From Nitrospira sp. BO4 (GTDB taxonomy: Bacteria > Nitrospirota > Nitrospiria > Nitrospirales > Nitrospiraceae), in assembly GCA_030144965.1 (NCBI GenBank), contig JAMPUU010000018.1, positions 62,001 to 126,000 on the forward strand: a stretch of DNA of 64,000 nt, written 5' to 3'. Both the position numbers and the translations under genes were made by a program. Under the pieces are notes generated by a model. That model made no database searches and was not told the DNA's origin. It saw only the letters and a list, made by a program, of their open reading frames with translations. Of the stretch, positions 1 through 64,000 are shown piece by piece (within the stretch, counting starts at the first letter, position 1; every line of letters begins with the position of its first letter).

Positions 1-225
1 ACGAGCAAAGCGCGGTTGAATGGCACGCAAACCGTGGACGCATTTGTCGTCGAAAGTTCATACGACCGCCAAAGCGGCGAGACGACGATCGAGGAACGTC
101 GATACGATGATAGCTATGCCACGCTGTTCAAGAGGGCCTTGGAGCATAAGGGCATGCTGTTGATGGTCAGTCCAAGAGATGGTCAGGTTGAAGCGACAGT
201 CGAGATTTGCCAAAAAAAGAAATAG
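1..225 (+). CDS. C-terminal part of a hypothetical protein (5' end outside window)
   Basis: The frame is open from the first base of the window to a TAA at 225, so the visible 74 residues are probably the tail of a longer protein. A TTG at 16 could be a start, but no ribosome binding site can be judged this close to the edge. The piece is mixed alpha/beta in character, contains one MLLMV-type hydrophobic strand and ends in a lysine run (QKKK). I do not recognise a family. Confidence 0.45.
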   Translation, partial: TSKARLNGTQTVDAFVVESSYDRQSGETTIEERRYDDSYATLFKRALEHKGMLLMVSPRDGQVEATVEICQKKK

Positions 226-294
226 GGTTTCGGGTCCGGTTGAGATGATTAATAGAGTGCCCGGGATCTTGGTGCCATAGCAGACGAATCTTTG

Positions 295-588
295 CTAGGG
301 GAAGGAGGCACGTGGACCCGGCCAAATGAGGTATGGTGGTTTTTTCATCGATTCGACGGAACCGGGATAGAGTCGAAGGGCGTAACTGTAGGCGTTTTCT
401 TGGGCGCTCATGCAGGTCGAGGCCGCAAAGTGGTTCGAAACAATCTGGAATGCCGCTTGATCGTCTGTCTTGACCACCGCGCTGTACAAGGCGCAGGAGA
501 AATCTCCACCTACTGAACACTGTGTGCTGATCAACAGGTGCGATCCGTCCGCAAAGGTCAGAAGCGGATCCAAGTTGATGCGACTCAT
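295..588 (-). CDS. Hypothetical protein, 97 aa
   Basis: The ATG at 588 is preceded by a GAGGGAG ribosome binding site about seven bases upstream, which supports a real gene. It begins 33 bases after the stop of the RRM gene on the same strand, so the two are probably cotranscribed. The product has three Cys residues, no clear membrane segment and a Pro-rich end. I recognise no family. A 74-aa frame on the opposite strand covers the same bases but has no comparable start signal. Confidence 0.5.
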   Translation of the reverse strand: MSRINLDPLLTFADGSHLLISTQCSVGGDFSCALYSAVVKTDDQAAFQIVSNHFAASTCMSAQENAYSYALRLYPGSVESMKKPPYLIWPGPRASFP

Positions 589-621
589 GAGTGTGCTCCC
601 TCTCGTCCGGTTGGGCAGATC

Positions 622-885
622 TCAGGTATGAGCGGATACATGGGGCGTGACGTAGAGTCGCAAACGATTGCCCTCAAACAGCGCACCTTCCAGGGCGACG
701 ACCGCGCTGAGGGCTTGCTCGCCCGAGCCCATTTCCACAAATCCATAGCCGGCCGACCTTCCGCTGTGTTTGTGTCGCACGACATAGGCGCGGGCGACGG
801 TGCCGTAGACCCCAAATAGATCACGGAGGTGACAATCGGAAGCGGCGTCCGAGAGGCCACCGACATACAACACGCATTTATTCAA
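622..885 (-). CDS. RNA-binding protein, single RRM domain
   Basis: This 87-aa protein is one RNA recognition motif with little else. RNP2 is LYVGGL near residues 6-11 and RNP1 is GYGFVEM near 47-53, both with the usual aromatic RNA-stacking residues. I chose the TTG at 885 because AGGAGG lies at 892-897 and the RRM starts right after; the longer reading from 927 lacks such a site. Small bacterial RRM proteins of this type (Rbp family, known from cyanobacteria and other phyla) bind single-stranded RNA and are often linked to cold or RNA-turnover functions. The exact role is unknown. Confidence 0.85.
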   Translation of the reverse strand: MNKCVLYVGGLSDAASDCHLRDLFGVYGTVARAYVVRHKHSGRSAGYGFVEMGSGEQALSAVVALEGALFEGNRLRLYVTPHVSAHT

Positions 886-929
886 GATCGTCCTCCTATT
901 GCGCAAAGCGATCGTCGGTACTGACAAGG

Positions 930-1058
930 CTATTGCTGATCCTGGGGCTCAAAATAGGCATAGACAAAGACGCTGATGACTCCCGCAAGGTACAGCAAGA
1001 TTACCAGAGCCAAAGGATTGTGAACGAACCATTGGACGAAGTTCTGAAAGAGGGACAT
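930..1058 (-). CDS. Small single-span membrane protein, 42 aa
   Basis: A short ATG-started frame encodes 42 residues: an amphipathic N-terminus (MSLFQNFVQWFVHN), one hydrophobic helix near residues 15-34 and a short polar tail ending EPQDQQ. This layout is typical of a small inner-membrane subunit or regulator. The upstream AGGAA is about 11 bases away, so the start is only moderately supported. It lies just upstream of the RRM gene on the same strand. Function unknown. Confidence 0.5.
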   Translation of the reverse strand: MSLFQNFVQWFVHNPLALVILLYLAGVISVFVYAYFEPQDQQ

Positions 1059-1139
1059 AGGTTTGCTATTCCTATGCAGCGTGTCTGCTCAGTGGCTTCG
1101 CAGCGCTTGCTTCTCGCTCCGGCTGGCGTCGGCTTCTGT

Positions 1140-1355
1140 CTAACGACTTGCTTTTCCAGACGATGAACGCAAGCGAGTCTCCTCTCCGAAGCTCTGTCTC
1201 GCCAACGAGGCGACTTCTCGCCTGATGACTTCGATTGAGGATTCGTTGTTGGCCAAATCGGGATCAGTCAGCCCCAGCAGTTGCCAGCGGATTCTCGGCT
1301 TATGAGCGGACTTCTTCTTTCCAGTTTTGCGACTCCGAATCGAAGAGAGATACAT
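1140..1355 (-). CDS. Hypothetical basic protein, 71 aa
   Basis: The ATG at 1355 has a strong GAAGGAG site at 1361-1367, which decides this start over the longer frame beginning at 1469. The product is Arg/Lys/Ser-rich (RSRKTGKKKSAHKPR near the N-terminus), with a predicted helix in the middle and no membrane segment. The charge suggests a nucleic-acid or ribosome partner, but that is only inference. No family recognised. Confidence 0.5.
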   Translation of the reverse strand: MYLSSIRSRKTGKKKSAHKPRIRWQLLGLTDPDLANNESSIEVIRREVASLARQSFGEETRLRSSSGKASR

Positions 1356-1884
1356 AAATACTCCTTCTGTGCGGGCTCTGACCAGGACCACACCCAGCGA
1401 AAAGACCGGCAGCCCTGTTCTTATGCCGACAATGGTTCTCACCTGTGAAAGACAACGGGTGCCGTTCAATCAAATGAGCGTCAGAACGTGCTACTACAGA
1501 CTGTTGCGCAAAGACTGAGATTGAGTACGGGGAGTGCGCGGAGAGGTAAATAACCTAAACGATGGATGACCCTAACACGTATCGTATCAAGGAGTCAAAA
1601 CCTCAAGATTGACTCACGTTGCGTTGAGATAGACGATAACCTGTGTGTATGCCGATCTCCTGCTCTCTCGCATCTATTGAAGAACAGGTTGACGCCGAGA
1701 GTGCCATGCTGTATGGTGACACTGTATTTCACTCGTGGCAGTCCGGCGAGGAGATGCTCAAACTATAACGGACTTCGCGATCGCATCGCGACCAGGTCCA
1801 GTTTGGAGTTGCACCCTGCCCGGTTGTCTCTCCCCTCGGTTCTCTGATCCCGTCATCATGCGATCAAACTGAAAGGATATCGTA
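1356..1884. other. Non-coding stretch upstream of the RNA helicase gene
   Basis: About 530 bases hold no frame with a convincing start; a 93-residue frame at 1566-1847 has no ribosome binding site and no protein-like composition. A TTGACT at about 1611 could be a -35 element, but I see no well-spaced -10. If the helicase is transcribed from here, it has a leader of more than 200 nt, as is common for cold-inducible DEAD-box genes. That is inference. Confidence 0.3.
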
Positions 1885-3171
1885 GTGGATACGTCTGTTC
1901 ACCCTAATTTTCACGCTCTCGGTTTGTCCGAGGCACTTTTGCAGGACTTGACTGATGCCAAGTTCGCTTCACCGACACCTATTCAAGCACAAGCTATCCC
2001 ACCTGCGCTCGCCGGGCGGGACGTCATCGGGTGTGCTCAGACCGGGACAGGCAAGACCGCAGCTTTTGTGATTCCGATCGTCGAACGGCTCGCGGGGCTG
2101 CCGAAGAACCAGCCGCAGGCGTTGATTTTGGCACCGACACGTGAGCTTGCCTTGCAGATCTCAACCACCATCGAGAAACTCGGGCGGCGTCGCCGCATCT
2201 CAGCCACGGTCATCGTGGGAGGCGCAGACATGCAAGCTCAAGTGCGAGGCTTGCGGCAGCGACCGGATATCTTGGTGGCGACGCCCGGACGACTCCTCGA
2301 TCATATGTGGAACGGCACAATCTCGTTGTCGGCCATTAAGGTGTTGGTGTTGGACGAGGCAGACCGGATGTTGGATATGGGGTTTGCACCCCAAATCAAT
2401 CAGATACTTGATGCCTTGCCGCAAGAGCGGCAGACATTGCTGTTCTCGGCTACGCTACCGACCGATCTCGCGCGATTGATTCACGCAAACGTCAGCAATC
2501 CCGTTCGCGTGATGATTACACCGTCCGCAACCACCGCCGATGGCGTGACGCAGGCGATTCATCATACGTCGCACGACGCGAAAGGTGACCTGCTTTTGTC
2601 GCTTTTGGGGTCGGACAAGGATACGGCGCTCGTGTTTACCAGGACAAAGCACCGTGCCGATCGGCTGGGCCGCATGTTGAATAGCGCAGGACATCGAGTG
2701 GCCGTGCTGCACGGGGACCGAAGTCTGTCGCAGCGGCGCGCGGCGCTGGAGGGATTCAGGCGCGGGTCATTTCGTGTACTGGTTGCAACGGATATTGCCG
2801 CCAGAGGAATCGATGTGGCGAACATCGGGCACGTCATCAACTTCGATCTGCCCAATTGCCCCGAGGATTACGTCCATCGTATCGGTCGCACGGCCCGGAT
2901 GAAGACGACCGGCCGCGCCACAAGTTTTGTCACAGGCGAAGACCGTCATCAACTGCGAGATATCGAGCGTCTGTTAGGGTATGCGGTGCCGCTTGCTTCC
3001 GGAAGCACGGCTCCCTCGTCGGCGATTTCTTCGGAAGGCCGACAGGCTCATCGGACTGAGCGTCCCTCGCCGAATCAGTGGAAGCGGTCACGACCTCACG
3101 GCCGTTCGAACTCCGGTAGGCCTCGAGCTGAAGCATCCTTATCCACGGCCTCGACCGCAATACGTTCATAA
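1885..3171 (+). CDS. rhlE: DEAD-box ATP-dependent RNA helicase, RhlE-like
   Basis: A 428-aa superfamily 2 helicase that unwinds RNA duplexes during ribosome assembly or mRNA decay. All core motifs are present: Q motif (SPTPIQAQAIP, 29-39), Walker A (AQTGTGKT, 51-58), DEAD (157-160), the SAT motif (LLFSATL) and motif VI (HRIGRTAR). After the two RecA domains comes a basic Ser/Arg-rich tail of about 55 residues, typical of RhlE proteins and used for RNA binding. The start is GTG with AAAGGA a few bases upstream. The symbol is by subfamily resemblance; another DEAD-box paralogue name is possible. Confidence 0.9.
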   Translation: MDTSVHPNFHALGLSEALLQDLTDAKFASPTPIQAQAIPPALAGRDVIGCAQTGTGKTAAFVIPIVERLAGLPKNQPQALILAPTRELALQISTTIEKLGRRRRISATVIVGGADMQAQVRGLRQRPDILVATPGRLLDHMWNGTISLSAIKVLVLDEADRMLDMGFAPQINQILDALPQERQTLLFSATLPTDLARLIHANVSNPVRVMITPSATTADGVTQAIHHTSHDAKGDLLLSLLGSDKDTALVFTRTKHRADRLGRMLNSAGHRVAVLHGDRSLSQRRAALEGFRRGSFRVLVATDIAARGIDVANIGHVINFDLPNCPEDYVHRIGRTARMKTTGRATSFVTGEDRHQLRDIERLLGYAVPLASGSTAPSSAISSEGRQAHRTERPSPNQWKRSRPHGRSNSGRPRAEASLSTASTAIRS

Positions 3172-3195
3172 ACTACGAAAATAGTTCGCAGAACG

Positions 3196-3228
3196 CACCA
3201 CGTGAGATAGAGTGCTTCTTACGTGGTG
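3196..3228 (+). terminator. Weak hairpin after the helicase gene
   Basis: CACCACGT at 3196-3203 pairs perfectly with ACGTGGTG at 3221-3228 (8 bp, 17-nt loop), 25 bases after the helicase stop. No T tract follows, so it would be at best a Rho-assisted terminator or an RNA-stabilising hairpin. Confidence 0.3.
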
Positions 3229-3324
3229 AAGTTCTACGCAGACTGTCCATCAACGGGAAGTGGTTGTTGACGAGGCCCGTTGTTACCGGTGTGTTCGCAG
3301 GCCCATGGCGAAAGGGTAACTCAA

Positions 3325-3723
3325 ATGGATGAGCCGATCTTCAAGTCAGGTAGCGTGTCTGTTACGCAGCAACTGCGCAGGCACCCTCGTATTCGCGTCA
3401 CGGCTCCATTTCCGTGTTCCTTAACTCGCGTCGGCGCGATGAGGAAGACGGCTGTCGAAGCAGGGTTGGGCATCGTGTACGACGTATCCGCAAAAGGCGC
3501 GCGTGTGATGACCGAAGCCGTGATCACGCCCGGAGATCGTATCGCGATGAGTTTGCGGTTGCCCAATCAGACGAACTCGATGTTTATCGAGGCCGCCACG
3601 GTGCGGTGGGGAAAAGAACACACCTACGGTGTGGAGTTCGAGGGCATCTCTCCAAGCGACAACAAGTATCTCCAGAGCTTCATCACTCACCTGTCGAATT
3701 CTGGACCGACGGTGACGGTCTGA
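3325..3723 (+). CDS. PilZ-domain protein
   Basis: A 132-aa protein that is essentially one PilZ domain, the common receptor for cyclic di-GMP. The ligand-binding signature is intact: an RRHPR motif (RxxxR type) near residues 17-21, then DVSAKGARV (D/NxSxxG) about 45 residues later. I chose the ATG at 3325, with a GAAAGGG upstream, over an earlier in-frame start at 3280 because the added residues do not resemble the family. It probably couples c-di-GMP to motility or surface behaviour; an HD-GYP protein that may degrade c-di-GMP is encoded near 33 kb. Confidence 0.85.
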   Translation: MDEPIFKSGSVSVTQQLRRHPRIRVTAPFPCSLTRVGAMRKTAVEAGLGIVYDVSAKGARVMTEAVITPGDRIAMSLRLPNQTNSMFIEAATVRWGKEHTYGVEFEGISPSDNKYLQSFITHLSNSGPTVTV

Positions 3724-3748
3724 CCTTCTCAATCGCTGCGGCAATCAC

Positions 3749-4984
3749 TCAACGATCATTGCCTTCCGGCAGATACACAAACTGCTTCCGGAAGGTGACG
3801 ACCTTCACGAGGTAATCCCTCGTTTCCTGATACGGCAGGTTGTTCCGCAACCGGTCATAGACCGCCGGTGGCTCGAGGCTATTGATTTGATTGAGGGCGG
3901 CTACGGAGTCGTTGGCAAATGACTTGAAGACGTTCCGTGGGCCGGTGTTATACGCCGAGATCACGCAATATTCCCGAGAGACTTCATTGTCGATCTGTTC
4001 GAGCAGATTATACGAGAGCACATTGAGATAGGCGCTGCCGAGTTCGATATTATTCTCGGGATCGAACAGATAATCTCGTGAAGGAATCGTATCCGTGCCT
4101 TTGGCTTTTCGATAGGCATCACGGCCTCCACTGGTCGGGACCAGCTGCATCAAACCATAAGCCGGGGCGGAGCTTACCGCAAAGGGGTTGAAGTTGCTTT
4201 CTGTTCTGATCACGGCAAAAATAAGGCTGGGACTGATCTTGAATTGCTCGGCAAACCGGGTGACAGTCGCCCGATACTTGTCTGCTTGGCGGTTCGAGAA
4301 ATTGGCCACCATCTTGATCTCAGCGATCAGAGACTGCTTGGTGACTCCATTCTGGTCCACGGGTCTCGTTTTGGCGGCGGTCTCGAGGGTCGACGCCGCA
4401 AACGCTTCGGCTTGTGCGGGAGTGCGGATCGGCTGTCCTTGTTGATCCAGCACCAAGCCCAATAAATAGGGAGGCCGGTCACTGGTCAACGTGACCGGCT
4501 TGTCGGAAAAGAGATCGACGGAGCGCGGGTCATCGGGTGTGAGCAAGGTTGTGACGATCGCGTTCTTCAAGCTCTCCTTCGGCGCCTTGTCGTCCAAGGT
4601 TTCCACCACGATCGACCCGCTGTCGAAGTCGACAATGGTACGACTCATATAGTTCTGGGTGTATTTCACGTATTTCTTTTGTTCCGGAACCTTCACTTCT
4701 TTCTCGCCCCAGGTTTGTCGCACCCGTCCCGTCAGCGCGGCCATGATGGTGTTGAAGTCGCGCTGGATCGTCCGGAGGTCCCTGATGACGGCTTGGGGAT
4801 CTCGCTGATAGGCATCGACGCGCTCTTTGAGGATTTGCTTGGGATCCTTGCCCGTCGCGACGTCAAGGAGAGTCCTGCTGGTGCGGCTGCCGAGCACGCG
4901 GTCGGCGTTCGTCAGGACACGATCGGCTGATTCGCATCCGGCGAGAAGGATCAATGAGGCGAGAAGGAGTTTGGATATGCGCAT
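3749..4984 (-). CDS. mltC: Membrane-bound lytic murein transglycosylase, MltC-like lipoprotein
   Basis: This enzyme cleaves peptidoglycan glycan strands to 1,6-anhydromuramic products at the outer membrane. The 411-aa product starts with a lipoprotein signal (LLASLILLAGC), so I used the ATG at 4984 rather than 4999. The N-terminal half matches the MltC-specific domain (KYVKYTQNYMSRTIVDFD is a landmark) and the C-terminal half is an SLT domain with catalytic Glu in RTESNFNPFAVS, followed by YGLMQ and AYNTGPRNV motifs. It lies downstream of the broken GspE-type gene on the same strand, 94 bases away. Confidence 0.88.
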   Translation of the reverse strand: MRISKLLLASLILLAGCESADRVLTNADRVLGSRTSRTLLDVATGKDPKQILKERVDAYQRDPQAVIRDLRTIQRDFNTIMAALTGRVRQTWGEKEVKVPEQKKYVKYTQNYMSRTIVDFDSGSIVVETLDDKAPKESLKNAIVTTLLTPDDPRSVDLFSDKPVTLTSDRPPYLLGLVLDQQGQPIRTPAQAEAFAASTLETAAKTRPVDQNGVTKQSLIAEIKMVANFSNRQADKYRATVTRFAEQFKISPSLIFAVIRTESNFNPFAVSSAPAYGLMQLVPTSGGRDAYRKAKGTDTIPSRDYLFDPENNIELGSAYLNVLSYNLLEQIDNEVSREYCVISAYNTGPRNVFKSFANDSVAALNQINSLEPPAVYDRLRNNLPYQETRDYLVKVVTFRKQFVYLPEGNDR

Positions 4985-5078
4985 CGGCCGGCTGTCCATA
5001 TTAAACGGGGCCGCATTCTACATGGTTGCCGCCGAAGAATGAAAGGGTGATATCAGCAAGCGGGCTGAATCGAAAGTG

Positions 5079-7397
5079 CTATTTGATCGCGACGGCTTTG
5101 ACTTCCTTATAGGTCGTATGGCCCTGCAAGACTTTTTGAACGCCGTCTTGAACAAGAGTCGTCATTCCTTCTTCGAGTGCCGTTTTGAGCATCTCTTCGG
5201 TGCGAGCCTTCTGTTGCACCATTCGCTTCAGTTGGTCCGTACCCAAGAGGAGTTCGTGTAGAGCGACCCGTCCCTTGAAGCCGGAGCGGTTGCACGTTTC
5301 GCACCCCTTCCCGCGAGAAAGCCGAAAGGTATTATCCTGTTTGATGCCGAGCTTATCCCAGTACTCAGCCCCGTATCCGAGTCGGAGTTCTTCATACTCC
5401 TCCTTGGTTCCAATGTACTGCTCTTTGCACTCTTTGCAGATACGGCGAGCGAGACGTTGCGCGAGCACACCCAGCATGGCATCGGCGAAGCTGAACGGGT
5501 CACAACCCATATCGAGTAGGCGCGTGACCGTTTCGACGGCGCTGTTGGTGTGCAGTGTGCTCAATACCAGATGGCCGGTCAGTGACGCTTCGATGCCCGT
5601 GTCGGCGGTTTCTTTGTCCCGCATTTCTCCCACCATGATGACGTCGGGGTCGGCCCGAAGAAAGGCGCGCATCGCGTTGGCGAACGTGAGCCCGATCTTC
5701 GGCTGGACCTGCACTTGTCGAAGGCCATACTGTGTAATTTCGACCGGATCTTCCGCTGTCCATATTTAAATGTCGGGGGTGTTGATGTTGCCGAGTACCG
5801 AGTGAAGGGTGGTGGTTTTCCCGGAGCCGGTCGGACCAACGCACAGAATGATGCCGTAGGGCTTTTCCGAAATCTCCTTCAGCACTCTGAGGTTCCGATC
5901 AGAGAACCCCATCTTGTCGAGAGGCAGCGGCTCGCTTGCCGCCAGGATACGCATGACCACGTCTTCGTTGTATCCGGCTGTGGGAAGCGTCGCGACGCGG
6001 AGTTCGATCTCTTTCGTCTCCGAAAGCTTGAACTTGATCTTGCCGTCTTGAGGTTTGCGGCGCTCGGCAATGTCCAGACTCGCCATGATCTTGAGTCGCG
6101 AGACGATGGCGCGGCGGTAACTCTGAGGGATCTTCATGTATTCGAAACAATCCCCATCGACTCTAAAACGCACGAGCGTTTCGCGCTTTTCTCCATACGG
6201 CTCGATGTGAATGTCCGATGCATTTTGACGGTAGGCATCGGCGATGATCTGGTTGGCCAGACGGACGATCGCGCTGTCGTTTTCGTCCAAACCTCCGGCT
6301 CCGGCGGAATCCTCCATCGCCTCGGCTTGTGCCTCGGTAACGAGTTCGCCGAGAATATCGGACACGTTTTCATCGAGTTTCCTCCCTCCAGTATCGGTTT
6401 GTCCGGTGGCGGAGGTCAGAAATTGCGCGATGTCGCGGCGCAGACTGACGGCAAAGCGAATATTGAGCCCGGGAAACGTTCGCTTGATGTCTTGGACGCG
6501 GTCAAGATCTCCGGGATCGTCGGTGAGAATCTCGATGGCCGTGCGGTCTCGTTTGAGCGGCATCCAATGGTTCTTTTTGAGGTAGTCGACGTTGAGGTTC
6601 TTCAGCAACTCCACATCGACAAGGGTGCGCTCACTGTACTCGATATACGGACACTTATAGAACTGGGCGAGCGATTTGCCGATATCGATCTTCGGGACTT
6701 TGCATTTTTCGATCAGGATGCTCTCCAGGTCGCTCATCCCTTTTCGGGAGTCCGCGATAGCCTGGTCGAGTTCATTCTGTGTAATCCGGTTGTTGCTGAC
6801 CAAGAGATCGAACTTGGTGGGGTTCTTTTTTGAGATCTTCCGAAGATTGAAGAAGGCGATTCCAAGCGCCTTCGCGATTTCGTCGACGGCCTCTTCATCT
6901 TTGCGGGTAAACCGACTCCCGCTTTTTTTGTTGAGAAGTTGCAGGACTCCCATCAGGTATTTGTTGTCGGCGACAATGGGATATGTCAGAACCTGTTTGG
7001 TTTTGAAGCCGGTGCGCTTATCGTAGGATGTGTCGTGAAGCAGCGACGGATGGATCGCTTGGAGCTCCATCATGTTGTAGGCGTCGGTGATATTGACGGG
7101 GCGGAGGTATTTGGCGCAGAAACCGGCGAGACTCTGCTCGGTAATGGGGATGCGGACTTCTTCGACGCTGTCGATATGCGGAACTTTGGAGAAGATTTCT
7201 TTCTTTTCAGCGTCAAATGCGAAGAGCGTCAGGTCTTCTGCGTCGAACAGACTCAGGATGTCCTTGTGCAAGTCGAGAAGGATTTGATCAAGATTGCTGG
7301 CCGCGTGAACCTGAGTGGTGATCCGTTTGACGTGCTCGGCGTGCTCGACCTTTTGCTGCAGCTCCTGAAGGTTCTGAGTCATCGGCTTGGCTTGCAT
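5079..7397 (-). pseudogene. GspE/PilB-type secretion or pilus ATPase interrupted by an in-frame TAA
   Basis: Read through, this is a 772-residue-scale type II secretion/type IV pilus assembly ATPase: an N-terminal GAF domain (about 20-170), a GspE/MshEN N-domain, then the RecA-like motor. Walker A (GPTGSGKT) is at 521-528. A TAA at 5768-5766 ends the first part at residue 543. Reading resumes in the same frame with [10 protein letters not shown], followed by Asp-box/Walker B ([12 protein letters not shown]), His box and a tetracysteine zinc site (CKEC...CETC). Neither half could hydrolyse ATP alone. A single A-to-T change (AAA Lys to TAA) would explain it. It could be a pseudogene, a base error or stop readthrough. 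Confidence 0.8.
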
Positions 7398-7601
7398 CCG
7401 ACTGCGCTCTCTCCGAGGTCGGGACGTGAACCAATAAGATTGTACGCTGGATCAGTAGGCACCAGCCGGAACGGGTCACAGGTTGTGAATTGAGCTTCAG
7501 TCTAACCGAACGGCACGAGAAGGCAAGGAAAACGCGGTTTCCGCCGGTCGAGTTCGGAGAAAATCGGAAAGTCGTGTGAGGCCGGAACACTGAAAAATGG
7601 C

Positions 7602-9320
7602 TCACGTCGGGGGTGAATCGGATTCGTGAGAAAGTGTCCTGAGATGCGCGAGGAGATCACCGGGAGCGATGCGGGTTTTGATGCCGCTTCTTCGAATTTT
7701 GATCTCCACGATGCCGTCCGCAAGACCTTTATCGCCGACGACCACCTGGAACGGGGCGCCGATCAAATCGGCATCGTTGAATTTGACGCCTGCGCGATCG
7801 GCTCGGTCGTCCCATAATACTTCGAACCCTGCAGCCATGAGGTCGGAATAGAGACGTGCGGCGGTTTCAGTGGTCTTTTCCGATTGGCTGACCGTCAGGA
7901 GGTGCAGATGAAACGGCGCGATGGGAAACGGCCAGATGATACCCTTCTCGTCATGATTTTGTTCGATCGCAGCAGCGGCGGTACGACCGACGCCGATGCC
8001 GTAGCAACCCATGATGGCGAGGCGCTCCTTGCCCTGCTCGTCGAGGATGGTGGCGTTCATTTTCTGGCTATACTTGGTGCCGAGTAGGAACACCTGTCCG
8101 ACTTCAATGCCTTTGGCGAGCATCAACTTGCCGGATCCGCGAGGGGAAGGATCGCCGGCTTGCGCATTACGAAGGTCGGCAAATTGTTCAACGGTGAAGT
8201 CGCGCTCAAGATTGGCGTTCAGGTAGTGAGTATCGTCTTTGTTGGCCCCGATCACGACGTTTTTCAGTCCGTTGACGGCGTGGTCTGCCAGAAGACGCAC
8301 CTTCTCTAAGCCGACCGGCCCGGCGAATCCGGGAGCGGCTCCCGTCAGTTGCTGTACCGTCGCGGGATCGGCCAGCGCTGCATCGTTTACCTTGAGCAGC
8401 CGCGCCAATTTCACTTCGTTCAACTCATGATCGCCTCGAATCAGCACGGCGACGGTTTCCGATCCGGCTCGATAGATCAGCGTCTTTACCAATTGTCGCG
8501 GTGAAATCTTCAAAAAGGCCGTCACGTCTTCCACCGTCCGGCGCTGTGGAGTGGCGATTGGAGTCAAGGGGAGCAGGGGCGTCGCATCGACCTCAGCGGG
8601 AGGGAGCACTTCGGCCCGTTCAAGATTGGCGGCATACGATCCCTGGTCGCTGTATGCCACCGTCGCTTCTCCGGTGTCGGCCAGGACCATGAACTCGTGC
8701 GAAACATCTCCGCCGATTAACCCCGTGTCGGCTTCAACCGCACGAAAGGTGAGTCCACACCGCGTAAAGATGCGGGTATAGGCGTCGTACATTTTCTGAT
8801 AGCTGATCTTGGCGCCGGATTCGTCGACGTCGAAACTATAGGCATCTTTCATGATGAACTCACGCCCCCGCATGAGCCCAAAGCGGGGGCGGATCTCATC
8901 CCGGAATTTGGTTTGGATTTGGTAAAAATTCAGCGGAAGTTGGCGATAAGAGCGTACTTCACGGCGGAACAGATCGGTAATGACTTCTTCATGCGTCGGC
9001 CCCAGGCAAAAATCACGCTCGTGGCGATCCTTGAAACGCAGGAGTTCCTTCCCGTAATAGTCCCAGCGGGCCGTCTCTTTCCACAATTCGGCAGGAGACG
9101 CGATCGGCATCAGCAGCTCCTGAGCGCCGGCACGGTTCATTTCCTCGCGAACAATCTGCTCGATTTTGCGGATCACGCGGAGACCGAGCGGGAGGTAGGT
9201 GTAAATACCGGCTGCAACCTTCCGGATCAGGCCGGCGCGCAACATCAATCGATGGCTGACGGTTTCCGCTTCTCCGGGATCGTCCCGCAGCGTGGGAATC
9301 AACAATTGAGATGTTTTCAT
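7602..9320 (-). CDS. proS: Prolyl-tRNA synthetase, bacterial type with editing domain
   Basis: Charges tRNA-Pro with proline in the cytoplasm. The 572-aa length and MKTSQLLIPTLRDDP start match the bacterial-type (ProS type 1) enzyme. Class II motif 2 is seen as FRDEIRPRFGLMRGREF, the YbaK-like insertion domain that edits Ala-tRNA-Pro occupies about 230-390, and the C-terminal anticodon-binding domain follows (LLWDDRADRAGVKFNDADLIG). The ATG at 9320 was chosen by homology; its ribosome binding site is weak and the upstream extension to 9380 runs into the repeat element. It lies in the rseP-proS order common in many bacteria. Confidence 0.97.
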   Translation of the reverse strand: MKTSQLLIPTLRDDPGEAETVSHRLMLRAGLIRKVAAGIYTYLPLGLRVIRKIEQIVREEMNRAGAQELLMPIASPAELWKETARWDYYGKELLRFKDRHERDFCLGPTHEEVITDLFRREVRSYRQLPLNFYQIQTKFRDEIRPRFGLMRGREFIMKDAYSFDVDESGAKISYQKMYDAYTRIFTRCGLTFRAVEADTGLIGGDVSHEFMVLADTGEATVAYSDQGSYAANLERAEVLPPAEVDATPLLPLTPIATPQRRTVEDVTAFLKISPRQLVKTLIYRAGSETVAVLIRGDHELNEVKLARLLKVNDAALADPATVQQLTGAAPGFAGPVGLEKVRLLADHAVNGLKNVVIGANKDDTHYLNANLERDFTVEQFADLRNAQAGDPSPRGSGKLMLAKGIEVGQVFLLGTKYSQKMNATILDEQGKERLAIMGCYGIGVGRTAAAAIEQNHDEKGIIWPFPIAPFHLHLLTVSQSEKTTETAARLYSDLMAAGFEVLWDDRADRAGVKFNDADLIGAPFQVVVGDKGLADGIVEIKIRRSGIKTRIAPGDLLAHLRTLSHESDSPPT

Positions 9321-9368
9321 GGCATTGGAGTCGCTGTTAGGATATGAATCGAACTGTGGAGGATTTCG

Positions 9369-9538
9369 CAGAATGCTCAAACGAGGCGCCTAACGAGGCC
9401 GCAGGTGATAAGAAACCGGAGGCGTATCTGTTCTCACCCGCCCACCCCGAGCTGCCAAGACAGCTCTTTGCCCCGATGGAGTACGTTGAGGATTTCTTTG
9501 AGCCGAGAACGAAGTTAGGGACGTGTTTCAGCATTCTG
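9369..9538. repeat. Palindromic intergenic repeat element, long form (170 bp)
   Basis: The ends are inverted: CAGAATGCTCAAAC on the left and GTTTCAGCATTCTG on the right (13 of 14 pairs). The interior resembles the element at 56147 (shared pieces such as GGCAGCTCGGGG or its complement and a GTTGAG-type stretch). It fills the gap between rseP and proS. Frames on both strands inside it are spurious. Confidence 0.6.
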
Positions 9539-9539
9539 T

Positions 9540-10931
9540 CTAGCGGGAGAAGATGCGTTCCAGGTCATTCCAGAACGCGAAGATCATCACACCAACCAGC
9601 AACACCAACCCGACTTGCTGGGCCACCTCCCGTTGCCGTTCGCCGAGCGGTTTGCGCAGAATGCCCTCAATCAAGAAAAAGAGCAAGTGGCCGCCGTCCA
9701 GAATGGGGATCGGCAGCAGGTTGAGGACTCCGAGATTGATGCTGAGGATGGCGATGAGGAATACGACGCTGGAGGCGCCTTGAGAGGCGGCTTCACCAGA
9801 AATATTGGCGATGGTCAGCGGTCCGCCGATATTTTTGCTTGAAATGTCGCCCACGATCATTTTGTAGAGACCAATCGCGGTCAGTTCGGTCCATCCCCAC
9901 GTGGCTTCAAGACCTTGATAGACGGCTTCTGCGGCGTTGTCGGAACGCATCAAAGAACGACCCGGGCCGGAGATGCCGATCTTCCCCACCTCCAAGGTTT
10001 GTCCGTTGACCGTCATTTTTTCGCTGGTCGGCGTGACCGTCAACGCAGTGCGTTTCCCATCGCGGAGCACCTCGACTTGCAAGGGCTTCTGCGGGTGTTC
10101 CCTCACCTGGGTGGTCATCTGCGCCCAGGTATAGATGGCTTGACCGTCTATCGTGGCCACGCGATCCCCGGGCTGGAGTCCCGCTGCAGCCGCGGGCGAC
10201 CCATGCATGACTGAGGTGACTAACGGTGGGGTTTCTTCAACGCCAATCGTATACAGCGGTTCGTCTCCGGCCGCTCCGTCTCCCGCCATCGGCACCGGGG
10301 TTGCCGTGAAGGTTTTCAGTTGCCCCTCCCGTCGGACTTGGAGGGAGACAGGCTGCCCTTTGCTCTTGGATACGACATCCAGCAGCTCGGTCTTGGTCGA
10401 GATGTCTTTGCCGTTGACCCCGACCACGCGGTCACCGACCTCTATCCCCGCGACCGATGCAGGAGAACCGGGAACAAGTGCCTCGACATCGGCGCTCAGA
10501 TCGCGGAATGTCGGGACAAAGAGCGGGGCGCCGGTCGACAGCCATCCGGCGAAGATCAAATACGCCAGAATGAAATTAAACCCGGGTCCGGCTGCTACGA
10601 TGAGGACCTTTCCCCAAAGACCCTGGTGCGAAAACGACCGCCGGCGGTCGTCGGGGGTCGTCGCTTCCGTTTCATCTTCGCCGAACAATTTGACATAGCC
10701 GCCGAGCGGGACGGCAGATACGAGATACTCGGTTTCGCCGACCTGGCGGCCGAATAGTTTCGGGCCGAAGCCAAGCGAAAACTTGAGGACTTTGACTCCA
10801 ACCCATCGGGCGGCTAGAAAATGGCCGAGCTCATGGAAAGCGACCAGCACGCCGAGCACCACAAGGAACCACCAGGCCTTCTGGAGGAGAAGCCACAAGG
10901 TATCGGGGGACCAGGCAAATGCGGACGTCAT
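9540..10931 (-). CDS. rseP: RIP metalloprotease RseP (site-2 protease)
   Basis: An inner-membrane zinc protease that cuts transmembrane segments of anti-sigma factors or leftover signal peptides. The HELGH zinc motif is at residues 33-37 within the first membrane helix, and the second catalytic motif (LPIPILDGGHL) lies near the C-terminus. Two PDZ domains sit between them (about 130-210 and 225-310), as in proteobacterial RseP, and three further membrane segments can be seen. At 463 aa it has the full family length. It follows dxr on the same strand, 66 bases downstream, within the uppS-cdsA-dxr-rseP-proS order. Confidence 0.95.
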   Translation of the reverse strand: MTSAFAWSPDTLWLLLQKAWWFLVVLGVLVAFHELGHFLAARWVGVKVLKFSLGFGPKLFGRQVGETEYLVSAVPLGGYVKLFGEDETEATTPDDRRRSFSHQGLWGKVLIVAAGPGFNFILAYLIFAGWLSTGAPLFVPTFRDLSADVEALVPGSPASVAGIEVGDRVVGVNGKDISTKTELLDVVSKSKGQPVSLQVRREGQLKTFTATPVPMAGDGAAGDEPLYTIGVEETPPLVTSVMHGSPAAAAGLQPGDRVATIDGQAIYTWAQMTTQVREHPQKPLQVEVLRDGKRTALTVTPTSEKMTVNGQTLEVGKIGISGPGRSLMRSDNAAEAVYQGLEATWGWTELTAIGLYKMIVGDISSKNIGGPLTIANISGEAASQGASSVVFLIAILSINLGVLNLLPIPILDGGHLLFFLIEGILRKPLGERQREVAQQVGLVLLVGVMIFAFWNDLERIFSR

Positions 10932-10997
10932 CGGAACTCCCTGTCGAGTGGTTGGCCCTTTACTTTAACATTCGCCGCGTGAAATACAAAACGATTG

Positions 10998-12158
10998 TCA
11001 GCGAGGCAACGCATGCACCAGCGTTTCCGCCTTCTCTCTCGCCCATCGATCCGCTTCCAATGCGTCATCCAGGCAGGTGATTTCGCGATGGGGATGCGCC
11101 TCCATCGTACTACGGATGACCTGAGCGATTTCGATGAAGCGAAGACCGTGGTTCAGGAATGCCTCGACGGCAATTTCATTCGCGGCATTCATAGCGGCGG
11201 GCATGGTGCCGCCGATTCGAAGCGACTCGTACCCGAGATTGAGACAGGGAAAGCGATCATGGTCGGGCTTGCAGAAGGTCAATTGTCCGATCTCCGTCAG
11301 GTCCAGTGAGGGGAGGTCGAGAGCCATTCTGGCTGGATAGCGCATGGCGTACGAGATAGGAGTTCGCATGTCCGGAAGTCCCAATTGGGCGATGATCGAT
11401 CGATCCTTATATTCTACCAGAGAGTGAATGATGCTTTCCCGATGAACCATGACGTCGATATTGGACTCGGGGATATTGAAGAGCCAGCGGGCTTCCACGA
11501 TTTCCAAGCCTTTATTCATCAGCGTGGCCGAGTCGATGGTGATCTTGGACCCCATCTTCCAGTTTGGATGCTGCAGGGCCCGTTCGGGGGTCACGTCCTG
11601 AAGCTGTTCTTGCGGAAGTGTCCAGAGGGCTCCGCCGGATGCGGTGAGAATCAGTCGCCGGACATCTTCAATCCGATGCCCTTCCAAGGACTGAAAGATC
11701 GCGCTGTGTTCGCTATCGACCGGAAAAATCCGGACACCATGTTGCCGGGCTTCATCCTGCATCAACTTGCCGGCCATCACCATCGGTTCTTTATTGGCCA
11801 AGGCGATGTGCTTTCCGCTGCGGATTGCCGATAAGGTTGGTACGAGGCCGGCCGCGCCCACGATGGCGGAAATGACCAGTTCGGCATCCAGCCCGGATGC
11901 CACCTGTGCAATTCCTTCTTCGCCGGCCATGATCTCAACCGGAAGACCGGCACAGCGCTTTTGAAGCACGGCTGCGGAGGACTCCGTCGAGACGGCGACG
12001 GCTTTGGGTCTGAACCGGCGGATCTGCTCTTCAAGCTTGTCGATATTACTGCCGGCCGTCAGCCCGACGACACGAAATTCATCGGGAAATCGCTGAACGA
12101 TATCGAGCGTATTGGTTCCGATCGATCCGGTCGACCCCAAGATGATAATCGACTTCAT
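10998..12158 (-). CDS. dxr: 1-deoxy-D-xylulose 5-phosphate reductoisomerase
   Basis: Second enzyme of the MEP isoprenoid pathway; converts DXP to MEP with NADPH and a divalent metal. The 386-aa protein starts MKSIIILGSTGSIGTNTLD with the NADPH-binding GSTGSIG loop. Metal-binding Asp and Glu residues lie in FPVDSEHSAIFQ, and the active-site stretches SGGALWTLP and MNKGLEIVEARWLF are intact. The ATG at 12158 has GAGGAG just upstream; a TTG at 12173 is less likely. It sits directly after cdsA, supplying isoprenoids for undecaprenol (uppS) and hopanoids (hpnD/E nearby). Confidence 0.97.
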   Translation of the reverse strand: MKSIIILGSTGSIGTNTLDIVQRFPDEFRVVGLTAGSNIDKLEEQIRRFRPKAVAVSTESSAAVLQKRCAGLPVEIMAGEEGIAQVASGLDAELVISAIVGAAGLVPTLSAIRSGKHIALANKEPMVMAGKLMQDEARQHGVRIFPVDSEHSAIFQSLEGHRIEDVRRLILTASGGALWTLPQEQLQDVTPERALQHPNWKMGSKITIDSATLMNKGLEIVEARWLFNIPESNIDVMVHRESIIHSLVEYKDRSIIAQLGLPDMRTPISYAMRYPARMALDLPSLDLTEIGQLTFCKPDHDRFPCLNLGYESLRIGGTMPAAMNAANEIAVEAFLNHGLRFIEIAQVIRSTMEAHPHREITCLDDALEADRWAREKAETLVHALPR

Positions 12159-12175
12159 ATCCTCTCCTCTCAATT

Positions 12176-13066
12176 CTATAGAGACGGCGACAGGCCGCGG
12201 ACGCAGGCGACATAGTAGTAGAAGGTGGGGGCGGTGAACAAGAGACTATCGAGCCGGTCCAACATACCGCCGTGGCCCGGCAGGATCCCCCCGGAGTCTT
12301 TGACTCCCGTCCGACGTTTGATCACCGATTCGAACAGGTCTCCAATCAGCCCCGCTCCGGTCAAGAGCACGCCGAGAATCAGCGCATCCGACAATGAAAG
12401 CTGAGAGGCAAACCACTGCTGAGCCAGGAGTGCGGCCCCCGCGGCGAGCGCGAGTCCTCCGAGTACCCCCTCGACGGTCTTCTTTGGACTGATCGACGGG
12501 ATAAGCAAGTGTTTCCCCCAGAGCGTTCCGGCGTAGTAGGCGCCGGTGTCGGAAGCCCAGGTGACCGCCGCCAGGAAGAGGACTAGGAATTCACCGGACG
12601 GCAGTGAGCGGGTCGAGACCACGGTGCTAAGGGGGAAGCCGACGTAGAGCACGCCGAAGAGGATGATAAACGCATCTTTCCATCGATGCTCCGCCGATGG
12701 AGCGACGAAGAAAACGGTCGCCCCCACGACGAGCGTACCGGCGATCAACAGCTCCGGTAAGCTGAGGGACACATGAGAGCGGGCGAGTACCATGACAAAG
12801 GTTGCCAACCCGACGCCGACAAGGAGACGGTTCAAGCGTGATTGGAAACTGAGGCGATAGAGTTCCAGTAGGGCCATGGAACCGACGGCGATCAAGAGGA
12901 GCGTCAAGGCCCAGGGAGCAAGATAGGCGATGATGACATACACGGCCGGGATCAGCGCCGCCGCGGTGTAGAGACGCCGAAGATCGAATCGACGAGTGCG
13001 TGCTGGTGAGGTGGTCACAGATATCAAGCTGTGGGCAATAGCGTCGGTGGTGAGGGGATATCCCAC
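12176..13066 (-). CDS. cdsA: Phosphatidate cytidylyltransferase
   Basis: Makes CDP-diacylglycerol from CTP and phosphatidic acid in the inner membrane, the branch point for phospholipids. The 296-aa product has about eight hydrophobic segments and the C-terminal family signature (KRRTGVKDSGGILPGHGG then LDRLDSLLFTAP). The GTG at 13066 is five bases after the uppS stop; a later GTG at 13018 is possible because the first 15 residues are not conserved-looking. Its place between uppS and dxr is conserved widely. Confidence 0.93.
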   Translation of the reverse strand: MGYPLTTDAIAHSLISVTTSPARTRRFDLRRLYTAAALIPAVYVIIAYLAPWALTLLLIAVGSMALLELYRLSFQSRLNRLLVGVGLATFVMVLARSHVSLSLPELLIAGTLVVGATVFFVAPSAEHRWKDAFIILFGVLYVGFPLSTVVSTRSLPSGEFLVLFLAAVTWASDTGAYYAGTLWGKHLLIPSISPKKTVEGVLGGLALAAGAALLAQQWFASQLSLSDALILGVLLTGAGLIGDLFESVIKRRTGVKDSGGILPGHGGMLDRLDSLLFTAPTFYYYVACVRGLSPSL

Positions 13067-13071
13067 AAGGA

Positions 13072-13857
13072 TTAGGATGACACGGTGCTTAGGACTCGGC
13101 CAAAGCGACGTTCACGTCTTTGATATTCGATCAGCGCCAGCAGAAACTCCCGTCGTCGAAAATCCGGCCACAAGGTCGGGGTGAAGCACAGTTCCGTGTA
13201 GGCCAGTTGCCATAAGAGAAAATTGCTGATCCTGGTTTCTCCGCTCGTCCGAATGAGTAAATCAGGGTCCGAGAGCGGATGAGTGTACAGGTACTGTTGG
13301 ATCGTGGTTTCATCGACCATGCTCGGTTGTACGGTCCCGGCCTGGACGTCCTCGATCAATGCCTTCACCGCATCGACGATCTCAGCTCGCCCTCCGTAGC
13401 TGAGAGCTACGGTGAGGATCAATTTGTCAAGATGTGAGGTCTCCTTCTCGGTCGTGCGAACCCAGTGTTGGGCCGATGAAGGAAGAAGATCGTGGCGGCC
13501 GATGGCGCGGAAGCGAACACCCTGCTCGATCAGACTGGCACGTTCGGTAGAAAGGTAATGTTCCAAGAGACCCATCAGCGCGTTGATTTCTTGCGTTGGG
13601 CGGTTCCAATTTTCCTGCGAAAACGCATAGATGGTGAGGGCATGGATGCCGAGCTCCAGACACAGAGTAATCATCTCCCTCACGGAGTTGATACCTTCCC
13701 GATGGCCGGCGATGCGAGGGAGACCGCGAAGCTCCGCCCAACGCCCGTTGCCGTCCATGATCACCGCTACATGTTTCGGGAGGAGTTCGGGCTCCAACTT
13801 GGCGGTCAGCTCACTTTCAGAGAGGTGGGCGAGGCTTGAGGACGGCTGGTGTGCCAT
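13072..13857 (-). CDS. uppS: Isoprenyl transferase (undecaprenyl diphosphate synthase)
   Basis: A cis-prenyltransferase that extends farnesyl diphosphate to the C55 carrier lipid for peptidoglycan and polysaccharides. The 261-aa protein shows the hallmark motifs: HVAVIMDGNGRWA (catalytic Asp), the Arg-rich GHREG loop, YAFSQENWNRP, and the C-terminal DLLIRTSGETRISNFLLWQ plus TLWPDF. It is the first gene of the minus-strand uppS-cdsA-dxr-rseP-proS run and has a good promoter just upstream. Confidence 0.96.
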   Translation of the reverse strand: MAHQPSSSLAHLSESELTAKLEPELLPKHVAVIMDGNGRWAELRGLPRIAGHREGINSVREMITLCLELGIHALTIYAFSQENWNRPTQEINALMGLLEHYLSTERASLIEQGVRFRAIGRHDLLPSSAQHWVRTTEKETSHLDKLILTVALSYGGRAEIVDAVKALIEDVQAGTVQPSMVDETTIQQYLYTHPLSDPDLLIRTSGETRISNFLLWQLAYTELCFTPTLWPDFRRREFLLALIEYQRRERRFGRVLSTVSS

Positions 13858-13910
13858 AGAGTTTTGCGCAAGCGCCTCATGTCCAAAGTGAGAGGAACTG
13901 CGGTGGCCAA

Positions 13911-13939
13911 AGTCTACTGGTGGGGGTATGGAATGTCAA
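13911..13939 (-). promoter_or_regulatory. Sigma-70-type promoter for uppS operon
   Basis: On the minus strand, TTGACA (13939-13934) is followed after 17 bases by TAGACT (13916-13911). Transcription would begin near 13904, about 47 bases before the uppS start codon. The -35 is a perfect match and the spacing is ideal. Confidence 0.65.
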
Positions 13940-13989
13940 ACGATAACTCGGTAACTACTTAGAAATGCGTGGTGTGAGGAATCATCGCA

Positions 13990-14019
13990 TTGCGACTGCG
14001 GAAATGATTGGGCTATACT
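13990..14019 (+). promoter_or_regulatory. Sigma-70-type promoter for tldD
   Basis: TTGCGA (13990-13995) and TATACT (14014-14019) are 18 bases apart. Transcription from here begins near 14026 and supports the tldD start at 14058 rather than the longer frame from 13965. It lies back to back with the uppS promoter. Confidence 0.6.
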
Positions 14020-14057
14020 CGGCCAGCAGCCGACAGAAACGGAGAGGAAGCCTTACC

Positions 14058-15488
14058 ATGCCCGAGCCGGTCCAATTGACAAACTTTGGTGTCACCGAAC
14101 TTGAAGCCCAGCATGCACTCGACCGGTTGAAGGTGCGGGATGTTGATTATGCAGATCTCTATTTCGAGTCCCGCACGTCGGAGTCGGTTTCCATGGAGGA
14201 AGGCATCGTCAAACGCGCCGCCAAGAGTGTCTCCCAAGGAGTCGGGGTCCGGGCGACTGCAGGCGAAAAGACCGGGTTCGCGTACTCGGACGAATTGACG
14301 AAGAAGGATTTGGAGATTGCGGCCGACACCGCCCGCTACATCGCCAATTCACCGAAGGGAGAGTCCCCCGTTCCGGTCCCCACACAGCGACGACCGACGA
14401 GAGACCTGTATCCGATCGAGCGAGCGACGGCCGAAGTGGCGACCGCTGATCGTGTGGCGCTGTTGAATGAAATCGATGCTGAGGCTCGGCGGTATGACCC
14501 CCGTATTAAGAACGTGATGGCATCGTTCAACACGGAATATAAGGTGGTGGCCGTTGCGACATCTGATGGGACCTTAGTCGGCGATATCCAGCCGTTGTCA
14601 CGCCTCCAGATCACCTGCATCGCTGAAGATCATGAGAATCGCCAAGTCGGAAGTTTCGGTGGGGGAGGCCGGGTTGGGTTCGAATATTACCGAGAGGACA
14701 ACCGCCATTTAAGCTATGCCCGAGAGGCCGCGAGAGAGGCGATCCTGAATCTTTCCGCCGTCGACGCTCCCGCCGGAGTGATGCCCGTCGTGCTCGCCGG
14801 AGGGTGGCCCGGGATCCTCTTGCACGAGGCGATCGGGCATGGATTGGAAGCCGACTTCAACCGCAAGAAAACGTCGGCCTTTTCAAGCTTGATCGGAAAG
14901 CGCGTGGCGTCGGACGTGTGTACCATCGTCGATGATGGGACGCTCCCGTTCCGCCGCGGCTCGTTGAATATGGATGATGAAGGAACGCCGACCAGCTGCA
15001 CGACGCTCATTGAAAAGGGCATCCTTCGTCGGTATATCACCGACAAGCTGAACGCACGTCTCATGGGGATACCCCTGACTGGGAACGGCCGGCGGGAGAG
15101 CTATCAAAGCGTGGTGCTTCCCCGAATGACGAATACTTTCATGCTGGCCGGCGAGTCGGATCCTCAAGATATCATCCGGTCGGTCAAGAAAGGGCTCTAT
15201 GCCGTCTCCTTCGGAGGGGGACAGGTCGATATCACCAACGGGAAATTCGTGTTTTCTGCGAGCGAAGCATATCTCATCGAGGACGGCCGTATCACCAAGC
15301 CGGTGAAGGGAGCGACGTTGATTGGGAATGGGCCGGAGATCCTCACCAAGGTATCGATGGTGGGACACGATCTGAAACTCGACAATGGAATCGGAACGTG
15401 CGGCAAAGACGGCCAGTCGGTGCCGGTCGGAGTCGGGTTACCGACCATCAAGATCGAGGAAATTACAGTCGGCGGGACCCAGGGATAG
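14058..15488 (+). CDS. tldD: TldD metalloprotease subunit
   Basis: Catalytic half of the heterodimeric TldD/TldE zinc protease, which degrades unfolded peptides and trims some RiPP precursors such as microcin B17. The zinc motif HEAIGH appears in LLHEAIGHGLEADF. The 476-aa length fits the family. The ATG at 14058 has GGAGAGGAAG upstream and follows the promoter by 39 bases. It is paired with tldE, which starts 17 bases downstream. The partnership with a RiPP operon elsewhere in this window is possible but not shown by position. Confidence 0.95.
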   Translation: MPEPVQLTNFGVTELEAQHALDRLKVRDVDYADLYFESRTSESVSMEEGIVKRAAKSVSQGVGVRATAGEKTGFAYSDELTKKDLEIAADTARYIANSPKGESPVPVPTQRRPTRDLYPIERATAEVATADRVALLNEIDAEARRYDPRIKNVMASFNTEYKVVAVATSDGTLVGDIQPLSRLQITCIAEDHENRQVGSFGGGGRVGFEYYREDNRHLSYAREAAREAILNLSAVDAPAGVMPVVLAGGWPGILLHEAIGHGLEADFNRKKTSAFSSLIGKRVASDVCTIVDDGTLPFRRGSLNMDDEGTPTSCTTLIEKGILRRYITDKLNARLMGIPLTGNGRRESYQSVVLPRMTNTFMLAGESDPQDIIRSVKKGLYAVSFGGGQVDITNGKFVFSASEAYLIEDGRITKPVKGATLIGNGPEILTKVSMVGHDLKLDNGIGTCGKDGQSVPVGVGLPTIKIEEITVGGTQG

Positions 15489-15505
15489 GAAGGCGTCATA
15501 AGACC

Positions 15506-16885
15506 ATGCTCCAGACGTATTCGCATCTCAAGGAAACAGGCAACGGCTATGCGCAGCTCGCTGCCGATGTGCTGACTCGAGCCAAGGCGTGCGGCGCAAC
15601 GGAAGCCGATATTGTGGTGGCCGACGGCGAGACCTTTTCGGTCCAAGTGCGGGTGGGCACCGTCGATCGATTGACCAAGGCGCGAGAGAAGCGGCTGGGC
15701 TTGCGGGTGTTCATTGGGAAGCGATCGGCGACCACGTCCACGTCCAATTTCTCACAGGACTCTCTCGAACGGCTCGTGGCAGATACCTGCACCCTAGCCG
15801 GCGCCGTTGTTGAGGATGACGTATCGGGCTTACCTGAGGCTGCGCAGATGGCGACAGACCAGCCGGGCCTCGATCTCTATGATGGGACCGTGCTCGATAC
15901 GGAAACTCAGATCGATTGGGCCAAGCGGGGAGAAGCGGCGGCCTTCGCGGCCGACCCCCGCGTGACGAATTCCGAAGGAGCGGAGTTCGATTCGTCATCA
16001 GGACGAGTAGTTCTGGCGAACAGCCACGGGTTCGTCGGTTCTTACAAGAGCTCGAACTTTTCACTATCCGTCTCTCCGATCGCGACCGAGTCCGAGACGG
16101 GAGCCATGCAGCGGGATGCCTGGTACGAGGTGCAGCGTAAGTTTGCGCGGCTGGCCTCGGCCGAATCGATCGGGCAAGAAGCGGCGCGACGAGCGGTTCG
16201 CCGCCTCGGTGCGCGCAAGGTGGCGACGAAGCGGGTGCCGGTGGTGTTCGATCAAGATACGGCCGGGAGCCTGCTGGCTAACTTGTGCAGTGCGGTTTCC
16301 GGCTATGGTCTCTACAAACGGGCTTCGTTTCTTCTCGATAAACTGGGCCAGCCGATCGCGTCTGATCTGATGACCATCTATGATGACGGGAGGATGGTGG
16401 GCGGTCTGGGGTCTCGCCCATTTGATGGCGAGGGGCTGGCTACGCGGAAAAATACAATTGTCGAACGTGGCGTACTGAAGAGCTACTTGCTCGATACCTA
16501 TTCCGGAAAGAAACTGGGACTGCCTTCGACCGGAAACGCGTCACGGAGCGTGGGCGAAAGTCCTTCCGTCGGCCCGACGAACTTTTATCTCGTCCCCGGA
16601 TCAAAGAGCCCACAGGACATCATCGGTTCAGTGAAGGACGGGCTCTATGTCACCGAGTTGATCGGGTTCGGAATCAATATGGTGACCGGGGATTATTCTC
16701 GGGGAGCCTGCGGGTTCTGGATCGAGAACGGGGAGTTGACCTACCCGGTTGAAGAAATCACGATCGCCGGGAATTTGAAACAGATGTTCAAGGATATCGA
16801 AGTGATCGGGGACGATCTCGTGTTCCGGGGGCGCATTGCGAGCCCGACATTGAAGATCTCCGAGCTGATGGTGGCAGGCAACTGA
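15506..16885 (+). CDS. tldE: TldE/PmbA subunit of the TldD/TldE protease
   Basis: Non-catalytic partner of TldD that completes the closed peptidase chamber. The 459-aa product shows the family's N-terminal domain and the C-terminal core (SVGESPSVGPTNFYLVPG, then GINMVTGDYSRGACGFWIENG), and it has no HExxxH motif, as expected. The ATG at 15506 follows AGGAAGG and fits family starts; the frame open from 15398 overlaps tldD and does not look like family sequence. Cotranscribed with tldD. Confidence 0.94.
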   Translation: MLQTYSHLKETGNGYAQLAADVLTRAKACGATEADIVVADGETFSVQVRVGTVDRLTKAREKRLGLRVFIGKRSATTSTSNFSQDSLERLVADTCTLAGAVVEDDVSGLPEAAQMATDQPGLDLYDGTVLDTETQIDWAKRGEAAAFAADPRVTNSEGAEFDSSSGRVVLANSHGFVGSYKSSNFSLSVSPIATESETGAMQRDAWYEVQRKFARLASAESIGQEAARRAVRRLGARKVATKRVPVVFDQDTAGSLLANLCSAVSGYGLYKRASFLLDKLGQPIASDLMTIYDDGRMVGGLGSRPFDGEGLATRKNTIVERGVLKSYLLDTYSGKKLGLPSTGNASRSVGESPSVGPTNFYLVPGSKSPQDIIGSVKDGLYVTELIGFGINMVTGDYSRGACGFWIENGELTYPVEEITIAGNLKQMFKDIEVIGDDLVFRGRIASPTLKISELMVAGN

Positions 16886-17014
16886 ACACGTGCTGAGACC
16901 CGAGTGTTGACTCCTGAGTTGAGGATCGCACGTCCGCTGACGTATCCAATTTGGAATTCACCACTCAGCATGCAGGACTCAATTTCAGCACTCGCGAAGG
17001 CGCGGAGGTGACTC

Positions 17015-17722
17015 ATGGCTGAATCCATCCGAGAGACGACCGTTCAATACCCAAGTGGAAAAGTGGTGACGATGCGGGCATTTGTCGCGGCTCCTCACAC
17101 CAGGGATAAGCGACCGGCCATTATCATCGTCCAAGAATGGTGGGGACTCACAGACCACATGAAAGATATCGCGAGAAGATATGCAGGAGAGGGCTATGTT
17201 GCAATCGCTCCCGACCTCTATTCGCGCCTCGGCCATCCACTCACCACCGATGCCGCGGAAGCCGGAAAGCTGATGAATTCCCTCAAACAAGAGGATGGCC
17301 TCACCGATCTGAATGCGACGGTGGACTATCTCAAGTCAGTTCCCGAAGTCGATGCAACAAAGATCGGTGTCACCGGGTTTTGTATGGGCGGGTCCTATGC
17401 GCTGATGCTGCCTTGCGTCAATCCGGACATCAAAGCGGCAGTGCCCTTCTATGGCCAGGTGCCCAATCCCGATACGCCGATTCAGAAGCTGGCTTGTCCG
17501 GTGCTGTATTTCTACGGCGAGGACGACGGCTGGATTACGAAGGCCGACGTGCAACGACTGGCGTCGGCATTGAAGAAATACGGGAAAGCGGGGGAGATCA
17601 AGACCTATCCCGGTGCGCCTCATGCGTTCTTCCGAGATAACGACCCCTCCGTCTATCGGCCGGACGCAGCCAAGGACGCCTGGGGAAGGGCAAAGACTTT
17701 CTTTAAGCAACACCTCGGCTGA
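17015..17722 (+). CDS. Dienelactone hydrolase family protein
   Basis: A 235-aa alpha/beta hydrolase of the dienelactone hydrolase family. The characteristic Cys-His-Asp triad is visible: C123 in GFCMGG, D171 in GEDDGW and H203 in APHAFF, with the helper Glu41 in QEWWG. No signal peptide is seen, so it is cytoplasmic. The start has GGAGGTGACTC just upstream. No aromatic-degradation genes surround it, so the natural substrate is unknown; such proteins are often general esterases. Confidence 0.9.
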   Translation: MAESIRETTVQYPSGKVVTMRAFVAAPHTRDKRPAIIIVQEWWGLTDHMKDIARRYAGEGYVAIAPDLYSRLGHPLTTDAAEAGKLMNSLKQEDGLTDLNATVDYLKSVPEVDATKIGVTGFCMGGSYALMLPCVNPDIKAAVPFYGQVPNPDTPIQKLACPVLYFYGEDDGWITKADVQRLASALKKYGKAGEIKTYPGAPHAFFRDNDPSVYRPDAAKDAWGRAKTFFKQHLG

Positions 17723-17806
17723 TGAAAATGCCCTCCAGTCTCGTACTCAGTCGTTCGCCATTTTGATCAACCTCACGAATTGCGTATAGCCCAGGAAGAC
17801 GCCGCC

Positions 17807-18262
17807 ATGCCGCTTGATGCCGACCTCGGAAAGAAAATGCTGCAGCTGATCACGTCGCGCTACGACGATCGGCAGTGGCGGAAGCGAATCGAAAAAACTC
17901 TTAGCCTCCCGCAGTCCGGCGTCACGGACCCGATTCAGCAGCAAATCTTCATGTATCTCAAGCACGGGTTGAAGGCGTACAAGTCTCGCCGAGCCGATCC
18001 CGATTCTTGGATCATCGGCGGCTATGCCACGAAGGAAGTCATCAATCGAGCAAAGTTCCAGCCGCAGCTCGTCGGTTCGTCTATCAAGCAAGATGATGTG
18101 GCTTTCCTAGGGACTGACCCAGGGACTGACGTCACCGAAGCCTGGTGGGACGAGATGCTGGTCCAGTGGTTCGACGTGCCGGAAGAAGAGAAACCTGCTG
18201 AAGAAGAAAGCGGCGAAGCCGCAGATCCAGACTCCTCGCCGACCCTCAAATCAAAAGCATAG
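17807..18262 (+). CDS. Hypothetical protein, 151 aa, acidic C-terminus
   Basis: A soluble protein with a basic helical N-terminal half and a very acidic tail (PEEEKPAEEESGEAADPD). I chose the ATG at 17807, which has AGGAAG eight bases upstream, over the start at 17780. It follows the dienelactone hydrolase by 84 bases on the same strand. A short acidic tail on a compact domain is common in small accessory proteins, but I recognise no family. Confidence 0.6.
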   Translation: MPLDADLGKKMLQLITSRYDDRQWRKRIEKTLSLPQSGVTDPIQQQIFMYLKHGLKAYKSRRADPDSWIIGGYATKEVINRAKFQPQLVGSSIKQDDVAFLGTDPGTDVTEAWWDEMLVQWFDVPEEEKPAEEESGEAADPDSSPTLKSKA

Positions 18263-18346
18263 GTCTCACAGCTCGGTGTTTGGCCGGGAAAACTGAAACG
18301 GCAAGGCTGTGAATTTAGAAGCGACCAGATGCCAACGCATTCATCT

Positions 18347-18412
18347 TCAGGCTGGTCAAAATGGTCGTCCAGCGAGGCGAGAACAAAGCTGGCGAACTTT
18401 TTCACCAGCCTG
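18347..18412. repeat. Palindromic intergenic repeat element, short form (66 bp)
   Basis: CAGGCTGGT on the left pairs with ACCAGCCTG on the right, and inner arms GTCCAGC and GCTGGCG also pair imperfectly. It is the same family as the 124-bp element at 59142 (TCAGG.TGGTCAAAA start, GACTTTTTCA-type end), with most of the centre missing. It abuts the stop of the uracil-DNA glycosylase gene between convergent genes, so it may act as a bidirectional terminator. Confidence 0.7.
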
Positions 18413-19069
18413 CTACCCGAACAAATCCATTTGCGCTGGCTGCGGCGATTCGATATTGAGGACCGGTGCGGCTGGGGTGGGGGCTGTGCTGGTGGTTTCG
18501 GCTGGTTTGGTGTTCCGATCCAGAAACTCTTTCAATTTCTTGAAGTCTTCTTTCAGCGTGTCGAGCAGATTCCCTTGATGAAGGGCGGCTGCCGGGTGGA
18601 GGAGCGGAAAGATCACGAAATCCTTCATGTAGAAGGCCTGCGCTTTCACTTTGGTGATCCCGACTTTGCGTTCCAGTAACGTCTGAGTGGCCCAATTCCC
18701 CAAGGTACAGACCAGTTTCGGGCGGATCAACTGAATCTGCTGCAGCAAGAACGGTTTGCACGTCTCCACTTCGTCCTGTTCGGGGTCGCGGTTGTTCGGC
18801 GGCCGGCACTTGATGACGTTCGCGATGTAGATCTGGTCACGCGAGAGTCCTGCGGAGGTCAGAAGGTCGTTCAAGAGTTTGCCGGCTGCACCCACGAATG
18901 GCTCGCCTTTCTGATCTTCATTGAATCCTGGCGCTTCCCCAACAAACATGATACTTGCGTGAGGATTACCGACTCCGAATACGACTTGGCTGCGTCCCAG
19001 TTTAGCCAGCTTACAGCGCTGGCAGTCGTGGAGTGACTTGGCAAGTTCTTGGAGAGGGGTGAGTGTCAT
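18413..19069 (-). CDS. Uracil-DNA glycosylase, family 4 (iron-sulfur type)
   Basis: Removes uracil from DNA as the first step of base excision repair. Four Cys ligands for a 4Fe-4S cluster are at C16, C19, C88 and C104. The active-site motif GEAPGFNED (44-52) and the C-terminal motif HPAAAL are intact. Family proteins are about 190-220 aa; this one is 218. After a Pro/Ala/Thr linker, the last six residues are QMDLFG, close to the consensus beta-clamp binding motif QLxLF. That suggests tethering to the replication sliding clamp. Confidence 0.92.
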   Translation of the reverse strand: MTLTPLQELAKSLHDCQRCKLAKLGRSQVVFGVGNPHASIMFVGEAPGFNEDQKGEPFVGAAGKLLNDLLTSAGLSRDQIYIANVIKCRPPNNRDPEQDEVETCKPFLLQQIQLIRPKLVCTLGNWATQTLLERKVGITKVKAQAFYMKDFVIFPLLHPAAALHQGNLLDTLKEDFKKLKEFLDRNTKPAETTSTAPTPAAPVLNIESPQPAQMDLFG

Positions 19070-19165
19070 GCGTGATCAAGTTAAAACAGCTGGTGGCGGT
19101 ATCTTAGAAACGCCGAGCTGTGATGTCAATCGAGATGATGTGGTCAGATTGCTGGAGAGGTGACG

Positions 19166-19786
19166 ATGAACCTTGCACGCCTGGGGACGGTGTTGATTGC
19201 CATGATTCCAGCCTTAGCAACCGCGGCCTCTGTGGAACTGGCGGCGTTCGCGGATAGGCCCTTCTGTGAAAAAGTGGTGACATCGCTGGGAGGGCATACG
19301 GCCTCTGATTCCGAACTGTGGAAGACGGTGGAGTGGACGCCGGTCGAGTTGAAAGGCCAGGGGCCTGCGACACGGCGCTGTTCGAGCTTCGACAAGGCCC
19401 GCATGGATTTGGACAACGACGGGCGGGAGGACCTCGTGGTAAGGGCCACTTTCTGCATGAAAAGCGTACCGAGTGACAGCCTTTATGTATTTCCTGCCGA
19501 CAGTACTGTCCTTGAACAGGCGGGTTGGCAGGATACGGGTCCCTTATTGGCGACTCGTGATAAGTTTGAACGGACCGGCGGGACCTATCCGCTGACTGCG
19601 CTCAGGATCGACAAGGCTCCAGCCCCTCACACCTTGACGACAGCCTTCTCACTTCAACCATTCCTGCTCGATGGGGCGGCCTATGTGAGTCTCACGGATA
19701 CGCGACGGGAATGGATGGTAATCGCGACGTATCGAGGCGGCGAACGGTTTGAAGATCTGTGCTATTTGCACATCGGATCGAATTAG
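19166..19786 (+). CDS. Secreted hypothetical protein with FG-GAP-like calcium loop
   Basis: The 206-aa product starts with a signal peptide (about 20 residues ending ATAA). A DLDNDGREDLVV loop near residues 80-91 resembles the metal-binding loops of FG-GAP/VCBS repeats. Four or more Cys residues after the signal suggest disulfides in the periplasm. The ATG at 19166 has GGAGAGG five bases before it; an in-frame GTG at 19160 is less likely. No enzyme family is recognised. Confidence 0.65.
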   Translation: MNLARLGTVLIAMIPALATAASVELAAFADRPFCEKVVTSLGGHTASDSELWKTVEWTPVELKGQGPATRRCSSFDKARMDLDNDGREDLVVRATFCMKSVPSDSLYVFPADSTVLEQAGWQDTGPLLATRDKFERTGGTYPLTALRIDKAPAPHTLTTAFSLQPFLLDGAAYVSLTDTRREWMVIATYRGGERFEDLCYLHIGSN

Positions 19787-19858
19787 TCGGTAGCGTGTTT
19801 CTGCAAGAGAGGCATCCCTCCCATCATTGGCTCCTTGTGCCATCCAACTCCCCTGTGA

Positions 19859-21175
19859 TCAAGTCGTGTGGCCGGCGATGATCTCCGCACAGCGCCGGGC
19901 GCTCACCACAGTGCTTTCCAGATCGGCGGGCCATCCGGTGTCGGTCCAGGCACCGGTGACGAGCAGATTCTGGATCGGGCTTTGTTGAAGCGGCCTGAGC
20001 CGCGCCGCTCCAGGCGCAAGCAGCAGGGCGGCGTGGCTCTCATGCAAGATCTCCTGGGATGTCAGGTTTTCCCTGGTCAGGGTGGGGAACAACAGGCCAA
20101 GCTCGGTAATCGCTGCGTCGACTAACTGATCGGTGTCCCATTCTGTAAGCGGGCTTTCGACGGCGGACAGCCGATAACGGATTTCGCCGGTCGTGAAGGA
20201 TGATCCGGAGAGCTGCTGAAATGGTCGGCCTGGTAACAAGAGCAATCGAGGAGACTGGACGGTTGTCCGGGATGTCAGTTGGACGACGATCTCGCTCACG
20301 CTGTTCAGTTCGGTTAATTGCGCAAAGTAGGCATAGCGCGTCAGCAGTCGATCCGGCAAAAGAGCAAGCAGATGCCGGTATGAAAGCGCGACGATGTACC
20401 ATTGTGCCTGCAACGTTGCGCCGTCGTGAAGCCGGATATCGCTCACTCCGTTCTGCCCAAACCGGAGGTGTGGCCGATGTGTGAGGGGAAGAATCCGCGC
20501 ATTGTTTTGGTGGAGTGCCTGTTTCATCGGTGCGATAAACCGGTGGCCGACGGATCCGGAGAGGTGTGTGAGTCTGGCGTCCGATGCGTCGCTGAGAAAT
20601 ACGGTTGAAAGCAACTGGACGAACGTTGCGGCGGAGAGACGTGCCAGCGTATTGCCGGTCAACCATCGAGCGAGCGGGTCCCAAATCCGCTCTCGTGCTT
20701 CGGGGCTCTGCCCGGTTGCCGTCAACCACTCGTCTGCGGTCCGGTTCTCCAGGTCTGCCGGGAGCGTTTGTGCTTGTTCCCAAATTTGTTCGACGTGCGA
20801 GAAGAGTCTCCACCGATCCTGCCAGGCGAGGCCGTGGAAGCTGAAGAGACTCATCATCCATTGGAAGGCTCCGGGAAGACGGGCGGACTGATAGGGAACA
20901 ACGCGCCCATCCGGCAGGCGAAATTCGAGAGGAATGGTGCGGTCTGCTTCCGGAGCGCGGTCCTTCTCCAGGGCGTCAAGAATCCGCCTGGTTTCCCGGT
21001 GGCATCCAAGCAGAATCGGCGCGGCTTCGGATGCATTGGTCCGGAATCCATCGAGCCAGTCCGGATGATCGAGCAATGTCACGTGATAGCCCTGTTGATG
21101 CAGATGGTACGCCGTTGTAAGACCGGCCAGCCCTGCGCCGAGAATGAGCACCGTGTGTGAGGGTGGAGCGGTCAC
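19859..21175 (-). CDS. hpnE: Hydroxysqualene dehydroxylase (HpnE-type FAD oxidoreductase)
   Basis: In the bacterial three-enzyme squalene route, HpnE reduces hydroxysqualene to squalene, the hopanoid precursor. The 438-aa protein begins with a Rossmann FAD motif (ILGAGLAGLTTAYHL) and ends with the family's C-terminal FAD contact region (LLVTGAWTDTGWPADLESTV). I placed the start at the GTG at 21175, which overlaps the hpnD stop as GTGA and gives translational coupling; an upstream TTG at 21196 adds non-conserved residues. Product inferred from family and hpnD adjacency; HpnC is not in the window. Confidence 0.88.
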   Translation of the reverse strand: MTAPPSHTVLILGAGLAGLTTAYHLHQQGYHVTLLDHPDWLDGFRTNASEAAPILLGCHRETRRILDALEKDRAPEADRTIPLEFRLPDGRVVPYQSARLPGAFQWMMSLFSFHGLAWQDRWRLFSHVEQIWEQAQTLPADLENRTADEWLTATGQSPEARERIWDPLARWLTGNTLARLSAATFVQLLSTVFLSDASDARLTHLSGSVGHRFIAPMKQALHQNNARILPLTHRPHLRFGQNGVSDIRLHDGATLQAQWYIVALSYRHLLALLPDRLLTRYAYFAQLTELNSVSEIVVQLTSRTTVQSPRLLLLPGRPFQQLSGSSFTTGEIRYRLSAVESPLTEWDTDQLVDAAITELGLLFPTLTRENLTSQEILHESHAALLLAPGAARLRPLQQSPIQNLLVTGAWTDTGWPADLESTVVSARRCAEIIAGHTT

Positions 21176-22032
21176 GAGAACCGGGAACGGACCCAAATCC
21201 GTAAGGCGATGACCACCCGCTGGGTCGTGGTGAGACTGATCCGAGGTCCGAAGACCTGATAGTTCGACTGTTCGATTTGTTCCAGAATCCGGCTGTATAT
21301 GCCGCGCATGATTTCAGCAACCGTCAGCGCCCGACGTTCGGAAGGCGGCAGTCCCATGAGGGCCGCATCGGCTCTTTTATAATAGTGGTGAGCTCGGGAG
21401 GCTTCATACTCCATCAACGCCCGGAATTCCGGGGAATCGCTTCGATTCAGCATGGCCTTTTCAGGGTAGTTCCATTTCCGCAAGTCCTCCAGCGGCAGGT
21501 AAATCCGGCCATCGGCGGCATCGGTACCCACATCACGAAGGATATTCGTCATTTGAAAGGCCATGCCGAGTGCCACCGCATAGTCCTGTGCGCGGGCGGA
21601 CGTGACGCCGAATACATGCAAGCAAATGAGCCCCACAACGGAGGCGACGCGGTAACAATAGAGGGACAACTCGTCGAACGTGACGTAGCGATTGTTGAAG
21701 AGATCCATCTCGACGCCTTTGATCAACTCTTCAAAGTACGCCTTGGGAATCCCCATGGTCTTCACATGATGGGCCAGGCTGACCATGATCGGGTCGGTAG
21801 GAGTGCCCGAGTACACGGCGTCAAGCTCACTCCGCCAACGCTTCAGTTCGTCTTTCGGGTTGCTGCCGGCGGCCGGTTCATCGACAGCGCTGTCGACTGC
21901 CTTGCAGAAGGCATACACCGTATACATGGCCTCACGTTTCGCTTTGGGAAGGAACAGAAACGAGTAGAAAAAGTTGCTGCCGCTTTTCTTCGTGTAGGCC
22001 GTGCAATAGGCCTGCGCTTCCCTGACCGTCAT
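21172..22032 (-). CDS. hpnD: Presqualene diphosphate synthase (HpnD-type)
   Basis: Condenses two farnesyl diphosphates to presqualene diphosphate. The 286-aa protein carries both Asp-rich motifs of the squalene/phytoene synthase family: DSAVDE near residue 47 and NILRDVGTDAADGR near 164. The HpnD role rather than HpnC or phytoene synthase is inferred from the adjacent hpnE. The ATG at 22032 overlaps the preceding gene's stop by four bases (ATGA). Confidence 0.9.
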   Translation of the reverse strand: MTVREAQAYCTAYTKKSGSNFFYSFLFLPKAKREAMYTVYAFCKAVDSAVDEPAAGSNPKDELKRWRSELDAVYSGTPTDPIMVSLAHHVKTMGIPKAYFEELIKGVEMDLFNNRYVTFDELSLYCYRVASVVGLICLHVFGVTSARAQDYAVALGMAFQMTNILRDVGTDAADGRIYLPLEDLRKWNYPEKAMLNRSDSPEFRALMEYEASRAHHYYKRADAALMGLPPSERRALTVAEIMRGIYSRILEQIEQSNYQVFGPRISLTTTQRVVIALRIWVRSRFS

Positions 22033-22970
22033 GATGTGCAGCCCCCGGCGAGTGTGTCGGTCTCGAGTTTGATTGCTTTCGCGGTGTCCATTGGATGATC
22101 AGGATCTGGGTGCAGAATGGCAGCGAGCAGTTCCACACCATCCACGAGTCGAGGGCCAGGGCGGCTGAAATATGATGCCGCATCAACGACGTAAATATTC
22201 GGCCAATGATCACAGGCGCGTCGCCATGCGTCTCGAAGCTGCCCGGTCTGCATGAGTTCGTTGACGGTACGATCCACGGAGTAACCGCAAGGCATCACGA
22301 TGATCACATCGGCTTGCGCGGCTTCCACCGCGCGCCAGGAGGTTTGGTATGAAGGAGTATCTTTGGATCCAAGGACATTGAAGCCACCAGCCAAGTCGAC
22401 CATCTCCGGGACCCAATGGCCCGCGACGTACAGAGGATCCAGCCACTCCAGGCATACCACACGGGGACGCGAGCGAGTCGCACTCATTTGTTCGTGCACG
22501 CGGTTCAATCGTTGACGAAGGCTGTTCGCAAGCGCCAGTCCCTCGGCGGGACACCCTGAGGCCCCGGCGATCCGTTCAATATCATGGATCATCTCTTCCA
22601 ACGTCGTCGGGCCCAGCGTCAGCACGTGGGGTCGGTGTTGAAGCGACTGGATGGCCTGTGTGAGTTGGTCGGGCGTCACGGCGCAGACGTGACACAGGTC
22701 TTGTGTGAGAATCAGATCGGGTTGAGCCTGATGGAACGCCTCCTCGTTCAGTTGGTAGAGCGGGCTTCCTGCAGCCACCAGTTCTTTGACCCGCTGATCG
22801 ATGGCCTGGCTTGTTGTCCGGTGCGCCTCGACCAGTGGATCGATCATCACCGGAACATCTCGAACTGAGTGAGGAAAATCACATTCATGGCTGATACCGA
22901 CGAGCTGATCGGCCAAACCGAGGGCGGCGATCACCTCTGTAGCTCCGGGCACAAGTGAGCAGATTCTCAT
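22029..22970 (-). CDS. Cobalamin-binding (BtuF-like) protein, cytoplasmic
   Basis: A 313-aa member of the periplasmic-binding-protein fold family related to BtuF (COG0614), with the typical start MRICSLVPGATEVIAALGL. It has no signal peptide, so unlike true BtuF it probably stays in the cytoplasm. A CxxC-like element (DLCHVCAVT) lies near residue 112. The ATG at 22970 was chosen because family members start with this motif; the frame extends to 23030. It is translationally coupled to hpnD. A B12-dependent reductase gene lies 1.7 kb away, but its role in a hopanoid operon is unexplained. Confidence 0.8.
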   Translation of the reverse strand: MRICSLVPGATEVIAALGLADQLVGISHECDFPHSVRDVPVMIDPLVEAHRTTSQAIDQRVKELVAAGSPLYQLNEEAFHQAQPDLILTQDLCHVCAVTPDQLTQAIQSLQHRPHVLTLGPTTLEEMIHDIERIAGASGCPAEGLALANSLRQRLNRVHEQMSATRSRPRVVCLEWLDPLYVAGHWVPEMVDLAGGFNVLGSKDTPSYQTSWRAVEAAQADVIIVMPCGYSVDRTVNELMQTGQLRDAWRRACDHWPNIYVVDAASYFSRPGPRLVDGVELLAAILHPDPDHPMDTAKAIKLETDTLAGGCTS

Positions 22971-22983
22971 GATGGTGTCGAGG

Positions 22984-23667
22984 TTATATCGGCCACAAGC
23001 GGGCCCGCAAGTCCGCGAGACGTGTCTCACTCAAACTATAGCTGATGGCATCGGCTTCGTGCAGGTCTTGCACGGTGTGTGTATTGGTCACCGCCAAGAC
23101 CTTCATTCCCGCCGATTTTGCGGCCTGGATGCCGGGACGGGAATCTTCTATGACTAAGCACGAGGCGGATGTCATCGGTGCGGACGAATGATGTCGGTTC
23201 AATCCGGCCAGCGCATGCAGAAACGGTTCAGGGTCCGGCTTGCCGTTCGTCACGTCCTCGGCGCTTGTAATATGACAAAATGCTTTGCGGATGCCGATTC
23301 GTTCCAGCACCAGCTCGATCTCGGCGCGCAACGCGCCCGAGGCGATCGCTATGGGATACGCGGCCGCAGCCTCCTCGACGAACTCTCTCACGCCCGGGAA
23401 AATCACCAGGTGGTCTTTGATCGAGGCTAAATAAGCGACAGCCTTCTTGGCCATCAGATCTTCCACAAGCGGGGTCGAGATTGGGCGGTGATTGACCCGC
23501 AGTGCCTCCCGAATACATCCGCGATCGTCGAAGCCGAGGTAGTCGGCGTAATAGTCTTTCTCCGTCAAGATGATCTGGATATCCGCAAGTGTCCGGCGCA
23601 GCCCTTCGAAGTGGAGGGGCTCGGTGTCGGCGATGACACCGTCGAAATCAAAGATCACCGCGCGCAT
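22984..23667 (-). CDS. HAD-superfamily phosphatase, beta-phosphoglucomutase-like
   Basis: A 227-aa haloacid-dehalogenase-type hydrolase. Motif I is FDFDGVIADT with nucleophile Asp, motif II is the Ser in AIASGA, motif III is the Lys in GKPDPEPFL and motif IV is the acidic pair in VIEDSRPGI. The helical cap follows motif I, as in beta-phosphoglucomutase and phosphoglycolate phosphatase. I used the ATG at 23667 (AGGAA upstream). It is 13 bases upstream of the cobalamin-binding gene and may head that operon. Substrate unknown. Confidence 0.88.
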   Translation of the reverse strand: MRAVIFDFDGVIADTEPLHFEGLRRTLADIQIILTEKDYYADYLGFDDRGCIREALRVNHRPISTPLVEDLMAKKAVAYLASIKDHLVIFPGVREFVEEAAAAYPIAIASGALRAEIELVLERIGIRKAFCHITSAEDVTNGKPDPEPFLHALAGLNRHHSSAPMTSASCLVIEDSRPGIQAAKSAGMKVLAVTNTHTVQDLHEADAISYSLSETRLADLRARLWPI

Positions 23668-23728
23668 GGGTTCCTGAGAATTGAGATGGACCACCTGTTT
23701 GATGGAGGCGTGGACGGGCGGCATTATA

Positions 23729-23765
23729 GCACAGAGGGTGGTGATGCGATCACCACCCTCTGTGC
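23729..23765. terminator. Perfect 17-bp stem hairpin
   Basis: GCACAGAGGGTGGTGAT and its exact reverse complement flank a 3-nt loop, 22 bases after the stop of the SH3-like gene. No T tract follows on either strand, so it is not a textbook intrinsic terminator. On the minus strand a TATAAT directly follows it, 55 bases before the HAD gene, so the stem's end would overlap a promoter spacer. Confidence 0.55.
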
Positions 23766-23787
23766 ATGACGTGTGTGGTCCGGACGA

Positions 23788-24534
23788 TCAGGGTTTCAAT
23801 TTCAGCTGGTGCTCGGCCAACCACCCCTTGGTGCCGAAGTCACTGCGAACGGAGTACACCCAGCCGTCACCCTGCAGATCCCCGTCGAGAATCGTAAGCA
23901 CGGTTCTCGGCGGAATGGCCGGTCCGGGCTTTGTCCCCTCTGCGTCCTGATGAAGTACGACTTTCTCACCGGGAGCGCTGGGATTCGGCAGTACGAATAC
24001 CCGCTGCCCTTCGCTGAACAGAGGAGCCGGTGAAGCGCTGACGGGAGCTGCAGGCGCCGGCGTTACGGGTGCGGGAGCAGAAGCGGTCGGCATAGGTGGA
24101 ACAGAAGGCGGCGTGGGAACGGGAGCTGGTGCCGGTGTTGCTGATTGCGGTGTCTCGACTGGTGCCATGGCAGGAGGCGGAGTGACAGCTTTAGGCTGAG
24201 CGGACGGAGTAACGGGCGCCGGCTTTCGAGCGACCGGCGGCTGCGGTTGAGGCGCCGGTGATTCGCCGAGGAGCGGACCGATGTAATCCATGATCATCTC
24301 CGGTTCCATCGCAACGTAGGCGCCACCGCCGATCAGCACCAACAAGAGAACCCACAGAACCGGACGCCCACCCGATTGCTTGGGGGGTTTCACAGGCGAT
24401 GGCGATCGAATCGTGGTTGTCTGCTCCAATTCCTCTTCAGTGAATTCCAAATCGGGCTCAGGCTGACGAGCAAAGAATAGGTTCCAAGTCAGAGGACTGC
24501 CGGCCAATGATGGGCCTCCAGCAATAACGAACAT
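23788..24534 (-). CDS. Membrane-anchored, Pro/Ala-rich protein with SH3-like C-terminal domain
   Basis: The 248-aa product has an acidic cytoplasmic N-terminus (about 1-55), one membrane segment (VLWVLLLVLIGGGAYVA), a long Pro/Ala/Thr linker of about 100 residues and a C-terminal bacterial-SH3-like domain of about 70 residues (EGQRVFVLP ... GWVYSVRS ... KGWLAEHQL). This layout suggests a periplasmic domain that binds peptidoglycan or a cell-wall partner. The ATG at 24534 is chosen for the AGGGAGGTG upstream. Function inferred only from architecture. Confidence 0.7.
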   Translation of the reverse strand: MFVIAGGPSLAGSPLTWNLFFARQPEPDLEFTEEELEQTTTIRSPSPVKPPKQSGGRPVLWVLLLVLIGGGAYVAMEPEMIMDYIGPLLGESPAPQPQPPVARKPAPVTPSAQPKAVTPPPAMAPVETPQSATPAPAPVPTPPSVPPMPTASAPAPVTPAPAAPVSASPAPLFSEGQRVFVLPNPSAPGEKVVLHQDAEGTKPGPAIPPRTVLTILDGDLQGDGWVYSVRSDFGTKGWLAEHQLKLKP

Positions 24535-24653
24535 CGAGCACCTCCCTCTAGCGGACAGCATCGTACAATCTGAAAAAGTACTTATCACCAAGCGTATAGG
24601 CTGTCAATTTTGTGCGAATATTCAGCAGTGCCAATCCAGGTGCGGATTCAGAC

Positions 24654-26384
24654 TCAACAGGATTGCACGTGAGAGCAAGAGAGCACCTGATGCTCTCGGC
24701 AGCCGGATCGATATACGGTCAGGCCTTTGCACCCGAGCTCGTGGGCCAGCAGAAACGCGGCGGCCACCTCCTTCGTTGTTGCCGTGGGAGGCAGGTTGAT
24801 CGTCTTCGACACGCCGCTGTCGCTGTGCCGTTGAAAGACCGCTTGCATCCGAACATGGTGATCGGGAGTAATATCGTGGGCCGTCACAAACAACCGACGA
24901 AGGTCGACTGGAATCCCGGAGAGGTGCTGAATTGATTCGTGACGACCGATCTCCTGACGCAATTCAGCGAGAGGCAGTCTTCTGGATTTGGCCTGCTTGA
25001 GGAATTCGGGATGGAGACGTTCAAGGCGAATATCTTCCATGATGGTGTGAACGACGTTGATGCCATACAGCGGCTCGATTCCAGCAGAGCAATCGGCCAG
25101 AATGCTGATGGTGCCGGTGGGGGCGACCGTCGTGACGGTGGCGTTGCGCAGTCGGGACCCCCTGGATTCGAGTCGGCTGCCTTTGTACGCTGGGAACGTT
25201 CCCCGCTCCTGCGCGAGTCGGCGAGATGCCTCGTGGGCATGCAATCGGATAAATCCCATCAACTGATCGGCGACTTGCAAGGCTTCGTCGGTATCGTACG
25301 GAATACCGAGCCGAATCAAGACATCGGCGAAGCCCATGATGCCAAGACCGATCTTTCTGGTCTGTTTGGTATGACGTTCAACCGATGTGAGAGGGAACAA
25401 GGTCCGATCGAGTATGTTGTCGAGGAATCGAACTGTCAGCGGAATGATAGTTGCCAGCCGCTCATAGTCGATGGCGACTCTGCCGCGCTGTGCCGTGAGG
25501 AGGCGCGCGACGTTGATCGATCCGAGCGTACAGGATTCATAGGCAAGCAGCGGTTGTTCACCGCAGGGGTTGGTGGCTTCGATTTGGCCGAGATGAGGCG
25601 TGGGATTTGCCCGGTTGATGGTGTCGAGAAACAGGACGCCTGGTTCGCCGGATCGCCAGGCTGCCTCTGTGAGTTGGTCGAAGACCGCCCTGGCGGGAAG
25701 ACGCCGAACCGGTTTCGCAGTGCGTGGGTTGATCAAGGCATAAGACTGGTCTCGGTGTACCGCTCGCATGAATCGATCCGTGAGACCGACCGAGAGGTTG
25801 AAGTTCGTCATTTCACTCGGCTGCTGCTTCAACGTGATGAAGTCCAGGATGTCGGGGTGGTCGACCCTCAGGATGCCCATGTTGGCGCCCCGCCTCGTGC
25901 CTCCTTGTTTGATGACATCGGTGGACATGTTAAATACGCGCATGAAGGAGATAGGGCCTGATGCGAGTCCGCTGGTGGTCGTGACTCGGTCGGCGTGAGG
26001 GCGGATATGGCTGAAGGAGAATCCGGTTCCTCCACCTGACTGATGGATGAGTGCCTGATGCTTGACCGCATCGAAGATGGATTCCAGCGAATCGTCCACA
26101 GGCAAGACAAAACAGGCTGAGAGCTGCTGAAGCGGCCGTCCTGCGTTCATCAAGGTGGGTGAATTCGGAAGGAACGCAAGCGAAGCCATCACCTCATAAA
26201 ATTGCCGTGCGAGCGTGCGTCGTCGTGCTCGTGGTTCGGCGGAGGCGATGTCGTCGGCCACGCGACGGAACATCTGACGCGGTGATTCAATCACGACCCC
26301 TTTTTCATTCTTCGCCAAGTAACGTTGGCGCAAGACGGTCAGTGCATTGGCCGAAAGGCGCGGTGGTTGTCGAGGAGTGTTCAT
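24654..26384 (-). CDS. nrdJ: Adenosylcobalamin-dependent ribonucleoside-diphosphate reductase (class II)
   Basis: Makes deoxyribonucleotides using coenzyme B12 instead of oxygen or a metal radical. The first redox Cys is in [11 protein letters not shown], the catalytic NPCGEQPLL motif is intact, and the reducing Cys pair is at the C-terminus (SCSHVQSC). Its 576 aa are short for NrdJ because it lacks the N-terminal ATP cone. The start at 26384 is set by content; the frame reaches 26636 but overlaps the divergent yjbQ region. TATAAT at about 26398 is only some 15 bases from the ATG, so the message could have a very short leader. Confidence 0.9.
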
Positions 26385-26501
26385 AGAGCTGATCAATATT
26401 ATATCCTCTTCTTTTGCGGCGAGGCATGTAGTGGGAGAGGAATCGCCGGTGCCTCTTGCATGTCCGGTGAGGCGGCAGGCACAATGCCTCGATCCCCGAC
26501 C

Positions 26502-26915
26502 ATGAAATCCTACCGCGAAGAACTGTGGTTTGAGACGAAGACCAGACGGGCCTACCTCAATATCACGCCACATATCGAGGGATTGGTGAGGAAGAGCGGG
26601 ATACGGGAGGGACTGGTTCTGGTCAATGCCATGCATATCACGGCGAGTGTGTACATCAACGACGATGAGCCGGGTCTGTTACAGGACTACGACGAGTTTT
26701 TGGAACGGCTGGCTCCTCAGGAAGCTCGCTACCGACATAACGACACAGGGGAAGACAACGGGGATGCCCATTTGAAACGGCAAGTGATGGGGCGGGAGGT
26801 CGTGGTCGCGATCACCGAGGGCAAACTCGACTTCGGTCCATGGGAACAAATTTTTTACGGCGAGTTCGACGGGCGTCGGCGCAAGCGGGTTCTCGTTAAA
26901 ATCATCGGGGAGTAG
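26502..26915 (+). CDS. yjbQ: YjbQ/UPF0047 family protein
   Basis: A 137-aa member of the UPF0047 family (YjbQ), small trimeric proteins with a conserved His/Asp metal-like site; some members show weak thiamine phosphate synthase activity. The motifs [34 protein letters not shown] and [15 protein letters not shown] are all present. Family members start MKSY, so I used 26502; an ATG at 26484 has slightly better upstream purines. It is divergent from the reductase gene. Confidence 0.88.
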
Positions 26916-27045
26916 GCGAGTCGACGGCCATGCGCCACTGCATCGTGGATAATCGTCTTGACGCTTGCGCGGGCCAGAAAAGTTTGGCAACATGCATTTT
27001 GAGTTGTCGAGTCATCACGCATGGCTCATATCGTAGGGAGCGAAA

Positions 27046-28059
27046 ATGCTAGCGTGGTCTCGCCCTGATCCACTCACACGCGATCTCATTCATCTCATCA
27101 ATGCCCGTCGCCACGATCACGGCGACACCGATGATGCGATCGACACTCTGCAGGCATTTCTTGAACAGGGCCGCGAGCACGATCTCTTGACCGTGCTTGC
27201 CGCGCTCGACGAAGAAATGGCGGAATGGCTGTTCGACCTCGTGGCCGAGGCGAGTTGCACGTTGCTTCTGGATGGGCCGAACGATGAAAAGCCGACCTAT
27301 GCCACGATCGCAGCGCTCGAACTTCCCCTGCAGGCGAATTTAACCGCTCCGCTGAAGCTCAAAATCGACCCGATCGCCACAGCCGACTTGCTACACCGTT
27401 ATTTGCAGCTTCCTACTGGAACGGTCGTTCGTGTCGAGTCGCGACTATTGACCGATGCGACGCTCGAGATGTTGAATCTTCAAATGTTCCATGATCACTT
27501 GGTGACGGTTGCGGATTCACGGCGTGCGCAATCAGTGGCGGCGCGGCTTCTTCCTCCCGTCGAAAACACGGCGTTTCTCTTGTTCGAACTGATAGGAGCC
27601 CCGGACCCTGGCTTGCCTGATTCCTGGGAGGACAGTCAGCGCCGTGAAATTCTGGAAGGACTGGTGAAGCAATGTCCGGAGTTGGCTTGCGCGCCGGACA
27701 CGATCGAGGTACCGGTTTACGCGGCGTATGCCATGTTCGATGCGCAGAACGCGGTACGTCTACATCATCTGGCCGATGAAACTGCGGCCGTGTGGAGAGA
27801 ACTGGACCCGCTCGTACGGTCACGCACCATCGTGCATCTGCATACGCAATGTGGAAACGGGGTCTACATGCCGGTGTGGACCGACCTGTTCGACCCCGAG
27901 CTTCCGGAAGAGCACGGCCCGGTGTGGACGTCCCCGGATGTCTGGGTCTTTACGGCCGATCTGCCCATTGAATGGCCGGGTGAGATGTTGACCAACAGAC
28001 TCCTTGCGGAAGGCTGCACCAGGTTCGAAAATCACATCGTCGAAACCCCCGAAAACTAG
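27046..28059 (+). CDS. Hypothetical protein, 337 aa
   Basis: A soluble, acidic protein of mixed alpha/beta character. The start has GGGAGCGAAAATG directly. There is no signal peptide or membrane segment. The N-terminal part is helical and acidic (DTDDAIDTLQAFLEQG) and the C-terminal third holds several Trp-rich stretches (WTSPDVWVFTADLPIEWPGE). I cannot assign a family. The next gene starts 69 bases downstream on the same strand. Confidence 0.65.
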   Translation: MLAWSRPDPLTRDLIHLINARRHDHGDTDDAIDTLQAFLEQGREHDLLTVLAALDEEMAEWLFDLVAEASCTLLLDGPNDEKPTYATIAALELPLQANLTAPLKLKIDPIATADLLHRYLQLPTGTVVRVESRLLTDATLEMLNLQMFHDHLVTVADSRRAQSVAARLLPPVENTAFLLFELIGAPDPGLPDSWEDSQRREILEGLVKQCPELACAPDTIEVPVYAAYAMFDAQNAVRLHHLADETAAVWRELDPLVRSRTIVHLHTQCGNGVYMPVWTDLFDPELPEEHGPVWTSPDVWVFTADLPIEWPGEMLTNRLLAEGCTRFENHIVETPEN

Positions 28060-28128
28060 TTCCGCCGCTCTCGTCAATGCTGTTCAGCTCGTTCCTCGAT
28101 CGTGGTTGTGTCGGCCGAAGGAGAGGCC

Positions 28129-28797
28129 ATGCGCAAAACCTCTCTTTCGGTGATTTTCCGACAGCTTTACTTTATTCTCTCCTCGATGAAGACCACCGGC
28201 ACTAAAGATCAGTCCGGAAAGGCCACTGCGAGTCTCGTCACTGTGGTTGGATTGATCCTCGTCTGGACGATCGTATGGGCGAATTTGCCCTCGAAGGAGG
28301 AGCTCTTGTCGGCGCAACCGGCGCCAGCTCGAGTCGAAGCGGCGCGCGTGCCGGAACTCGATTTGACGATCCCCGGCATACCTGCTCAACCCAGCGAAAG
28401 TGCGGCGGGAAACGAAGGGTCAGGGTCCGTGAGGACTCTCGGCGGATTGTCCGTTCCACTCGACGGACGTGCCAGGCAAATCGCGGAAGTGAAGTGCGAG
28501 GCCGAGGTCCAGCAGTACTGTCCCGATTCTCTTTCTGGAGAAGACCGACGACGGTGCGTGATGCAACGCCTCAAACGATTAGATGCTCCCTGTCAACAGA
28601 TCGTGCGGCAGAAGCTGGTGCGCTGGAAAGAAGCCGATGGCTATAAGCTGGCGTGCGCCGAAGACGTGAAGCGGGTCTGCCGAGACGTACAGCCCGGTGA
28701 TGGCCGTATCTTGCAATGTCTGCAGGAGCACGAACAGGATCTCTCAGAGGGCTGCTACCAAAGTCTGCCGAAAGGGCGGCTCAACCTGCGAAATTAA
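28129..28797 (+). CDS. Membrane-anchored protein with Cys-rich (GLG1-type) repeats
   Basis: The 222-aa product has one hydrophobic segment (TVVGLILVWTIVWANL) near residues 38-53, a low-complexity linker, then two Cys-rich repeats of about 45 residues: KCEAEVQQYC...RRCVMQRL...APC and LACAEDVKRVC...GRILQCLQEHEQDLSEGC. The spacing CxxxxxxxC-(~18)-C-(~10)-C matches the Cys-rich repeat first described in Golgi protein GLG1, which also occurs in bacterial periplasmic proteins. I chose the ATG at 28129 (GGAG upstream). Function unknown. Confidence 0.7.
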   Translation: MRKTSLSVIFRQLYFILSSMKTTGTKDQSGKATASLVTVVGLILVWTIVWANLPSKEELLSAQPAPARVEAARVPELDLTIPGIPAQPSESAAGNEGSGSVRTLGGLSVPLDGRARQIAEVKCEAEVQQYCPDSLSGEDRRRCVMQRLKRLDAPCQQIVRQKLVRWKEADGYKLACAEDVKRVCRDVQPGDGRILQCLQEHEQDLSEGCYQSLPKGRLNLRN

Positions 28798-28851
28798 GTT
28801 CCCACCGCATCGCTCCGGGCCATCCAGGAAGACACACACCATTAGCCTTTG

Positions 28852-30258
28852 TTAGGCGGCAAGCCCTTCGACACAGGAACGGAGTTCCGTCGCGAACTCA
28901 CCGGCGCGACGATAGCGTTGGACAGGATCCTTGTGGAGCGCTCGATCCAGGACTGTTTTGACGATGGGAGGCACGTCGGGTCTGATTGCAGCCAAACTGG
29001 GATGGGGATTGTGCGCGATTGCGAACAGCAGGGCCGAAACGTTGTCGGCGATGAACGGTGGACGACCGGTTAGGAGTTCGAACATGACGACGGCGAGGGA
29101 GAAAATATCGGATCGACCATCCACCTTTTTGCCGGCGATCTGCTCCGGAGACATGTAGGTGGGAGTTCCCATCACGATATTCGTCTGAGTTTTTGACGAC
29201 GTCGCCATCTTGGCGATGCCGAAGTCCATGACTTTGACAACCTCATCGTTGGTCACCATGATGTTCGCCGGTTTGATATCACGATGGACGACTCCTTGCT
29301 GGTGGGCATAGTCCATCGCTTCGGCGACGATGGCCAGTGTCGAGATCACTTTTTCGAAGGGCAGGAGATTGGGCTTTCGCGACCATTCTTTGAGCGTCGT
29401 GCCCTGAAGCAATTCCATGGCGATGTAGCCGAGGTCATCTTCTTCACCCGCGTCGAAAATCGTGACGATGTTCGGGTGGGACAATCGCCCGGTGGATTCG
29501 GCCTCTCGAAAGAACCGCGCTTTCGACTCTTGCAATGTGTCGGCATCGTCGATCGCGTCGAGCTGCATCGTCTTGATGGCGACGAACCGCTGGATCGTCG
29601 GGTCTTTCCCGAGATACACTACACCCATCGCGCCACGTCCCAGTTCCTTCAACACCTTATACCGACCCAGTGTACTGGGTGGGCTATTCTTTGCGGCGGT
29701 CGTCCCGGTTGTGGCCTCTGTCTCCTCTTCTTCTTCCTCTTCATGGTCCGGATGGATTTCGTCGGTCTCGTCAGTCGACGGCGTGGCCTCCTTGCGACGA
29801 GGAGACGGGACGGGCTTGGAAAAAAACCGGTGCAGTGCGTCAAGATTCAAAAGCCATGCAGCGGTGATCCAGAGGCCCGTCAGCGTCAGCCCAGCGGTAT
29901 ACGCGAGGGTATAGCGTGCAGGGCCGAAATGGTCGATCAAAGAAAGTCCGACCACGCGAAGGGTTCTATCCGTCGCAATTACGATGAACAGAGTCGTGAC
30001 TGGAAGGACCAGTTGCCTGAGGAACGAAGACCCTCGCCCGTTATCGGGCATCTGCCGAAATGCGCGGATCGAGAGTATACAGAGGATGGCCAGGCCGGTT
30101 TCTTCCACCACGAGGCGGATCATTTGGGAACCGTTCAGGCCGAACAGCGTGAGCGGAAACGATTGCGCCGCCGGTAGTTTGCTCAAGAGGGGACCGGCAA
30201 ACAGCGCCACGAGCGCGACGAGAAGATATTGAAAGACCCAACTTGAAGCGTTGATCAT
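28852..30258 (-). CDS. Membrane Ser/Thr protein kinase (PknB-like)
   Basis: A 468-aa protein with four predicted membrane helices in the first 150 residues, an acidic EEEEEEE-type linker and a complete Hanks-type kinase domain in the C-terminal half. Seen motifs: GRGAMGVVYLGKD (Gly-rich loop), VAIK (Lys), HRDIKPANIM (catalytic loop), DFG and the APE-like SPEQ. Most bacterial kinases of this type carry their helix after the kinase, so an N-terminal multispan module is less usual. The start at 30258 places the first helix at once; a TTG at 30312 would add 18 residues. Confidence 0.88.
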   Translation of the reverse strand: MINASSWVFQYLLVALVALFAGPLLSKLPAAQSFPLTLFGLNGSQMIRLVVEETGLAILCILSIRAFRQMPDNGRGSSFLRQLVLPVTTLFIVIATDRTLRVVGLSLIDHFGPARYTLAYTAGLTLTGLWITAAWLLNLDALHRFFSKPVPSPRRKEATPSTDETDEIHPDHEEEEEEETEATTGTTAAKNSPPSTLGRYKVLKELGRGAMGVVYLGKDPTIQRFVAIKTMQLDAIDDADTLQESKARFFREAESTGRLSHPNIVTIFDAGEEDDLGYIAMELLQGTTLKEWSRKPNLLPFEKVISTLAIVAEAMDYAHQQGVVHRDIKPANIMVTNDEVVKVMDFGIAKMATSSKTQTNIVMGTPTYMSPEQIAGKKVDGRSDIFSLAVVMFELLTGRPPFIADNVSALLFAIAHNPHPSLAAIRPDVPPIVKTVLDRALHKDPVQRYRRAGEFATELRSCVEGLAA

Positions 30259-30342
30259 GAGCGAAAAGATCTGAGGACTAGCAAAGTCTAGCGGATACCG
30301 AAGCAGAGTCAATGGATTGGAGGAAATACGCGCAGGGATATC

Positions 30343-31191
30343 TTAGAGTTGCGCGGCGGCTTCCTTCATCTTGGGAAGCAACGAGGTGGGAATGTGCAGT
30401 GCGCCTTTGCCGATGCCGACCTCGATGTCGGGTTTCGTGAGGCCGTGAAAGTCGCTTCCGCCGGTGACCAACAGACCGAGTTGTTTTGCAAGGCTAAGGT
30501 ACTCGCGTGTTTGCCGCGCGGCGTGCGTACTATAATACACTTCCACACCATCGAGCCCATCGGCTTTGAGCTGTCGAACCAGATCGGCCAGCGACCGATC
30601 CGCAGGCTTGACCCACGTCGGATGGGCCAGGACGGCGAGTCCTCGCGCGGCTTTGATCCATTGAATGGCTTCGGCGGGACTCGGGAGGTCGCGAGGAACG
30701 TAGGCGGATTTTCCTTCGGCGAGAAAGCGATCGAAGGCTTCTTTCGCTGACGAGACAACTCCCTTGTCCATGAGGACCCGGGCAATGTGTGGTCTGCCGA
30801 CTGAATCACTGCCGGCAACGGCGCGGACTTCGTCGTACGTCATCTCGATCCCGAGGGCCTGCAGCCGTTCAATGATTTTCGGATTGCGGCGGTGGCGACT
30901 GTCTCTCATGCTCTTGAATCGCTGATTCAAGTCGGCGTCCTGCCAATCGAGGAAGTATCCAAGAATATGCAACTCGGAGTTGGCGATGATCGAGCTGATC
31001 TCGACTCCAGGGATCACCTCGATTCCACACTGCTGTCCGGCCGCGATGGCTTCGGCGACCCCTGTTGTAATGTCATGATCGGTGATCGCCAACGCGCTCA
31101 CCCCCGCTTTGTGCGCCAGGTCGATCACTTCGGCGGGTGTGCAGCTTCCGTCAGAGTGGGTCGTATGGAGATGAAGGTCCAAGCGGCTCAT
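30343..31191 (-). CDS. PHP-domain phosphoesterase (RNase AM/YciV-like)
   Basis: A 282-aa metal-dependent phosphoesterase of the PHP family related to RNase AM (YciV/TrpH), which releases mononucleotides from 5' ends of RNA or hydrolyses 3',5'-nucleotide bisphosphates. Metal ligands are seen in DLHLHTTHSDGS, ITDHD, GVEIS, HPTW and GGSDFHG. The length fits the family. Its ATG overlaps the stop of the FolB-fusion gene (ATGA), so the pair is translationally coupled. The kinase gene follows after about 85 bases. Confidence 0.88.
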   Translation of the reverse strand: MSRLDLHLHTTHSDGSCTPAEVIDLAHKAGVSALAITDHDITTGVAEAIAAGQQCGIEVIPGVEISSIIANSELHILGYFLDWQDADLNQRFKSMRDSRHRRNPKIIERLQALGIEMTYDEVRAVAGSDSVGRPHIARVLMDKGVVSSAKEAFDRFLAEGKSAYVPRDLPSPAEAIQWIKAARGLAVLAHPTWVKPADRSLADLVRQLKADGLDGVEVYYSTHAARQTREYLSLAKQLGLLVTGGSDFHGLTKPDIEVGIGKGALHIPTSLLPKMKEAAAQL

Positions 31192-32129
31192 GGTGAGGAC
31201 CTCGCAAGAAAGGGTTTCAGCCCCACGAGCTGCGCGGTGTGAACCGATTCCGAGCCGTGATGTCCTTCGTGCAGCCCTTCATCATAATGAAGCACGCGGA
31301 GGCTCGCTGTGAGGTCCAAGAGTTCACCGTGGTTGAGGCAAAACTCTTGGCGCCTTGGATGTCGATACTGGAGGTGGTTGTCGATGGTAAAGGTTTCGTA
31401 GAACAACATGCCGCCGGGCTTGAGCGCCTCGATCAGGTGGGGGAAGAGCGGTCGGTTCAGATAAAAGAATACGAGAATAGCGTCGTACGTTTCATGTCCA
31501 AGATTCGGCTTGTACGGGGGCGGTTGCTCCAGGTCGAGCGCTCGTGTCGTAACCCCGGTGAGGTTCCGTGCTCGTGCGCTGGACGAAAGTTGCGCGATGG
31601 CGTCCTCATCGCGATCGACGGTGTCGACCTGATAGCCCAACGACGCGAGAAAGAGCGCGTGGCGTCCGTTTCCAGCCGCGACGTCGAGGACCTTCCCTTT
31701 GGGAAGACGGTGGAGCTGTTGGATAAGAAACCGTGCCGGCGGTGGATCCGTTCGGAGAAGTTGTTGCGCGAGCCTGCTGCGTTCCACAGTGATCCCGACG
31801 GATCTGGTGACGTGGGAGATCGGTGGATGAAGCTTCCGCAGCCATAGCTTGATGCGATCAACGGGAAATTCGTCGAAGAGGGCCGACAAGAATCGTTCAG
31901 CCATCGATTCCAGCAGCCGAGAATCATGACCGACTCCAAGTTCAACCACGCGCTGAGCCACTTTCGCGTAGTCGATCGTGTGCAGCAGGTCGTCGGACCG
32001 CCCCGCATCCTCTAGCTGACAACTCAACTCCAGATCGACCGCAAGTGGCTGAGTCCGAGCCCGCTCTTCCGGCGTCACGCCACAGCGGCCGCGGAACTCC
32101 AACTGCTCGATGACGATCTGCCCGCCCAT
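31188..32129 (-). CDS. Dihydroneopterin aldolase fused to a SAM-dependent methyltransferase
   Basis: One 313-aa frame joins two domains. Residues 1-117 are FolB-like: EQLEFRGRCGVTPEERA, the TIDYAKVAQRVVELG helix, a Lys in the RIKLWLRKLHPP strand and the GITVER end match the family. Residues about 120-313 form a class I methyltransferase of the TehB-like group with motif I VLDVAAGNGRHALFLA and YDAILVFFYLNRPLF. FolB makes 6-hydroxymethyl-dihydropterin for folate; the methyltransferase substrate is unknown. There is no stop or frame change at the junction, so the fusion is in the sequence as given. Confidence 0.85.
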   Translation of the reverse strand: MGGQIVIEQLEFRGRCGVTPEERARTQPLAVDLELSCQLEDAGRSDDLLHTIDYAKVAQRVVELGVGHDSRLLESMAERFLSALFDEFPVDRIKLWLRKLHPPISHVTRSVGITVERSRLAQQLLRTDPPPARFLIQQLHRLPKGKVLDVAAGNGRHALFLASLGYQVDTVDRDEDAIAQLSSSARARNLTGVTTRALDLEQPPPYKPNLGHETYDAILVFFYLNRPLFPHLIEALKPGGMLFYETFTIDNHLQYRHPRRQEFCLNHGELLDLTASLRVLHYDEGLHEGHHGSESVHTAQLVGLKPFLARSSP

Positions 32130-32230
32130 GCCGGCATTGTCGAGGATCGTCTTTCAGCGTGTCAAGCAAGGGCGGCACAAGAACGGCGCAAGAGAACCAG
32201 GAGAGGAGAGAGTCCCGTTACATACGACGA

Positions 32231-33781
32231 CTAGACGAAGTAGCGGCTGGTGTCGAATTTGTACTCGGTGTTGTCGACCAACCGAATAATGCTGTGCCCA
32301 TATTCGCCGGTATCGTTTTTTTCCGTCAAGTCCAACTCCGGTCCGTCGTCGATGGGATTGCCCTGGGCATCGGTGATGATTTTGACGATGGGGCGTTCAC
32401 CGTCAGCTTTGTCGGCGGCAGGTTTGAGCACGACGGCGAATTCGTCTGAATCGAGGACGACCAAGCTTCCGATGGGGATAATGCCGACACAGTTCACGAA
32501 GAGTTTCAGAAGTATTGGGTCAAAGGATTGGCCGCTTTTGCTGAACATGAATTTCAAGACCTTCGACGGCGACATAGGTTCGCGCCGGTAGACTCGTGAT
32601 GAGGTCATGGCGTCATAACAGTCCGCTATCGTGACGATGCGGCTCGGCAAGCTTTGCTTCCACGGCACAGCAAGTTTGGGGTATCCGGAGAGGTCATAGT
32701 TCATGTGATGCTCGAAGGAAGCTGAGGCCATTCGGGTTGGGACATTCCCGATATTCCGCAGCTCGATGAGGGTCAGCACTCCCTCTACGGGATGGCTTCG
32801 CATGATCTCCCACTCGTCTGTGGTGAATTCGCCGGGCTTATTCAGGATATCCAAGGAGATCGCACATTTCCCCACGTCGTGAAAGAGAGCCCCCAACCCC
32901 AGATCGGCAAGGTCGACCTTGGAGTAGCCGGCACGATTACCGAGAGCCATGGAGAGCAGCGCGACGTTGACGGAGTGATTATGAGTGTATTGATCGTGAC
33001 AGCGGAGTGTTGTGAGACCGAGCAAGACAGGCTCATCGTGCATCATCAGGTCGATGATATTCTGAATGGCACGTTTGGCGAGCTTAAAACTCAGGGTCTT
33101 GCCGTCGCGGGCGGACTGTGTCAGGTTGCCGACGGCGTCGGTTGCTTTCCCATACGCGGCTTTCGACTGCGATTTGTGCTTGACCTTTGCATCCCCGTCT
33201 CCGGCAGGATCTTCTCTGAACGTGAGTTGACGAGGATCGTTGATTTCAATGCCGGTGACGGCCAGGTTCTTCAATTCCTGTCTGAAGTCCTCGATCGACT
33301 TGGAGGCCGGGTCAAGACTGACGAACAGATGGGCGAACTCTCGAAGGTCTTTGGAGGAAACGGACGAAGAAAAAGTCAAGCCGCCGATGCCCCACTTCCT
33401 CAGAGCGTCAATCACGCTTGAGACCACCAGCATTTGCTGCGAGGTCACTTTCAGATGGTGCTCTCCCAAGAAGAGGAAATCATCCTGGACCCATAAACCG
33501 ACCGGTCGGTCATGAGCGAGCGTTTCGATGAGCGTCAACATCGTTTCGACGGGCTTGTCGAGCGCGGCATTGGCGCGACCATGAATCCTCGACGTCTTGA
33601 TCAAGGTGTTCAGCTGCGTAATCAGCTGGAATCCGAGCATCGCCAGCTGTTGGTCGAGGATATCGCCGGCTTCCGAACCCTGGCCGATCTTTTGTGACAA
33701 AGATTTTTCGTGGGTCAGGATCGGCTGGGTCGTGTCCTCGCTTGGCTGGCTCCGGGGAATCTTGGACTTGAGTTCATTCAC
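32231..33781 (-). CDS. HD-GYP-domain protein (putative c-di-GMP phosphodiesterase)
   Basis: The 516-aa protein has an HD-GYP domain in about residues 230-420, with HNHSVN, the HD pair in ALFHDVGKC, EHHMNYDLSGYPKL for the GYP loop and ADCYDAMTSSRVYR. Such domains hydrolyse cyclic di-GMP, or act as degenerate regulators when the GYP loop changes. Here it is LSGYP and close to consensus. The N-terminal 230 residues are an unassigned helical domain. It starts 12 bases after the HEAT-repeat gene stop and was probably cotranscribed. Confidence 0.87.
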   Translation of the reverse strand: MNELKSKIPRSQPSEDTTQPILTHEKSLSQKIGQGSEAGDILDQQLAMLGFQLITQLNTLIKTSRIHGRANAALDKPVETMLTLIETLAHDRPVGLWVQDDFLFLGEHHLKVTSQQMLVVSSVIDALRKWGIGGLTFSSSVSSKDLREFAHLFVSLDPASKSIEDFRQELKNLAVTGIEINDPRQLTFREDPAGDGDAKVKHKSQSKAAYGKATDAVGNLTQSARDGKTLSFKLAKRAIQNIIDLMMHDEPVLLGLTTLRCHDQYTHNHSVNVALLSMALGNRAGYSKVDLADLGLGALFHDVGKCAISLDILNKPGEFTTDEWEIMRSHPVEGVLTLIELRNIGNVPTRMASASFEHHMNYDLSGYPKLAVPWKQSLPSRIVTIADCYDAMTSSRVYRREPMSPSKVLKFMFSKSGQSFDPILLKLFVNCVGIIPIGSLVVLDSDEFAVVLKPAADKADGERPIVKIITDAQGNPIDDGPELDLTEKNDTGEYGHSIIRLVDNTEYKFDTSRYFV

Positions 33782-33793
33782 GGGTCCATACTC

Positions 33794-35593
33794 CTATTGC
33801 GGCGAACCGGTGGAAGGATTTCCCCGTTGCTGCCGCTGAGCGTGCGACAATGCTGTGACACAGGCCTGACGAACCGTAGCGCTTCCCTTTTTGGCGCCGA
33901 GTGTGAGGGACGCGATGGCCGCGGGTGTGGCGAGTTTCCCGAGTGTTTCGGCGCCCATGACCGCCAATTCTTCTTTTTTTCTCCGATTCGTCCATGCCCA
34001 TTCGGTCATCAAGCCTTCCCAATAGGGGATCGCCTCGTCGCCACACGTCGCGCGGATAGCCTGGAAAATCGCTCGACGCTCACTCGGAGGGAGATCCAGG
34101 AACTCTTCCCCCGACACAAGCGAGGTCCAGTGGTCGAATGACACCTTATATTGTCCAGACATGAGCAGTTTCACCGCGGCGATCCGCACATTTTCATCCG
34201 CGTCTCCCATGCAGGAAATGAGTTTCGAGCCGTTGCCGTTCGGCCGAAAGAGGCCGATCGCCCGTACGACTTCCCGGCGGACCCGTGCGTCAGGATGCCG
34301 TATCAGTTTCTCAATGGCATCGATGAACTTTGGATTATTCCACTTGAGGAGGATCGACAGAAGGTTTCGAACATACGTCGGCCGGCGGTCCGACAGACTT
34401 CTCAGCAGCGGTTCAGGCTGATCTTTCGCTAACACCAAGAGCGCCTCCGATACGATGGTTTGATGTATGGGCGACTCCAGATTTGCCAGCAGGTTGCACA
34501 GAGCGGGTACGGCGTCGTGCTTCATCAACAGCAAAATCGTCGACAGTCCCTCGGTGCCGGCGTTGGGTGTTCCATTGAGGTAGCCTTCGATCGCTTTGAT
34601 TCGCTCTGCCCGGCCGAGTCCATTGAAGACGGAGGCTAATTGTTGCTTTTGTTCCTCAGCGAGGTCAGGACGCACGGCGTCCGATTCATGAAGCAGGCCC
34701 AACACCTTCTCCAACACCGTCCATTTGCCTTCACGCAGGAGGGTTTCGACGATATTTCCCCACAGACCAAAAAGTTTTGTGAGTAACGCCGGTGACTTCT
34801 CGGACGCAAGGATTGCCGTCAGCGTATCCAAGATGTACGTGAGAGTATCTTGTTTATTCTCTGCTTCGATCTCATTTCTCAGCGTTGCGAGTTCTTCTTC
34901 CGTGACTTCATAGCCCGCCAGCCCTGATTGAAATCGGCTTTTGGAGTTTCCCGTCCCTCCGCTGTTGGAATCGGTTTCCCCTCCGGACCGCTTTTTTCTG
35001 GCTAGCTCCCGGTCCAGCAAGTCTCGGAGCGTCGAATCCGAGGAACTCATACTTCCATCAAGACGGAGGAATCCGTCGTTGCTTGCAGACGCTTTTGAGA
35101 GTTCTTCTGCGGTCGCGATCGTGATGGTCGAAAGATTTCGAGACCAGAGCCGGGTGACGATATCGTCGTCATCCTCGTTGGAGTCGGTCCCACTCCATAA
35201 GGACGCGAGGAAGAAGGACAGATCCTCCTCCGTCAGGCCTTGATACAGAACCAATTCTCGAATGCCGTCGGCATACAGTTTGAAGGCGATGCTCTCGCTT
35301 CCACTATCCTTCTCTGCCTGATAGACGACAGAGTCCTTACACAGCAGTTCGGAACGTTGAATGAGAAAAGCCAGTTTGGAATACGTGGAGAGGTGAGTGG
35401 TCAATTCGGCAAACAGTTGCTGGGAAAATTTCTGCGCCACGGGATTCGTTGAGCCATAGGTCCGATTGGATTTGGCCGTTTTGTCCAACAGTTTCAAGAC
35501 GCGTTTGATGGAGGCGATTTCCGGGTCTTCCGCTGCTCGTGCGGCTACTGCGGCAGCCATCATCTCTTGTGCGGTCTTCAGACCCGTGGTCAT
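33794..35593 (-). CDS. HEAT-repeat-like protein, 599 aa
   Basis: A large soluble protein of mostly helices. Its C-terminal third contains HEAT-like repeats (RHPDARVRREVVRAIGLF and ENVRIAAVKLLMSG), which usually bind proteins. The N-terminus resembles that of the HD-GYP neighbour in layout: a helical region reading KLLDKTAKSNRTYGSTN versus LNTLIKTSRIHGRAN, followed by a strand-rich segment. This suggests that the two genes share a common N-terminal module, perhaps by duplication. Role in c-di-GMP signalling is inferred from pairing alone. Confidence 0.75.
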   Translation of the reverse strand: MTTGLKTAQEMMAAAVAARAAEDPEIASIKRVLKLLDKTAKSNRTYGSTNPVAQKFSQQLFAELTTHLSTYSKLAFLIQRSELLCKDSVVYQAEKDSGSESIAFKLYADGIRELVLYQGLTEEDLSFFLASLWSGTDSNEDDDDIVTRLWSRNLSTITIATAEELSKASASNDGFLRLDGSMSSSDSTLRDLLDRELARKKRSGGETDSNSGGTGNSKSRFQSGLAGYEVTEEELATLRNEIEAENKQDTLTYILDTLTAILASEKSPALLTKLFGLWGNIVETLLREGKWTVLEKVLGLLHESDAVRPDLAEEQKQQLASVFNGLGRAERIKAIEGYLNGTPNAGTEGLSTILLLMKHDAVPALCNLLANLESPIHQTIVSEALLVLAKDQPEPLLRSLSDRRPTYVRNLLSILLKWNNPKFIDAIEKLIRHPDARVRREVVRAIGLFRPNGNGSKLISCMGDADENVRIAAVKLLMSGQYKVSFDHWTSLVSGEEFLDLPPSERRAIFQAIRATCGDEAIPYWEGLMTEWAWTNRRKKEELAVMGAETLGKLATPAAIASLTLGAKKGSATVRQACVTALSHAQRQQRGNPSTGSPQ

Positions 35594-35769
35594 ACGTAAG
35601 AATTACCGGCAGTTCGAATATTCGTCAAGAAAATCGCTATTCCTCACGGTCATTCCTCGAAGAAGGATCATCTGCGCCGGCGCCTTGTGTGTTGTGAGAA
35701 GCATCAGTAGAATCGATCCTGGATAGGGCGCGACGCGCAAATCTTTTCCACCGAAGTCTTCTCTCACCT

Positions 35770-36408
35770 ATGATCCGATCTACGCTGGTGATCTGTTTCG
35801 GCGACAGTTTGACGGCTGGGTTTCAATCCCCCACCAGGGAGAATCCGACCGGGCGGGAGACTCCGTACGGCGAGTTTCTGCAATCGTTGTTGGATGGTGG
35901 CGCACACGTTCGCACCAGTGGAATCTGCGGTGAATTGACGGGCGAAATGGTCATGCGGTTCCGGCGGGATGTCCTCGATCATCGGCCCGGCTACGTTCCC
36001 ATTCTTGGAGGAACGAACGACCTTGGATGGAATGCGGTTCCGCCCCACATCATGCGCAATTTGGTCAAGATGTATGAACAGGTGCTCGCGATGGGAGGTG
36101 TGCCCATTCCGGTGACAGTCCCTTCGATTCGCGTCGAAGATACTTCGGAGAGTCAAGCCGGGCACGAGTGGGTGGCCGAGCATCTCACCCATCGCCGTCA
36201 CCTCAACACGCTCATCCGGGAATATGCCGACTCCAAAGGCATCGCCATGGTCGACCTGTTCACGCTTACCGCTGATCCAAAAAGCGGGCAGCTGGCTTCG
36301 ATCTATTCGAACGACGGCATTCATCTGACCACGGCCGGATACCGATTATTTGCGGAGCACATGGCTCACATTCTGAAACCCTTGTTGGCACAGGCCGGAT
36401 CGTCGTGA
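35770..36408 (+). CDS. SGNH/GDSL-family hydrolase
   Basis: A 212-aa esterase/lipase-like enzyme. Block I is CFGDSLTAGF (Ser nucleophile), the Gly in SGICGE gives block II, GGTNDLG gives block III (Asn) and SNDGIHLTTAGY gives block V with the Asp and His. It is of the TesA/arylesterase class. There is no signal peptide, so it is cytoplasmic. It overlaps the following thioredoxin-like gene by four bases (GTGA). Confidence 0.88.
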   Translation: MIRSTLVICFGDSLTAGFQSPTRENPTGRETPYGEFLQSLLDGGAHVRTSGICGELTGEMVMRFRRDVLDHRPGYVPILGGTNDLGWNAVPPHIMRNLVKMYEQVLAMGGVPIPVTVPSIRVEDTSESQAGHEWVAEHLTHRRHLNTLIREYADSKGIAMVDLFTLTADPKSGQLASIYSNDGIHLTTAGYRLFAEHMAHILKPLLAQAGSS

Positions 36409-36719
36409 GTGGTTCCCTGCAAGCCATCACCGATCGAGAGTTCGATCAGGTCGTTGAGGCGAGTGCAGTCCCCGTGTTGGTGGAATTTTGGAAGCCAGGC
36501 TGCAGCCATTGCCGTGCTCTTATGACGGAGCTCGAACTGTTGCAAGACGATATGGGATCGAAACTCGTCATCCTCACCATGAATGTGGAGGAGAATCACC
36601 AGATCCCCGCAGAATTGGAAATCTCATCGCTCCCCGCGCTGGCGCTATATGACCAAGGACAATTCGTAAGATTTATTGGAGGACTAGGGAAGAAGGATGA
36701 GATCGTGAAACAGGTCTAG
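36405..36719 (+). CDS. Thioredoxin-like protein
   Basis: A 104-aa thioredoxin fold with the active motif written CSHC in FWKPGCSHCRALMTEL, and the cis-Pro loop in ISSLPALALY. CSHC instead of CGPC suggests a different redox potential. The GTG start overlaps the stop of the esterase gene and implies coupling. The reaction and partner are unknown; a cytoplasmic disulfide reductase is most likely. Confidence 0.85.
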   Translation: MSGSLQAITDREFDQVVEASAVPVLVEFWKPGCSHCRALMTELELLQDDMGSKLVILTMNVEENHQIPAELEISSLPALALYDQGQFVRFIGGLGKKDEIVKQV

Positions 36720-36919
36720 TTAGCAGTCGGCTGGTGACGATTGCGCATACGGACAGAGGTGGTTGAATTCTGTCATCGGGACCTGCCAATCGGAGCAAGC
36801 CATACCCCTTCATTCTTGAATTTTCCACTATAACTCAATGCGCAGTCATCTCGTGACGAGGTGTCGCCAGGCTTGAATCCAAATGCACAAGTGGAAGTCC
36901 TATCCTACGGAATCTCCCT

Positions 36920-38077
36920 TCAAAGGCGGCCTCTGAGGAGAAGCGACCCGTACTTGCACACGAGCCGCATCGGGCGAATGCCATAATACAGAAAAGCCAA
37001 GCGCCGCGGCAGAGGCACAAGCTGCCGATCAAGGTTGCAAGGGGCAAAAGCATTATAGATGTAGCGTAAGTAGTAGGGGTGGAGTTTATCTCGGAGGCGT
37101 TCGCGCACATGCCAGCGGAACGTCTCAACTGTCCGCCGCTCCGCGACCACAGGTGCCTCGTTCTGAAACAGTTGCCGCTGCGCGGCTTCAACCAGCCGCC
37201 CAATCGAGGGATGAGACCGTATCGCACGGAGACATGCTTGAGGCATCCTGACTCCGAGGAGGTCGTTGACCAGGGCCAGGCTAAACAGGAGCATGCGTTC
37301 ACCGCCCCCTTGACGTGCGTAGAACAGGGACTGGGCCAGGTCGAGAGAGGGAGAAGCGCGCAACAGGGCGGCCATATCACAGAGTTTCACCAGCTGAAAA
37401 TAGCGACTCCCGGCGTCTTTACTTATCTGGATGGCGAGCATGAGGAGGGTATCTTCCGGCGACAGCGAGGGCACCTTTGTGCCTAGCAAGACGGTATGAT
37501 GACGGCGTTCCCAGAGGTGCTCAAATTGGAGGGGAGAAGGAAACTCCCGCGAGGTCATCCGCTTGTGCAAATCAACCGCAACCGTCCCATTACTATCAAC
37601 ATAGGTCGACTCGTTTTCGAATGCTTCAATGAGACGATAGGCGCTGGTACTGAGAAGGCGCTGCGCACGCTGATAGTCGCGTTCGTGGACCAAAATATCC
37701 AAATCGAAAAATTCTCGTAGGGCAAGATTTCCGTAGATAGAGGCCGCCAAGATAGGCCCTTTGTAGGGGAGGGCAGGAATGACGTGGGCCTCAAGCAACT
37801 TGAGAAGTTTGAGGAGTCCATCTGTTAGAAACAGGGTACGGGCGGCGTTGGCGCGGGAGTGGTATCGGAGTTCTGCCAGAATGGTCGGTGGCGCGTCCTC
37901 GGGGGAAACTGCACGCAGGCTGCGAGACAAGAGCGGCATGACTCCATGCCGGCCGGCGGTCTGGAGCAGAGAGGCCCAGTCGAGGTCAGTGCGGAGCAGC
38001 ACCTTGATCCGCTCAGCTCCTGCCGTATCAATGGAGGTATCTGCGCAGCAGAGCAGGAGTTCGACTTCAGGGCGCAT
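36920..38077 (-). CDS. Nucleotidyltransferase-family protein of the RiPP operon (N protein)
   Basis: A 385-aa protein of the large nucleotidyltransferase family (NTP_transf_5) seen in some lasso peptide clusters beside kinases. The typical stretch YKGPILAASIYGNLALREFFDLDILV contains the DxD-type metal motif (DLDILV). The His/Arg-rich region KRMTSREF and the C-terminal basic helix are also typical. In lasso clusters the partner kinase and nucleotidyltransferase tailor the peptide; the same role here is inference. It starts nine bases after the PqqD-like gene stop and is last in the operon. Confidence 0.85.
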   Translation of the reverse strand: MRPEVELLLCCADTSIDTAGAERIKVLLRTDLDWASLLQTAGRHGVMPLLSRSLRAVSPEDAPPTILAELRYHSRANAARTLFLTDGLLKLLKLLEAHVIPALPYKGPILAASIYGNLALREFFDLDILVHERDYQRAQRLLSTSAYRLIEAFENESTYVDSNGTVAVDLHKRMTSREFPSPLQFEHLWERRHHTVLLGTKVPSLSPEDTLLMLAIQISKDAGSRYFQLVKLCDMAALLRASPSLDLAQSLFYARQGGGERMLLFSLALVNDLLGVRMPQACLRAIRSHPSIGRLVEAAQRQLFQNEAPVVAERRTVETFRWHVRERLRDKLHPYYLRYIYNAFAPCNLDRQLVPLPRRLAFLYYGIRPMRLVCKYGSLLLRGRL

Positions 38078-38085
38078 GGAGCTGT

Positions 38086-38370
38086 CTATGATGTGCCTGG
38101 ATGGACCAGGCCTTCCTGCTGCAACTCGTCCACAAAGGCCAGCAGCACGGGCATCGCTTCTTCATCCGTGACGGCATAGTCGTTCTGCAAGGCCTGGACG
38201 ATTTCCTGCGCGCAGCGACTCTGTTGCAACAGTTCCCAGATGCGGGTTCCGCTTTCATTCAACGTATAGTAACGTTTGGTGTCGAGATGTAGCAGAACCG
38301 CTTCGCTCTCATCGAGCCGCGTGAATACCAGGCTGGGATGGGGATGCAGGACAGTTTCAGGCGCGAGCAT
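38086..38370 (-). CDS. PqqD-like RiPP recognition element (B1 protein)
   Basis: A 94-aa PqqD-fold protein. The strand-strand-helix pattern (LVFTRLDESEAVLLHLDTKRYYTLNESGTRIWELL) matches the RiPP recognition element that grips the leader peptide. In lasso pathways this B1 protein binds the YxxPxL motif of the precursor. It overlaps the radical SAM gene stop by 14 bases and has a strong GAGGAGG. It likely presents the precursor to the B2 peptidase, kinase or radical SAM enzyme. Confidence 0.88.
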   Translation of the reverse strand: MLAPETVLHPHPSLVFTRLDESEAVLLHLDTKRYYTLNESGTRIWELLQQSRCAQEIVQALQNDYAVTDEEAMPVLLAFVDELQQEGLVHPGTS

Positions 38371-39433
38371 GGGATGCCTCCTCAGTGGGTGCGACAGACC
38401 GTCGCGACGGTGGCTCCAGAATATGGGTAAGCTGGGGCACTTTCTGATAGTGCAACAGACAGTGAGTGCAGAGAAATTGCTCTGCTTCCGTGGGAGAGGA
38501 CGTAGCGAGCCGTTCCAGTCTTTCCAGATTGATCTGCGCGATTTTAGTGATCAGGCGGCGATGGGCCTCGACAAAACTCACCCCGTGTAAATCCGCCAAA
38601 ACATCCGTCTCGGACGTGCCCCCGCGATAATTCGAGAGGGTGCAGCAGGCGGTCAGGTTGCCACGGTAATCGATGTTGAACTCCTGCATCTGCAGCTGCG
38701 AGCACTGGCCAAAGCGCGAAGCGGTATAGTGGTCACCCGCCAGGAGGATGGGCATCGTAAACATCTGCTGCAAGGCGGCGATATCCGTCTCCACGTTCCG
38801 TCGTTCACGGGCGTTCAGCACCAGATTGGCGGCGAGGGCGTCGTGGGTAGGCTGACAATGTCCATAGCCTAATGCTGCACAGCCCAGGCGGCTGGCCAGG
38901 ATGGCCATCGCTTCCAGTTCGTCCCGATTGGCATGGGTGACCACCATGTTGAGCTGAACGGGAACGCCCTGCACATGACACAAACTGACCGCCTGCATCA
39001 GCCGGCGAAATGACCCGGGTTGACGCCTCAGGGTATCGTGCGTAGTCTCACTGGCGCCATCGAGGCTCAAAGAGACACGTTCGAGCGAACTTTTCCAGGC
39101 TTGGATCTTCGCGAACGTCTGGGAAAAGTTCCAGCCATTGGTCACAAATGTGAAGGAGTACCGGGCGCATGCCACCAGCTCGACAATCTCGGCAAACTGG
39201 GGGTGCAGAGTCGGCTCCCCTCCGGTGAAAGCTATAAGGTTGACGGGTTGGTACGCCTGCACCTCCGTCAGCACCTTGTTCACGATCGTCAACGGCAGGT
39301 CGTGATGCGGCCCGTCCTCCGACCTGATACAGTGCACACAGCCGAAGTTACAGCGGTTGGTCAACTCGAAGATGAGCTTAATCCCCGATGATGTAGCCGC
39401 CCTCTGTATCAGTGGTGTGGTCCGCGGGTCCAC
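38357..39433 (-). CDS. Radical SAM enzyme with SPASM-like C-terminal domain
   Basis: A 358-aa radical SAM protein. The cluster motif CNFGCVHC gives C28, C32 and C35, followed by a GGEPT motif. C-terminal Cys groups (QCSQL..., TACCTLSN and CTHC) indicate auxiliary iron-sulfur clusters, as in SPASM or twitch RiPP maturases. The GTG at 39433 follows AGGAGG. Such enzymes install C-C, thioether or epimer modifications in peptides; the modification here is not predictable. It lies between the kinase and recognition genes. Confidence 0.9.
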   Translation of the reverse strand: MDPRTTPLIQRAATSSGIKLIFELTNRCNFGCVHCIRSEDGPHHDLPLTIVNKVLTEVQAYQPVNLIAFTGGEPTLHPQFAEIVELVACARYSFTFVTNGWNFSQTFAKIQAWKSSLERVSLSLDGASETTHDTLRRQPGSFRRLMQAVSLCHVQGVPVQLNMVVTHANRDELEAMAILASRLGCAALGYGHCQPTHDALAANLVLNARERRNVETDIAALQQMFTMPILLAGDHYTASRFGQCSQLQMQEFNIDYRGNLTACCTLSNYRGGTSETDVLADLHGVSFVEAHRRLITKIAQINLERLERLATSSPTEAEQFLCTHCLLHYQKVPQLTHILEPPSRRSVAPTEEASHARA

Positions 39434-39449
39434 GCCTTTCCTCCTTTTC

Positions 39450-40493
39450 CTATGTGCAACGCGCTTGCTGTTGTATCTCTTCCAGGAGAGGGGCAATGCG
39501 CCGCGGGTTGCGGGCCAGGTCCTGACCAGCCAGAAGTCGATAGTGCCGACTCTGGCGTACTAGACGCACCAGAACGTCCAGATGGCCAGATGCTTGCTGG
39601 GGATCTATCGCCAGCAGGGCACTCTGCTGGATCAGCCGTAAGAGCGCATCGGCTTTCCCGATGGGGACCAGCTCGCTTTCCGGCTGGGCCACGATGGTAG
39701 GGAACAAGAGCAGGTCCGGTTGGCAGGTGTCACGGATCTGCGCTGGGTACAACGCTCGCACCTCGAGGCGCTGTTTCGTGTCCTCACGGAGCAGGCAGGT
39801 CTGCCAGTGATCGCTAGTGTCGGGGAACAGCGCCGCAGCCTCAGGGGCCAGGTACAGGTCCTGTCGAAGCGGCAAAACATCCACGTGCTCTCCATGAGAG
39901 CGACGGAAAACAACGGCATCATCAGCGAGGTAGTTCCAGCCTGCTTGGACGAGGCCGAGCGTCAGGGTCGACTTGCCGCTGCCACTATCAGCGACGATCA
40001 GGCAACCGCCATCCTCGTTGGCGAGACACGCGGCGTGCGCCGCATACCATCCCTGTCTGCGCAGCAAGAGGAGCAAGCTGTAGAGGAACAAATCTACGGG
40101 CAGTGTTGGCGCGGTTAACGACGCAGCCAGCAATGTTCCGATACCTTGACCTACAGCAGGATCAAGCTTGACGAGCCACTCGCGATCACCCAGGTAGAGT
40201 TCTGTGTTGACCTGCCAAACCTGCAGGCCATGGTGCTGTGCTACGGGACAGGCAGCGGCAGGGAGAGAGACTTGAGAATCCTGCGTGCGCCACATCATGG
40301 TCACCGGACACTCCACAGAGTCGCGAGGGATAGGGGCCAGACCGAAGTAGGCGCAGAGCGCTTGTACCCGCGCTCCGATCTGAGCCGCGTCCCAGCCGAT
40401 CAGAACCCCGGTGCCGTGAACCTCGTAAGGGGCATAGACCATGGACTCGGCACATCGCATCAAGGAAGGTCCTTCCCACGGCAGAGGAATCAT
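39450..40493 (-). CDS. HprK-like kinase of the RiPP operon
   Basis: A 347-aa protein related to HPr kinase and to the kinases of phosphorylated lasso peptides. The P-loop ADSGSGKST is at residues 168-176, with LADDAVVF following. Lasso kinases phosphorylate a C-terminal Ser of the precursor; the precursor here has Ser54 and several Thr. The ATG at 40493 shares one base with the precursor stop (TGATG); a GTG at 40496 overlaps by four bases. Either way it is translationally coupled to the precursor. Confidence 0.85.
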   Translation of the reverse strand: MIPLPWEGPSLMRCAESMVYAPYEVHGTGVLIGWDAAQIGARVQALCAYFGLAPIPRDSVECPVTMMWRTQDSQVSLPAAACPVAQHHGLQVWQVNTELYLGDREWLVKLDPAVGQGIGTLLAASLTAPTLPVDLFLYSLLLLLRRQGWYAAHAACLANEDGGCLIVADSGSGKSTLTLGLVQAGWNYLADDAVVFRRSHGEHVDVLPLRQDLYLAPEAAALFPDTSDHWQTCLLREDTKQRLEVRALYPAQIRDTCQPDLLLFPTIVAQPESELVPIGKADALLRLIQQSALLAIDPQQASGHLDVLVRLVRQSRHYRLLAGQDLARNPRRIAPLLEEIQQQARCT

Positions 40494-40675
40494 CACCGAG
40501 GGCGTGTGTGGGGTGAAAACGTTCCGAAAAAGGCCGCCGTCACGGCCGGCAGCGTGGCGTGTCGTGTCAGGATTGGCCGCACGAAGGGCTTCTTCCGTGT
40601 CGGCTCATTCTCAGACTGGTCTACATGACGGTCTTGGCGTTGCAGGGTATCTCCGTTCGAAATCTTGGTATCCAT
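40493..40675 (-). CDS. RiPP precursor peptide, 60 aa, lasso-like leader
   Basis: A short gene with an AGAAGGAGA site just before its ATG at 40675. Residues 31-36 read FVRPIL, matching the YxxPxL leader motif bound by B1 proteins. T46 sits where lasso leaders have their penultimate Thr, so cleavage after A47 would release A48-R60. After E24 there is no Asp or Glu, so this core cannot form the lasso isopeptide ring. The leader is hydrophilic; the last 14 residues contain GTFSP and HTRPR. It overlaps the B2 gene end by 55 bases. Confidence 0.8.
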   Translation of the reverse strand: MDTKISNGDTLQRQDRHVDQSENEPTRKKPFVRPILTRHATLPAVTAAFFGTFSPHTRPR

Positions 40676-41145
40676 CGTAATCTCCTTCTCTGGTGAACGT
40701 TGTCCATAGGGAACGTATACACAGTGGTAAATGCACGCCGTGGGTCGCCCTTCTCGCCAAAAGGTTGGTCTGCCAGCTCGATCCAACAATGGCCTTCGAG
40801 GGCCTCGTCTCGCTTGGCCACTCCAAAATGCAGAGTAACAGGAGCGCCCCATTGGCGGAAAAAGTGAAACAGCACCAGCGACTGCTTCATGCAGTTGGGG
40901 CGGAGCAGGCCGATGCGCTGTTGCAGGAGCCGCTGGATAAGAAACAGCAGACGCTCAGGTTTCAGTGGTGGGAGCCGCGTCGGCATCGTGTTCGCCCCGA
41001 ACAAGGTGACCAGGGCAGGCAGCGAAAGCACCCGCTGCAAGACGGGGAGTGCCACCAGCAGGCCCACGCTCGACATCAGCAGCCGGAGCTCGTGCCGGCG
41101 GAGCGTAGCGAGCTTCCTATACACAGCTTCCAACCGTGCGGGCAT
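40621..41145 (-). CDS. Lasso peptide biosynthesis B2-type leader peptidase
   Basis: A 174-aa transglutaminase-fold cysteine protease of the lasso B2 family. The triad is C85 (RPNCMKQSL), H119 (EGHCWIEL) and D126 (ADQPFG). In lasso pathways it removes the leader after the penultimate Thr, with B1. Two hydrophobic helices precede the core. The start at 41145 has AGAGGAAGA upstream; the frame extends to 41223. Its last 18 codons overlap the precursor start in a different frame. Confidence 0.9.
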   Translation of the reverse strand: MPARLEAVYRKLATLRRHELRLLMSSVGLLVALPVLQRVLSLPALVTLFGANTMPTRLPPLKPERLLFLIQRLLQQRIGLLRPNCMKQSLVLFHFFRQWGAPVTLHFGVAKRDEALEGHCWIELADQPFGEKGDPRRAFTTVYTFPMDNVHQRRRLRWIPRFRTEIPCNAKTVM

Positions 41146-41312
41146 ACCGTCTTCCTCTCTCTGTCGCGAAGACGTTGATCGCGCAGGGGACCTGATGGTA
41201 GCGCGCTCCATCGCGCATGTCAAAACACCTTATGAACGCCCTACTCACGCTCGAGGTTTTCACGCATCCTGCGTACGACTGGTGACGTATCCTTCCTTCT
41301 ACCGTAATCGTG

Positions 41313-41798
41313 TCAGTGTTGCGATGGGTCAAACGTAAATTGAAACGGCCCGGTTGCGGGAAGATCGTCGAGCTGTGTCAATTTAGTCTGGCCCTTGGGT
41401 AACACATAGACTTTGGCAATCCGATGCGGTGGAGCGTTTGGGCCCTGCGCCGTGGCAATCGCCACATTCGGGCTTAACTGTTTGAGGGCTTTGTCCAGCG
41501 GCATTGGGCTCAAGTGGATGGTGATCCGCTCGTCCACACCGGAATACATCATGACGATGGGGATCTTCGTGCGTTGTTCGATCTCAGCCAGGATGGCCGC
41601 CAGCGACGCCTCGTAGGCGTCCAGCGAGAGCTCGCGTTCTGTCACCGTCAGGCGAAACGTGCCCTCGGCAAGGAACGAGGTCGCCCCTGGTGGCGTAGAC
41701 TGCGCGGCCGCAAGGCCGGTCAGCAGTAGCCCTCCCAAGATCAGTCCCATAACATGGACGGTCATCCTCGAAGACCAGGAGAGTTGCATGTGTGGCAT
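41313..41798 (-). CDS. Secreted STN-domain (secretin/TonB short domain) protein
   Basis: A 161-aa protein with a signal peptide (MQLSWSSRM... ending GLAAAQS) and an STN-like domain in the rest: LDAYEASLAAILAEIEQRTKIPIVM and TIHLSPMPLDKALKQL match that fold. STN domains are periplasmic modules of secretins, TonB receptors and FecR-type signalling. Standing alone, it may bind a peptide or couple to a secretin. The ATG at 41798 has AAGGAGA. Placed directly before the B2 gene (167-base gap, no terminator seen), it may belong to the RiPP operon. Confidence 0.75.
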   Translation of the reverse strand: MPHMQLSWSSRMTVHVMGLILGGLLLTGLAAAQSTPPGATSFLAEGTFRLTVTERELSLDAYEASLAAILAEIEQRTKIPIVMMYSGVDERITIHLSPMPLDKALKQLSPNVAIATAQGPNAPPHRIAKVYVLPKGQTKLTQLDDLPATGPFQFTFDPSQH

Positions 41799-41882
41799 GG
41801 TCAGTTTCTCCTTTGCAAAGAACCTGGTGATTGCCTCTGTGCCTTTTGAGCATAGAGCTGACACCAAGCGCTGAAGCTCCTT

Positions 41883-43487
41883 CTATCGCGTGCCCAACAC
41901 ATCTACGAAGAACGTGAATTGATCAAACGTCTTCAAGCAGAGCGTCACCGGTAGCCCCACATGTTCCTTGGCCGTCAGCACGCCATCGGTATACTGCCCG
42001 CTCGGGCTGAACGTGACAGTCGCGCCATCCCCGCCCAACCCGCCATCAGCGTTGAGCACGAGGTTGCCCTTGGTGAGGGTGGCCACCTCGGCGACCACGT
42101 GGGACAGCGGCGGACTGCCGGGCTTGTTGGCCAGGTCCGCGGTGAAGCGAAATTTCCCGACAGAGCCGGCGGGGCATCCGGTCGTGTCCCGACTGGTTTG
42201 ATACGTGGCAGGGAGCGGCGTGAATGTCACGAGGCTGTTGAGCGTCTGCAGCTGAGCGGAATTGGCCTCCACGGCGCCTATGTCACAGAGGGCAGTGCCG
42301 TTGCGGTCCCCATCGGCCGGGCGGAAGAACCCCCGCTGGTCTGTCCCAAGCGGATTGCCCCCGGCGCCAGTGCAATTGGCCGTCGGAATGGCGTCAATCG
42401 CGGGGCTTTTGCCCGTGCACCCAGCAGGCGTGCCGGATCCGGTGCAGAGTGCGAGGGTCTTGGTCGGCCCGCCGTTGTCCTTCAACCCGGCAGGATCAAG
42501 CCGAGGGTCAATGTTGGATTTGTCGCCCGGGCCGGTGAGCCCACAACTGCCCGCTTGGTCCAGGTTATAGCCCAGGGAGGTTACGGGGCCGGAGCACCCA
42601 TCGGCAATGAGGCTGCTGTGCAGCCTGAGGGTCTCGCTATTAAAAATGCCGGTGCCGTTGTCGCTGACCGTACTGTGGCTGAGCGTCAGGGCGCCCTCAT
42701 TACATATGCCACTGACAAAGGCGCAAAAGCGCCCGCAACCGTTGCCGCTAACCGTGCTGTTGCTGAGCGTCAGAGTGCCCCCAGGCGCATTATAGATGGC
42801 GCCACCAGCAGCTTCCGTCCTAGGATGCCCATCAATGACGTTGCCGCTAACCGTGCTGGTGCTGATCGTCATGGTGCCGCGGTTAGCAATGCCGGAGCCG
42901 CAAACGCCGAAGCCGCAGAAAATGTTGCGGTTATCGCGGATCGTGCTGTTGCTGATGGTTGTGGTGCCACTGTTGCTGATAGCTCCATCACCAGATTCAG
43001 TGAAATGGCCGCTGACCGTGCTGTGGCTGAGGGTCAGGGCACCACTGTTGCCGATGCCGCTCCCGTCGGCGACTGTGAGGTGCGTCAAGGTCAGCACTCC
43101 GGCTGGGCCCACACCAATCCTCCCGCCGCTTGTGGTAATTCCCCCGCCGCCGTCGATGGTCAGGCCTCCTACGTTGGTAATGCTCAGGCTTGAATCCAGA
43201 CTGATTGTCCCGCTCACGGTGAACGTAATGGTGTCGGCGCCATGGCCGGCGGCGCAATCGGTGGAGCCGGAGTGGCTATCCTGCTCGGCATTGAGGATGG
43301 CTTCACGCAGGGTACAGACCCCATCCCCCGAGACCACCGTATCCTCCAAACTGTTGACCACAATCGTGGCCGCCCAAGATCTTTCGGGCCAGGCCAGCGA
43401 ACAGAACCCCGTTGCCAGGGCTACACAAAGTATGACGCCCGGATCAGTCCACCACGGCTTTACCGCTGATTTCGTGTCCTGCGTCAT
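41883..43487 (-). CDS. CSLREA-domain, right-handed beta-helix secreted protein, copy 1
   Basis: A 534-aa secreted protein. A signal peptide ends near WAATIVVNS; the CSLREA-type motif GVCTLREAILNAE follows. The centre is a run of about 20-residue repeats (LTLSHSTVSGHF, TISTSTVSGNV), typical of right-handed beta-helix surface proteins. The C-terminal 200 residues are a conserved module shared with the two upstream paralogues, ending FFVDVLGTR. It is 84 bases upstream of the STN gene. Adhesion or surface role is inference. Confidence 0.82.
   Translation of the reverse strand: MTQDTKSAVKPWWTDPGVILCVALATGFCSLAWPERSWAATIVVNSLEDTVVSGDGVCTLREAILNAEQDSHSGSTDCAAGHGADTITFTVSGTISLDSSLSITNVGGLTIDGGGGITTSGGRIGVGPAGVLTLTHLTVADGSGIGNSGALTLSHSTVSGHFTESGDGAISNSGTTTISNSTIRDNRNIFCGFGVCGSGIANRGTMTISTSTVSGNVIDGHPRTEAAGGAIYNAPGGTLTLSNSTVSGNGCGRFCAFVSGICNEGALTLSHSTVSDNGTGIFNSETLRLHSSLIADGCSGPVTSLGYNLDQAGSCGLTGPGDKSNIDPRLDPAGLKDNGGPTKTLALCTGSGTPAGCTGKSPAIDAIPTANCTGAGGNPLGTDQRGFFRPADGDRNGTALCDIGAVEANSAQLQTLNSLVTFTPLPATYQTSRDTTGCPAGSVGKFRFTADLANKPGSPPLSHVVAEVATLTKGNLVLNADGGLGGDGATVTFSPSGQYTDGVLTAKEHVGLPVTLCLKTFDQFTFFVDVLGTR
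41928..42545 (-). repeat. Paralogue module, direct repeat copy 1 (618 bp)
   Basis: This stretch aligns without gaps to 43603-44220; by eye I count four single-base differences, all transitions. It encodes the shared C-terminal module of the CSLREA proteins. Confidence 0.9.
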
Positions 43488-43557
43488 CGATCCCTCCGTC
43501 CGTTACTACGAATGCAGCGCCTCCCGGTCACTCCCGCTGCCCCACGGTTCTCCGATC

Positions 43558-45240
43558 CTACCGCGTGCCCAGCACATTCACGAAGAACGTGAAGGGGGAG
43601 AACGTCTTCAAGCAGAGCGTCACCGGTAGCCCCACATGCTCCTTGGCCGTCAGCACACCATCGGCATACTGCCCGCTCGGGCTGAACGTGACAGTCGCGC
43701 CATCCCCGCCCAACCCGCCATCAGCGTTGAGCACGAGGTTGCCCTTGGTGAGGGTGGCCACCTCGGCGACCACGTGGGACAGCGGCGGACTGCCGGGCTT
43801 GTTGGCCAGGTCCGCGGTGAAGCGAAATTTCCCGACAGAGCCGGCGGGGCATCCGGTCGTGTCCCGACTGGTTTGATACGTGGCAGGGAGCGGCGTGAAT
43901 GTCACGAGGCTGTTGAGCGTCTGCAGCTGAGCGGAATTGGCCTCCACGGCGCCTATGTCACAGAGGGCAGTGCCGTTGCGGTCCCCATCGGCCGGGCGGA
44001 AGAACCCCCGCTGGTCTGTCCCAAGCGGATTGCCCCCGGCGCCAGTGCAATTGGCCGTCGGAATGGCGTCAATCGCGGGGCTTTTGCCCGTGCACCCAGC
44101 AGGCGTGCCGGATCCGGTGCAGAGTGCGAGGGTCTTGGTCGGCCCGCCGTTGTCCTTCAACCCGGCAGGATCAAGCCGAGGGTCAATGTTGGATTTGTCG
44201 CCCGGGCCGGTAAGCCCACAGGTGCCGATCTTGTCTAGGTTATAGCCTAGAGAGGTGATGGGGATGCCCGGGGGACCGAAGAGGTTGGCTGCGGCGCACC
44301 CATCGGCAAGGAGGCTAGTGTGCAGCTTCAGGGTCCCGCTATTAAAGATGCTACCGGTGGCGTTGTTACTGACCGTGCTGTGGCTGAGCGTCAGGACCCC
44401 CTCATTATAAATGCCCGTGAGAGTAACTGTAATGGGGTCGAGCGTATCGCTCACGGTGCTGTTATTGATGGTCAGGATCCCCTCCGGCCCATTATGGATG
44501 GCGCCCCCACCACCAAAGTGGTCTTCCCTACCACATCTGCAGAACCCCTGGTTACCGTTAATCGTGCTGGTGCTGATCGTCATCGTGCCATGGTTATCAA
44601 TGATGCCGCCATGGTGATCGAAAGCGGGGAGTGCGGCCGTGTTATCCCTTACCGTGCTGTGGCTGATGGTCAGGGTGCCCCCAGTCGCATTATAGATGGC
44701 GCCATCCTGTTCAGATTCAAAGAAAGGAGAGGAAGGGTCTAAGCCGAAGTTGTTGCTGACCGTGCAGTTGTCGAGGGTCATGGTGCCAGCGTTGGAGATT
44801 CCGCTACTGTTGGCAAATGTGAAATTCTTCAATGTCAGCACGCCGGCAGGGCCCACACTGATCCCAGAGCCAAAGCCGCTGATGGTAATTTTTCCACCGC
44901 CGTCGATGATGAGGCCCCCGGCACTGGTCATGGTCAGATCTGAACTGCTCAGGGCATTGATCGTCCCGCTCAGGCTGAAGGTAATGGTGTCGGCGCCATG
45001 GCCGGCAGCGCAGTCGGTGGAACCGGAGTGATTATCGTGCTCGGCGTTGAGGACGGCTTCGCGCAGGGTACAGACCCCATTGTTGGACACCGTATCGTCT
45101 AAGCTGTTCACCACGATGGTGGCCGCCATTCCAGTACCGGGCAGAGCCAGCGAACAGAACCCCGTTGCCAGGGTTACACAGAACATGACGCCCAGATCAA
45201 TCCACCACGGCTTTACTGCTGATTTCATGTCCTGCGTCAT
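43558..45240 (-). CDS. CSLREA-domain, right-handed beta-helix secreted protein, copy 2
   Basis: A 560-aa paralogue. It shares MTQD.KSAVKPWW and the signal peptide with copy 1, and the CSLREA motif GVCTLREAVLNAE. The beta-helix section has its own sequence (SSGISNAGTMTLDNCTVSNN), but from about residue 350 to 545 it is almost identical to copy 1. The last residues differ (SPFTFFVNVLGTR). The start at 45240 has TGGAGGAA. Function is inferred only from architecture. Confidence 0.82.
   Translation of the reverse strand: MTQDMKSAVKPWWIDLGVMFCVTLATGFCSLALPGTGMAATIVVNSLDDTVSNNGVCTLREAVLNAEHDNHSGSTDCAAGHGADTITFSLSGTINALSSSDLTMTSAGGLIIDGGGKITISGFGSGISVGPAGVLTLKNFTFANSSGISNAGTMTLDNCTVSNNFGLDPSSPFFESEQDGAIYNATGGTLTISHSTVRDNTAALPAFDHHGGIIDNHGTMTISTSTINGNQGFCRCGREDHFGGGGAIHNGPEGILTINNSTVSDTLDPITVTLTGIYNEGVLTLSHSTVSNNATGSIFNSGTLKLHTSLLADGCAAANLFGPPGIPITSLGYNLDKIGTCGLTGPGDKSNIDPRLDPAGLKDNGGPTKTLALCTGSGTPAGCTGKSPAIDAIPTANCTGAGGNPLGTDQRGFFRPADGDRNGTALCDIGAVEANSAQLQTLNSLVTFTPLPATYQTSRDTTGCPAGSVGKFRFTADLANKPGSPPLSHVVAEVATLTKGNLVLNADGGLGGDGATVTFSPSGQYADGVLTAKEHVGLPVTLCLKTFSPFTFFVNVLGTR
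43603..44220 (-). repeat. Paralogue module, direct repeat copy 2 (618 bp)
   Basis: Near-identical partner of 41928-42545. The flanking bases diverge abruptly at both ends, as expected after gene conversion or recent duplication. Confidence 0.9.
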
Positions 45241-45309
45241 TGATTCCTCCATTCGTCACTATGCATGCAGGCCCTTCTGTTCGCCCGCGCAGGTTTATGT
45301 GCCCTCTTT

Positions 45310-46923
45310 TTAGTGCGTGCCTAGCACATCCACAAAGAATGTGAATTGATCGAATGTCTTCAAGCAGAGCGTCACCGGTAGCCCCACATGTTCCTTGGCG
45401 CTCAGCACGCCATCGGCATACTGCCCGTTCGGGCTGAACGTAATAGTCGCTCCATCCCCGCCCAATCCGCCATCGGCGTTCAACACCAAGTTCCCCTTGG
45501 TCAAGGTGGCCACCTCAGCCACCAGGTGTGACAGCGGCGGACTCCCGGGCTTGTTGGTTAAGTCCGCGGTGAAGCGAAATTTTCCGACAGAGCCGGCGGG
45601 GCATCCCGTCGTATCCCGACTCGTTTGATACGTGGCAGGGAGCGGGGTGAACGTCACGAGGCTGTTGAGCGTCTGCAGAGGCGAAGACGTGGCCTCAAAG
45701 GCTCCCATGTCACAGAGCACGGTGCCGTTGCGGTCCCCATCGGCCGGGCGGAAGAAACCCCGCTGGTCCACGCCAAGTGGATTGCCCCCCGCGCCAGTGC
45801 AGTTGGCAGTTGGGATGGCGTCAATCGCGGGGCTTTTGCCCGTGCACCCAGCGGGCGTGCCGGATCCGGTGCAGAGCGCGAGGGTCTTGGTCGGCCCACC
45901 ATTGTCCTTCAACCCGGCAGGATCGAGCCGAGGGTCAATGTTGGATTTGTCGCCCGTGGCGGTGAGGCCACAGGTGCCGATTTTGTCTAGGTTGTAGCCC
46001 AGGGAGGTGATAGGTCCAGAGCACCCATCGGCGAGCAGGCTGGTGCTCAGCTTCAGGGTCCCGTTATTAAAAATGCCGGACGTCACGGCGGGAAAGGAGG
46101 GAGGGAGGGAGCCGTTGTCGCTGACCGTGCTGTAGCTGAGCGTCAGGGTGTTTCCAATCGCATTATGGATGGCGCCACCAGTAGCATCGAATCGAGGGCC
46201 CCCGGTAATGCCGTTGCCGCTGATCGTGCTGTGGCTGATGGCCATCGTGCCACTGTTATCAATGCCGCCGCCGAAGGGAGGAATGAACTCACTCCCCATA
46301 TGCTTGTCAACGCCATTGCCGCTGATCGTGCTGTGGCTGATGGTCATCGTGCCACTGTTGGAGATACCACCCTCAAAAAAGCAGAACAACTCGTTTCCAT
46401 TGACAATAGCGGCGCCATTGCTGTCGACTCTGCTGTCGCTGATGGTCAGGATGCCACCGTTGGAGATACCACAACTTTCGGTCACCGTGAGGTGTGCCAG
46501 GGTCAGCACTCCGGCAGGGTCCACAGTAATCTTACCGGGTCTATCAGACCGCTGTGCATCACTGCCGCTGATGATAATTTTCCCTCCGCCGTCGATGGTC
46601 AGGCCCTTGGGGCTGGTAATGGTTAGGGCGGACGGGACCCTAATCGTCCCGTTCACGGTGAAGGCGATGGTATCGGCGCCACTGCCAGCGGCGCAGTCGG
46701 TGGAACCCGAGTGGTTATCCCCTTCGGCGTTGAGGATTGCTTCGCGCAGGGTACAGACCCCATTGTTGGACATCGTATCGTATAAGCTGTTCACCACAAT
46801 GGTGGCCGCTCCAGCTCGACTGGGCAAAACCATCGAGCAGAGCCCCGTCACCAGGGCTACACCGAGCGTCACGCCCCAGGTACTCCTCAACGTCACCCCT
46901 ACTGGGTTCACGTCACGCATCAT
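45310..46923 (-). CDS. CSLREA-domain, right-handed beta-helix secreted protein, copy 3
   Basis: A 537-aa paralogue, first of the three in transcription order. It has the CSLREA motif GVCTLREAILNAE, then beta-helix repeats (MAISHSTISGNGITG, MTISHSTISGNGVD). Its C-terminal module is like copies 1 and 2 but more diverged at the DNA level. The start at 46923 has GGAAGGA. The gap to copy 2 is 69 bases, so the three may form one transcription unit leading to the STN and RiPP genes. Confidence 0.82.
   Translation of the reverse strand: MMRDVNPVGVTLRSTWGVTLGVALVTGLCSMVLPSRAGAATIVVNSLYDTMSNNGVCTLREAILNAEGDNHSGSTDCAAGSGADTIAFTVNGTIRVPSALTITSPKGLTIDGGGKIIISGSDAQRSDRPGKITVDPAGVLTLAHLTVTESCGISNGGILTISDSRVDSNGAAIVNGNELFCFFEGGISNSGTMTISHSTISGNGVDKHMGSEFIPPFGGGIDNSGTMAISHSTISGNGITGGPRFDATGGAIHNAIGNTLTLSYSTVSDNGSLPPSFPAVTSGIFNNGTLKLSTSLLADGCSGPITSLGYNLDKIGTCGLTATGDKSNIDPRLDPAGLKDNGGPTKTLALCTGSGTPAGCTGKSPAIDAIPTANCTGAGGNPLGVDQRGFFRPADGDRNGTVLCDMGAFEATSSPLQTLNSLVTFTPLPATYQTSRDTTGCPAGSVGKFRFTADLTNKPGSPPLSHLVAEVATLTKGNLVLNADGGLGGDGATITFSPNGQYADGVLSAKEHVGLPVTLCLKTFDQFTFFVDVLGTH
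45358..45972 (-). repeat. Paralogue module, direct repeat copy 3 (615 bp, more diverged)
   Basis: It aligns without gaps to 41931-42545 but with clearly more substitutions scattered along its length than between copies 1 and 2. Confidence 0.85.
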
Positions 46924-47796
46924 AGATCCTTCCGTCAGTCTCTGAGAGTTAGTCGCGAACGCCTGGTGTTCCTGTCGTGCTGGCCACGACACTCAAGCAG
47001 AGCTAGCCTGGTTCGTTGCGAGCCATTCAATCTACCCGTCGCACACTGGCGCACTCACAAACCACCTAACGGTTACCGAAGGACACTGTGAGTCATTAGG
47101 GCCAGTTCTGTTCCAAGAGAGTCAGCGCGACTGAATACGTATTATTCCTCCATGCTCTTTAATTGTTCGGATATCGAAGCGACAACAGAAAGGCCAAGTT
47201 CAGGCTTCAGGTTGGGGAGATATGCCCCAGCATTTGTAAAACCACATGGACAATTGTCAGCAATAATTCATGTTCGTGCGATCTCCGGCCTTCTCCGCAG
47301 TCGGATGTTGCAATAAGACGTTGTTACGATTGGCCGTCCTGCCATGCCTCGAGATTCAGGTGACAACGATGGTCGCGCTAGAAAAAGCGAGTGTGTAGGT
47401 GAGCCGTTGAGGGGGAGATGACCTTGGGATTCCAGTGCGTGGGTTCGGCGAATTGGTCAACATTCCTGGATCCTCGTTCGTCCAAGCTGCCGGCCTTCAG
47501 CAGGGTCATACGGAAGAGGATATGGGCACTAATCGGCTCGTCGTGTGAGATCATCTCTGAATCCCGACCCGTCAGTGCCTCACGAGACTCTTGCTCTCTC
47601 GCTCTATAATGGATGCGACTCTAACTCACAGGAGAGACCTTCGTGGCGGGGCTATCAGCGTAAGCGAGGACGTCGAAGTTGAGACTTTCAGGCCAGGCAT
47701 TGACTGCCTGCAGGGGGGCGAAGTCTTATAGTGAGAGTGTGAGAACGATCAATTCAGCTGATGCCGCGGCGATGGGCGTCCTATGCCAGCCGGTGC
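46924..47796. other. Non-coding stretch of about 870 bases
   Basis: No frame here has both a credible start and protein-like content. It probably holds the promoter for the CSLREA/RiPP genes. A TATAAT at 47605-47610 on the plus strand is followed by AGGAGAGACC and a GTG that opens only six codons, perhaps a decayed gene. The zwf gene ends at its right edge. Confidence 0.4.
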
Positions 47797-49344
47797 CTAC
47801 AGCTCCCGCCAGGCGCGGCCGTCGTTTTGAATCAACCGGTCGGCTTCCACCGGCCCCCATGTTCCGGCTTGATATTCGGGGAGCCAGCGTTGTCCCGACT
47901 TGTCCCAGGCTTCGAGAATCTGGGTGATCCACGCCCAGGACGCTTCCACGGCATCGCGCCGCATAAAGCGGGACGCGTCTCCCGCCATCACGTCGAGTAA
48001 AAGGCGCTCATACGCTTCAGGAGACGGACGACCGAATACTTCTCCATACTTGAAGTCCATTTCCACTGGATGGGTCTGAGCACGGGTACCGGGGACACGG
48101 GAGACGATGCGGAGCGTGAGCCCTTCTTCCGGTTGAATTTTCAAGGCTAAGACATTCGGAGCTTGAGGAGTCTGTCCACCGGCATTAAAGAGGATCTGCG
48201 GGATCTCCTTAAATTGGACGGCAACTTCGCTGGCCCGCTGTGGCAAGGCTTTTCCGGTTCGTAAGTAAAACGGCACACCGGACCACCGCCAGTTCTCGAC
48301 GAAACATTTCACCGCCACGTAGGTTTCGGTGATGGAGTTCGGGTTGACGCCCTTCTCACGTCGATAGCCGGGGACTGGTGTCCCATGCGCCGTCCCCTCG
48401 GTGTATTGGGCCCGCACAGTGAACTTTTCCACGTCTTTCGCCGTGATCGGCCTCAAGCAGCGGAGGACTTCCATTTTGGCGTTTCGCACCACGTTGGGAT
48501 CCAGGGAGTAGGGCGGCTCCATGGCGACCAGGCAGAGGAGTTGAAGCAAATGATTCTGGATCATGTCCCGGAGAGCGCCCGCCTCCTCATAGTACGTCGC
48601 TCTGGTTCCGACACCTTCGGCTTCGCTCACGGTAATTTGAACGTGATCGACGTATTTATGATTCCAGATCGGCTCGAAAATGCTGTTGGCGAACCGTACG
48701 ACCATGAGATTCTGAACCGTCTCTTTGCCCAGATAATGATCGATCCGGAAAATCTGCGATTCATCGAAGACACGGCCTGTGACCTCGTTGATGGCCTGTG
48801 CCGACACCAGGTCGCGCCCGACCGGTTTTTCGACGATGATGCGCGTATAGGGGGAACGAGCCCCGGGAGATCCCGCTAGACCGGAACGGGACAAGCCTTC
48901 GCAGACGGATGTAAAGGAACTGGGGGGGATGCTGAGATAGAAAATCCGATTCCCGGGCAGTTGAAACGTCCGCTCGAGTTCTTCCACGCGCTCCTTCAGT
49001 CTCACATAGGTCTGATCGTCGTCGTTTCCCCCTGCCAGATAAAACAGATGCTGAGCAAAGGCCTTCCACGTCTCGTCGATCAAGGCCTGCCGGGAATGTT
49101 TGACGACGCCATCACGGACGCTGGCTCGGAACTCTTCATCGCTCATCGAAGTACGGCCCAAGCCGAGCACCACGTAGTTCGACGGGAGCAACCCGTCGAG
49201 GAGGAGGTTATAGACCGCGGGAATCAGGCGTCGCCGAGCGAGGTCGCCGGAGCCACCGAAAATGACCAAGGTACATGGTTCGACTGGCGGCAGCGGTTCC
49301 TGAGAGGGGCTGATATCAATCCGTTGACTGTTCGTCGATGCCAT
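47797..49344 (-). CDS. zwf: Glucose-6-phosphate 1-dehydrogenase
   Basis: First step of the oxidative pentose phosphate pathway: glucose 6-phosphate to 6-phosphogluconolactone with NADP or NAD. The 515-aa protein has the Rossmann motif FGGSGDLARRRLIPAVY, the active-site RIDHYLGKE, and PFYLRTGKAL. The ATG at 49344 has GAGGAGG six bases upstream. It lies 26 bases after gnd in the same direction, giving a compact pentose phosphate unit. Confidence 0.97.
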   Translation of the reverse strand: MASTNSQRIDISPSQEPLPPVEPCTLVIFGGSGDLARRRLIPAVYNLLLDGLLPSNYVVLGLGRTSMSDEEFRASVRDGVVKHSRQALIDETWKAFAQHLFYLAGGNDDDQTYVRLKERVEELERTFQLPGNRIFYLSIPPSSFTSVCEGLSRSGLAGSPGARSPYTRIIVEKPVGRDLVSAQAINEVTGRVFDESQIFRIDHYLGKETVQNLMVVRFANSIFEPIWNHKYVDHVQITVSEAEGVGTRATYYEEAGALRDMIQNHLLQLLCLVAMEPPYSLDPNVVRNAKMEVLRCLRPITAKDVEKFTVRAQYTEGTAHGTPVPGYRREKGVNPNSITETYVAVKCFVENWRWSGVPFYLRTGKALPQRASEVAVQFKEIPQILFNAGGQTPQAPNVLALKIQPEEGLTLRIVSRVPGTRAQTHPVEMDFKYGEVFGRPSPEAYERLLLDVMAGDASRFMRRDAVEASWAWITQILEAWDKSGQRWLPEYQAGTWGPVEADRLIQNDGRAWREL

Positions 49345-49370
49345 CAAGGCCTCCTCAATGCTGCCGGGAG

Positions 49371-50264
49371 TTATCGTCGGACGGCATGACCACCGAAGGC
49401 GTTGCGAAGGGCGGCCAGCATCTTTTCGGTAAACGATTCTTCTTGCCGTGAACGGAACCGGGTAAAGAGGGCGGTCGTCAAGGTCGGAACCGGCACGTCT
49501 TTCTCAATGGCATCGACGATCATCCACCGTCCTTCACCCGAGTCTTGCACATATCCTTTCAGGCGTTCCAGTTTGGGATCCTGTTTCAGCGCGCCCGCAG
49601 CCAACTCCAAGAGCCAGGATCGGACCACACTTCCATGCATCCACAAGTCGGCTATGTTTGCCAGGTCCAGCTTGTACTCGCTCTTTGACATCAGCTCAAA
49701 CCCTTCCGCATACCCTTGCATCATACTGTACTCGATCCCGTTGTGGACCATCTTCACATAGTGCCCGGCTCCAACACCTCCGACATGCGCCCACCCGTTT
49801 TCTGGGGCGAGGGTTTTGAAGACCGGGGCAAGCCGCTGGACGGGTGCCGCTTCGCCACCCACCATGAGGCAGTAGCCGACGGTGAGCCCCCAGATACCTC
49901 CGCTCGTTCCGGCGTCCACGTAGTGGATGCCTCGTTTCTTCAACTCGGCGGCCCGCCGCACGTCGTCATGAAACCGTGTATTGCCGCCGTCGATGATGGT
50001 ATCTCCAGGTTGCAGCAACGCGGCCACCGCCTCCACGGTTTCTTCCGTTGGCGATCCGGACGGAACCATGATCCAGACGGCGCGGGGGGCACCAAGTTTA
50101 CTCACAAGATCAGCCAGAGACGTGGAGCTGATACACCCGTGACTTTCCGCCTGTTTGATCAGTTCACTGGATCGATCATAGACGACCACGCGGTGCTGAT
50201 CGCGCCGGAGACGCGTGACCATGTTCATCCCCATCTTGCCTAATCCGATAAATCCCAGTTCCAT
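49371..50264 (-). CDS. gnd: 6-phosphogluconate dehydrogenase, short (YqeC/GndA-like) form
   Basis: Oxidatively decarboxylates 6-phosphogluconate to ribulose 5-phosphate. The 297-aa size is that of the short decarboxylating form often using NAD, not the 470-aa form. It has the GLGKMGMNM dinucleotide motif at 7-15, DGGNTRFHDD, GTSGGIWG and the substrate Lys in HYVKMVHNGIEY. It precedes zwf. Confidence 0.94.
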   Translation of the reverse strand: MELGFIGLGKMGMNMVTRLRRDQHRVVVYDRSSELIKQAESHGCISSTSLADLVSKLGAPRAVWIMVPSGSPTEETVEAVAALLQPGDTIIDGGNTRFHDDVRRAAELKKRGIHYVDAGTSGGIWGLTVGYCLMVGGEAAPVQRLAPVFKTLAPENGWAHVGGVGAGHYVKMVHNGIEYSMMQGYAEGFELMSKSEYKLDLANIADLWMHGSVVRSWLLELAAGALKQDPKLERLKGYVQDSGEGRWMIVDAIEKDVPVPTLTTALFTRFRSRQEESFTEKMLAALRNAFGGHAVRR

Positions 50265-50401
50265 AAGAGCTCCTTGGTATGAATGTCGGTTACAGAGGGT
50301 GCGGTAGCCGTCGATCTATTCACGGGCACGCGTGGCTCTTCTCACGTCGCATGGGAACAAGGTCCTTGCGTAGAGGCTACCGGTTCAGCGCATTCCCGCG
50401 G

Positions 50402-51187
50402 TCAGTCGATGCGGGCAGGATTCGGGACATCCTTAAAGAGAAGATCGGCAAATTGCCGTCCAAAGTTGAGCCTGTCGGCGAGGGTGGTGGCCGTCAGGAA
50501 TTGTCCCGCCAGGTGCTCGAGCGCCGGTTCACGCGAAAACATGAATCGATGAACATCCACAGGGGCGACCAGCCAAAACCCTCGTAACCGGAAAAAGGCC
50601 GAGATGCAATCTTCGTAGAACAGCGTCAATAGATAGTGGGCCGTTCCCGGCTTTTCTAGGAGATCCTGTGCTTTCCCCAACAGGTGGAAGCATTCGGCCT
50701 TGAGACGAATCTGTTCGTTGATGGAAGCCGGCGGCGGGCCTTGGCGGAATCGTTGGTGAACTTTTTCGATCAACTGCGCACAGACGCCCTCATAATCGTA
50801 AAGGATTCGGCCTTTTCGAAGCAACGAGGGAAGGCGCAGGGAGTAGGCGAGGTCATCCTCAATAGACTGGTATCCACGATAGCGGATATCCGCCAAGCGC
50901 TCGCCGACGCGAAGGATCTCGTGGCTGTCGGCCTCTCCCTTGACCAGAGCGATCAGATCGATATCGCTATGCGGAGTGAGCGCTCTCCGTGCGCCCGACC
51001 CGACGAGTATGACGCCGACCAGATCCCCGCCCCTTCGGCCCTTCACATGCCGCAAGGCAATTTCCACATTGTCTTCAAACCCGGGGGGAGAAGGTGATTC
51101 CGGCTGTTCCGGCGGTTCCGGGATTTCGACCAACTCGGCATTCAGTTCGTCTCGCGTGGGGGTGCTTGTCGTGGTGTTTGAATCCAT
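50402..51187 (-). CDS. Nucleotidyltransferase-domain protein
   Basis: A 261-aa protein with an N-terminal Pro/Glu-rich segment, then a pol-beta-type nucleotidyltransferase core: VILVGSGARRALTPHSDIDLIALV holds the GSxxR-like and DxD motifs. A helical C-terminal domain of about 120 residues follows. Such proteins transfer nucleotides to small molecules or proteins; the target is unknown. It lies 137 bases upstream of gnd. Confidence 0.78.
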   Translation of the reverse strand: MDSNTTTSTPTRDELNAELVEIPEPPEQPESPSPPGFEDNVEIALRHVKGRRGGDLVGVILVGSGARRALTPHSDIDLIALVKGEADSHEILRVGERLADIRYRGYQSIEDDLAYSLRLPSLLRKGRILYDYEGVCAQLIEKVHQRFRQGPPPASINEQIRLKAECFHLLGKAQDLLEKPGTAHYLLTLFYEDCISAFFRLRGFWLVAPVDVHRFMFSREPALEHLAGQFLTATTLADRLNFGRQFADLLFKDVPNPARID

Positions 51188-51257
51188 AACCTTCTTTCAA
51201 CAGTAAACGACGGTGTCTCTCCGGCATTCTATGGGTCAAGAAATAGAGTGTCAACGT

Positions 51258-52289
51258 TCAACGTGAGAGGACTTTCGAAAAAACGGCGGAGGCTTCGTCG
51301 ATCTGCTTCTCCGAGATGTTGAGATGGGTGACGGCTCGATAGGATTTCCCTCCAGTCGCGTTGATAAGTACCCCCTGCTCTTTCAGAGCAGCGACCAGTT
51401 CGGCGGGAGAGCGCGGCTCGTCGACGATGTCGAAAATGACGATATTGGTCTCCACGTGCTGCGGTGCAATCTGGATCGAGGGAATCTGCTGCAGCAGGCG
51501 AGCCAGTTTTTTTGCATTGTCGTGGTCGGTCTTGAGGCGGGCGACGTGCCGATCCAAGGCGTAGATGCCGGCGGCCGCCAGAATGCCTGCTTGCCGCATG
51601 GCCCCTCCATACATGCGCCGAAAGCGGCGGGCGCGATCGATGATTCGTTGGTCGTTTGAGATCAACAGCGATCCAACGGGAGCTCCCAGCCCCTTCGAGA
51701 GACAGATCGAGACGGTTTCAAAGTGCTGTGCGTACACCGTGGGGGGCAGCGTCGTAGCGGCCACGGCATTGAAAAGCCTAGCTCCGTCGAGATGCATGGG
51801 AATCCCATGTCTGACGGCAATGGCGCGGATTCTTTCGATCGTGGACAGGGAATAAATCGTCCCGCCTCCGGCATTGTGTGTATTTTCGAGGCAGATCAAA
51901 GCCGTCATGATGCTGTGGGGATCGTTCGGCCTGATCGCGGCTTCCACCTGCTCGGCGGTCATGATCCCCCGTTCACCGACCACCCAATGGAGTTGCACGC
52001 CTGCCAGTGCCCCGGCCGCCCCCTGCTCGTAACGGACGATATGACTCTTGCTTTCGACGATGATCTCCTGCCCTGGCTGGGTCTGTGACCGAATCGCCAG
52101 TTGATTGGCCATGGTTCCGGAGGGGACAAAGAGCGCGAAGCGCTTGCCGAGCAGGTTGGCCGCCATGTCTTGCAGCCGATTGACGGTCGGATCTTCACCA
52201 TACACGTCGTCGCCGACTTCGGCGCGCGCCATGGCCTTCCGCATCTCGTCCGTCGGTTTCGTGACGGTGTCGCTACGAAGATCAATCAT
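51258..52289 (-). CDS. ltaE: Low-specificity L-threonine aldolase
   Basis: A PLP enzyme that splits threonine or allo-threonine to glycine and acetaldehyde. The family start [20 protein letters not shown], the [10 protein letters not shown] motif and the PLP lysine in [15 protein letters not shown] are present. At 343 aa it has family length. I used the ATG at 52289 with GGGAGA upstream; the frame runs 97 codons further but that part is not family sequence. Confidence 0.94.
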
Positions 52290-52381
52290 GTGGTGTGTCT
52301 CCCGAGAATTCCACACGGCCCGCCGCATTCTAACAGATATGCCACTTGCAGGCGAAAGCACACCTGCTACACTGGGCACGC

Positions 52382-53701
52382 ATGGGCGAACCGAGTCAGA
52401 CGATTCTTGTTCGATGGGCGGAGTCTCTTGGTGCCAAACGGGAAGAATTGGTTCCGTTGGCCTGGGCCTTTGCATATTTTTTCTGTTTGCTTTGCGGGTA
52501 TTCCATTCTCCGTCCCGTTCGCGACGAAATGGCCATTGAAGGAGGGCTGAAGAATCTCCCGTGGATGATGTCCGGGACATTTTTGGCCATGCTTGCCGCC
52601 ACGCCGCTCTTCGGATGGCTCTCGGCCCGATATACGCGCGATCGGCTGCTGTTGACCGTCTACACCTTCTTCATCACGAATCTGGTTGCGTTTTATGTGT
52701 TGATGACGAGTCATGTGTCCCCGGAGTGGGTAGCCCGTGGGTTTTTTATCTGGTTGTCGGTGTTCAATCTGTTCGTCGTGTCCGTGTTCTGGAGTTTCAT
52801 GGACGACATCTTTACACCGGAGCAGGGAGCGCGGCTGTTTGGGGTCATTGCCGCGGGAGGGAGCAGTGGAGCGATAGTCGGCCCGCTGCTGACAACAGGC
52901 CTCACGTCTGTTTTCCCGGTTCCGGTCTTGATGTTGGCCTCGACGGCGTTTCTGTTGTTGTGCCTGGGATGCATATTCCGGCTTGACCAGTGGAGTCGGC
53001 AACGGTCGGAACACCATCAACCGCACCCGGGCGATCCTCTCAGGGGAAGTTTCCTGGCGGGAATCCGTCTGACATTCTCTTCGCCCTATTTACTTGGGAT
53101 CTGCGGCTACCTGGCCCTGCTGACCATGACCGCAACCTTCTTGTACTTTGAACAGACTCGTTTGGTGGCGGAATATCTCGATCAGCCGGAGGCTCGTACG
53201 CGTCTCTTCTCTAGTCTAGATCTTGTCACCAATCTGTTGACCTGGCTGACCCAGGTATTCATTACCAAGGGGGTAATCAGCCGGTTTGGGCTGGTAGCGG
53301 GCCTGCTCTTTCTCCCGGCGGTCAGTGTGATGGGATTTATAGGGATCGCCCTGTGGCCGACGCTGATGGTCTATGTCATCTTTTCGGTTCTGCGCAGGGT
53401 GGGGGAATATGCGTTGTCCAAACCGTCGCGAGAAGTGCTGTTTACTATCGTCAGTCGTGAAGAAAAGTACAAGGCGAAGAACTTTATCGACACAGCCATT
53501 TCACGCGGAGGAGATGCATCCACCGCCTGGCTGGTCACCGGAGTGAAGACACTCGGAGCCACCACCGCCCACATCGCCTGGGCACTGGTGCCATTGATGC
53601 TGGCCTGGGCATGGCTCGCGGCTATGCTCGCTCGTCAGCACAAGCATCAGACGTCGTCCACCGCATCATCGACGATTGCGGGTTCTCATTCCACAGGATG
53701 A
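52382..53701 (+). CDS. ATP/ADP-antiporter-like (Npt/TLC-family-like) membrane transporter
   Basis: A 439-aa membrane protein with about 12 hydrophobic segments. The [20 protein letters not shown] stretch resembles the start of nucleotide transporter (TLC/Npt) family members, and the rest is MFS-like. Homologues in free-living bacteria are usually not shown to transport nucleotides. The ATG at 52382 gives a natural start, but the ribosome binding site is weak. It is divergent from ltaE. Confidence 0.7.
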
Positions 53702-53723
53702 GCGTTGCTTCGACCTGACCTGT

Positions 53724-54554
53724 CTAGTCGCGAATGGTGACGGACCCGATCATATAGGAGCTTGCACGGCCCGCCCTTGCTCCTCGCACTCGGACTTCCG
53801 ACACATCGCGAGTCCACTCACGGGTGTTCCATGTACTTCCTGCGTTCAACTCCGGCCAGAACCACCAAGTTCCGTCGCGCTTCCGAAACCAGAGTTGGAT
53901 CGGTGTATCCGGCAGGACGCGAATAGACTCCATGTCAAAATACGTAAACGCATGAGTCTCGCCGTTGCTGAGCCAGACGCGAATCCACTGGTTTTGGTCG
54001 TGAGAGGAGAGCACTCTGGGAGTCTTCGCCCAATCGACATCGGTGCATTTCCAATCGACAAGTTTGCCGAAGCCTCGGCCAAGACCATCTCCCGGGTCCG
54101 GAAGGGTGTAGCACTCGATTCCTCTCGCCATGCTCAAATGAAAATGATTTTGTCCTAGGCTGTCTAAGTTGACGTCATGTTTTTGACAACGCTGGCGGTA
54201 GGTCCAGCAGTCGCTATGCTTGGAGGGATCGCACATTTGCAATGGTCCTGACGGCGATCGGGCTGTTTTGAACGCGAGAGTCGATCGAGCCTGGGCAAGG
54301 ATTTGTGAGAGCGCAGCTTCGTCGTCGAAATTGACCACACATTGTTGCGGACTACTCCCGTTTGGACGAACTTGAACCACTTTGGGAGTTTGGCTCTCCC
54401 GTTCCCGTTCGGTTTCCTGTTCAGGGGTCGCTCGTGTCGGGGGATTCAGAGGATTCATGGGCTTAAGAGAAGTGCACGCTCCCAGCGATAGCGCCAAACA
54501 CATCCAGAGAGCCATGCTGAAACCACGTACGTGCACCTGTGCTAGAGACCGCAT
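53724..54554 (-). CDS. Lipoprotein, hypothetical
   Basis: A 276-aa protein with a lipoprotein signal (ALSLGAC) and an N-terminal Pro/Glu/Arg-rich linker. The main domain has many Trp and Cys residues (SDCWTYRQRCQKHD, GTWWFWPELNAG). The ATG at 54554 follows GGAGGAG. No family recognised; probably periplasmic face of the outer membrane. Confidence 0.7.
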   Translation of the reverse strand: MRSLAQVHVRGFSMALWMCLALSLGACTSLKPMNPLNPPTRATPEQETERERESQTPKVVQVRPNGSSPQQCVVNFDDEAALSQILAQARSTLAFKTARSPSGPLQMCDPSKHSDCWTYRQRCQKHDVNLDSLGQNHFHLSMARGIECYTLPDPGDGLGRGFGKLVDWKCTDVDWAKTPRVLSSHDQNQWIRVWLSNGETHAFTYFDMESIRVLPDTPIQLWFRKRDGTWWFWPELNAGSTWNTREWTRDVSEVRVRGARAGRASSYMIGSVTIRD

Positions 54555-54659
54555 CACTCCTCCTTTTCTTGCGCAAACACGAGTCGGCTCACCGATTTCT
54601 TATTTTCCATATCGAGCATCGAATTGGGACAGATTGAATCGAAAACCCGCTGACCGTTG

Positions 54660-54689
54660 TTTACTCGTCGAAAAAATGCGTGCTATAGT
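54660..54689 (+). promoter_or_regulatory. Candidate sigma-70-type promoter for the ProA-like gene
   Basis: TTTACT (54660-54665) and TATAGT (54684-54689) are 18 bases apart in the divergent gap. Transcription would begin about 85 bases before the gene. The -35 is a weak match. Confidence 0.4.
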
Positions 54690-54778
54690 CCGACGCCCTA
54701 GGATCCTATCATTGTCTCAGGGTGATGGGCTGATTGCAATGAATCCTTGGAAGGCATATCCCGCGAAAAACGGCCCCT

Positions 54779-56146
54779 ATGGCGATTGAAGTTCCAGTTA
54801 AGCTCTATCTCGATAGGTTATTGAAAGATTGCAGAGAGGTCTCGATAAGACTGGCTCGGCTTCCGGGTCCGGTGAAGTCGAGAGCGCTCCATGCCATGGC
54901 CGATCGTATTGCCGGCGACGAGTCAGCCATTCTGGCGGTGAATGCGAAAGAGGTCGATGCCATCGGGAAGTCCTTTGATGGCGCCGAAGCCAAAAATCGG
55001 ATGAAGGCTGCCGTGGCCCGCGTGCGTATGTCGACCGACCATCTGAAGGAAATTGTCGAGCGGTTGCATCTCATCGCCGATCTGCCGGATCCTGTCGGTG
55101 CTGTGACAGCACGACACGAGCGTCCTGATGGATTGCAGGTATCCAAGGTCAGGGTTCCCATCGGGGTGGTCGGCATGATTTCCGAACGGAGTCCGCTCGT
55201 GACCGTCGAGTCGATCGCGCTCTGTCTCAAATCAGGCAATCTCTGTATCTTTCGCGGAGCTCCGGAATGGAGCTTGACGCATCAGGCGATCGACGTGCGG
55301 TTACGGGAGGCGGCGACAAAAAACGGCGTACCCCAAGGGGCGTGGGTGCTCATTGACCGCCAAGAGAAGGAGGTCGCGATCGAGCTGATGCGTTCGGGCA
55401 AAAGTCTCGACGCGATGATCGTGCGCGGTGGGGCAGGATTGCGGAAAGCAGTCGCGGAGCAAGCGAAGGTCCCGATCTTGTGTGATGACGGAGGGCTCAC
55501 CCAATTTTTTGTCGATGAAGACACCGACATACCGGTTGCCCAGAATTTGGTGATCAACTCCAAAGTGCAACAGCCGGGAGCCTCCAATGCCTTGGATACC
55601 TTGCTGGTGCAACAGGTCATCGGACGGCAATTCTTACCTCCGTTGATCAACCGTCTGCTGGATCAATTCAAGGTGGAAGTGCGTGCGTGCCCCAAAACGG
55701 TCGCCCTCATGGGACAGATGGCCATGACGGGCCATACGTCGATCGTTCCTGCGACGGATGCGGATTGGCATACTCAGTTTGCCGGTCCGGTGTTGGCCAT
55801 CAAGATGGTGGAGGATATCGATGAGGCGCTGGCACATATCGCGGCGCACGGGGCATGTCAGACCGCGGGGATCGCCACCAGCCGCTACGAATCCGCGCTG
55901 CGATTCACGCGGGAAGTCGATGCGAGCGCAGTGCTCGTGAATGCCTCGACACGGCTGCACGCAGGCGATAGTTTCGGTCTGGGATGCGACGTCGGTCTGA
56001 GTGTGGGTAAGCTGCATGCGAAGGGGCCGATCGGCTTGGAACAATTGACCTGTGAAAAGTATGTCGCGTTTGGGGCGGGGCAGCTTCGATTACCGCATCC
56101 GGTGCCCGACACTTACTTCGATGCCATCATGCTGAAACGTCCCTAG
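54779..56146 (+). CDS. ProA-like glutamate-5-semialdehyde dehydrogenase homologue without the catalytic Cys
   Basis: A 455-aa aldehyde dehydrogenase-fold protein of the ProA family by overall pattern: IALCLKSGN, ASALVNASTRL-like VLVNASTRL, FGLGCDVGLSVGKLHAKGPIGLEQLT. Normal ProA has a catalytic Cys in KTQRPxxCNAxETLL; here the matching stretch reads KVQQPGASNALDTLL, with Ser269 in its place. The conserved GxGxCH loop is also changed (CDDGGLTQF). It may be a pseudoenzyme or a changed activity. No proB lies nearby. It should not be called a proline enzyme without testing. Confidence 0.8.
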   Translation: MAIEVPVKLYLDRLLKDCREVSIRLARLPGPVKSRALHAMADRIAGDESAILAVNAKEVDAIGKSFDGAEAKNRMKAAVARVRMSTDHLKEIVERLHLIADLPDPVGAVTARHERPDGLQVSKVRVPIGVVGMISERSPLVTVESIALCLKSGNLCIFRGAPEWSLTHQAIDVRLREAATKNGVPQGAWVLIDRQEKEVAIELMRSGKSLDAMIVRGGAGLRKAVAEQAKVPILCDDGGLTQFFVDEDTDIPVAQNLVINSKVQQPGASNALDTLLVQQVIGRQFLPPLINRLLDQFKVEVRACPKTVALMGQMAMTGHTSIVPATDADWHTQFAGPVLAIKMVEDIDEALAHIAAHGACQTAGIATSRYESALRFTREVDASAVLVNASTRLHAGDSFGLGCDVGLSVGKLHAKGPIGLEQLTCEKYVAFGAGQLRLPHPVPDTYFDAIMLKRP

Positions 56147-56313
56147 GCGCTCGCTGAAAACGCTCGCCAGCTTCGTTCTCAGTCGTTCGAACCACTCAAC
56201 GTACCCTCAACGGGAGAGAGCTGCTCTGGCAGCTCGGGGCGGGCGGGTGAAGAAGCTTACGACTCGTGGTTCTCACTCCTTGCGGCCTTGCTGGCAACGG
56301 TTTTGAGCGAGCC
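56147..56313. repeat. Palindromic intergenic repeat element, long form (167 bp)
   Basis: CGCTCGCTGAAAAC on the left pairs with GTTTTGAGCGAG on the right, and inner arms GCCAGC and GCTGGC also pair. The interior shares pieces with the 9369 element. It starts right after the ProA-like stop, and a TTG at 56288 inside it is therefore not a good start for the next gene. Confidence 0.6.
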
Positions 56314-56320
56314 CGTTAAA

Positions 56321-57520
56321 ATGGTTTCTGATTCCCTGCAGCGATCGCTTCGCGAGCATCTTGCCTGGTGGGGGCTCAGACGCTTCACGTCGGACCGCGA
56401 GTACTTTGCGTGGCAGAGACGGCAACTCTCATCGGAAGATCTCAAGCTGTTGGCCTTACGCGTCGAGCGAAAACGAAACGGCGATCGTGACACCGAAATT
56501 GCATTTTACGATCTCACCGCGCATCCGACGATCTTTCCAGTCCTCTACAGCCAGCGCTATGAGTACTATGAAGCGATCGGGCGACGGACGATCGCATCGC
56601 TCAGCCAAGCGAAGAATATTCTCGATTTCGGTTGTGGCCTGGGGATTCTGACCACCTTCTATGCTCGGCATTTTCGTGACCGAACGTTTGTGGGGGTTGA
56701 CCGCTCAGCAGCTTCACTCGCGGTTGCACGGAAAAAGGCTCACGAGCTTGGTCTGGACAATCTTCGTTTCGAGTGTGTCGATGCGGAGGCCGAACCTCTG
56801 CCAGGGGTCTATGACCTGATCCTCACGGCTCACGCATTGTTACAGGCCGAGCACGACCCCGGTCTTCCGAGCCAAAGTTGGCGAACGTTCGAGCGAGCGC
56901 GCAATGTGTTACAGCAGGCGTCGTTTGAACGGCGGACAGGGCTGGGTGCTCGGCTCGATCGGCTCTGCGAGGTTCTCCACCCAAATGGCCGGATGATCGC
57001 GAGCGAGAAAACGCGGCAATTGGCCAGGCGAGTGCCCTTTCAGCGCGCCTTGGCCCACAGAGGATTACAGCCGGTTGAGACTCCTGCCCCAATCCAATAC
57101 CGATCGATCGAAGAGGCGGTGGAAGATGGTCCATTCTATCTGATGCAGAAGGGGGGACAGACCGTTGCGGCTTGGGATGAGCGGCCGGAGCAGGATAGCG
57201 GTCAAGTATTTGCTCAGAACGCTGTGCCCGTTGCCACCGATCCTCGCGCGCCCCTCTACGAGAACCATTGGCCATCGGCCCAGGCTGCATGGGAGCAGTT
57301 GGAAAATCGGGAAGTGGCTAGAGAGATGACGCACGAAGGACCGGAGGGTCGACAACTGCATGTCGAGCGCGGCGCTTCTCGGGGGCTCCAATACCTGTAC
57401 TGCGCCAATACGTTTGACCAACGGCAATTGGTGATCGTCGAGGAGGCCTACTCGGCGATGGTGGATTCCTATTACCAGGAAATTGTCGACGGCGTGTCAA
57501 AGGAAGGAGGCTCTAAATAG
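56321..57520 (+). CDS. SAM-dependent methyltransferase, class I
   Basis: A 399-aa protein. Motif I is ILDFGCGLGILTTFYARHF near residues 100-118, then GVDRSAASLAVARKKA and CVDAEAEPL. It has an N-terminal helical extension and a C-terminal domain of about 150 residues that I cannot assign. The ATG at 56321 is chosen because the earlier TTG (56288) lies in the repeat element. Substrate unknown. Confidence 0.78.
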   Translation: MVSDSLQRSLREHLAWWGLRRFTSDREYFAWQRRQLSSEDLKLLALRVERKRNGDRDTEIAFYDLTAHPTIFPVLYSQRYEYYEAIGRRTIASLSQAKNILDFGCGLGILTTFYARHFRDRTFVGVDRSAASLAVARKKAHELGLDNLRFECVDAEAEPLPGVYDLILTAHALLQAEHDPGLPSQSWRTFERARNVLQQASFERRTGLGARLDRLCEVLHPNGRMIASEKTRQLARRVPFQRALAHRGLQPVETPAPIQYRSIEEAVEDGPFYLMQKGGQTVAAWDERPEQDSGQVFAQNAVPVATDPRAPLYENHWPSAQAAWEQLENREVAREMTHEGPEGRQLHVERGASRGLQYLYCANTFDQRQLVIVEEAYSAMVDSYYQEIVDGVSKEGGSK

Positions 57521-57694
57521 GTACCTCCTGCACTCCAATAACTACATATGGGTAAGGTACGTATTGCCCGATATTCTTCTTGCATTCGCCTGTTGCTCTC
57601 GCTACCCTTGCGCCATCCTTAAAAGAATTCAGTAGGTACGCACCTCGTGTTCGTGCATGATCGTTTCCGGCATAAGTCGGAAGGAGGAATCACG

Positions 57695-58330
57695 ATGAGA
57701 TCGGCGCACATCTTTGTTGCCTCACTCAGTCTGCTGCTGTGTGTCGGTTGCGCCACTCCGCCCGAAGTCAAGCAGGCCTTGATCGCCAAAGACCAGGCCT
57801 ATGCCGAGAGTGAACGACTGATGCAGGAGTACCGCGAGCTGGTCAGCAACGTGACCGAGCGGCATCAGCAATGGTACCGCTATGTTCAAGCTCGGCTCAA
57901 GCTCAACTTGGCGCTGCAATGGGCCACCACAAACCCCAAACTGACCGATGTGGCCGACCCCGAGTTGGCCAAAGACGATGCCGACCTGTTGGGGACGGAG
58001 ATCATCGCGCTGGTCAACGAGATTCGACTGAAGAATCTCCCCGAACGCAAGGGACCGACCGGGCAGGTTATTTTTCAGGCCGGTATGGGAGACATGAACA
58101 GTCTGCTGCAAAAGCTTCCTGAACTGATTGGTCGGATCGAGCAGCGTGTCGCGAAAGATTCACAGGCGTCGTCCGCGGTGGATCTGACGGCCTTCGATCA
58201 GTACCGGACCAACGTCGAAGCGGTTCGACGGATCAACGCCATCATCAAGCAATACCTGGATATCGACGTCACCTTGTCACGCAACGATGTGCAGTCGCTC
58301 GCGGAAGCGGTGCGGACGCTTCGCCGATGA
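57695..58330 (+). CDS. Lipoprotein, helical, first of an apparent operon
   Basis: A 211-aa lipoprotein (SLLLCVGC lipobox) with long amphipathic helices. The ATG at 57695 follows AAGGAGG. The next gene starts 30 bases downstream. Both resemble membrane-attached coiled-coil partners. No family recognised. Confidence 0.7.
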   Translation: MRSAHIFVASLSLLLCVGCATPPEVKQALIAKDQAYAESERLMQEYRELVSNVTERHQQWYRYVQARLKLNLALQWATTNPKLTDVADPELAKDDADLLGTEIIALVNEIRLKNLPERKGPTGQVIFQAGMGDMNSLLQKLPELIGRIEQRVAKDSQASSAVDLTAFDQYRTNVEAVRRINAIIKQYLDIDVTLSRNDVQSLAEAVRTLRR

Positions 58331-58360
58331 TGTCCATCTTGTGAGCGGGAGGAGACCAGC

Positions 58361-59071
58361 ATGATCCTACGAGGAACCACGGTTTGGAGTCTCGGACTCG
58401 TTCTGATGAGCGCATTAGGATGCCACTCGATTCATAGCGATGCCGTACGCGATCTCATTCAGAAAGAAGGGATCAAAATCGATGCCGCTCAGACGAACAT
58501 CGATGTATTCCAGAAAGAAACGGAAGTGCGCATCAAGTTTCTAGAGCAGGCGCGCAGCTCTCTGCGCGAGAGCTTCAAGGCCTTGCAGGCGCACGAAGCC
58601 AAACATCAATTCGTCCTCGCCCCGTACCGTAACGCCGCCGGGAAGAAGGGGGAGTCAGCGTACGCGGCAGCCTACCTCGTCGGGCAAATGTATCTTGCCG
58701 ACTATCAAGGGTTGGAAAAGGCCGTCTGGGATCAGTTTGAGGAAGATTTCTGCGGCTTGCGCGATGCGGCGAATGCGTTGAACGACTCATGGAAACGTAC
58801 AGCGGCGCTTCATGCCCAGCTGAAGCGCTATGCCGACAAATCAGGACTGGCGTCGGTCGATCCGGAGTTTGTGTCGGCCTTGATTGAACAGGCTCCGGGA
58901 CAGTCGGATCGGATCATGGAGATTGTGAACCATTCCCGGACCGTCAATGACGCGCTGGAGGAGGTCGTGGGTTCGGGCATCGTCAGGATGAGGGGCTTGC
59001 AACGCGCGCATACCTTCACGGCCGACTTGGTCGACCTTCTGGATAAGCTGAAGAAAGACGACGGGCAATAG
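58361..59071 (+). CDS. Lipoprotein, helical, second of the operon
   Basis: A 236-aa lipoprotein (LMSALGC lipobox), rich in helices and in Lys/Glu/Gln. The ATG has GGGAGGAG upstream. It and the preceding lipoprotein share a similar layout (Cys anchor, then helical pairs), suggesting common ancestry. Role unknown. Confidence 0.7.
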   Translation: MILRGTTVWSLGLVLMSALGCHSIHSDAVRDLIQKEGIKIDAAQTNIDVFQKETEVRIKFLEQARSSLRESFKALQAHEAKHQFVLAPYRNAAGKKGESAYAAAYLVGQMYLADYQGLEKAVWDQFEEDFCGLRDAANALNDSWKRTAALHAQLKRYADKSGLASVDPEFVSALIEQAPGQSDRIMEIVNHSRTVNDALEEVVGSGIVRMRGLQRAHTFTADLVDLLDKLKKDDGQ

Positions 59072-59141
59072 CAGGCTGCGGAAAAACGATGCCGACAATA
59101 TAGCTGAAAATGTTCCGTACGATGCGAACGCCTAAATACCT

Positions 59142-59265
59142 TCAGGATGGTCAAAAAGGCTGTCCAGCAAGGCCGCAGCGAGCGAAGGGGCGAGGCGTAC
59201 GCTGCGGTACGTTGAGCCTCGGAGCGATACGAGAACGCCGCTGGCGGACTTTTTCAGCATCCTGA
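59142..59265. repeat. Palindromic intergenic repeat element, 124 bp
   Basis: TCAGGATG and CATCCTGA are perfect inverted ends, with inner arms GTCCAGC and GCTGGCGGAC and a central CGTACGCTGCGGTACG-like pairing. It is the best-preserved member of the family seen at 9369, 18347 and 56147. It sits inside the operon between the second lipoprotein and the helical protein genes. Confidence 0.8.
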
Positions 59266-59278
59266 TAGAGGAGGCACC

Positions 59279-59797
59279 ATGGAGACCAGCATCGCCGGGG
59301 TCGTCGGTTTTCTCGAAGACAACGATACCCTGATCAAGCAGTTGATGGAAACGGCTGAAAGCGCAGATCAGGAAATCAGCGATTTATCCGTTCAGGTGGA
59401 TCATGCTCGTGAAGAAGCCAAAGCGCTGATCGATCAGCTGGGTGTTGTGGAGTTCGCTGTGGGAAAACAGGATGAAACCAAGGTCCGCCAGAAGGCGCTC
59501 CTGGAAGCCGTCGCGGCGCTACGGAAAAAATTCGAGACCTACAAGAACGACCCGCTTCGGCGCGGTATCTACGCGGCGGAGATTTCCAATCTCTACTCGC
59601 AGTTGGCCAACACCTTCAACAATGAGACCATCGCTCAGATCGTTCCGTTCAGTAAGGACGAGATCAAGACGTACAAAGAACTCATGAAGGAGGCCATACT
59701 CGACGCCGCTTCGCGAAAGAAACGGGCAGCCGTCATCAAGGCCGCTGCCCAAATGTCCAAGCTTGCCTTGGGAATTGCCGGGAAGCTCGCGGTGTGA
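59279..59797 (+). CDS. Helical (coiled-coil) protein, 172 aa
   Basis: An almost all-helical protein with heptad-like stretches (SADQEISDLSVQVDHAREEAKALIDQL) and a basic C-terminus. It has no signal peptide. It follows the repeat element and starts 13 bases after its end; GAGGAGGCACC supports the ATG. It precedes the split amine oxidase genes by three bases. No family recognised. Confidence 0.65.
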   Translation: METSIAGVVGFLEDNDTLIKQLMETAESADQEISDLSVQVDHAREEAKALIDQLGVVEFAVGKQDETKVRQKALLEAVAALRKKFETYKNDPLRRGIYAAEISNLYSQLANTFNNETIAQIVPFSKDEIKTYKELMKEAILDAASRKKRAAVIKAAAQMSKLALGIAGKLAV

Positions 59798-59800
59798 GCC

Positions 59801-60589
59801 ATGAGATTCCGACCGATTAGACGGATGTTCTTGCTCTGGATCGTCATCGGGGTTGGTTGCGGTTGTAGTCTCGATGCCGGTTCGCGTGGTCCGTTTGGAC
59901 CCGAAAACCCTGAAACTGCGGTGCAGAAGGTCAAACTCCCCGGCAAAGCTCCTGCTCCCCACGTCCTCCAATTCACCGGCGAAGATATCGCCGGTCACCA
60001 CAAACCAAAAATGGCGGGTGCCGCCCCGGATGCGGCCGTGAAGCGGTCGACGAACGCTTCGGCGGTCCTGACCGCCGGTGAGGTGGCCGCATTGCGGAAA
60101 GCGGCCGAGAGCGACTCTCGTGTGATGGCGTTGCTGGGCAGTCGCTGGGCATTCGTCGAGGCCGACCGGGTGCCGCCGGAAGGCAAGATCTCCTTTGGGT
60201 GTTGCCGGCACACGACAAGCCTTACACGGCTTGTCTATTACAGTTATGGACAAAACGTCGCTGTCGACGTTCGCATGAAGGAAATGAATGTGCTCAGTGC
60301 TGCTCGTCTTGAAGAGTATCAGCCGCCGGAAGGCCAGCAAGATGTGCAGCGAGGGATCGAACTCGCCAAAGCGGACCCACGGCTGGCCGGCAAGGTCGAA
60401 CAGCTCCAAGGCCACGGATTACTCATGCAACCAGACCGGGGATTCTTCAGGAATGACCCTGGATATGCCCACCGCACGATTTGGATCACGTTTTCCCAAG
60501 GACAGGACGGGGATCCGAAATATTGGGCCGTGGTCGATTTGACCGAGGACAAGGTTTTGGATGCCGGAGAGGAACCGCCTCGTTCGTGA
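59801..60589 (+). CDS. Copper amine oxidase N-terminal-domain-like lipoprotein
   Basis: A 262-aa lipoprotein (VIGVGCGC). Its C-terminal part resembles the N2/N3 domains of copper amine oxidases: LTAGEVAALRKAAESDSRVMALLG, LAKADPRLAGKVEQL and KYWAVVDLTEDKVLDA. A Cys pair (FGCCRHTT) is extra. It does not contain the catalytic domain, which is encoded by the next gene 11 bases downstream. I infer that the two products form one enzyme. Confidence 0.7.
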   Translation: MRFRPIRRMFLLWIVIGVGCGCSLDAGSRGPFGPENPETAVQKVKLPGKAPAPHVLQFTGEDIAGHHKPKMAGAAPDAAVKRSTNASAVLTAGEVAALRKAAESDSRVMALLGSRWAFVEADRVPPEGKISFGCCRHTTSLTRLVYYSYGQNVAVDVRMKEMNVLSAARLEEYQPPEGQQDVQRGIELAKADPRLAGKVEQLQGHGLLMQPDRGFFRNDPGYAHRTIWITFSQGQDGDPKYWAVVDLTEDKVLDAGEEPPRS

Positions 60590-60600
60590 GAGGGAGTGAG

Positions 60601-61581
60601 ATGAAGCGAATCTTATTGAGCGCCTTGATCATTCTCTGTGCCGTTGGATTGTCCGAGCCCCTGTTTGCCGAGACTCAATCCGAGCATGTGGACTGGGGAC
60701 GATGGAGTTTTGACTGGGAGGTTCGAGACAACACAGGACTGGCATTGCGAAACGTCAAGTACGCGGATGAGTTGATTCTCAACAAGGCCAGCATGCCGGT
60801 GATCCGTGTCAAATATGTCAAAGAACGTGTCTGGTGGAATCCCTTTACCTGGTTCGGTTCGCGGGCAGACAGCGGGCGATGCGGGCCATTTCAGGATCGT
60901 CTGCGATGGCAGGACCTCGTGCCGATCGTGAACTGCGGGAATCAGAAAGTCTGTATGGAAAGCGCTACGCAGAATAATGTGAAGTGGCTCGAGGTGGGGG
61001 CGTATGCGCGGATCGGTGAATATCATATTTATCAGTCATGGTATCTTTCAGATGATGGGGAGCTCAGGCCGGTGGTTCAGAGCCGGGGGTTGTCCTGCAA
61101 CACGAACCATCACCATCATCCCTACTGGAGGTTTGATTTTGACATCAACGGCAACGGCATGGACCAGGTCTTCGTTCATGAAGAGGGAGGACCGGATAAA
61201 GGGTGGGGTCCTGGCTGGCGGAAATATGTGAACGAGCGTAACGATGTCAAGATTCCTGCGCTGTACAAAACCTGGTTGGTTCGTGACCACGTGAACGGCC
61301 ATGGAGTCTGGGTTCTGCCCGGTGCCGGGTATGCTCCATTAAAGGACGATGGCGAACGGGATACGTTCGCCGATTTTGATGTCGCGATTCGTCGTGCCAA
61401 TGTGAGCGAAGACATTCCCTGGAGCTTCGGCGCCCGTGGGCAACTCGGGTATGATGAGGACAATCAGGGAGTCCAAGAGCAGGATGTCGTATTGTGGTAC
61501 GTGGCTCACTTACCCCACATGGCTGCCCTAGGACCAGCAAAATGGCTTGCTCTTGGTCCCATCCTTCGCGTGCAACGGTAA
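60601..61581 (+). CDS. Copper amine oxidase-like catalytic-domain protein, compact
   Basis: A 326-aa secreted protein (signal ending LFAE). It aligns in motif with the C-terminal domain of copper amine oxidases: FDWEVRDNTGLALRNVKY (oxidases: FD.REGLVLHNV.Y), the topaquinone region GEYHIYQSW with Y141 (usual GNYDY), the copper site HHHH at 170-173 (usual HQH) and H306 in WYVAHLPHM. It is half the usual length. The usual NYD triad is EYH. It may oxidise amines, or be a changed relative. The start at 60601 follows GAGGGAG. Confidence 0.72.
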   Translation: MKRILLSALIILCAVGLSEPLFAETQSEHVDWGRWSFDWEVRDNTGLALRNVKYADELILNKASMPVIRVKYVKERVWWNPFTWFGSRADSGRCGPFQDRLRWQDLVPIVNCGNQKVCMESATQNNVKWLEVGAYARIGEYHIYQSWYLSDDGELRPVVQSRGLSCNTNHHHHPYWRFDFDINGNGMDQVFVHEEGGPDKGWGPGWRKYVNERNDVKIPALYKTWLVRDHVNGHGVWVLPGAGYAPLKDDGERDTFADFDVAIRRANVSEDIPWSFGARGQLGYDEDNQGVQEQDVVLWYVAHLPHMAALGPAKWLALGPILRVQR

Positions 61582-61809
61582 TCGTGCACGTGTCTGCGGA
61601 CCATTCTGAACAGTGTTGACCATATTGTAGGTGTCCCTTCAGATTTTGCTTCGTTTGGGAGTGGCATGCTGTATGCTTTCAACTATGACCGATGCACGCT
61701 GGATTGTTTTAGTTGACAAAGAAGCTGGAACGGGAGTATTGAGAAAATAGTCCATTGACTTGTCGCATTCTATAAGCTTCGAGTCATTCCGTAGCAGGAG
61801 GAGGTGGAA

Positions 61810-61881
61810 ATGGAAGACCTTAGTCCACCGGATCACATCGGCCCGCCGAGCTATGGGCGGGTGCCGCGCCAGTCACGCTAG
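61810..61881 (+). CDS. Possible tiny peptide gene, 23 aa
   Basis: An ATG after AGGAGGAGGTGGAA opens 23 codons for a Pro/Arg-rich peptide. The ribosome binding site is excellent but the peptide has no known features. It may be a real short gene or chance. Confidence 0.3.
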   Translation: MEDLSPPDHIGPPSYGRVPRQSR

Positions 61882-62254
61882 CCGGTTCTCCATCGGCTGT
61901 CGTTTCCCCGCGTAGGGGATTCAAATGTCAGATACGCCTTGTGGAGGTTTCAGGTTGGCGTAACGGTACGCTGGCAAGCGAATCTCAGTGCTTCCCATGG
62001 AGCACTCTTCCACCCATTGGCCCACTCTTCGCGCGGGTCTCAAAAATTAAAGGATTCCCTTGGTGCCCTAAGCGCCATGCACGGGCGGCCTCACCCATCG
62101 GGAAAGGGTCGCCCGTAGTGAATCCATTCGGGTTTCGTAGGAATGAACCAGAGTGAGACGAGGGAAAAGGTTCAGAGCGTCTAAGGCCTTTTTTGAGAAA
62201 GCAATGTGAGAAGCGCAACGTCTGAGCTCATGGCACAAACGAAAGGAGTGAGCC
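61882..62254. other. Non-coding stretch
   Basis: About 370 bases contain no supported gene. A GGGCG...CGCCC imperfect hairpin lies near 62087-62115. The 61.6-61.8 kb part before it is also empty. Confidence 0.3.
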
Positions 62255-62335
62255 ATGGATAGTACTTTTTTGATGTTCGCGTCTGTCATGCTTGCAATCT
62301 TTATCGGTGGCTTAGTCGTGTACAAAAAGAGTTAG
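62255..62335 (+). CDS. Small single-span membrane peptide, 26 aa
   Basis: A strong AAGGAGTG lies six bases before the ATG. The peptide is a single hydrophobic helix (about residues 5-22) with a YKKS end, which sets its orientation with the C-terminus in the cytoplasm. Such peptides often stabilise a membrane enzyme, as with CydX or KdpF. No neighbour suggests a partner. Confidence 0.6.
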   Translation: MDSTFLMFASVMLAIFIGGLVVYKKS

Positions 62336-62707
62336 TAGTTCCAACGGGGCGACCAGGTGGTTGCCTGACCGCGTAGTGAATCAATGGCCGCGGGCACCGG
62401 TAGCGTGTGCCGAGCCTTCAGCAATTGAAGTCGCCATTGAAAACGAGGGTGGCGATTCGTGAGGGAGGTTTGTCACGTATGCGCCGGTGCGTGGCGGAGA
62501 GTTAGAGGTTCGTTGCAGCGAATTCTTGTCTTCGACCGTCGTTGTCTTTCATAGCTCAATCTCTTCGTTAGTGTGATGCACGTTGCAGTTGAATCAACCC
62601 CTGACAAGTGCACTTCTCACATCTTCCTTCAATGTTCCGGAAAAAGAATTGGCTGGTGTGATCCTCCGAAAACCTGACAGACAAATCCTGTCCTAAAATT
62701 CTTACAG
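62336..62707. other. Non-coding stretch upstream of the cytochrome c stop
   Basis: About 370 bases with no supported gene; a weak GGACAG/CTGTC hairpin followed by TTTT on the minus strand near 62670-62695 could end the cytochrome c transcript. Confidence 0.3.
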
Positions 62708-63217
62708 CTACGGGAACTGGATATACGGCTTCGGCGGTTCTTGATCCGGCGGGAGATAGCTGGGAGCCGGTTCGCCGGCAGGTCCGAGTTTTCTGATGAA
62801 TCGATACATCGCCCGCAGATCCTGTTCAGTCATCACACGAAGCACAAACCATGGCATGGGCGGGCGAAGCTCGACTGAGCGTGAGACCTTGATCCATTCG
62901 TCTTCCGAAAGATTCTGCATATAGAGACGCAAGTTGCTCGCATAGGTGGTGCCCCAGGGACCACGCCATCCCATCGCATCTCCCTTGAGCCAGTCTTTCT
63001 CGGGAATCTTGCCGGCCGCTTCCGCATAGCCGGTTGTGTGGCAATCGTTGCATCCGGCGATCTTGATGACATATCTCGCCCGATCCTCGGTTTTCTTATC
63101 CAATGTAGAAGCCTGACCGCTTGAGCGTACGGTGTCACCGGCGAATGCCGGAGCGATCATTGCTCCGATGAGTAGCAAGCAGAGCATTGAAGATCGGATG
63201 ATCTGAATCTTAAGCAT
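62708..63217 (-). CDS. Periplasmic monohaem cytochrome c
   Basis: A 169-aa protein with a signal peptide (ending APAFA) and one CNDCH haem-binding motif near residue 56. A Met ligand may be in PPMPWF. The C-terminus is Pro-rich. It likely carries electrons in the periplasm. Neighbouring genes do not suggest a partner. The ribosome binding site is AAGGAGAAC just before the ATG. Confidence 0.88.
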   Translation of the reverse strand: MLKIQIIRSSMLCLLLIGAMIAPAFAGDTVRSSGQASTLDKKTEDRARYVIKIAGCNDCHTTGYAEAAGKIPEKDWLKGDAMGWRGPWGTTYASNLRLYMQNLSEDEWIKVSRSVELRPPMPWFVLRVMTEQDLRAMYRFIRKLGPAGEPAPSYLPPDQEPPKPYIQFP

Positions 63218-63264
63218 GGTGCGTTCTCCTTAATAGCTGTAAGGCAAGCCAAGATGAGCGGATC

Positions 63265-63438
63265 TCAATATTCGTCGATTTCATCGGTCTCGTCGAGCAT
63301 TTCCGCCGTGATCTCGTCGGCCTCGGCGGTCCAGTGGGTCAGGGGAATGCCTTTCGCCTTCAGGATGGCTTCTTGCTCCGTTCCCGCCGCCGTCGTCAGT
63401 TCATACGTTACCGTTTGTCTCACCTGAAACATCCTCAT
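63265..63438 (-). CDS. Hypothetical acidic protein, 57 aa
   Basis: The ATG at 63438 has AAAGGTGA seven bases upstream. The peptide ends in a strongly acidic run (DEITAEMLDETDEIDEY). It lies 47 bases upstream of the cytochrome c gene on the same strand. No family recognised. Confidence 0.55.
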   Translation of the reverse strand: MRMFQVRQTVTYELTTAAGTEQEAILKAKGIPLTHWTAEADEITAEMLDETDEIDEY

Positions 63439-63544
63439 GATCGTTCACCTTTGAATCCGCTATGGTTATTGATACTGAGCTCGTTCAGTTGTTGTTTCCT
63501 CTGTGACGAACTATTGAGTAGCTGTGCCATTGTTCGGGTGTGTA

Positions 63545-63754
63545 CTAACAAGGCTTCTTTTGTCCTTGCATCCGCGCCTGTTCCAACTCGGTCTGCTTAC
63601 GCATATGCTCGAGTTCAAGCTGGAACTGGCGTTCCCGTTCATCATTCAGGCGTGGAGGCCTCGCGTTACCTCCGAACCCGTCTTTCCCGGCTGCCTGTAC
63701 GCCCATCGAGGTCAGCAGTACACCGATCATGGCGCCAAGTATGAAATTCCGCAT
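63545..63754 (-). CDS. Small secreted hypothetical protein, 69 aa
   Basis: A signal peptide (about 22 residues ending VQAA) is followed by a basic, Gln/Glu-rich helix. The ATG has GGAGGCAGCG upstream. It may be a small periplasmic chaperone-like or structural peptide, but no family is seen. Confidence 0.6.
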   Translation of the reverse strand: MRNFILGAMIGVLLTSMGVQAAGKDGFGGNARPPRLNDERERQFQLELEHMRKQTELEQARMQGQKKPC

Positions 63755-64000
63755 CGCTGCCTCCGTCGTGCTCCTTTCTGAATTCGGACCACCATCACGC
63801 AGTTCATTGCGCTATCGAGTGAACGGCGCATTGTAATCGATCCAGCTGTGGATACCATAGAGGCTCTTTTACTCTGTTGTAGAGGGCCAATGGCGGTTGC
63901 CTTGACTCCATTTCCATCGCTTTGCTAGAGTGTCCAATCCAAGTCTAAGCGATTGAAAGTTCCACTGTTTCTGAACCGTTTTACGAACCACCCTGAGGCA

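Follow-up and report, generated by a model that had tools for sequence, protein, structure and literature searches.

Can the leader-processing machinery of phosphorylated lasso peptides serve a peptide that is not a lasso? The question is raised by a gene cluster in Nitrospira sp. BO4 that lies in a window of 64,000 nucleotides (positions 62,001 to 126,000 of contig JAMPUU010000018.1, hereafter C18). An initial annotation described seven genes here as a RiPP operon built from lasso-pathway parts, with a radical SAM enzyme in place of the lasso cyclase. Gene calls and profile matches recovered all seven on the minus strand, in the order and at the location claimed: an STN-like protein, the B2 peptidase, a 60-aa precursor, an HprK-like kinase, the radical SAM enzyme, a PqqD-like B1 protein and a nucleotidyltransferase. 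The extent first given, 36920–41798, was too small, as three secreted-protein genes between STN and zwf are part of the unit. Its features are as follows (window coordinates):

36742–47796, whole island, 11,055 bp, one block absent from a same-species genome
36920–38077, minus strand, nucleotidyltransferase NTP_transf_5 (PF14907, E = 9e-57)
38086–38370, minus strand, B1, PqqD-like leader-binding protein (RRE) (PF05402, E = 2e-19)
38357–39433, minus strand, radical SAM enzyme, probably starting with the GTG at 39433 in a frame that stays open to 39496
39450–40496, minus strand, HprK-like kinase with His-Lys-Asp-Asp residues as in lasso kinases
40493–40675, minus strand, precursor, 60 aa, conserved in all intact related clusters
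40511–40531, minus strand, conserved core FFGTFSP (precursor alignment)
40538–40585, minus strand, leader recognition stretch FVRPILTRHATLPAVT, FxxP with T at −2
40621–41148, minus strand, transglutaminase-like leader peptidase B2, probably starting with the ATG at 41148
41313–41867, minus strand, secreted STN-like protein ending PFQFTFDPSQH (family alignment)
41883–43487, minus strand, secreted protein 1, C-terminal betaC domain at 41892–42242
43558–45252, minus strand, secreted protein 2, betaC domain at 43567–43917
45310–46992, minus strand, secreted protein 3, betaC domain at 45319–45669

The boundaries of the island, overlooked in the first reading together with the link to the secreted neighbours, are seen in a second genome of the same species (G288). 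Its flanks are 99–99.8% identical and nothing lies between 36741 and 47797; 16 bp replaces exactly the 11,055-bp block. An unlinked betaC–STN pair is missing from this genome as well.

A lasso toolkit without a lasso cyclase

The proposal that B1, B2, kinase and nucleotidyltransferase form a set known from phosphorylated lasso clusters was borne out by comparison with the paeninodin and pseudomycoidin pathways, which share with the island split B1 and B2 proteins, a nucleotidyltransferase, an [F/Y]xxP leader, Thr at −2 and an HprK-like kinase with the H-K-D-D motif of lasso kinases (PMC9266682). B2 matches PF13471 (E = 1e-14) and the lasso_biosyn_B2 model NF033537 (54.6 bits against a cut-off of 33), and its residues C111, H145 and E157 are conserved in all 16 relatives. 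The best NCBIfam match of B1 is lasso_PqqD_Bac, at 56 bits and below the cut-off of 80. The kinase matches Hpr_kinase_C (PF07475, E = 4e-7, below the gathering score) and TIGR04352 (E = 9e-13, also below cut-off) with H154, K175, D192 and D193 conserved, and the nucleotidyltransferase conserves the DxD motif D125/D127. The start codon of the precursor, ATG at position 40675, has a strong Shine-Dalgarno sequence (AGAAGGAGA). In its leader F31, P34, L36 and T46 are invariant across the precursor alignment, and the B1/B2 leader-processing pair, YxxP-like motif and penultimate Thr of a lasso pathway are all present.

The cyclase is absent, as had been claimed. A search of the genome's contigs for the ATP-dependent macrolactam cyclase of lasso clusters, which is asparagine-synthetase-like (PF00733), found none on C18; all nine matches lie on C6, C14, C17 and C24. 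None could be tied to the precursor, and the C14 trio was rejected as a lasso cyclase, with no homologue of B1, B2, kinase, nucleotidyltransferase or precursor adjoining it. Nor does a PF00733 gene occur near the related clusters, loci L009–L022 included.

The core itself argues in the same direction. Its consensus across precursors is [G/A/S]-F-F-G-x-F-x-P, with F49 and F53 invariant and F50 and G51 at least 90% conserved. No Asp or Glu occupies positions 7–9, as in the examples AFFGTFSPHTRPR and GFFGTFVP, so that the lasso combination of an acidic residue at core position 7, 8 or 9 with threading length is not found and a lasso macrolactam is chemically impossible. Taken together, the sequences support a pathway that is probably lasso-derived and a predicted product that is not a lasso.

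Conservation of the gene set

Neighbourhoods of homologues showed that the cyclase-less combination of B2, B1, kinase, nucleotidyltransferase and radical SAM enzyme, whose recurrence had been proposed as support for a class, is found in about 20 genomes. Three further Nitrospira carry homologous clusters, as do two Nitrospirota outside that genus, anammox Planctomycetota and one deltaproteobacterium. These clusters unite precursor, HprK-like kinase, radical SAM enzyme, B1 and B2, and usually the nucleotidyltransferase; this last or the kinase is missing from some loci, several of them at contig ends. The G196 locus, on a short contig, has divergent radical SAM, B1 and kinase genes and no betaC. 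Loci L020, L021 and L022, which are unrelated or fragmentary radical SAM matches, were left out of the evidence. The radical SAM gene is kept in every cluster found and adjoins B1 in all of them, one fragmentary contig excepted, and the joint conservation of precursor, radical SAM enzyme and RRE that marks a radical SAM RiPP holds in all intact clusters. No dedicated exporter was detected within the clusters, though the betaC proteins are secreted. A second precursor copy in the Nitrospira genome itself was rejected, its sole match being weak and stop-interrupted. Literature searches among papers readable without subscription did not find the class described.

The radical SAM enzyme and its candidate substrate

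The enzyme had been labelled radical SAM/SPASM. The radical SAM assignment stands (PF04055, E = 3e-22); the full SPASM assignment does not, as the seven-cysteine motif for two auxiliary clusters is lacking. The cysteines run CxxxCxxC followed by C-x18-C-x58-CxxC, and in the C-terminal part only C252, C271/C272, C330 and C333 are invariant in a 12-sequence alignment, a pattern that better fits a putative Twitch-type enzyme with one auxiliary cluster. Its model (pLDDT 73) has a fold close to BlsE, SkfB, viperin, SuiB and PqqE, a likeness that names no reaction; BtrN, PqqE and SuiB are oxidative precedents (PMC9012708). It is no PqqE or MftC equivalog, scoring 56 bits against 381 for pqqE and 84 against 265 for mycofact_rSAM. 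The strongest purifying selection falls on this enzyme and B1 (dN ~0.1, dS 0.6–1.1), and the precursor is also constrained (dN ~0.15, dS ~0.4).

No core contains Cys, and the core thioether that defines sactipeptides and ranthipeptides has no Cys to form from; sactipeptide chemistry is ruled out. A simple three-residue cyclophane was likewise rejected, as it does not fit FFGxF when Gly is allowed at x. A Ser or Thr is kept in every full-length core, a mild signal (about 2% by chance) that is broken by one truncated precursor copy.

Secreted proteins that track the cassette

The STN label rests on a family profile and on weak FecR_C similarity in a relative, while the protein in the window has no Pfam match. 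Strong matches to it are restricted to cluster-bearing genomes. The betaC domain has no match in Pfam; it is modelled as a beta-sandwich (pLDDT 93), and Foldseek returned weak Ig-like and CBM-like matches, none with E < 0.001, so that no function can be assigned from the fold. Its distribution follows the cassette. Among 396 Nitrospirota genomes, all six with betaC carry the cluster (hypergeometric 1e-12, phylogeny ignored), and among 392 from Planctomycetota, where matches appear confined to the anammox lineage, seven of eight do (2e-13, phylogeny likewise ignored), the eighth having a precursor at a contig end. In cluster-bearing G622 no betaC was detected. Unlinked betaC copies also track the cassette, as on G000:C26 and in G010, which has about 20 of them. 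Many of the betaC proteins of anammox genomes have a C-terminal tail, ...GFFGRFRP, that mimics the core. A mutual exclusion of STN and the FFGRFRP tail was considered and dropped because G780 has both (L073). On these profiles and alignments betaC is a previously unrecognised secreted-protein domain, linked to the RiPP cassette.

Proposed pathway and alternatives

We propose, with a probability of roughly 70%, that the island encodes a lasso-derived, non-lasso radical SAM RiPP pathway coupled to secreted proteins. The initial reading of lasso leader processing with a different core chemistry is supported, and neither of the two conditions set for its refutation holds: the radical SAM gene is retained in the related clusters, and no cyclase lies in them or could be tied to this precursor. 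The core, moreover, cannot be lassoed. B1 would bind the leader through FxxP and hand the precursor to the Twitch-type enzyme, which may oxidise the phenylalanines of FFGxF, no other core side chain being invariant, by a C–C crosslink or dehydrogenation. The HprK-like kinase would phosphorylate the retained core Ser/Thr, and the nucleotidyltransferase may add a nucleotide or sugar to that phosphate, in the way suggested for pseudomycoidin. Given the leader and the conserved Cys-His pair, B2 would cleave one or a few residues past the invariant Thr, yielding a peptide of about eight residues or slightly more. The product would serve the betaC and STN proteins in anchoring, maturation or signalling, since gain and loss of their genes goes with that of the cassette, and core-like C-terminal tails are present on some of them. 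A possible, still tentative version of this coupling is that the cassette processes surface proteins, with modified FFGxFxP, or a modified FFGRFRP tail, as a tag for anchoring, assembly or maturation of betaC proteins outside the cell and STN as a periplasmic partner; if true, this would be a RiPP serving as a protein-sorting device.

The other readings differ mainly in what they make of the core and its neighbours. A decayed or hybrid lasso cluster, with its cyclase lost or acting in trans and the radical SAM gene a passenger, would account for the lasso-type B1, B2, kinase, nucleotidyltransferase and leader, and further PF00733 genes do exist in the genome. However, the cyclase-less set with its radical SAM gene recurs across at least three phyla, the acid-free core loses conservation at about residue 8, and the C14 genes stand without pathway homologues; this reading is highly improbable, and in its simple form already refuted. 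If the product were an antimicrobial or signalling RiPP of the ordinary, secreted sort, with betaC and STN as immunity proteins, a receptor or hitchhikers, the patchiness of the distribution, the mobility of the island and its absence at strain level would all be typical. This reading is nevertheless unlikely, as the clusters have no transporter, the core is not hypervariable and betaC copies outside the island also go with the cassette. The lack of an exporter would suit a cofactor of the PQQ or mycofactocin kind used by the cell, in which the precursor would be processed by the radical SAM enzyme with B1, a small fragment would be released by B2, and the paired kinase and nucleotidyltransferase would add a nucleotide tail. 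So would the presence of that kinase–nucleotidyltransferase pair, a very short core that is strongly conserved across phyla under purifying selection, and PqqE among the structural matches. Yet the co-occurring genes encode secreted, structural-looking proteins (VWA, PKD and repeat proteins) and not redox enzymes, and a cofactor has no need of betaC tails that copy the core, which makes this reading quite unlikely.

Relation to known systems

The preferred lasso-derived pathway resembles several described systems in part. Unlike paeninodin and pseudomycoidin clusters, the island has no cyclase or ABC transporter, a core of about eight residues without an acidic acceptor, and a radical SAM enzyme. 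With PQQ and mycofactocin it shares a PqqD-like RRE, an auxiliary-cluster radical SAM enzyme and a short precursor, but it adds a lasso-type B2, a kinase, a nucleotidyltransferase and the FFGxFxP core. The predicted SynChlorMet cassette (ScmC, ScmD, ScmE, ScmF) likewise combines HprK-like and PqqD-like proteins with radical SAM enzymes, whereas the island's matches to its NCBIfam families all fall far below cut-offs. That cassette is not known to include a lasso B2 or a nucleotidyltransferase. The RRE-Finder report counts about 300 lasso-type RREs that co-occur with radical SAM enzymes as false positives, and its passage on them describes no class with B2, kinase, nucleotidyltransferase and radical SAM enzyme, nor a core (PMC7470986). 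In PEP-CTERM/exosortase and GlyGly-CTERM/rhombosortase systems, many secreted proteins share a C-terminal region whose phylogenetic profile matches one machinery (PMC1569441, PMC3237569), as does that of betaC. BetaC, in contrast, is a predicted folded beta-sandwich and not a short transmembrane signal, and its partner machinery is a RiPP cassette in which no sortase-type enzyme was identified.

The lasso toolkit of B1, B2, kinase and nucleotidyltransferase would here work alongside another core enzyme, and do so in nitrifiers and anammox bacteria, groups with few known peptide natural products. FFGxFxP offers a precise, testable candidate substrate for a new radical SAM family, and the link between the cassette and betaC, together with the core-mimicking tails, suggests that modified peptides may have a role beyond antibiotics and cofactors.

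Gene organization and the empty site

The genome containing the window (4.7 Mb, 30 contigs), whose closest relatives with a name are Nitrospira MAGs, carries the cluster on contig C18. Its genes occupy 41867 to 36920 of the minus strand and encode, in that order, an STN-like secreted protein (STN), a lasso-type leader peptidase (B2), the precursor, a kinase of the HprK-like type, a radical SAM enzyme (rSAM), a PqqD-like leader-binding protein (B1) and a nucleotidyltransferase (NTP). The rSAM gene overlaps the B1 gene, the B2 gene overlaps the precursor gene and the precursor stop is the start point of the kinase gene, indicating a tight operon. The initial annotation had remarked on the lack of a lasso cyclase; a domain search of the genome found no Asn_synthase domain anywhere on contig C18, and no PF00733 homologue was present in the neighbourhood of any related cluster examined.

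A same-species genome in two contigs (G288, 99% complete) has 16 bp in place of 36742-47796, with both flanks 99-99.8% identical to the window. The absent block comprises the seven cluster genes and three secreted proteins, and was gained or lost as one unit. In another genome (G215), the cluster lies at 2.82 Mb and the orthologue of the window's flanking gene at 0.27 Mb.

The window's own genome holds a second cyclase-less lasso-like set, without an rSAM, at L027:7009-12220 (contig C16, ~95.5-100.7 kb): B1, a candidate precursor with no Asp/Glu in its core, HprK-like kinase, nucleotidyltransferase, B2 and an ABC transporter. The domain search found no PF00733 gene on C16.

L027:7357-7524, candidate precursor, 55 aa, ...SYAQPVLAKHELLRDITATRSGNGHKNKFGNWGNFGNFGNFGHRGGRH

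Precursor and enzymes

Alignment of related clusters revealed FxxP...[IV]T in more than 20 precursors. Lasso leaders use YxxP and variants as the recognition motif (PMC12710340) and have Thr at the penultimate position (PMC10368454); FxxP is close to the YxxP-type motif and the penultimate Thr is common to both. After [IV]T, 1-5 variable residues precede the core, most often [G/A/S]-F-F-G-x-F-x-P, and the precursor frequently terminates at this Pro. None of the more than 20 precursors has a core Cys or an Asp/Glu at core positions 7-9; without the latter, a lasso cannot form from these cores.

In every full-length core, one or more Ser/Thr residues lie close to the motif (at x, immediately before Pro, or replacing Gly), which fits a kinase target. 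This argument is mild: the chance of universal Ser/Thr is ~2%, estimated from the precursor list assuming independent positions, the sequences are related, and a truncated copy in L015 departs from the rule.

Additional copies of the precursor, whose cores have diverged in some cases (e.g. ...NITFSIPFSPIPN), suggest tandem or dispersed duplication.

L031:8565-8744, extra precursor copy
L056:1497-1673, extra precursor copy
L015:2088-2282, extra precursor copy

In B2, Cys and His are conserved and an invariant Glu lies 12 residues downstream of the His, at a position where lasso B2 proteins typically have Asp. Lasso kinases are reported to have His-Lys-Asp-Asp residues (PMC9266682), and these are conserved in the aligned HprK-like kinase. 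The rSAM contains CxxxCxxC; its C-terminal cysteines C252, C271/C272, C330 and C333 are spaced in a way that suits a putative Twitch domain with one auxiliary cluster. Two-electron oxidations are performed by BtrN, PqqE and SuiB, which contain Twitch or SPASM clusters (PMC9012708). As neither F49 nor F53 varies across the aligned precursor set, our best guess for the predicted rSAM reaction is Phe oxidation or crosslinking.

Distribution of related clusters

Searching genome contigs with the rSAM retrieved two Nitrospira MAGs, one further bacterium, one deltaproteobacterium and seven planctomycete records, mostly of the named anammox genera Scalindua, Brocadia, Jettenia, Anammoxibacter and Loosdrechtia; the other cluster genes adjoin the rSAM in these records. 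A profile search detected the rSAM in 7 of the 396 Nitrospirota genomes and in 8 of the 392 from Planctomycetota. According to gene maps drawn with profiles built in this analysis, almost all loci contain precursor, kinase, rSAM and B1 (kinase undetected in L011 and L018), and the majority contain B2 and NTP (NTP absent from L014, L016 and L018). Nitrospira clusters are arranged B2-precursor-kinase-rSAM-B1-NTP, and those outside Nitrospira precursor-kinase-rSAM-B1-B2-NTP. Purifying selection acts on every gene tested and is strongest on rSAM and B1. The rSAMs of two other Nitrospirota loci (L031, L032) share 48-58% identity with anammox and deltaproteobacterial rSAMs and 34-36% with those of Nitrospira, which suggests transfer.

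Several related clusters, not those of Nitrospira, include a GNAT acetyltransferase gene.

L013:7212-7754, GNAT acetyltransferase
L017:6893-7453, GNAT acetyltransferase
L018:7202-7729, GNAT acetyltransferase
L032:9053-9574, GNAT acetyltransferase
L011:2829-3422, GNAT acetyltransferase

Associated secreted proteins

A C-terminal domain of ~117 aa (betaC) is common to the three proteins at 41883-46992. Proteins encoded beside nearly every other cluster also have it, following N-terminal regions that are unrelated to one another (e.g. VWA, PKD). In the proteins scanned, Pfam gave no match to betaC, which is modelled as a confidently predicted beta-sandwich (pLDDT 93); a structure search gave no strong PDB match. 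In Nitrospirota, betaC was found in 6 of 396 genomes, all among the seven with the rSAM (G196 being the one without betaC). Seven of the eight Planctomycetota betaC genomes are among the eight with the rSAM; in the other, G780, a precursor adjoins betaC at a contig end, and betaC was not found in rSAM-containing G622. Hypergeometric P values, which ignore phylogeny, are 1e-12 (Nitrospirota) and 2e-13 (Planctomycetota). STN has a similar distribution but is absent from several anammox genomes. Unlinked copies also follow the cassette: the window's own genome has a betaC-STN pair on contig C26 (L068:4027-6369), neither protein has a match anywhere in G288, and G010 has ~20 betaC copies across many contigs.

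On contig C93 of G377, a betaC-STN pair is separated from the RiPP cluster by a series of very large proteins predicted to be secreted (L070:2116-19001).

In several anammox genomes, betaC proteins extend beyond the domain to a C-terminal FFGRFRP, often with leader-like residues ahead (ATRISGNGFFGRFRP vs ATKITGNNGFFGTFVS). These tails have no Ser/Thr. When 20 genomes were scanned at codon level, every FFGRF[RY]P form (codons GGC AGR) lay behind a betaC domain. Whatever the mechanism, these core-like tails tie the peptide to the betaC proteins.

Large secreted anammox betaC proteins that copy the RiPP core motif, as FFGRF[RY]P, at or near the end
L014:2696-6259
L015:435-1712
L015:5146-9519
L019:3836-6640
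L035:13906-15831
L037:1434-2753
L037:4573-7284
L072
L073
L076
L077

Interpretation

A literature search of openly accessible papers found no description of this RiPP class; RRE-Finder counted ~300 lasso-type RREs beside rSAM enzymes as false positives (PMC7470986). The cluster could instead specify the synthesis of a cofactor or an ordinary secreted RiPP. The best-supported reading is a non-lasso rSAM RiPP pathway, assembled from components of lasso biosynthesis and linked to surface proteins.

Follow-up and report, generated by a model that had tools for sequence, protein, structure and literature searches.

What does a peptide become when it carries a lasso-type leader and its core holds no residue able to close a lasso ring? 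The question is raised by a small gene in a 64,000-bp stretch of contig JAMPUU010000018.1 of Nitrospira sp. BO4 (referred to as the window in the rest of the paper), for which a preliminary description had claimed this very combination. The 60-aa ORF lies on the minus strand at 40493-40675 and translates to MDTKISNGDTLQRQDRHVDQSENEPTRKKPFVRPILTRHATLPAVTAAFFGTFSPHTRPR, followed by a stop codon; by eye, AAGGAG is seen just 5′ of its ATG. The translation bears the description out, with FVRPIL at residues 31-36, Thr at position 46, E24 as the last acidic residue and neither Asp nor Glu in A48-R60. The gene has the following features.

40493-40675, minus strand: RiPP precursor of 60 aa (translation, orthologues, profile family and purifying selection)
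40568-40585, minus strand: leader motif FVRPIL, F(−17) P(−14) L(−12) (same spacing in 24 of 24 precursors; lasso rule YxxPxL)
40496-40534, minus strand: predicted core A48-R60, AFFGTFSPHTRPR (T46 at −2 invariant, F50 and F53 in 24 of 24, cleavage site placed by the lasso rule), with the conserved FFGTF block at 40517-40531

The precursor ORF is real, beyond chance. In three further genomes of the genus, orthologues with 73-75% identity sit at the corresponding place in the operon, and so does one with 44% identity in another family. Over leader codons 19-47, comparison with three orthologues gave a dN of 0.08-0.09 and a dS of 0.43-0.51, indicating purifying selection. When 235 genomes of the order were searched with the precursor, 29 passed an E value of 0.1; among the frames read, which left out most of the weak matches, the convincing ones were the four orthologues and a second, different precursor type. 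A plasmid search with the precursor gave no match.

The family of FF-type precursors comprises 24 distinct loci or copies, and every one of them has exactly the same spacing, F/Y(−17) P(−14) L(−12) T(−2); the corresponding lasso leader rule is given as YxxPxL at −17 to −12 in the accessible part of PMC10368454. The family core follows the pattern x(0-5)-[FL]F[GNS]xF, mostly then x-P, and the residues after it are free; the core of L055 stops right after SFFGTF. The conserved block predicted earlier, FxxPxL...T..FFGTFSP, thus holds in a refined form: F50 and F53 are kept in 24 of 24 precursors, F49 in 23 (Leu in L172), P55 in 22 and G51 in 20 (N or S in the rest), and position 52 is variable (T, S, V, G, A, P or I), with no conserved hydroxyl there among the 24. 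The core had also been thought available for radical chemistry or phosphorylation. The operon does contain a radical SAM and a kinase gene; the more specific idea of a phosphorylated Thr52 is weakened, and phosphorylation of a conserved Thr/Ser at position 52 was rejected as a general rule because several relatives have V, G, A, P or I.

The claim that no residue could close a ring extends to the whole FF-type family, in which Asp or Glu at core positions 7-9 was found in 0 of 24 precursors. Three have an acid elsewhere in the core, at position 1 in L039 and at the last residue in L052 (10) and L149 (14), and none of the 24 cores contains Cys. The island of the window holds no second precursor; relatives L050 and L149 have two or three, likewise acid-free at core 7-9. 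These extra precursors (L050:1958-2279, L050:10287-10481 and L149:8047-8241) lie beside the main one and include a partial copy with core AFFNVFYP, one with an AMPFFGTFVP core and a divergent one with a SIPFSPIPN core. Glu at core 7 appears only in the divergent L056 cassette of a gammaproteobacterial bin (core FFFQAVEAGSL; precursor profile E 0.007), where a scan of the four large flanking ORFs revealed no Asn-synthase-type cyclase. The divergent cassettes L051, L056 and L150 keep the leader spacing with different cores, indicating that the leader rule is more general than FFxxF.

Triceptides carry three-residue cyclophanes on Aromatic-X-X, with a Cβ at the third residue. F50-G51-T52 fits this rule in the window; the third position is occupied by Gly in L057 and by Pro or Ala in other relatives. 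An F-G-T cyclophane is compatible with the window and gains no support from conservation across precursors.

Downstream and upstream of the precursor, the minus strand encodes, in gene order, an STN protein, B2, the precursor, an HPr-kinase-like protein, a radical SAM enzyme, PqqD/B1 and NTP_transf_5. The island and the enzymes of this cassette are as follows.

36742-47796, no strand: island of 11,055 bp that contains the complete system (blastn comparison of the window with L265 of genome G125, and junction)
36920-38077, minus strand: NTP_transf_5 nucleotidyltransferase (PF14907, E 9e-57)
38086-38370, minus strand: PqqD-like recognition protein, B1 (PF05402, E 1.7e-19; best solved relative TbiB1, E 1.7e-8)
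38357-39496, minus strand: radical SAM peptide maturase with an auxiliary Fe-S (SPASM/twitch-like) domain (PF04055, E 3.1e-22)
39450-40496, minus strand: HPr-kinase-related P-loop kinase (PF07475, 30.2 bits, under the cut-off of 33.3)
40621-41223, minus strand: B2 leader peptidase, Transglut_core3 / lasso_biosyn_B2 (PF13471, E 1.4e-14; NF033537, 54.6 bits, cut-off 33)

The catalytic residues of these enzymes are conserved. The active-site Cys and His of B2 are intact in 20 of 20 aligned sequences; GK, DD, His and Lys of the kinase are invariant (23/23), and the KG and DxD motif residues of NTP_transf_5 are kept in all 16 aligned. In the radical SAM enzyme, all 17 sequences keep CX3CX2C together with C246, G260, C265, C266, C324 and C327 (C-x13-G-x4-CC...CxxC). 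The structural model of this enzyme (pLDDT 83) best matched SuiB (Z 25.9), then SkfB (Z 23.8), BlsE and anSME (Z 22.7), viperins also scoring above 20; most of the top matches are peptide- or protein-modifying enzymes with an auxiliary domain. The closest predicted fold is thus that of a C-C crosslinking enzyme, SuiB, at 12% identity over the structural alignment. Defence models returned generic viperin-type radical SAM similarity only. No Asn-synthetase-like lasso cyclase was detected in the 11-kb island or among the ORFs scanned in relatives, and the island contains no transporter or peptide exporter. We consider it very probable that the cassette is a conserved, non-lasso RiPP system with a radical SAM enzyme and lasso-type leader handling. 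The acid-free core, the conserved FF[G/N/S]xF block and the missing cyclase together point to chemistry on the Phe-rich block rather than a lactam.

Phosphorylated and phosphoglycosylated lasso clusters (paeninodin, pseudomycoidin and bsf of Bradymonas), as presented in the available portions of PMC8498205 and PMC10368454, have in common with the cassette [FY]xxPxL at −17 to −12, B1, B2, an HPr-kinase homologue and a nucleotidyltransferase. Thr at −2 is also common to both, whereas bsf has Ile there (same portions of PMC8498205 and PMC10368454). In contrast to these clusters, the cassette lacks a cyclase, a ring acid and a transporter, and has a radical SAM enzyme, a conserved FFxxF core and a linked family of exported proteins. 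With the radical SAM RiPPs streptide (SuiB) and the sactipeptide of SkfB it shares the predicted maturase fold with an auxiliary domain, and it differs from them in its separate PqqD, lasso-type leader, B2 and Cys-free core; sactipeptides and ranthipeptides use a core Cys for their thioether, whereas the 24 cores have none. The SynChlorMet and HPr-rel-A systems of NCBIfam combine, by their model names, an HPr-kinase-like protein with a PqqD-like chaperone, and SynChlorMet a radical SAM enzyme as well. The kinase scored 48 bits for TIGR04352 (cut-off 200) and PqqD 21.5 for TIGR04353 (cut-off 35) of HPr-rel-A; for SynChlorMet the scores were 19.4 bits for ScmC (cut-off 125), 27.6 for ScmD (cut-off 100) and 68.2 and 82.7 for ScmE/F (cut-off 400). 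The accessible text of the RRE-Finder study (PMC7470986) already counts about 300 lasso-model RREs next to radical SAM enzymes and mentions that there may be uncharacterised classes. Our search of the open literature found no paper describing this core, the C-terminal tail discussed below or the cassette.

The same-species genome G125 lacks exactly 36742-47796, its flanks being 99.7-99.8% identical to those of the window and joined with 15 bp between them. The G+C content of the island is little different (0.59, against 0.56-0.57), and no direct repeat of at least 8 bases links its ends. Besides the cassette it encodes the STN protein and three exported proteins; the rest of the island yielded no assignable gene. 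About 800 bases at its upstream edge (46993-47796) have no gene assigned and probably hold the island promoter; an Rfam search of 36500-48000 gave no match. The exported proteins are the following.

41313-41867, minus strand: exported STN-domain (secretin/PilQ-type) protein, likely start 41798, ending FQFTFDPSQH
41883-43487, minus strand: exported CSLREA/choice-of-anchor Q protein with a C-terminal VDVLG domain (TIGR04214, NF041518)
43558-45252, minus strand: second exported VDVLG-domain protein (domain 43564-43929)
45310-46992, minus strand: third exported VDVLG-domain protein (domain 45316-45681)

Export of the VDVLG proteins was judged by eye from Sec-type N-termini. What the three share with cassette neighbours in other phyla is a C-terminal, Ig-like domain of about 120 residues that ends in FxFxVDVLG, for which there is no Pfam or NCBIfam model. 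It was modelled with confidence as a beta-sandwich (pLDDT 89.7) whose fold matches are unspecific, VIA-align hits being spread over many Ig-like folds with Z of at most 7.4. A donor-strand, pilin-like fold was set aside: the best Foldseek matches were the pilus subunits CfaB (E 1.2e-3) and FimG, but the TM scores were about 0.35-0.40 and VIA-align was unspecific. The N-terminal parts of VDVLG proteins are unrelated, among them a CSLREA beta-helix, an M6 metalloprotease with CBM9, and VWA with PKD. G499 has 21 domain matches and G539 has 15, most on contigs other than that of the cassette, and the genome of the window has an additional VDVLG-domain and STN pair on another contig (L262); the island-free relative G125 gave no match to the domain. 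In G491 (L052) the domain is internal rather than terminal. The STN protein matches PilQ (4ar0, E 3e-4) by profile. At the divergent locus, L056:127-4169 contains an STN-like exported protein upstream (42.9 bits; the highest of 1,800 decoys reached 4.4), and a large upstream protein has a weak VDVLG-like end (19.8 bits, best decoy 8.1).

The same enzyme set is present in Nitrospirota and also in anammox Planctomycetota, in bins of deltaproteobacteria and in one from the Trueperaceae. A scan of species genomes, most of the sampled ones metagenome bins, with the radical SAM alignment retained 80 loci, 16 of them strong; 64 (L062-L125) were dropped by their weak scores as unrelated radical SAM families. 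L061 and L178-L183 were inspected and dropped since the full cassette is missing, and the radical SAM match of L151 is weak. Of 395 Nitrospirota genomes, 8 have the enzyme; the anammox class has it in 10 of 75, and the phylum of G487 in 6 of 395, where the full cassette was present in the fetched region only for G487 itself. L171 and L172 (G527) are equal-score radical SAM matches near both ends of one contig, the remaining cassette lying near L172 only. L061:2194-7647, from a Paceibacterota bin, has five tandem radical SAM genes; L183:3246-13134 (G901), with three radical SAM hits (two genes), two PqqD-like hits, a weak kinase hit and an NTP_transf_5 hit, may be a relative of the cassette from a different subfamily. 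The genus of the window also has a second type of cassette without a cyclase (L044:3227-8803, L043:12701-17027, L041 and L042), with PqqD, an HPr-kinase-like protein, NTP_transf_5, B2, an ABC transporter and a precursor of the form [YA]xRPxLTKHxLLRDIT, whose core in L044 reads AYSGGG...C...C. PqqD lies beyond the L043 region, L041 and L042 show the precursor only, and neither a radical SAM gene nor a cyclase was seen alongside.

The cassette and the VDVLG domain largely occur together. In the order, the domain was found in 5 of 231 genomes, exactly the five that have the radical SAM enzyme among 235 (the two draws differ slightly); in the 75 genomes of the anammox class each was found in 10 and both in 9. 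Cassette genomes thus bear the domain, on otherwise unrelated exported proteins, in 5 of 5 and 9 of 10 cases (Fisher p 2e-10 and 8e-10, values that ignore kinship and are inflated by relatedness). Among the genomes with one partner only, G516 has the domain and, beside a domain gene, a precursor at a contig end, so that the assembly probably truncated its cassette. The real exception is G513, with the cassette present and the domain absent genome-wide at E 1e-10. No domain was seen at L057, L059, L176 and L060 (which ends at a contig edge); at L057 (Thermodesulfovibrionia) and L059 (Trueperaceae) the large neighbouring proteins are domain-free. The association is strong, not universal; physical linkage on a mobile island could explain part of it, and the unlinked domain copies argue against its explaining all. 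Sorting systems such as PEP-CTERM/exosortase offer a comparison: there too, N-terminally diverse exported proteins share a C-terminal region and a dedicated, co-occurring enzyme set. Unlike those systems, ours has a folded Ig-like domain instead of a short transmembrane signal, and RiPP enzymes with a peptide instead of a sortase.

In six anammox genomes the exported proteins also carry a copy of the core. Each of the 12 complete domain proteins there terminates in a basic linker and FFGRFxP, once FFRRFxP, followed by 0, 1 or 9 residues; the motif copies the precursor core FFGTFxP. A thirteenth domain protein is fragmentary. The Nitrospira VDVLG proteins have no such tail, which, being confined to one anammox lineage, may represent a single evolutionary event. 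A genome-wide sorting function for FFGRFxP was rejected, as the pattern matched only 10 times in the 75 genomes: at six places in five cassette genomes (two in G489 and one each in G488, G493, G527 and G528), in the G540 precursor and at three chance sites (fragments of 51, 22 and 22 residues). G516 was missed by the pattern because its tails carry one extra residue. STN proteins end in FxFxFDPS in 10 of 10 cases in the family alignment of STN-bearing lineages, a looser likeness to the core that is suggestive only. Of the ten anammox-class genomes with the domain, five (G491, G499, G516, G539 and G540) have the full-length STN family, other STN matches in the class being partial and weak; strict mutual exclusion of STN protein and tail was rejected, as G516 has both.

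A functional link between the product of the cassette and the exported proteins is likely, and the peptide most likely serves the VDVLG proteins, with attachment, cofactor or signal as possible modes. From the exact −17/−14/−12/−2 spacing and the intact catalytic residues we infer that PqqD/B1 would bind the leader and B2 would cleave it after T46-A47, the way lasso systems do. The radical SAM enzyme would act earlier, on the invariant FFxxF of the uncleaved precursor, most likely forming a C-C crosslink, or another bond on Phe. By analogy with paeninodin- and pseudomycoidin-type lasso clusters, the HPr-kinase homologue would phosphorylate a core Ser or Thr and NTP_transf_5 would cap the phosphate. 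The 13-residue core released by B2 would not be lactam-cyclised, acid and cyclase both being absent. Its destination would be the exported proteins with a C-terminal VDVLG domain, along with the STN protein. Because the C-terminus of the exported proteins, or of the STN protein, can bear a comparable F-rich, Pro-containing strand, we propose that the modified peptide docks on or joins these proteins and so completes their assembly at the cell surface; this docking or joining step is tentative. Taken as a whole, with the docking role understood loosely, we put the probability of this explanation at about 0.5.

The alternative that survives best, which we hold to be possible at perhaps one chance in a handful, is a free RiPP signal or antibiotic: a modified FFxxF peptide that leaves the cell, with the STN and VDVLG proteins as receptor, uptake or immunity functions. 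TonB/STN receptors serve some lasso peptides. The STN profile matches the secretin PilQ, and a kinase with NTP_transf_5 is a known set of tailoring enzymes of secreted lasso peptides in the accessible sections of PMC8498205. However, the island has no transporter, the core block is nearly invariant across phyla, unlike that of typical antibiotics, VDVLG matches that number 15 to 21 in a genome and have unrelated N-termini are unlike immunity genes, and the core is copied on the tails of exported proteins.

A peptide-derived redox cofactor, PQQ- or mycofactocin-like and used by the exported proteins, is unlikely. It would accord with the short, highly conserved core, which in L055 ends right after SFFGTF, and with the pairing of PqqD and a radical SAM enzyme, but the residues past FFxxF vary and lengths differ; cofactor pathways need no kinase and NTP_transf_5, and the exported proteins do not form one oxidoreductase class but comprise proteases, beta-helices, VWA and propeller proteins. 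Still less probable is that the exported tails are the true substrates and the small peptide an adaptor or decoy bringing the enzymes to the FFGxFxP end: the 12 complete proteins ending in FF[GR]RFxP and the FxFxFDPS ends of 10 of 10 STN proteins would suit it, yet the tails have no leader motif for B1, the Nitrospira exported proteins are tail-free, and modification would presumably have to precede Sec export. An ordinary lasso peptide with its cyclase encoded elsewhere, or a degenerate lasso cluster, is very improbable: counterparts of the leader, B1, B2, kinase and NTP_transf_5 all occur in lasso systems and divergent L056 has Glu at core 7, but 24 of 24 cores are acid-free at 7-9, no cyclase was found in the island or the scanned ORFs of relatives, and purifying selection with intact enzymes argues against decay.

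We thus return to a peptide made for the exported VDVLG proteins. In its fullest form, which we regard as possible though doubtful, it would be a new surface-protein maturation system, in which a radical SAM-modified, phosphate-tailored RiPP, derived from a short copy of the C-terminal strand of the exported proteins, would be handed over or coupled to the Ig-like domains at the C-termini of many unrelated exported proteins, in nitrifiers, anammox organisms and further bacteria. With its cleanly empty site and few parts, the system lends itself to direct testing. In organisms with a central place in the nitrogen cycle, its gene content uncouples lasso-type leader recognition and cleavage from lasso cyclisation and couples them to radical chemistry. 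Should the VDVLG link prove functional, the RiPP would finish or anchor exported proteins instead of acting as a free small molecule, a use of RiPPs that, to our knowledge, is undescribed.
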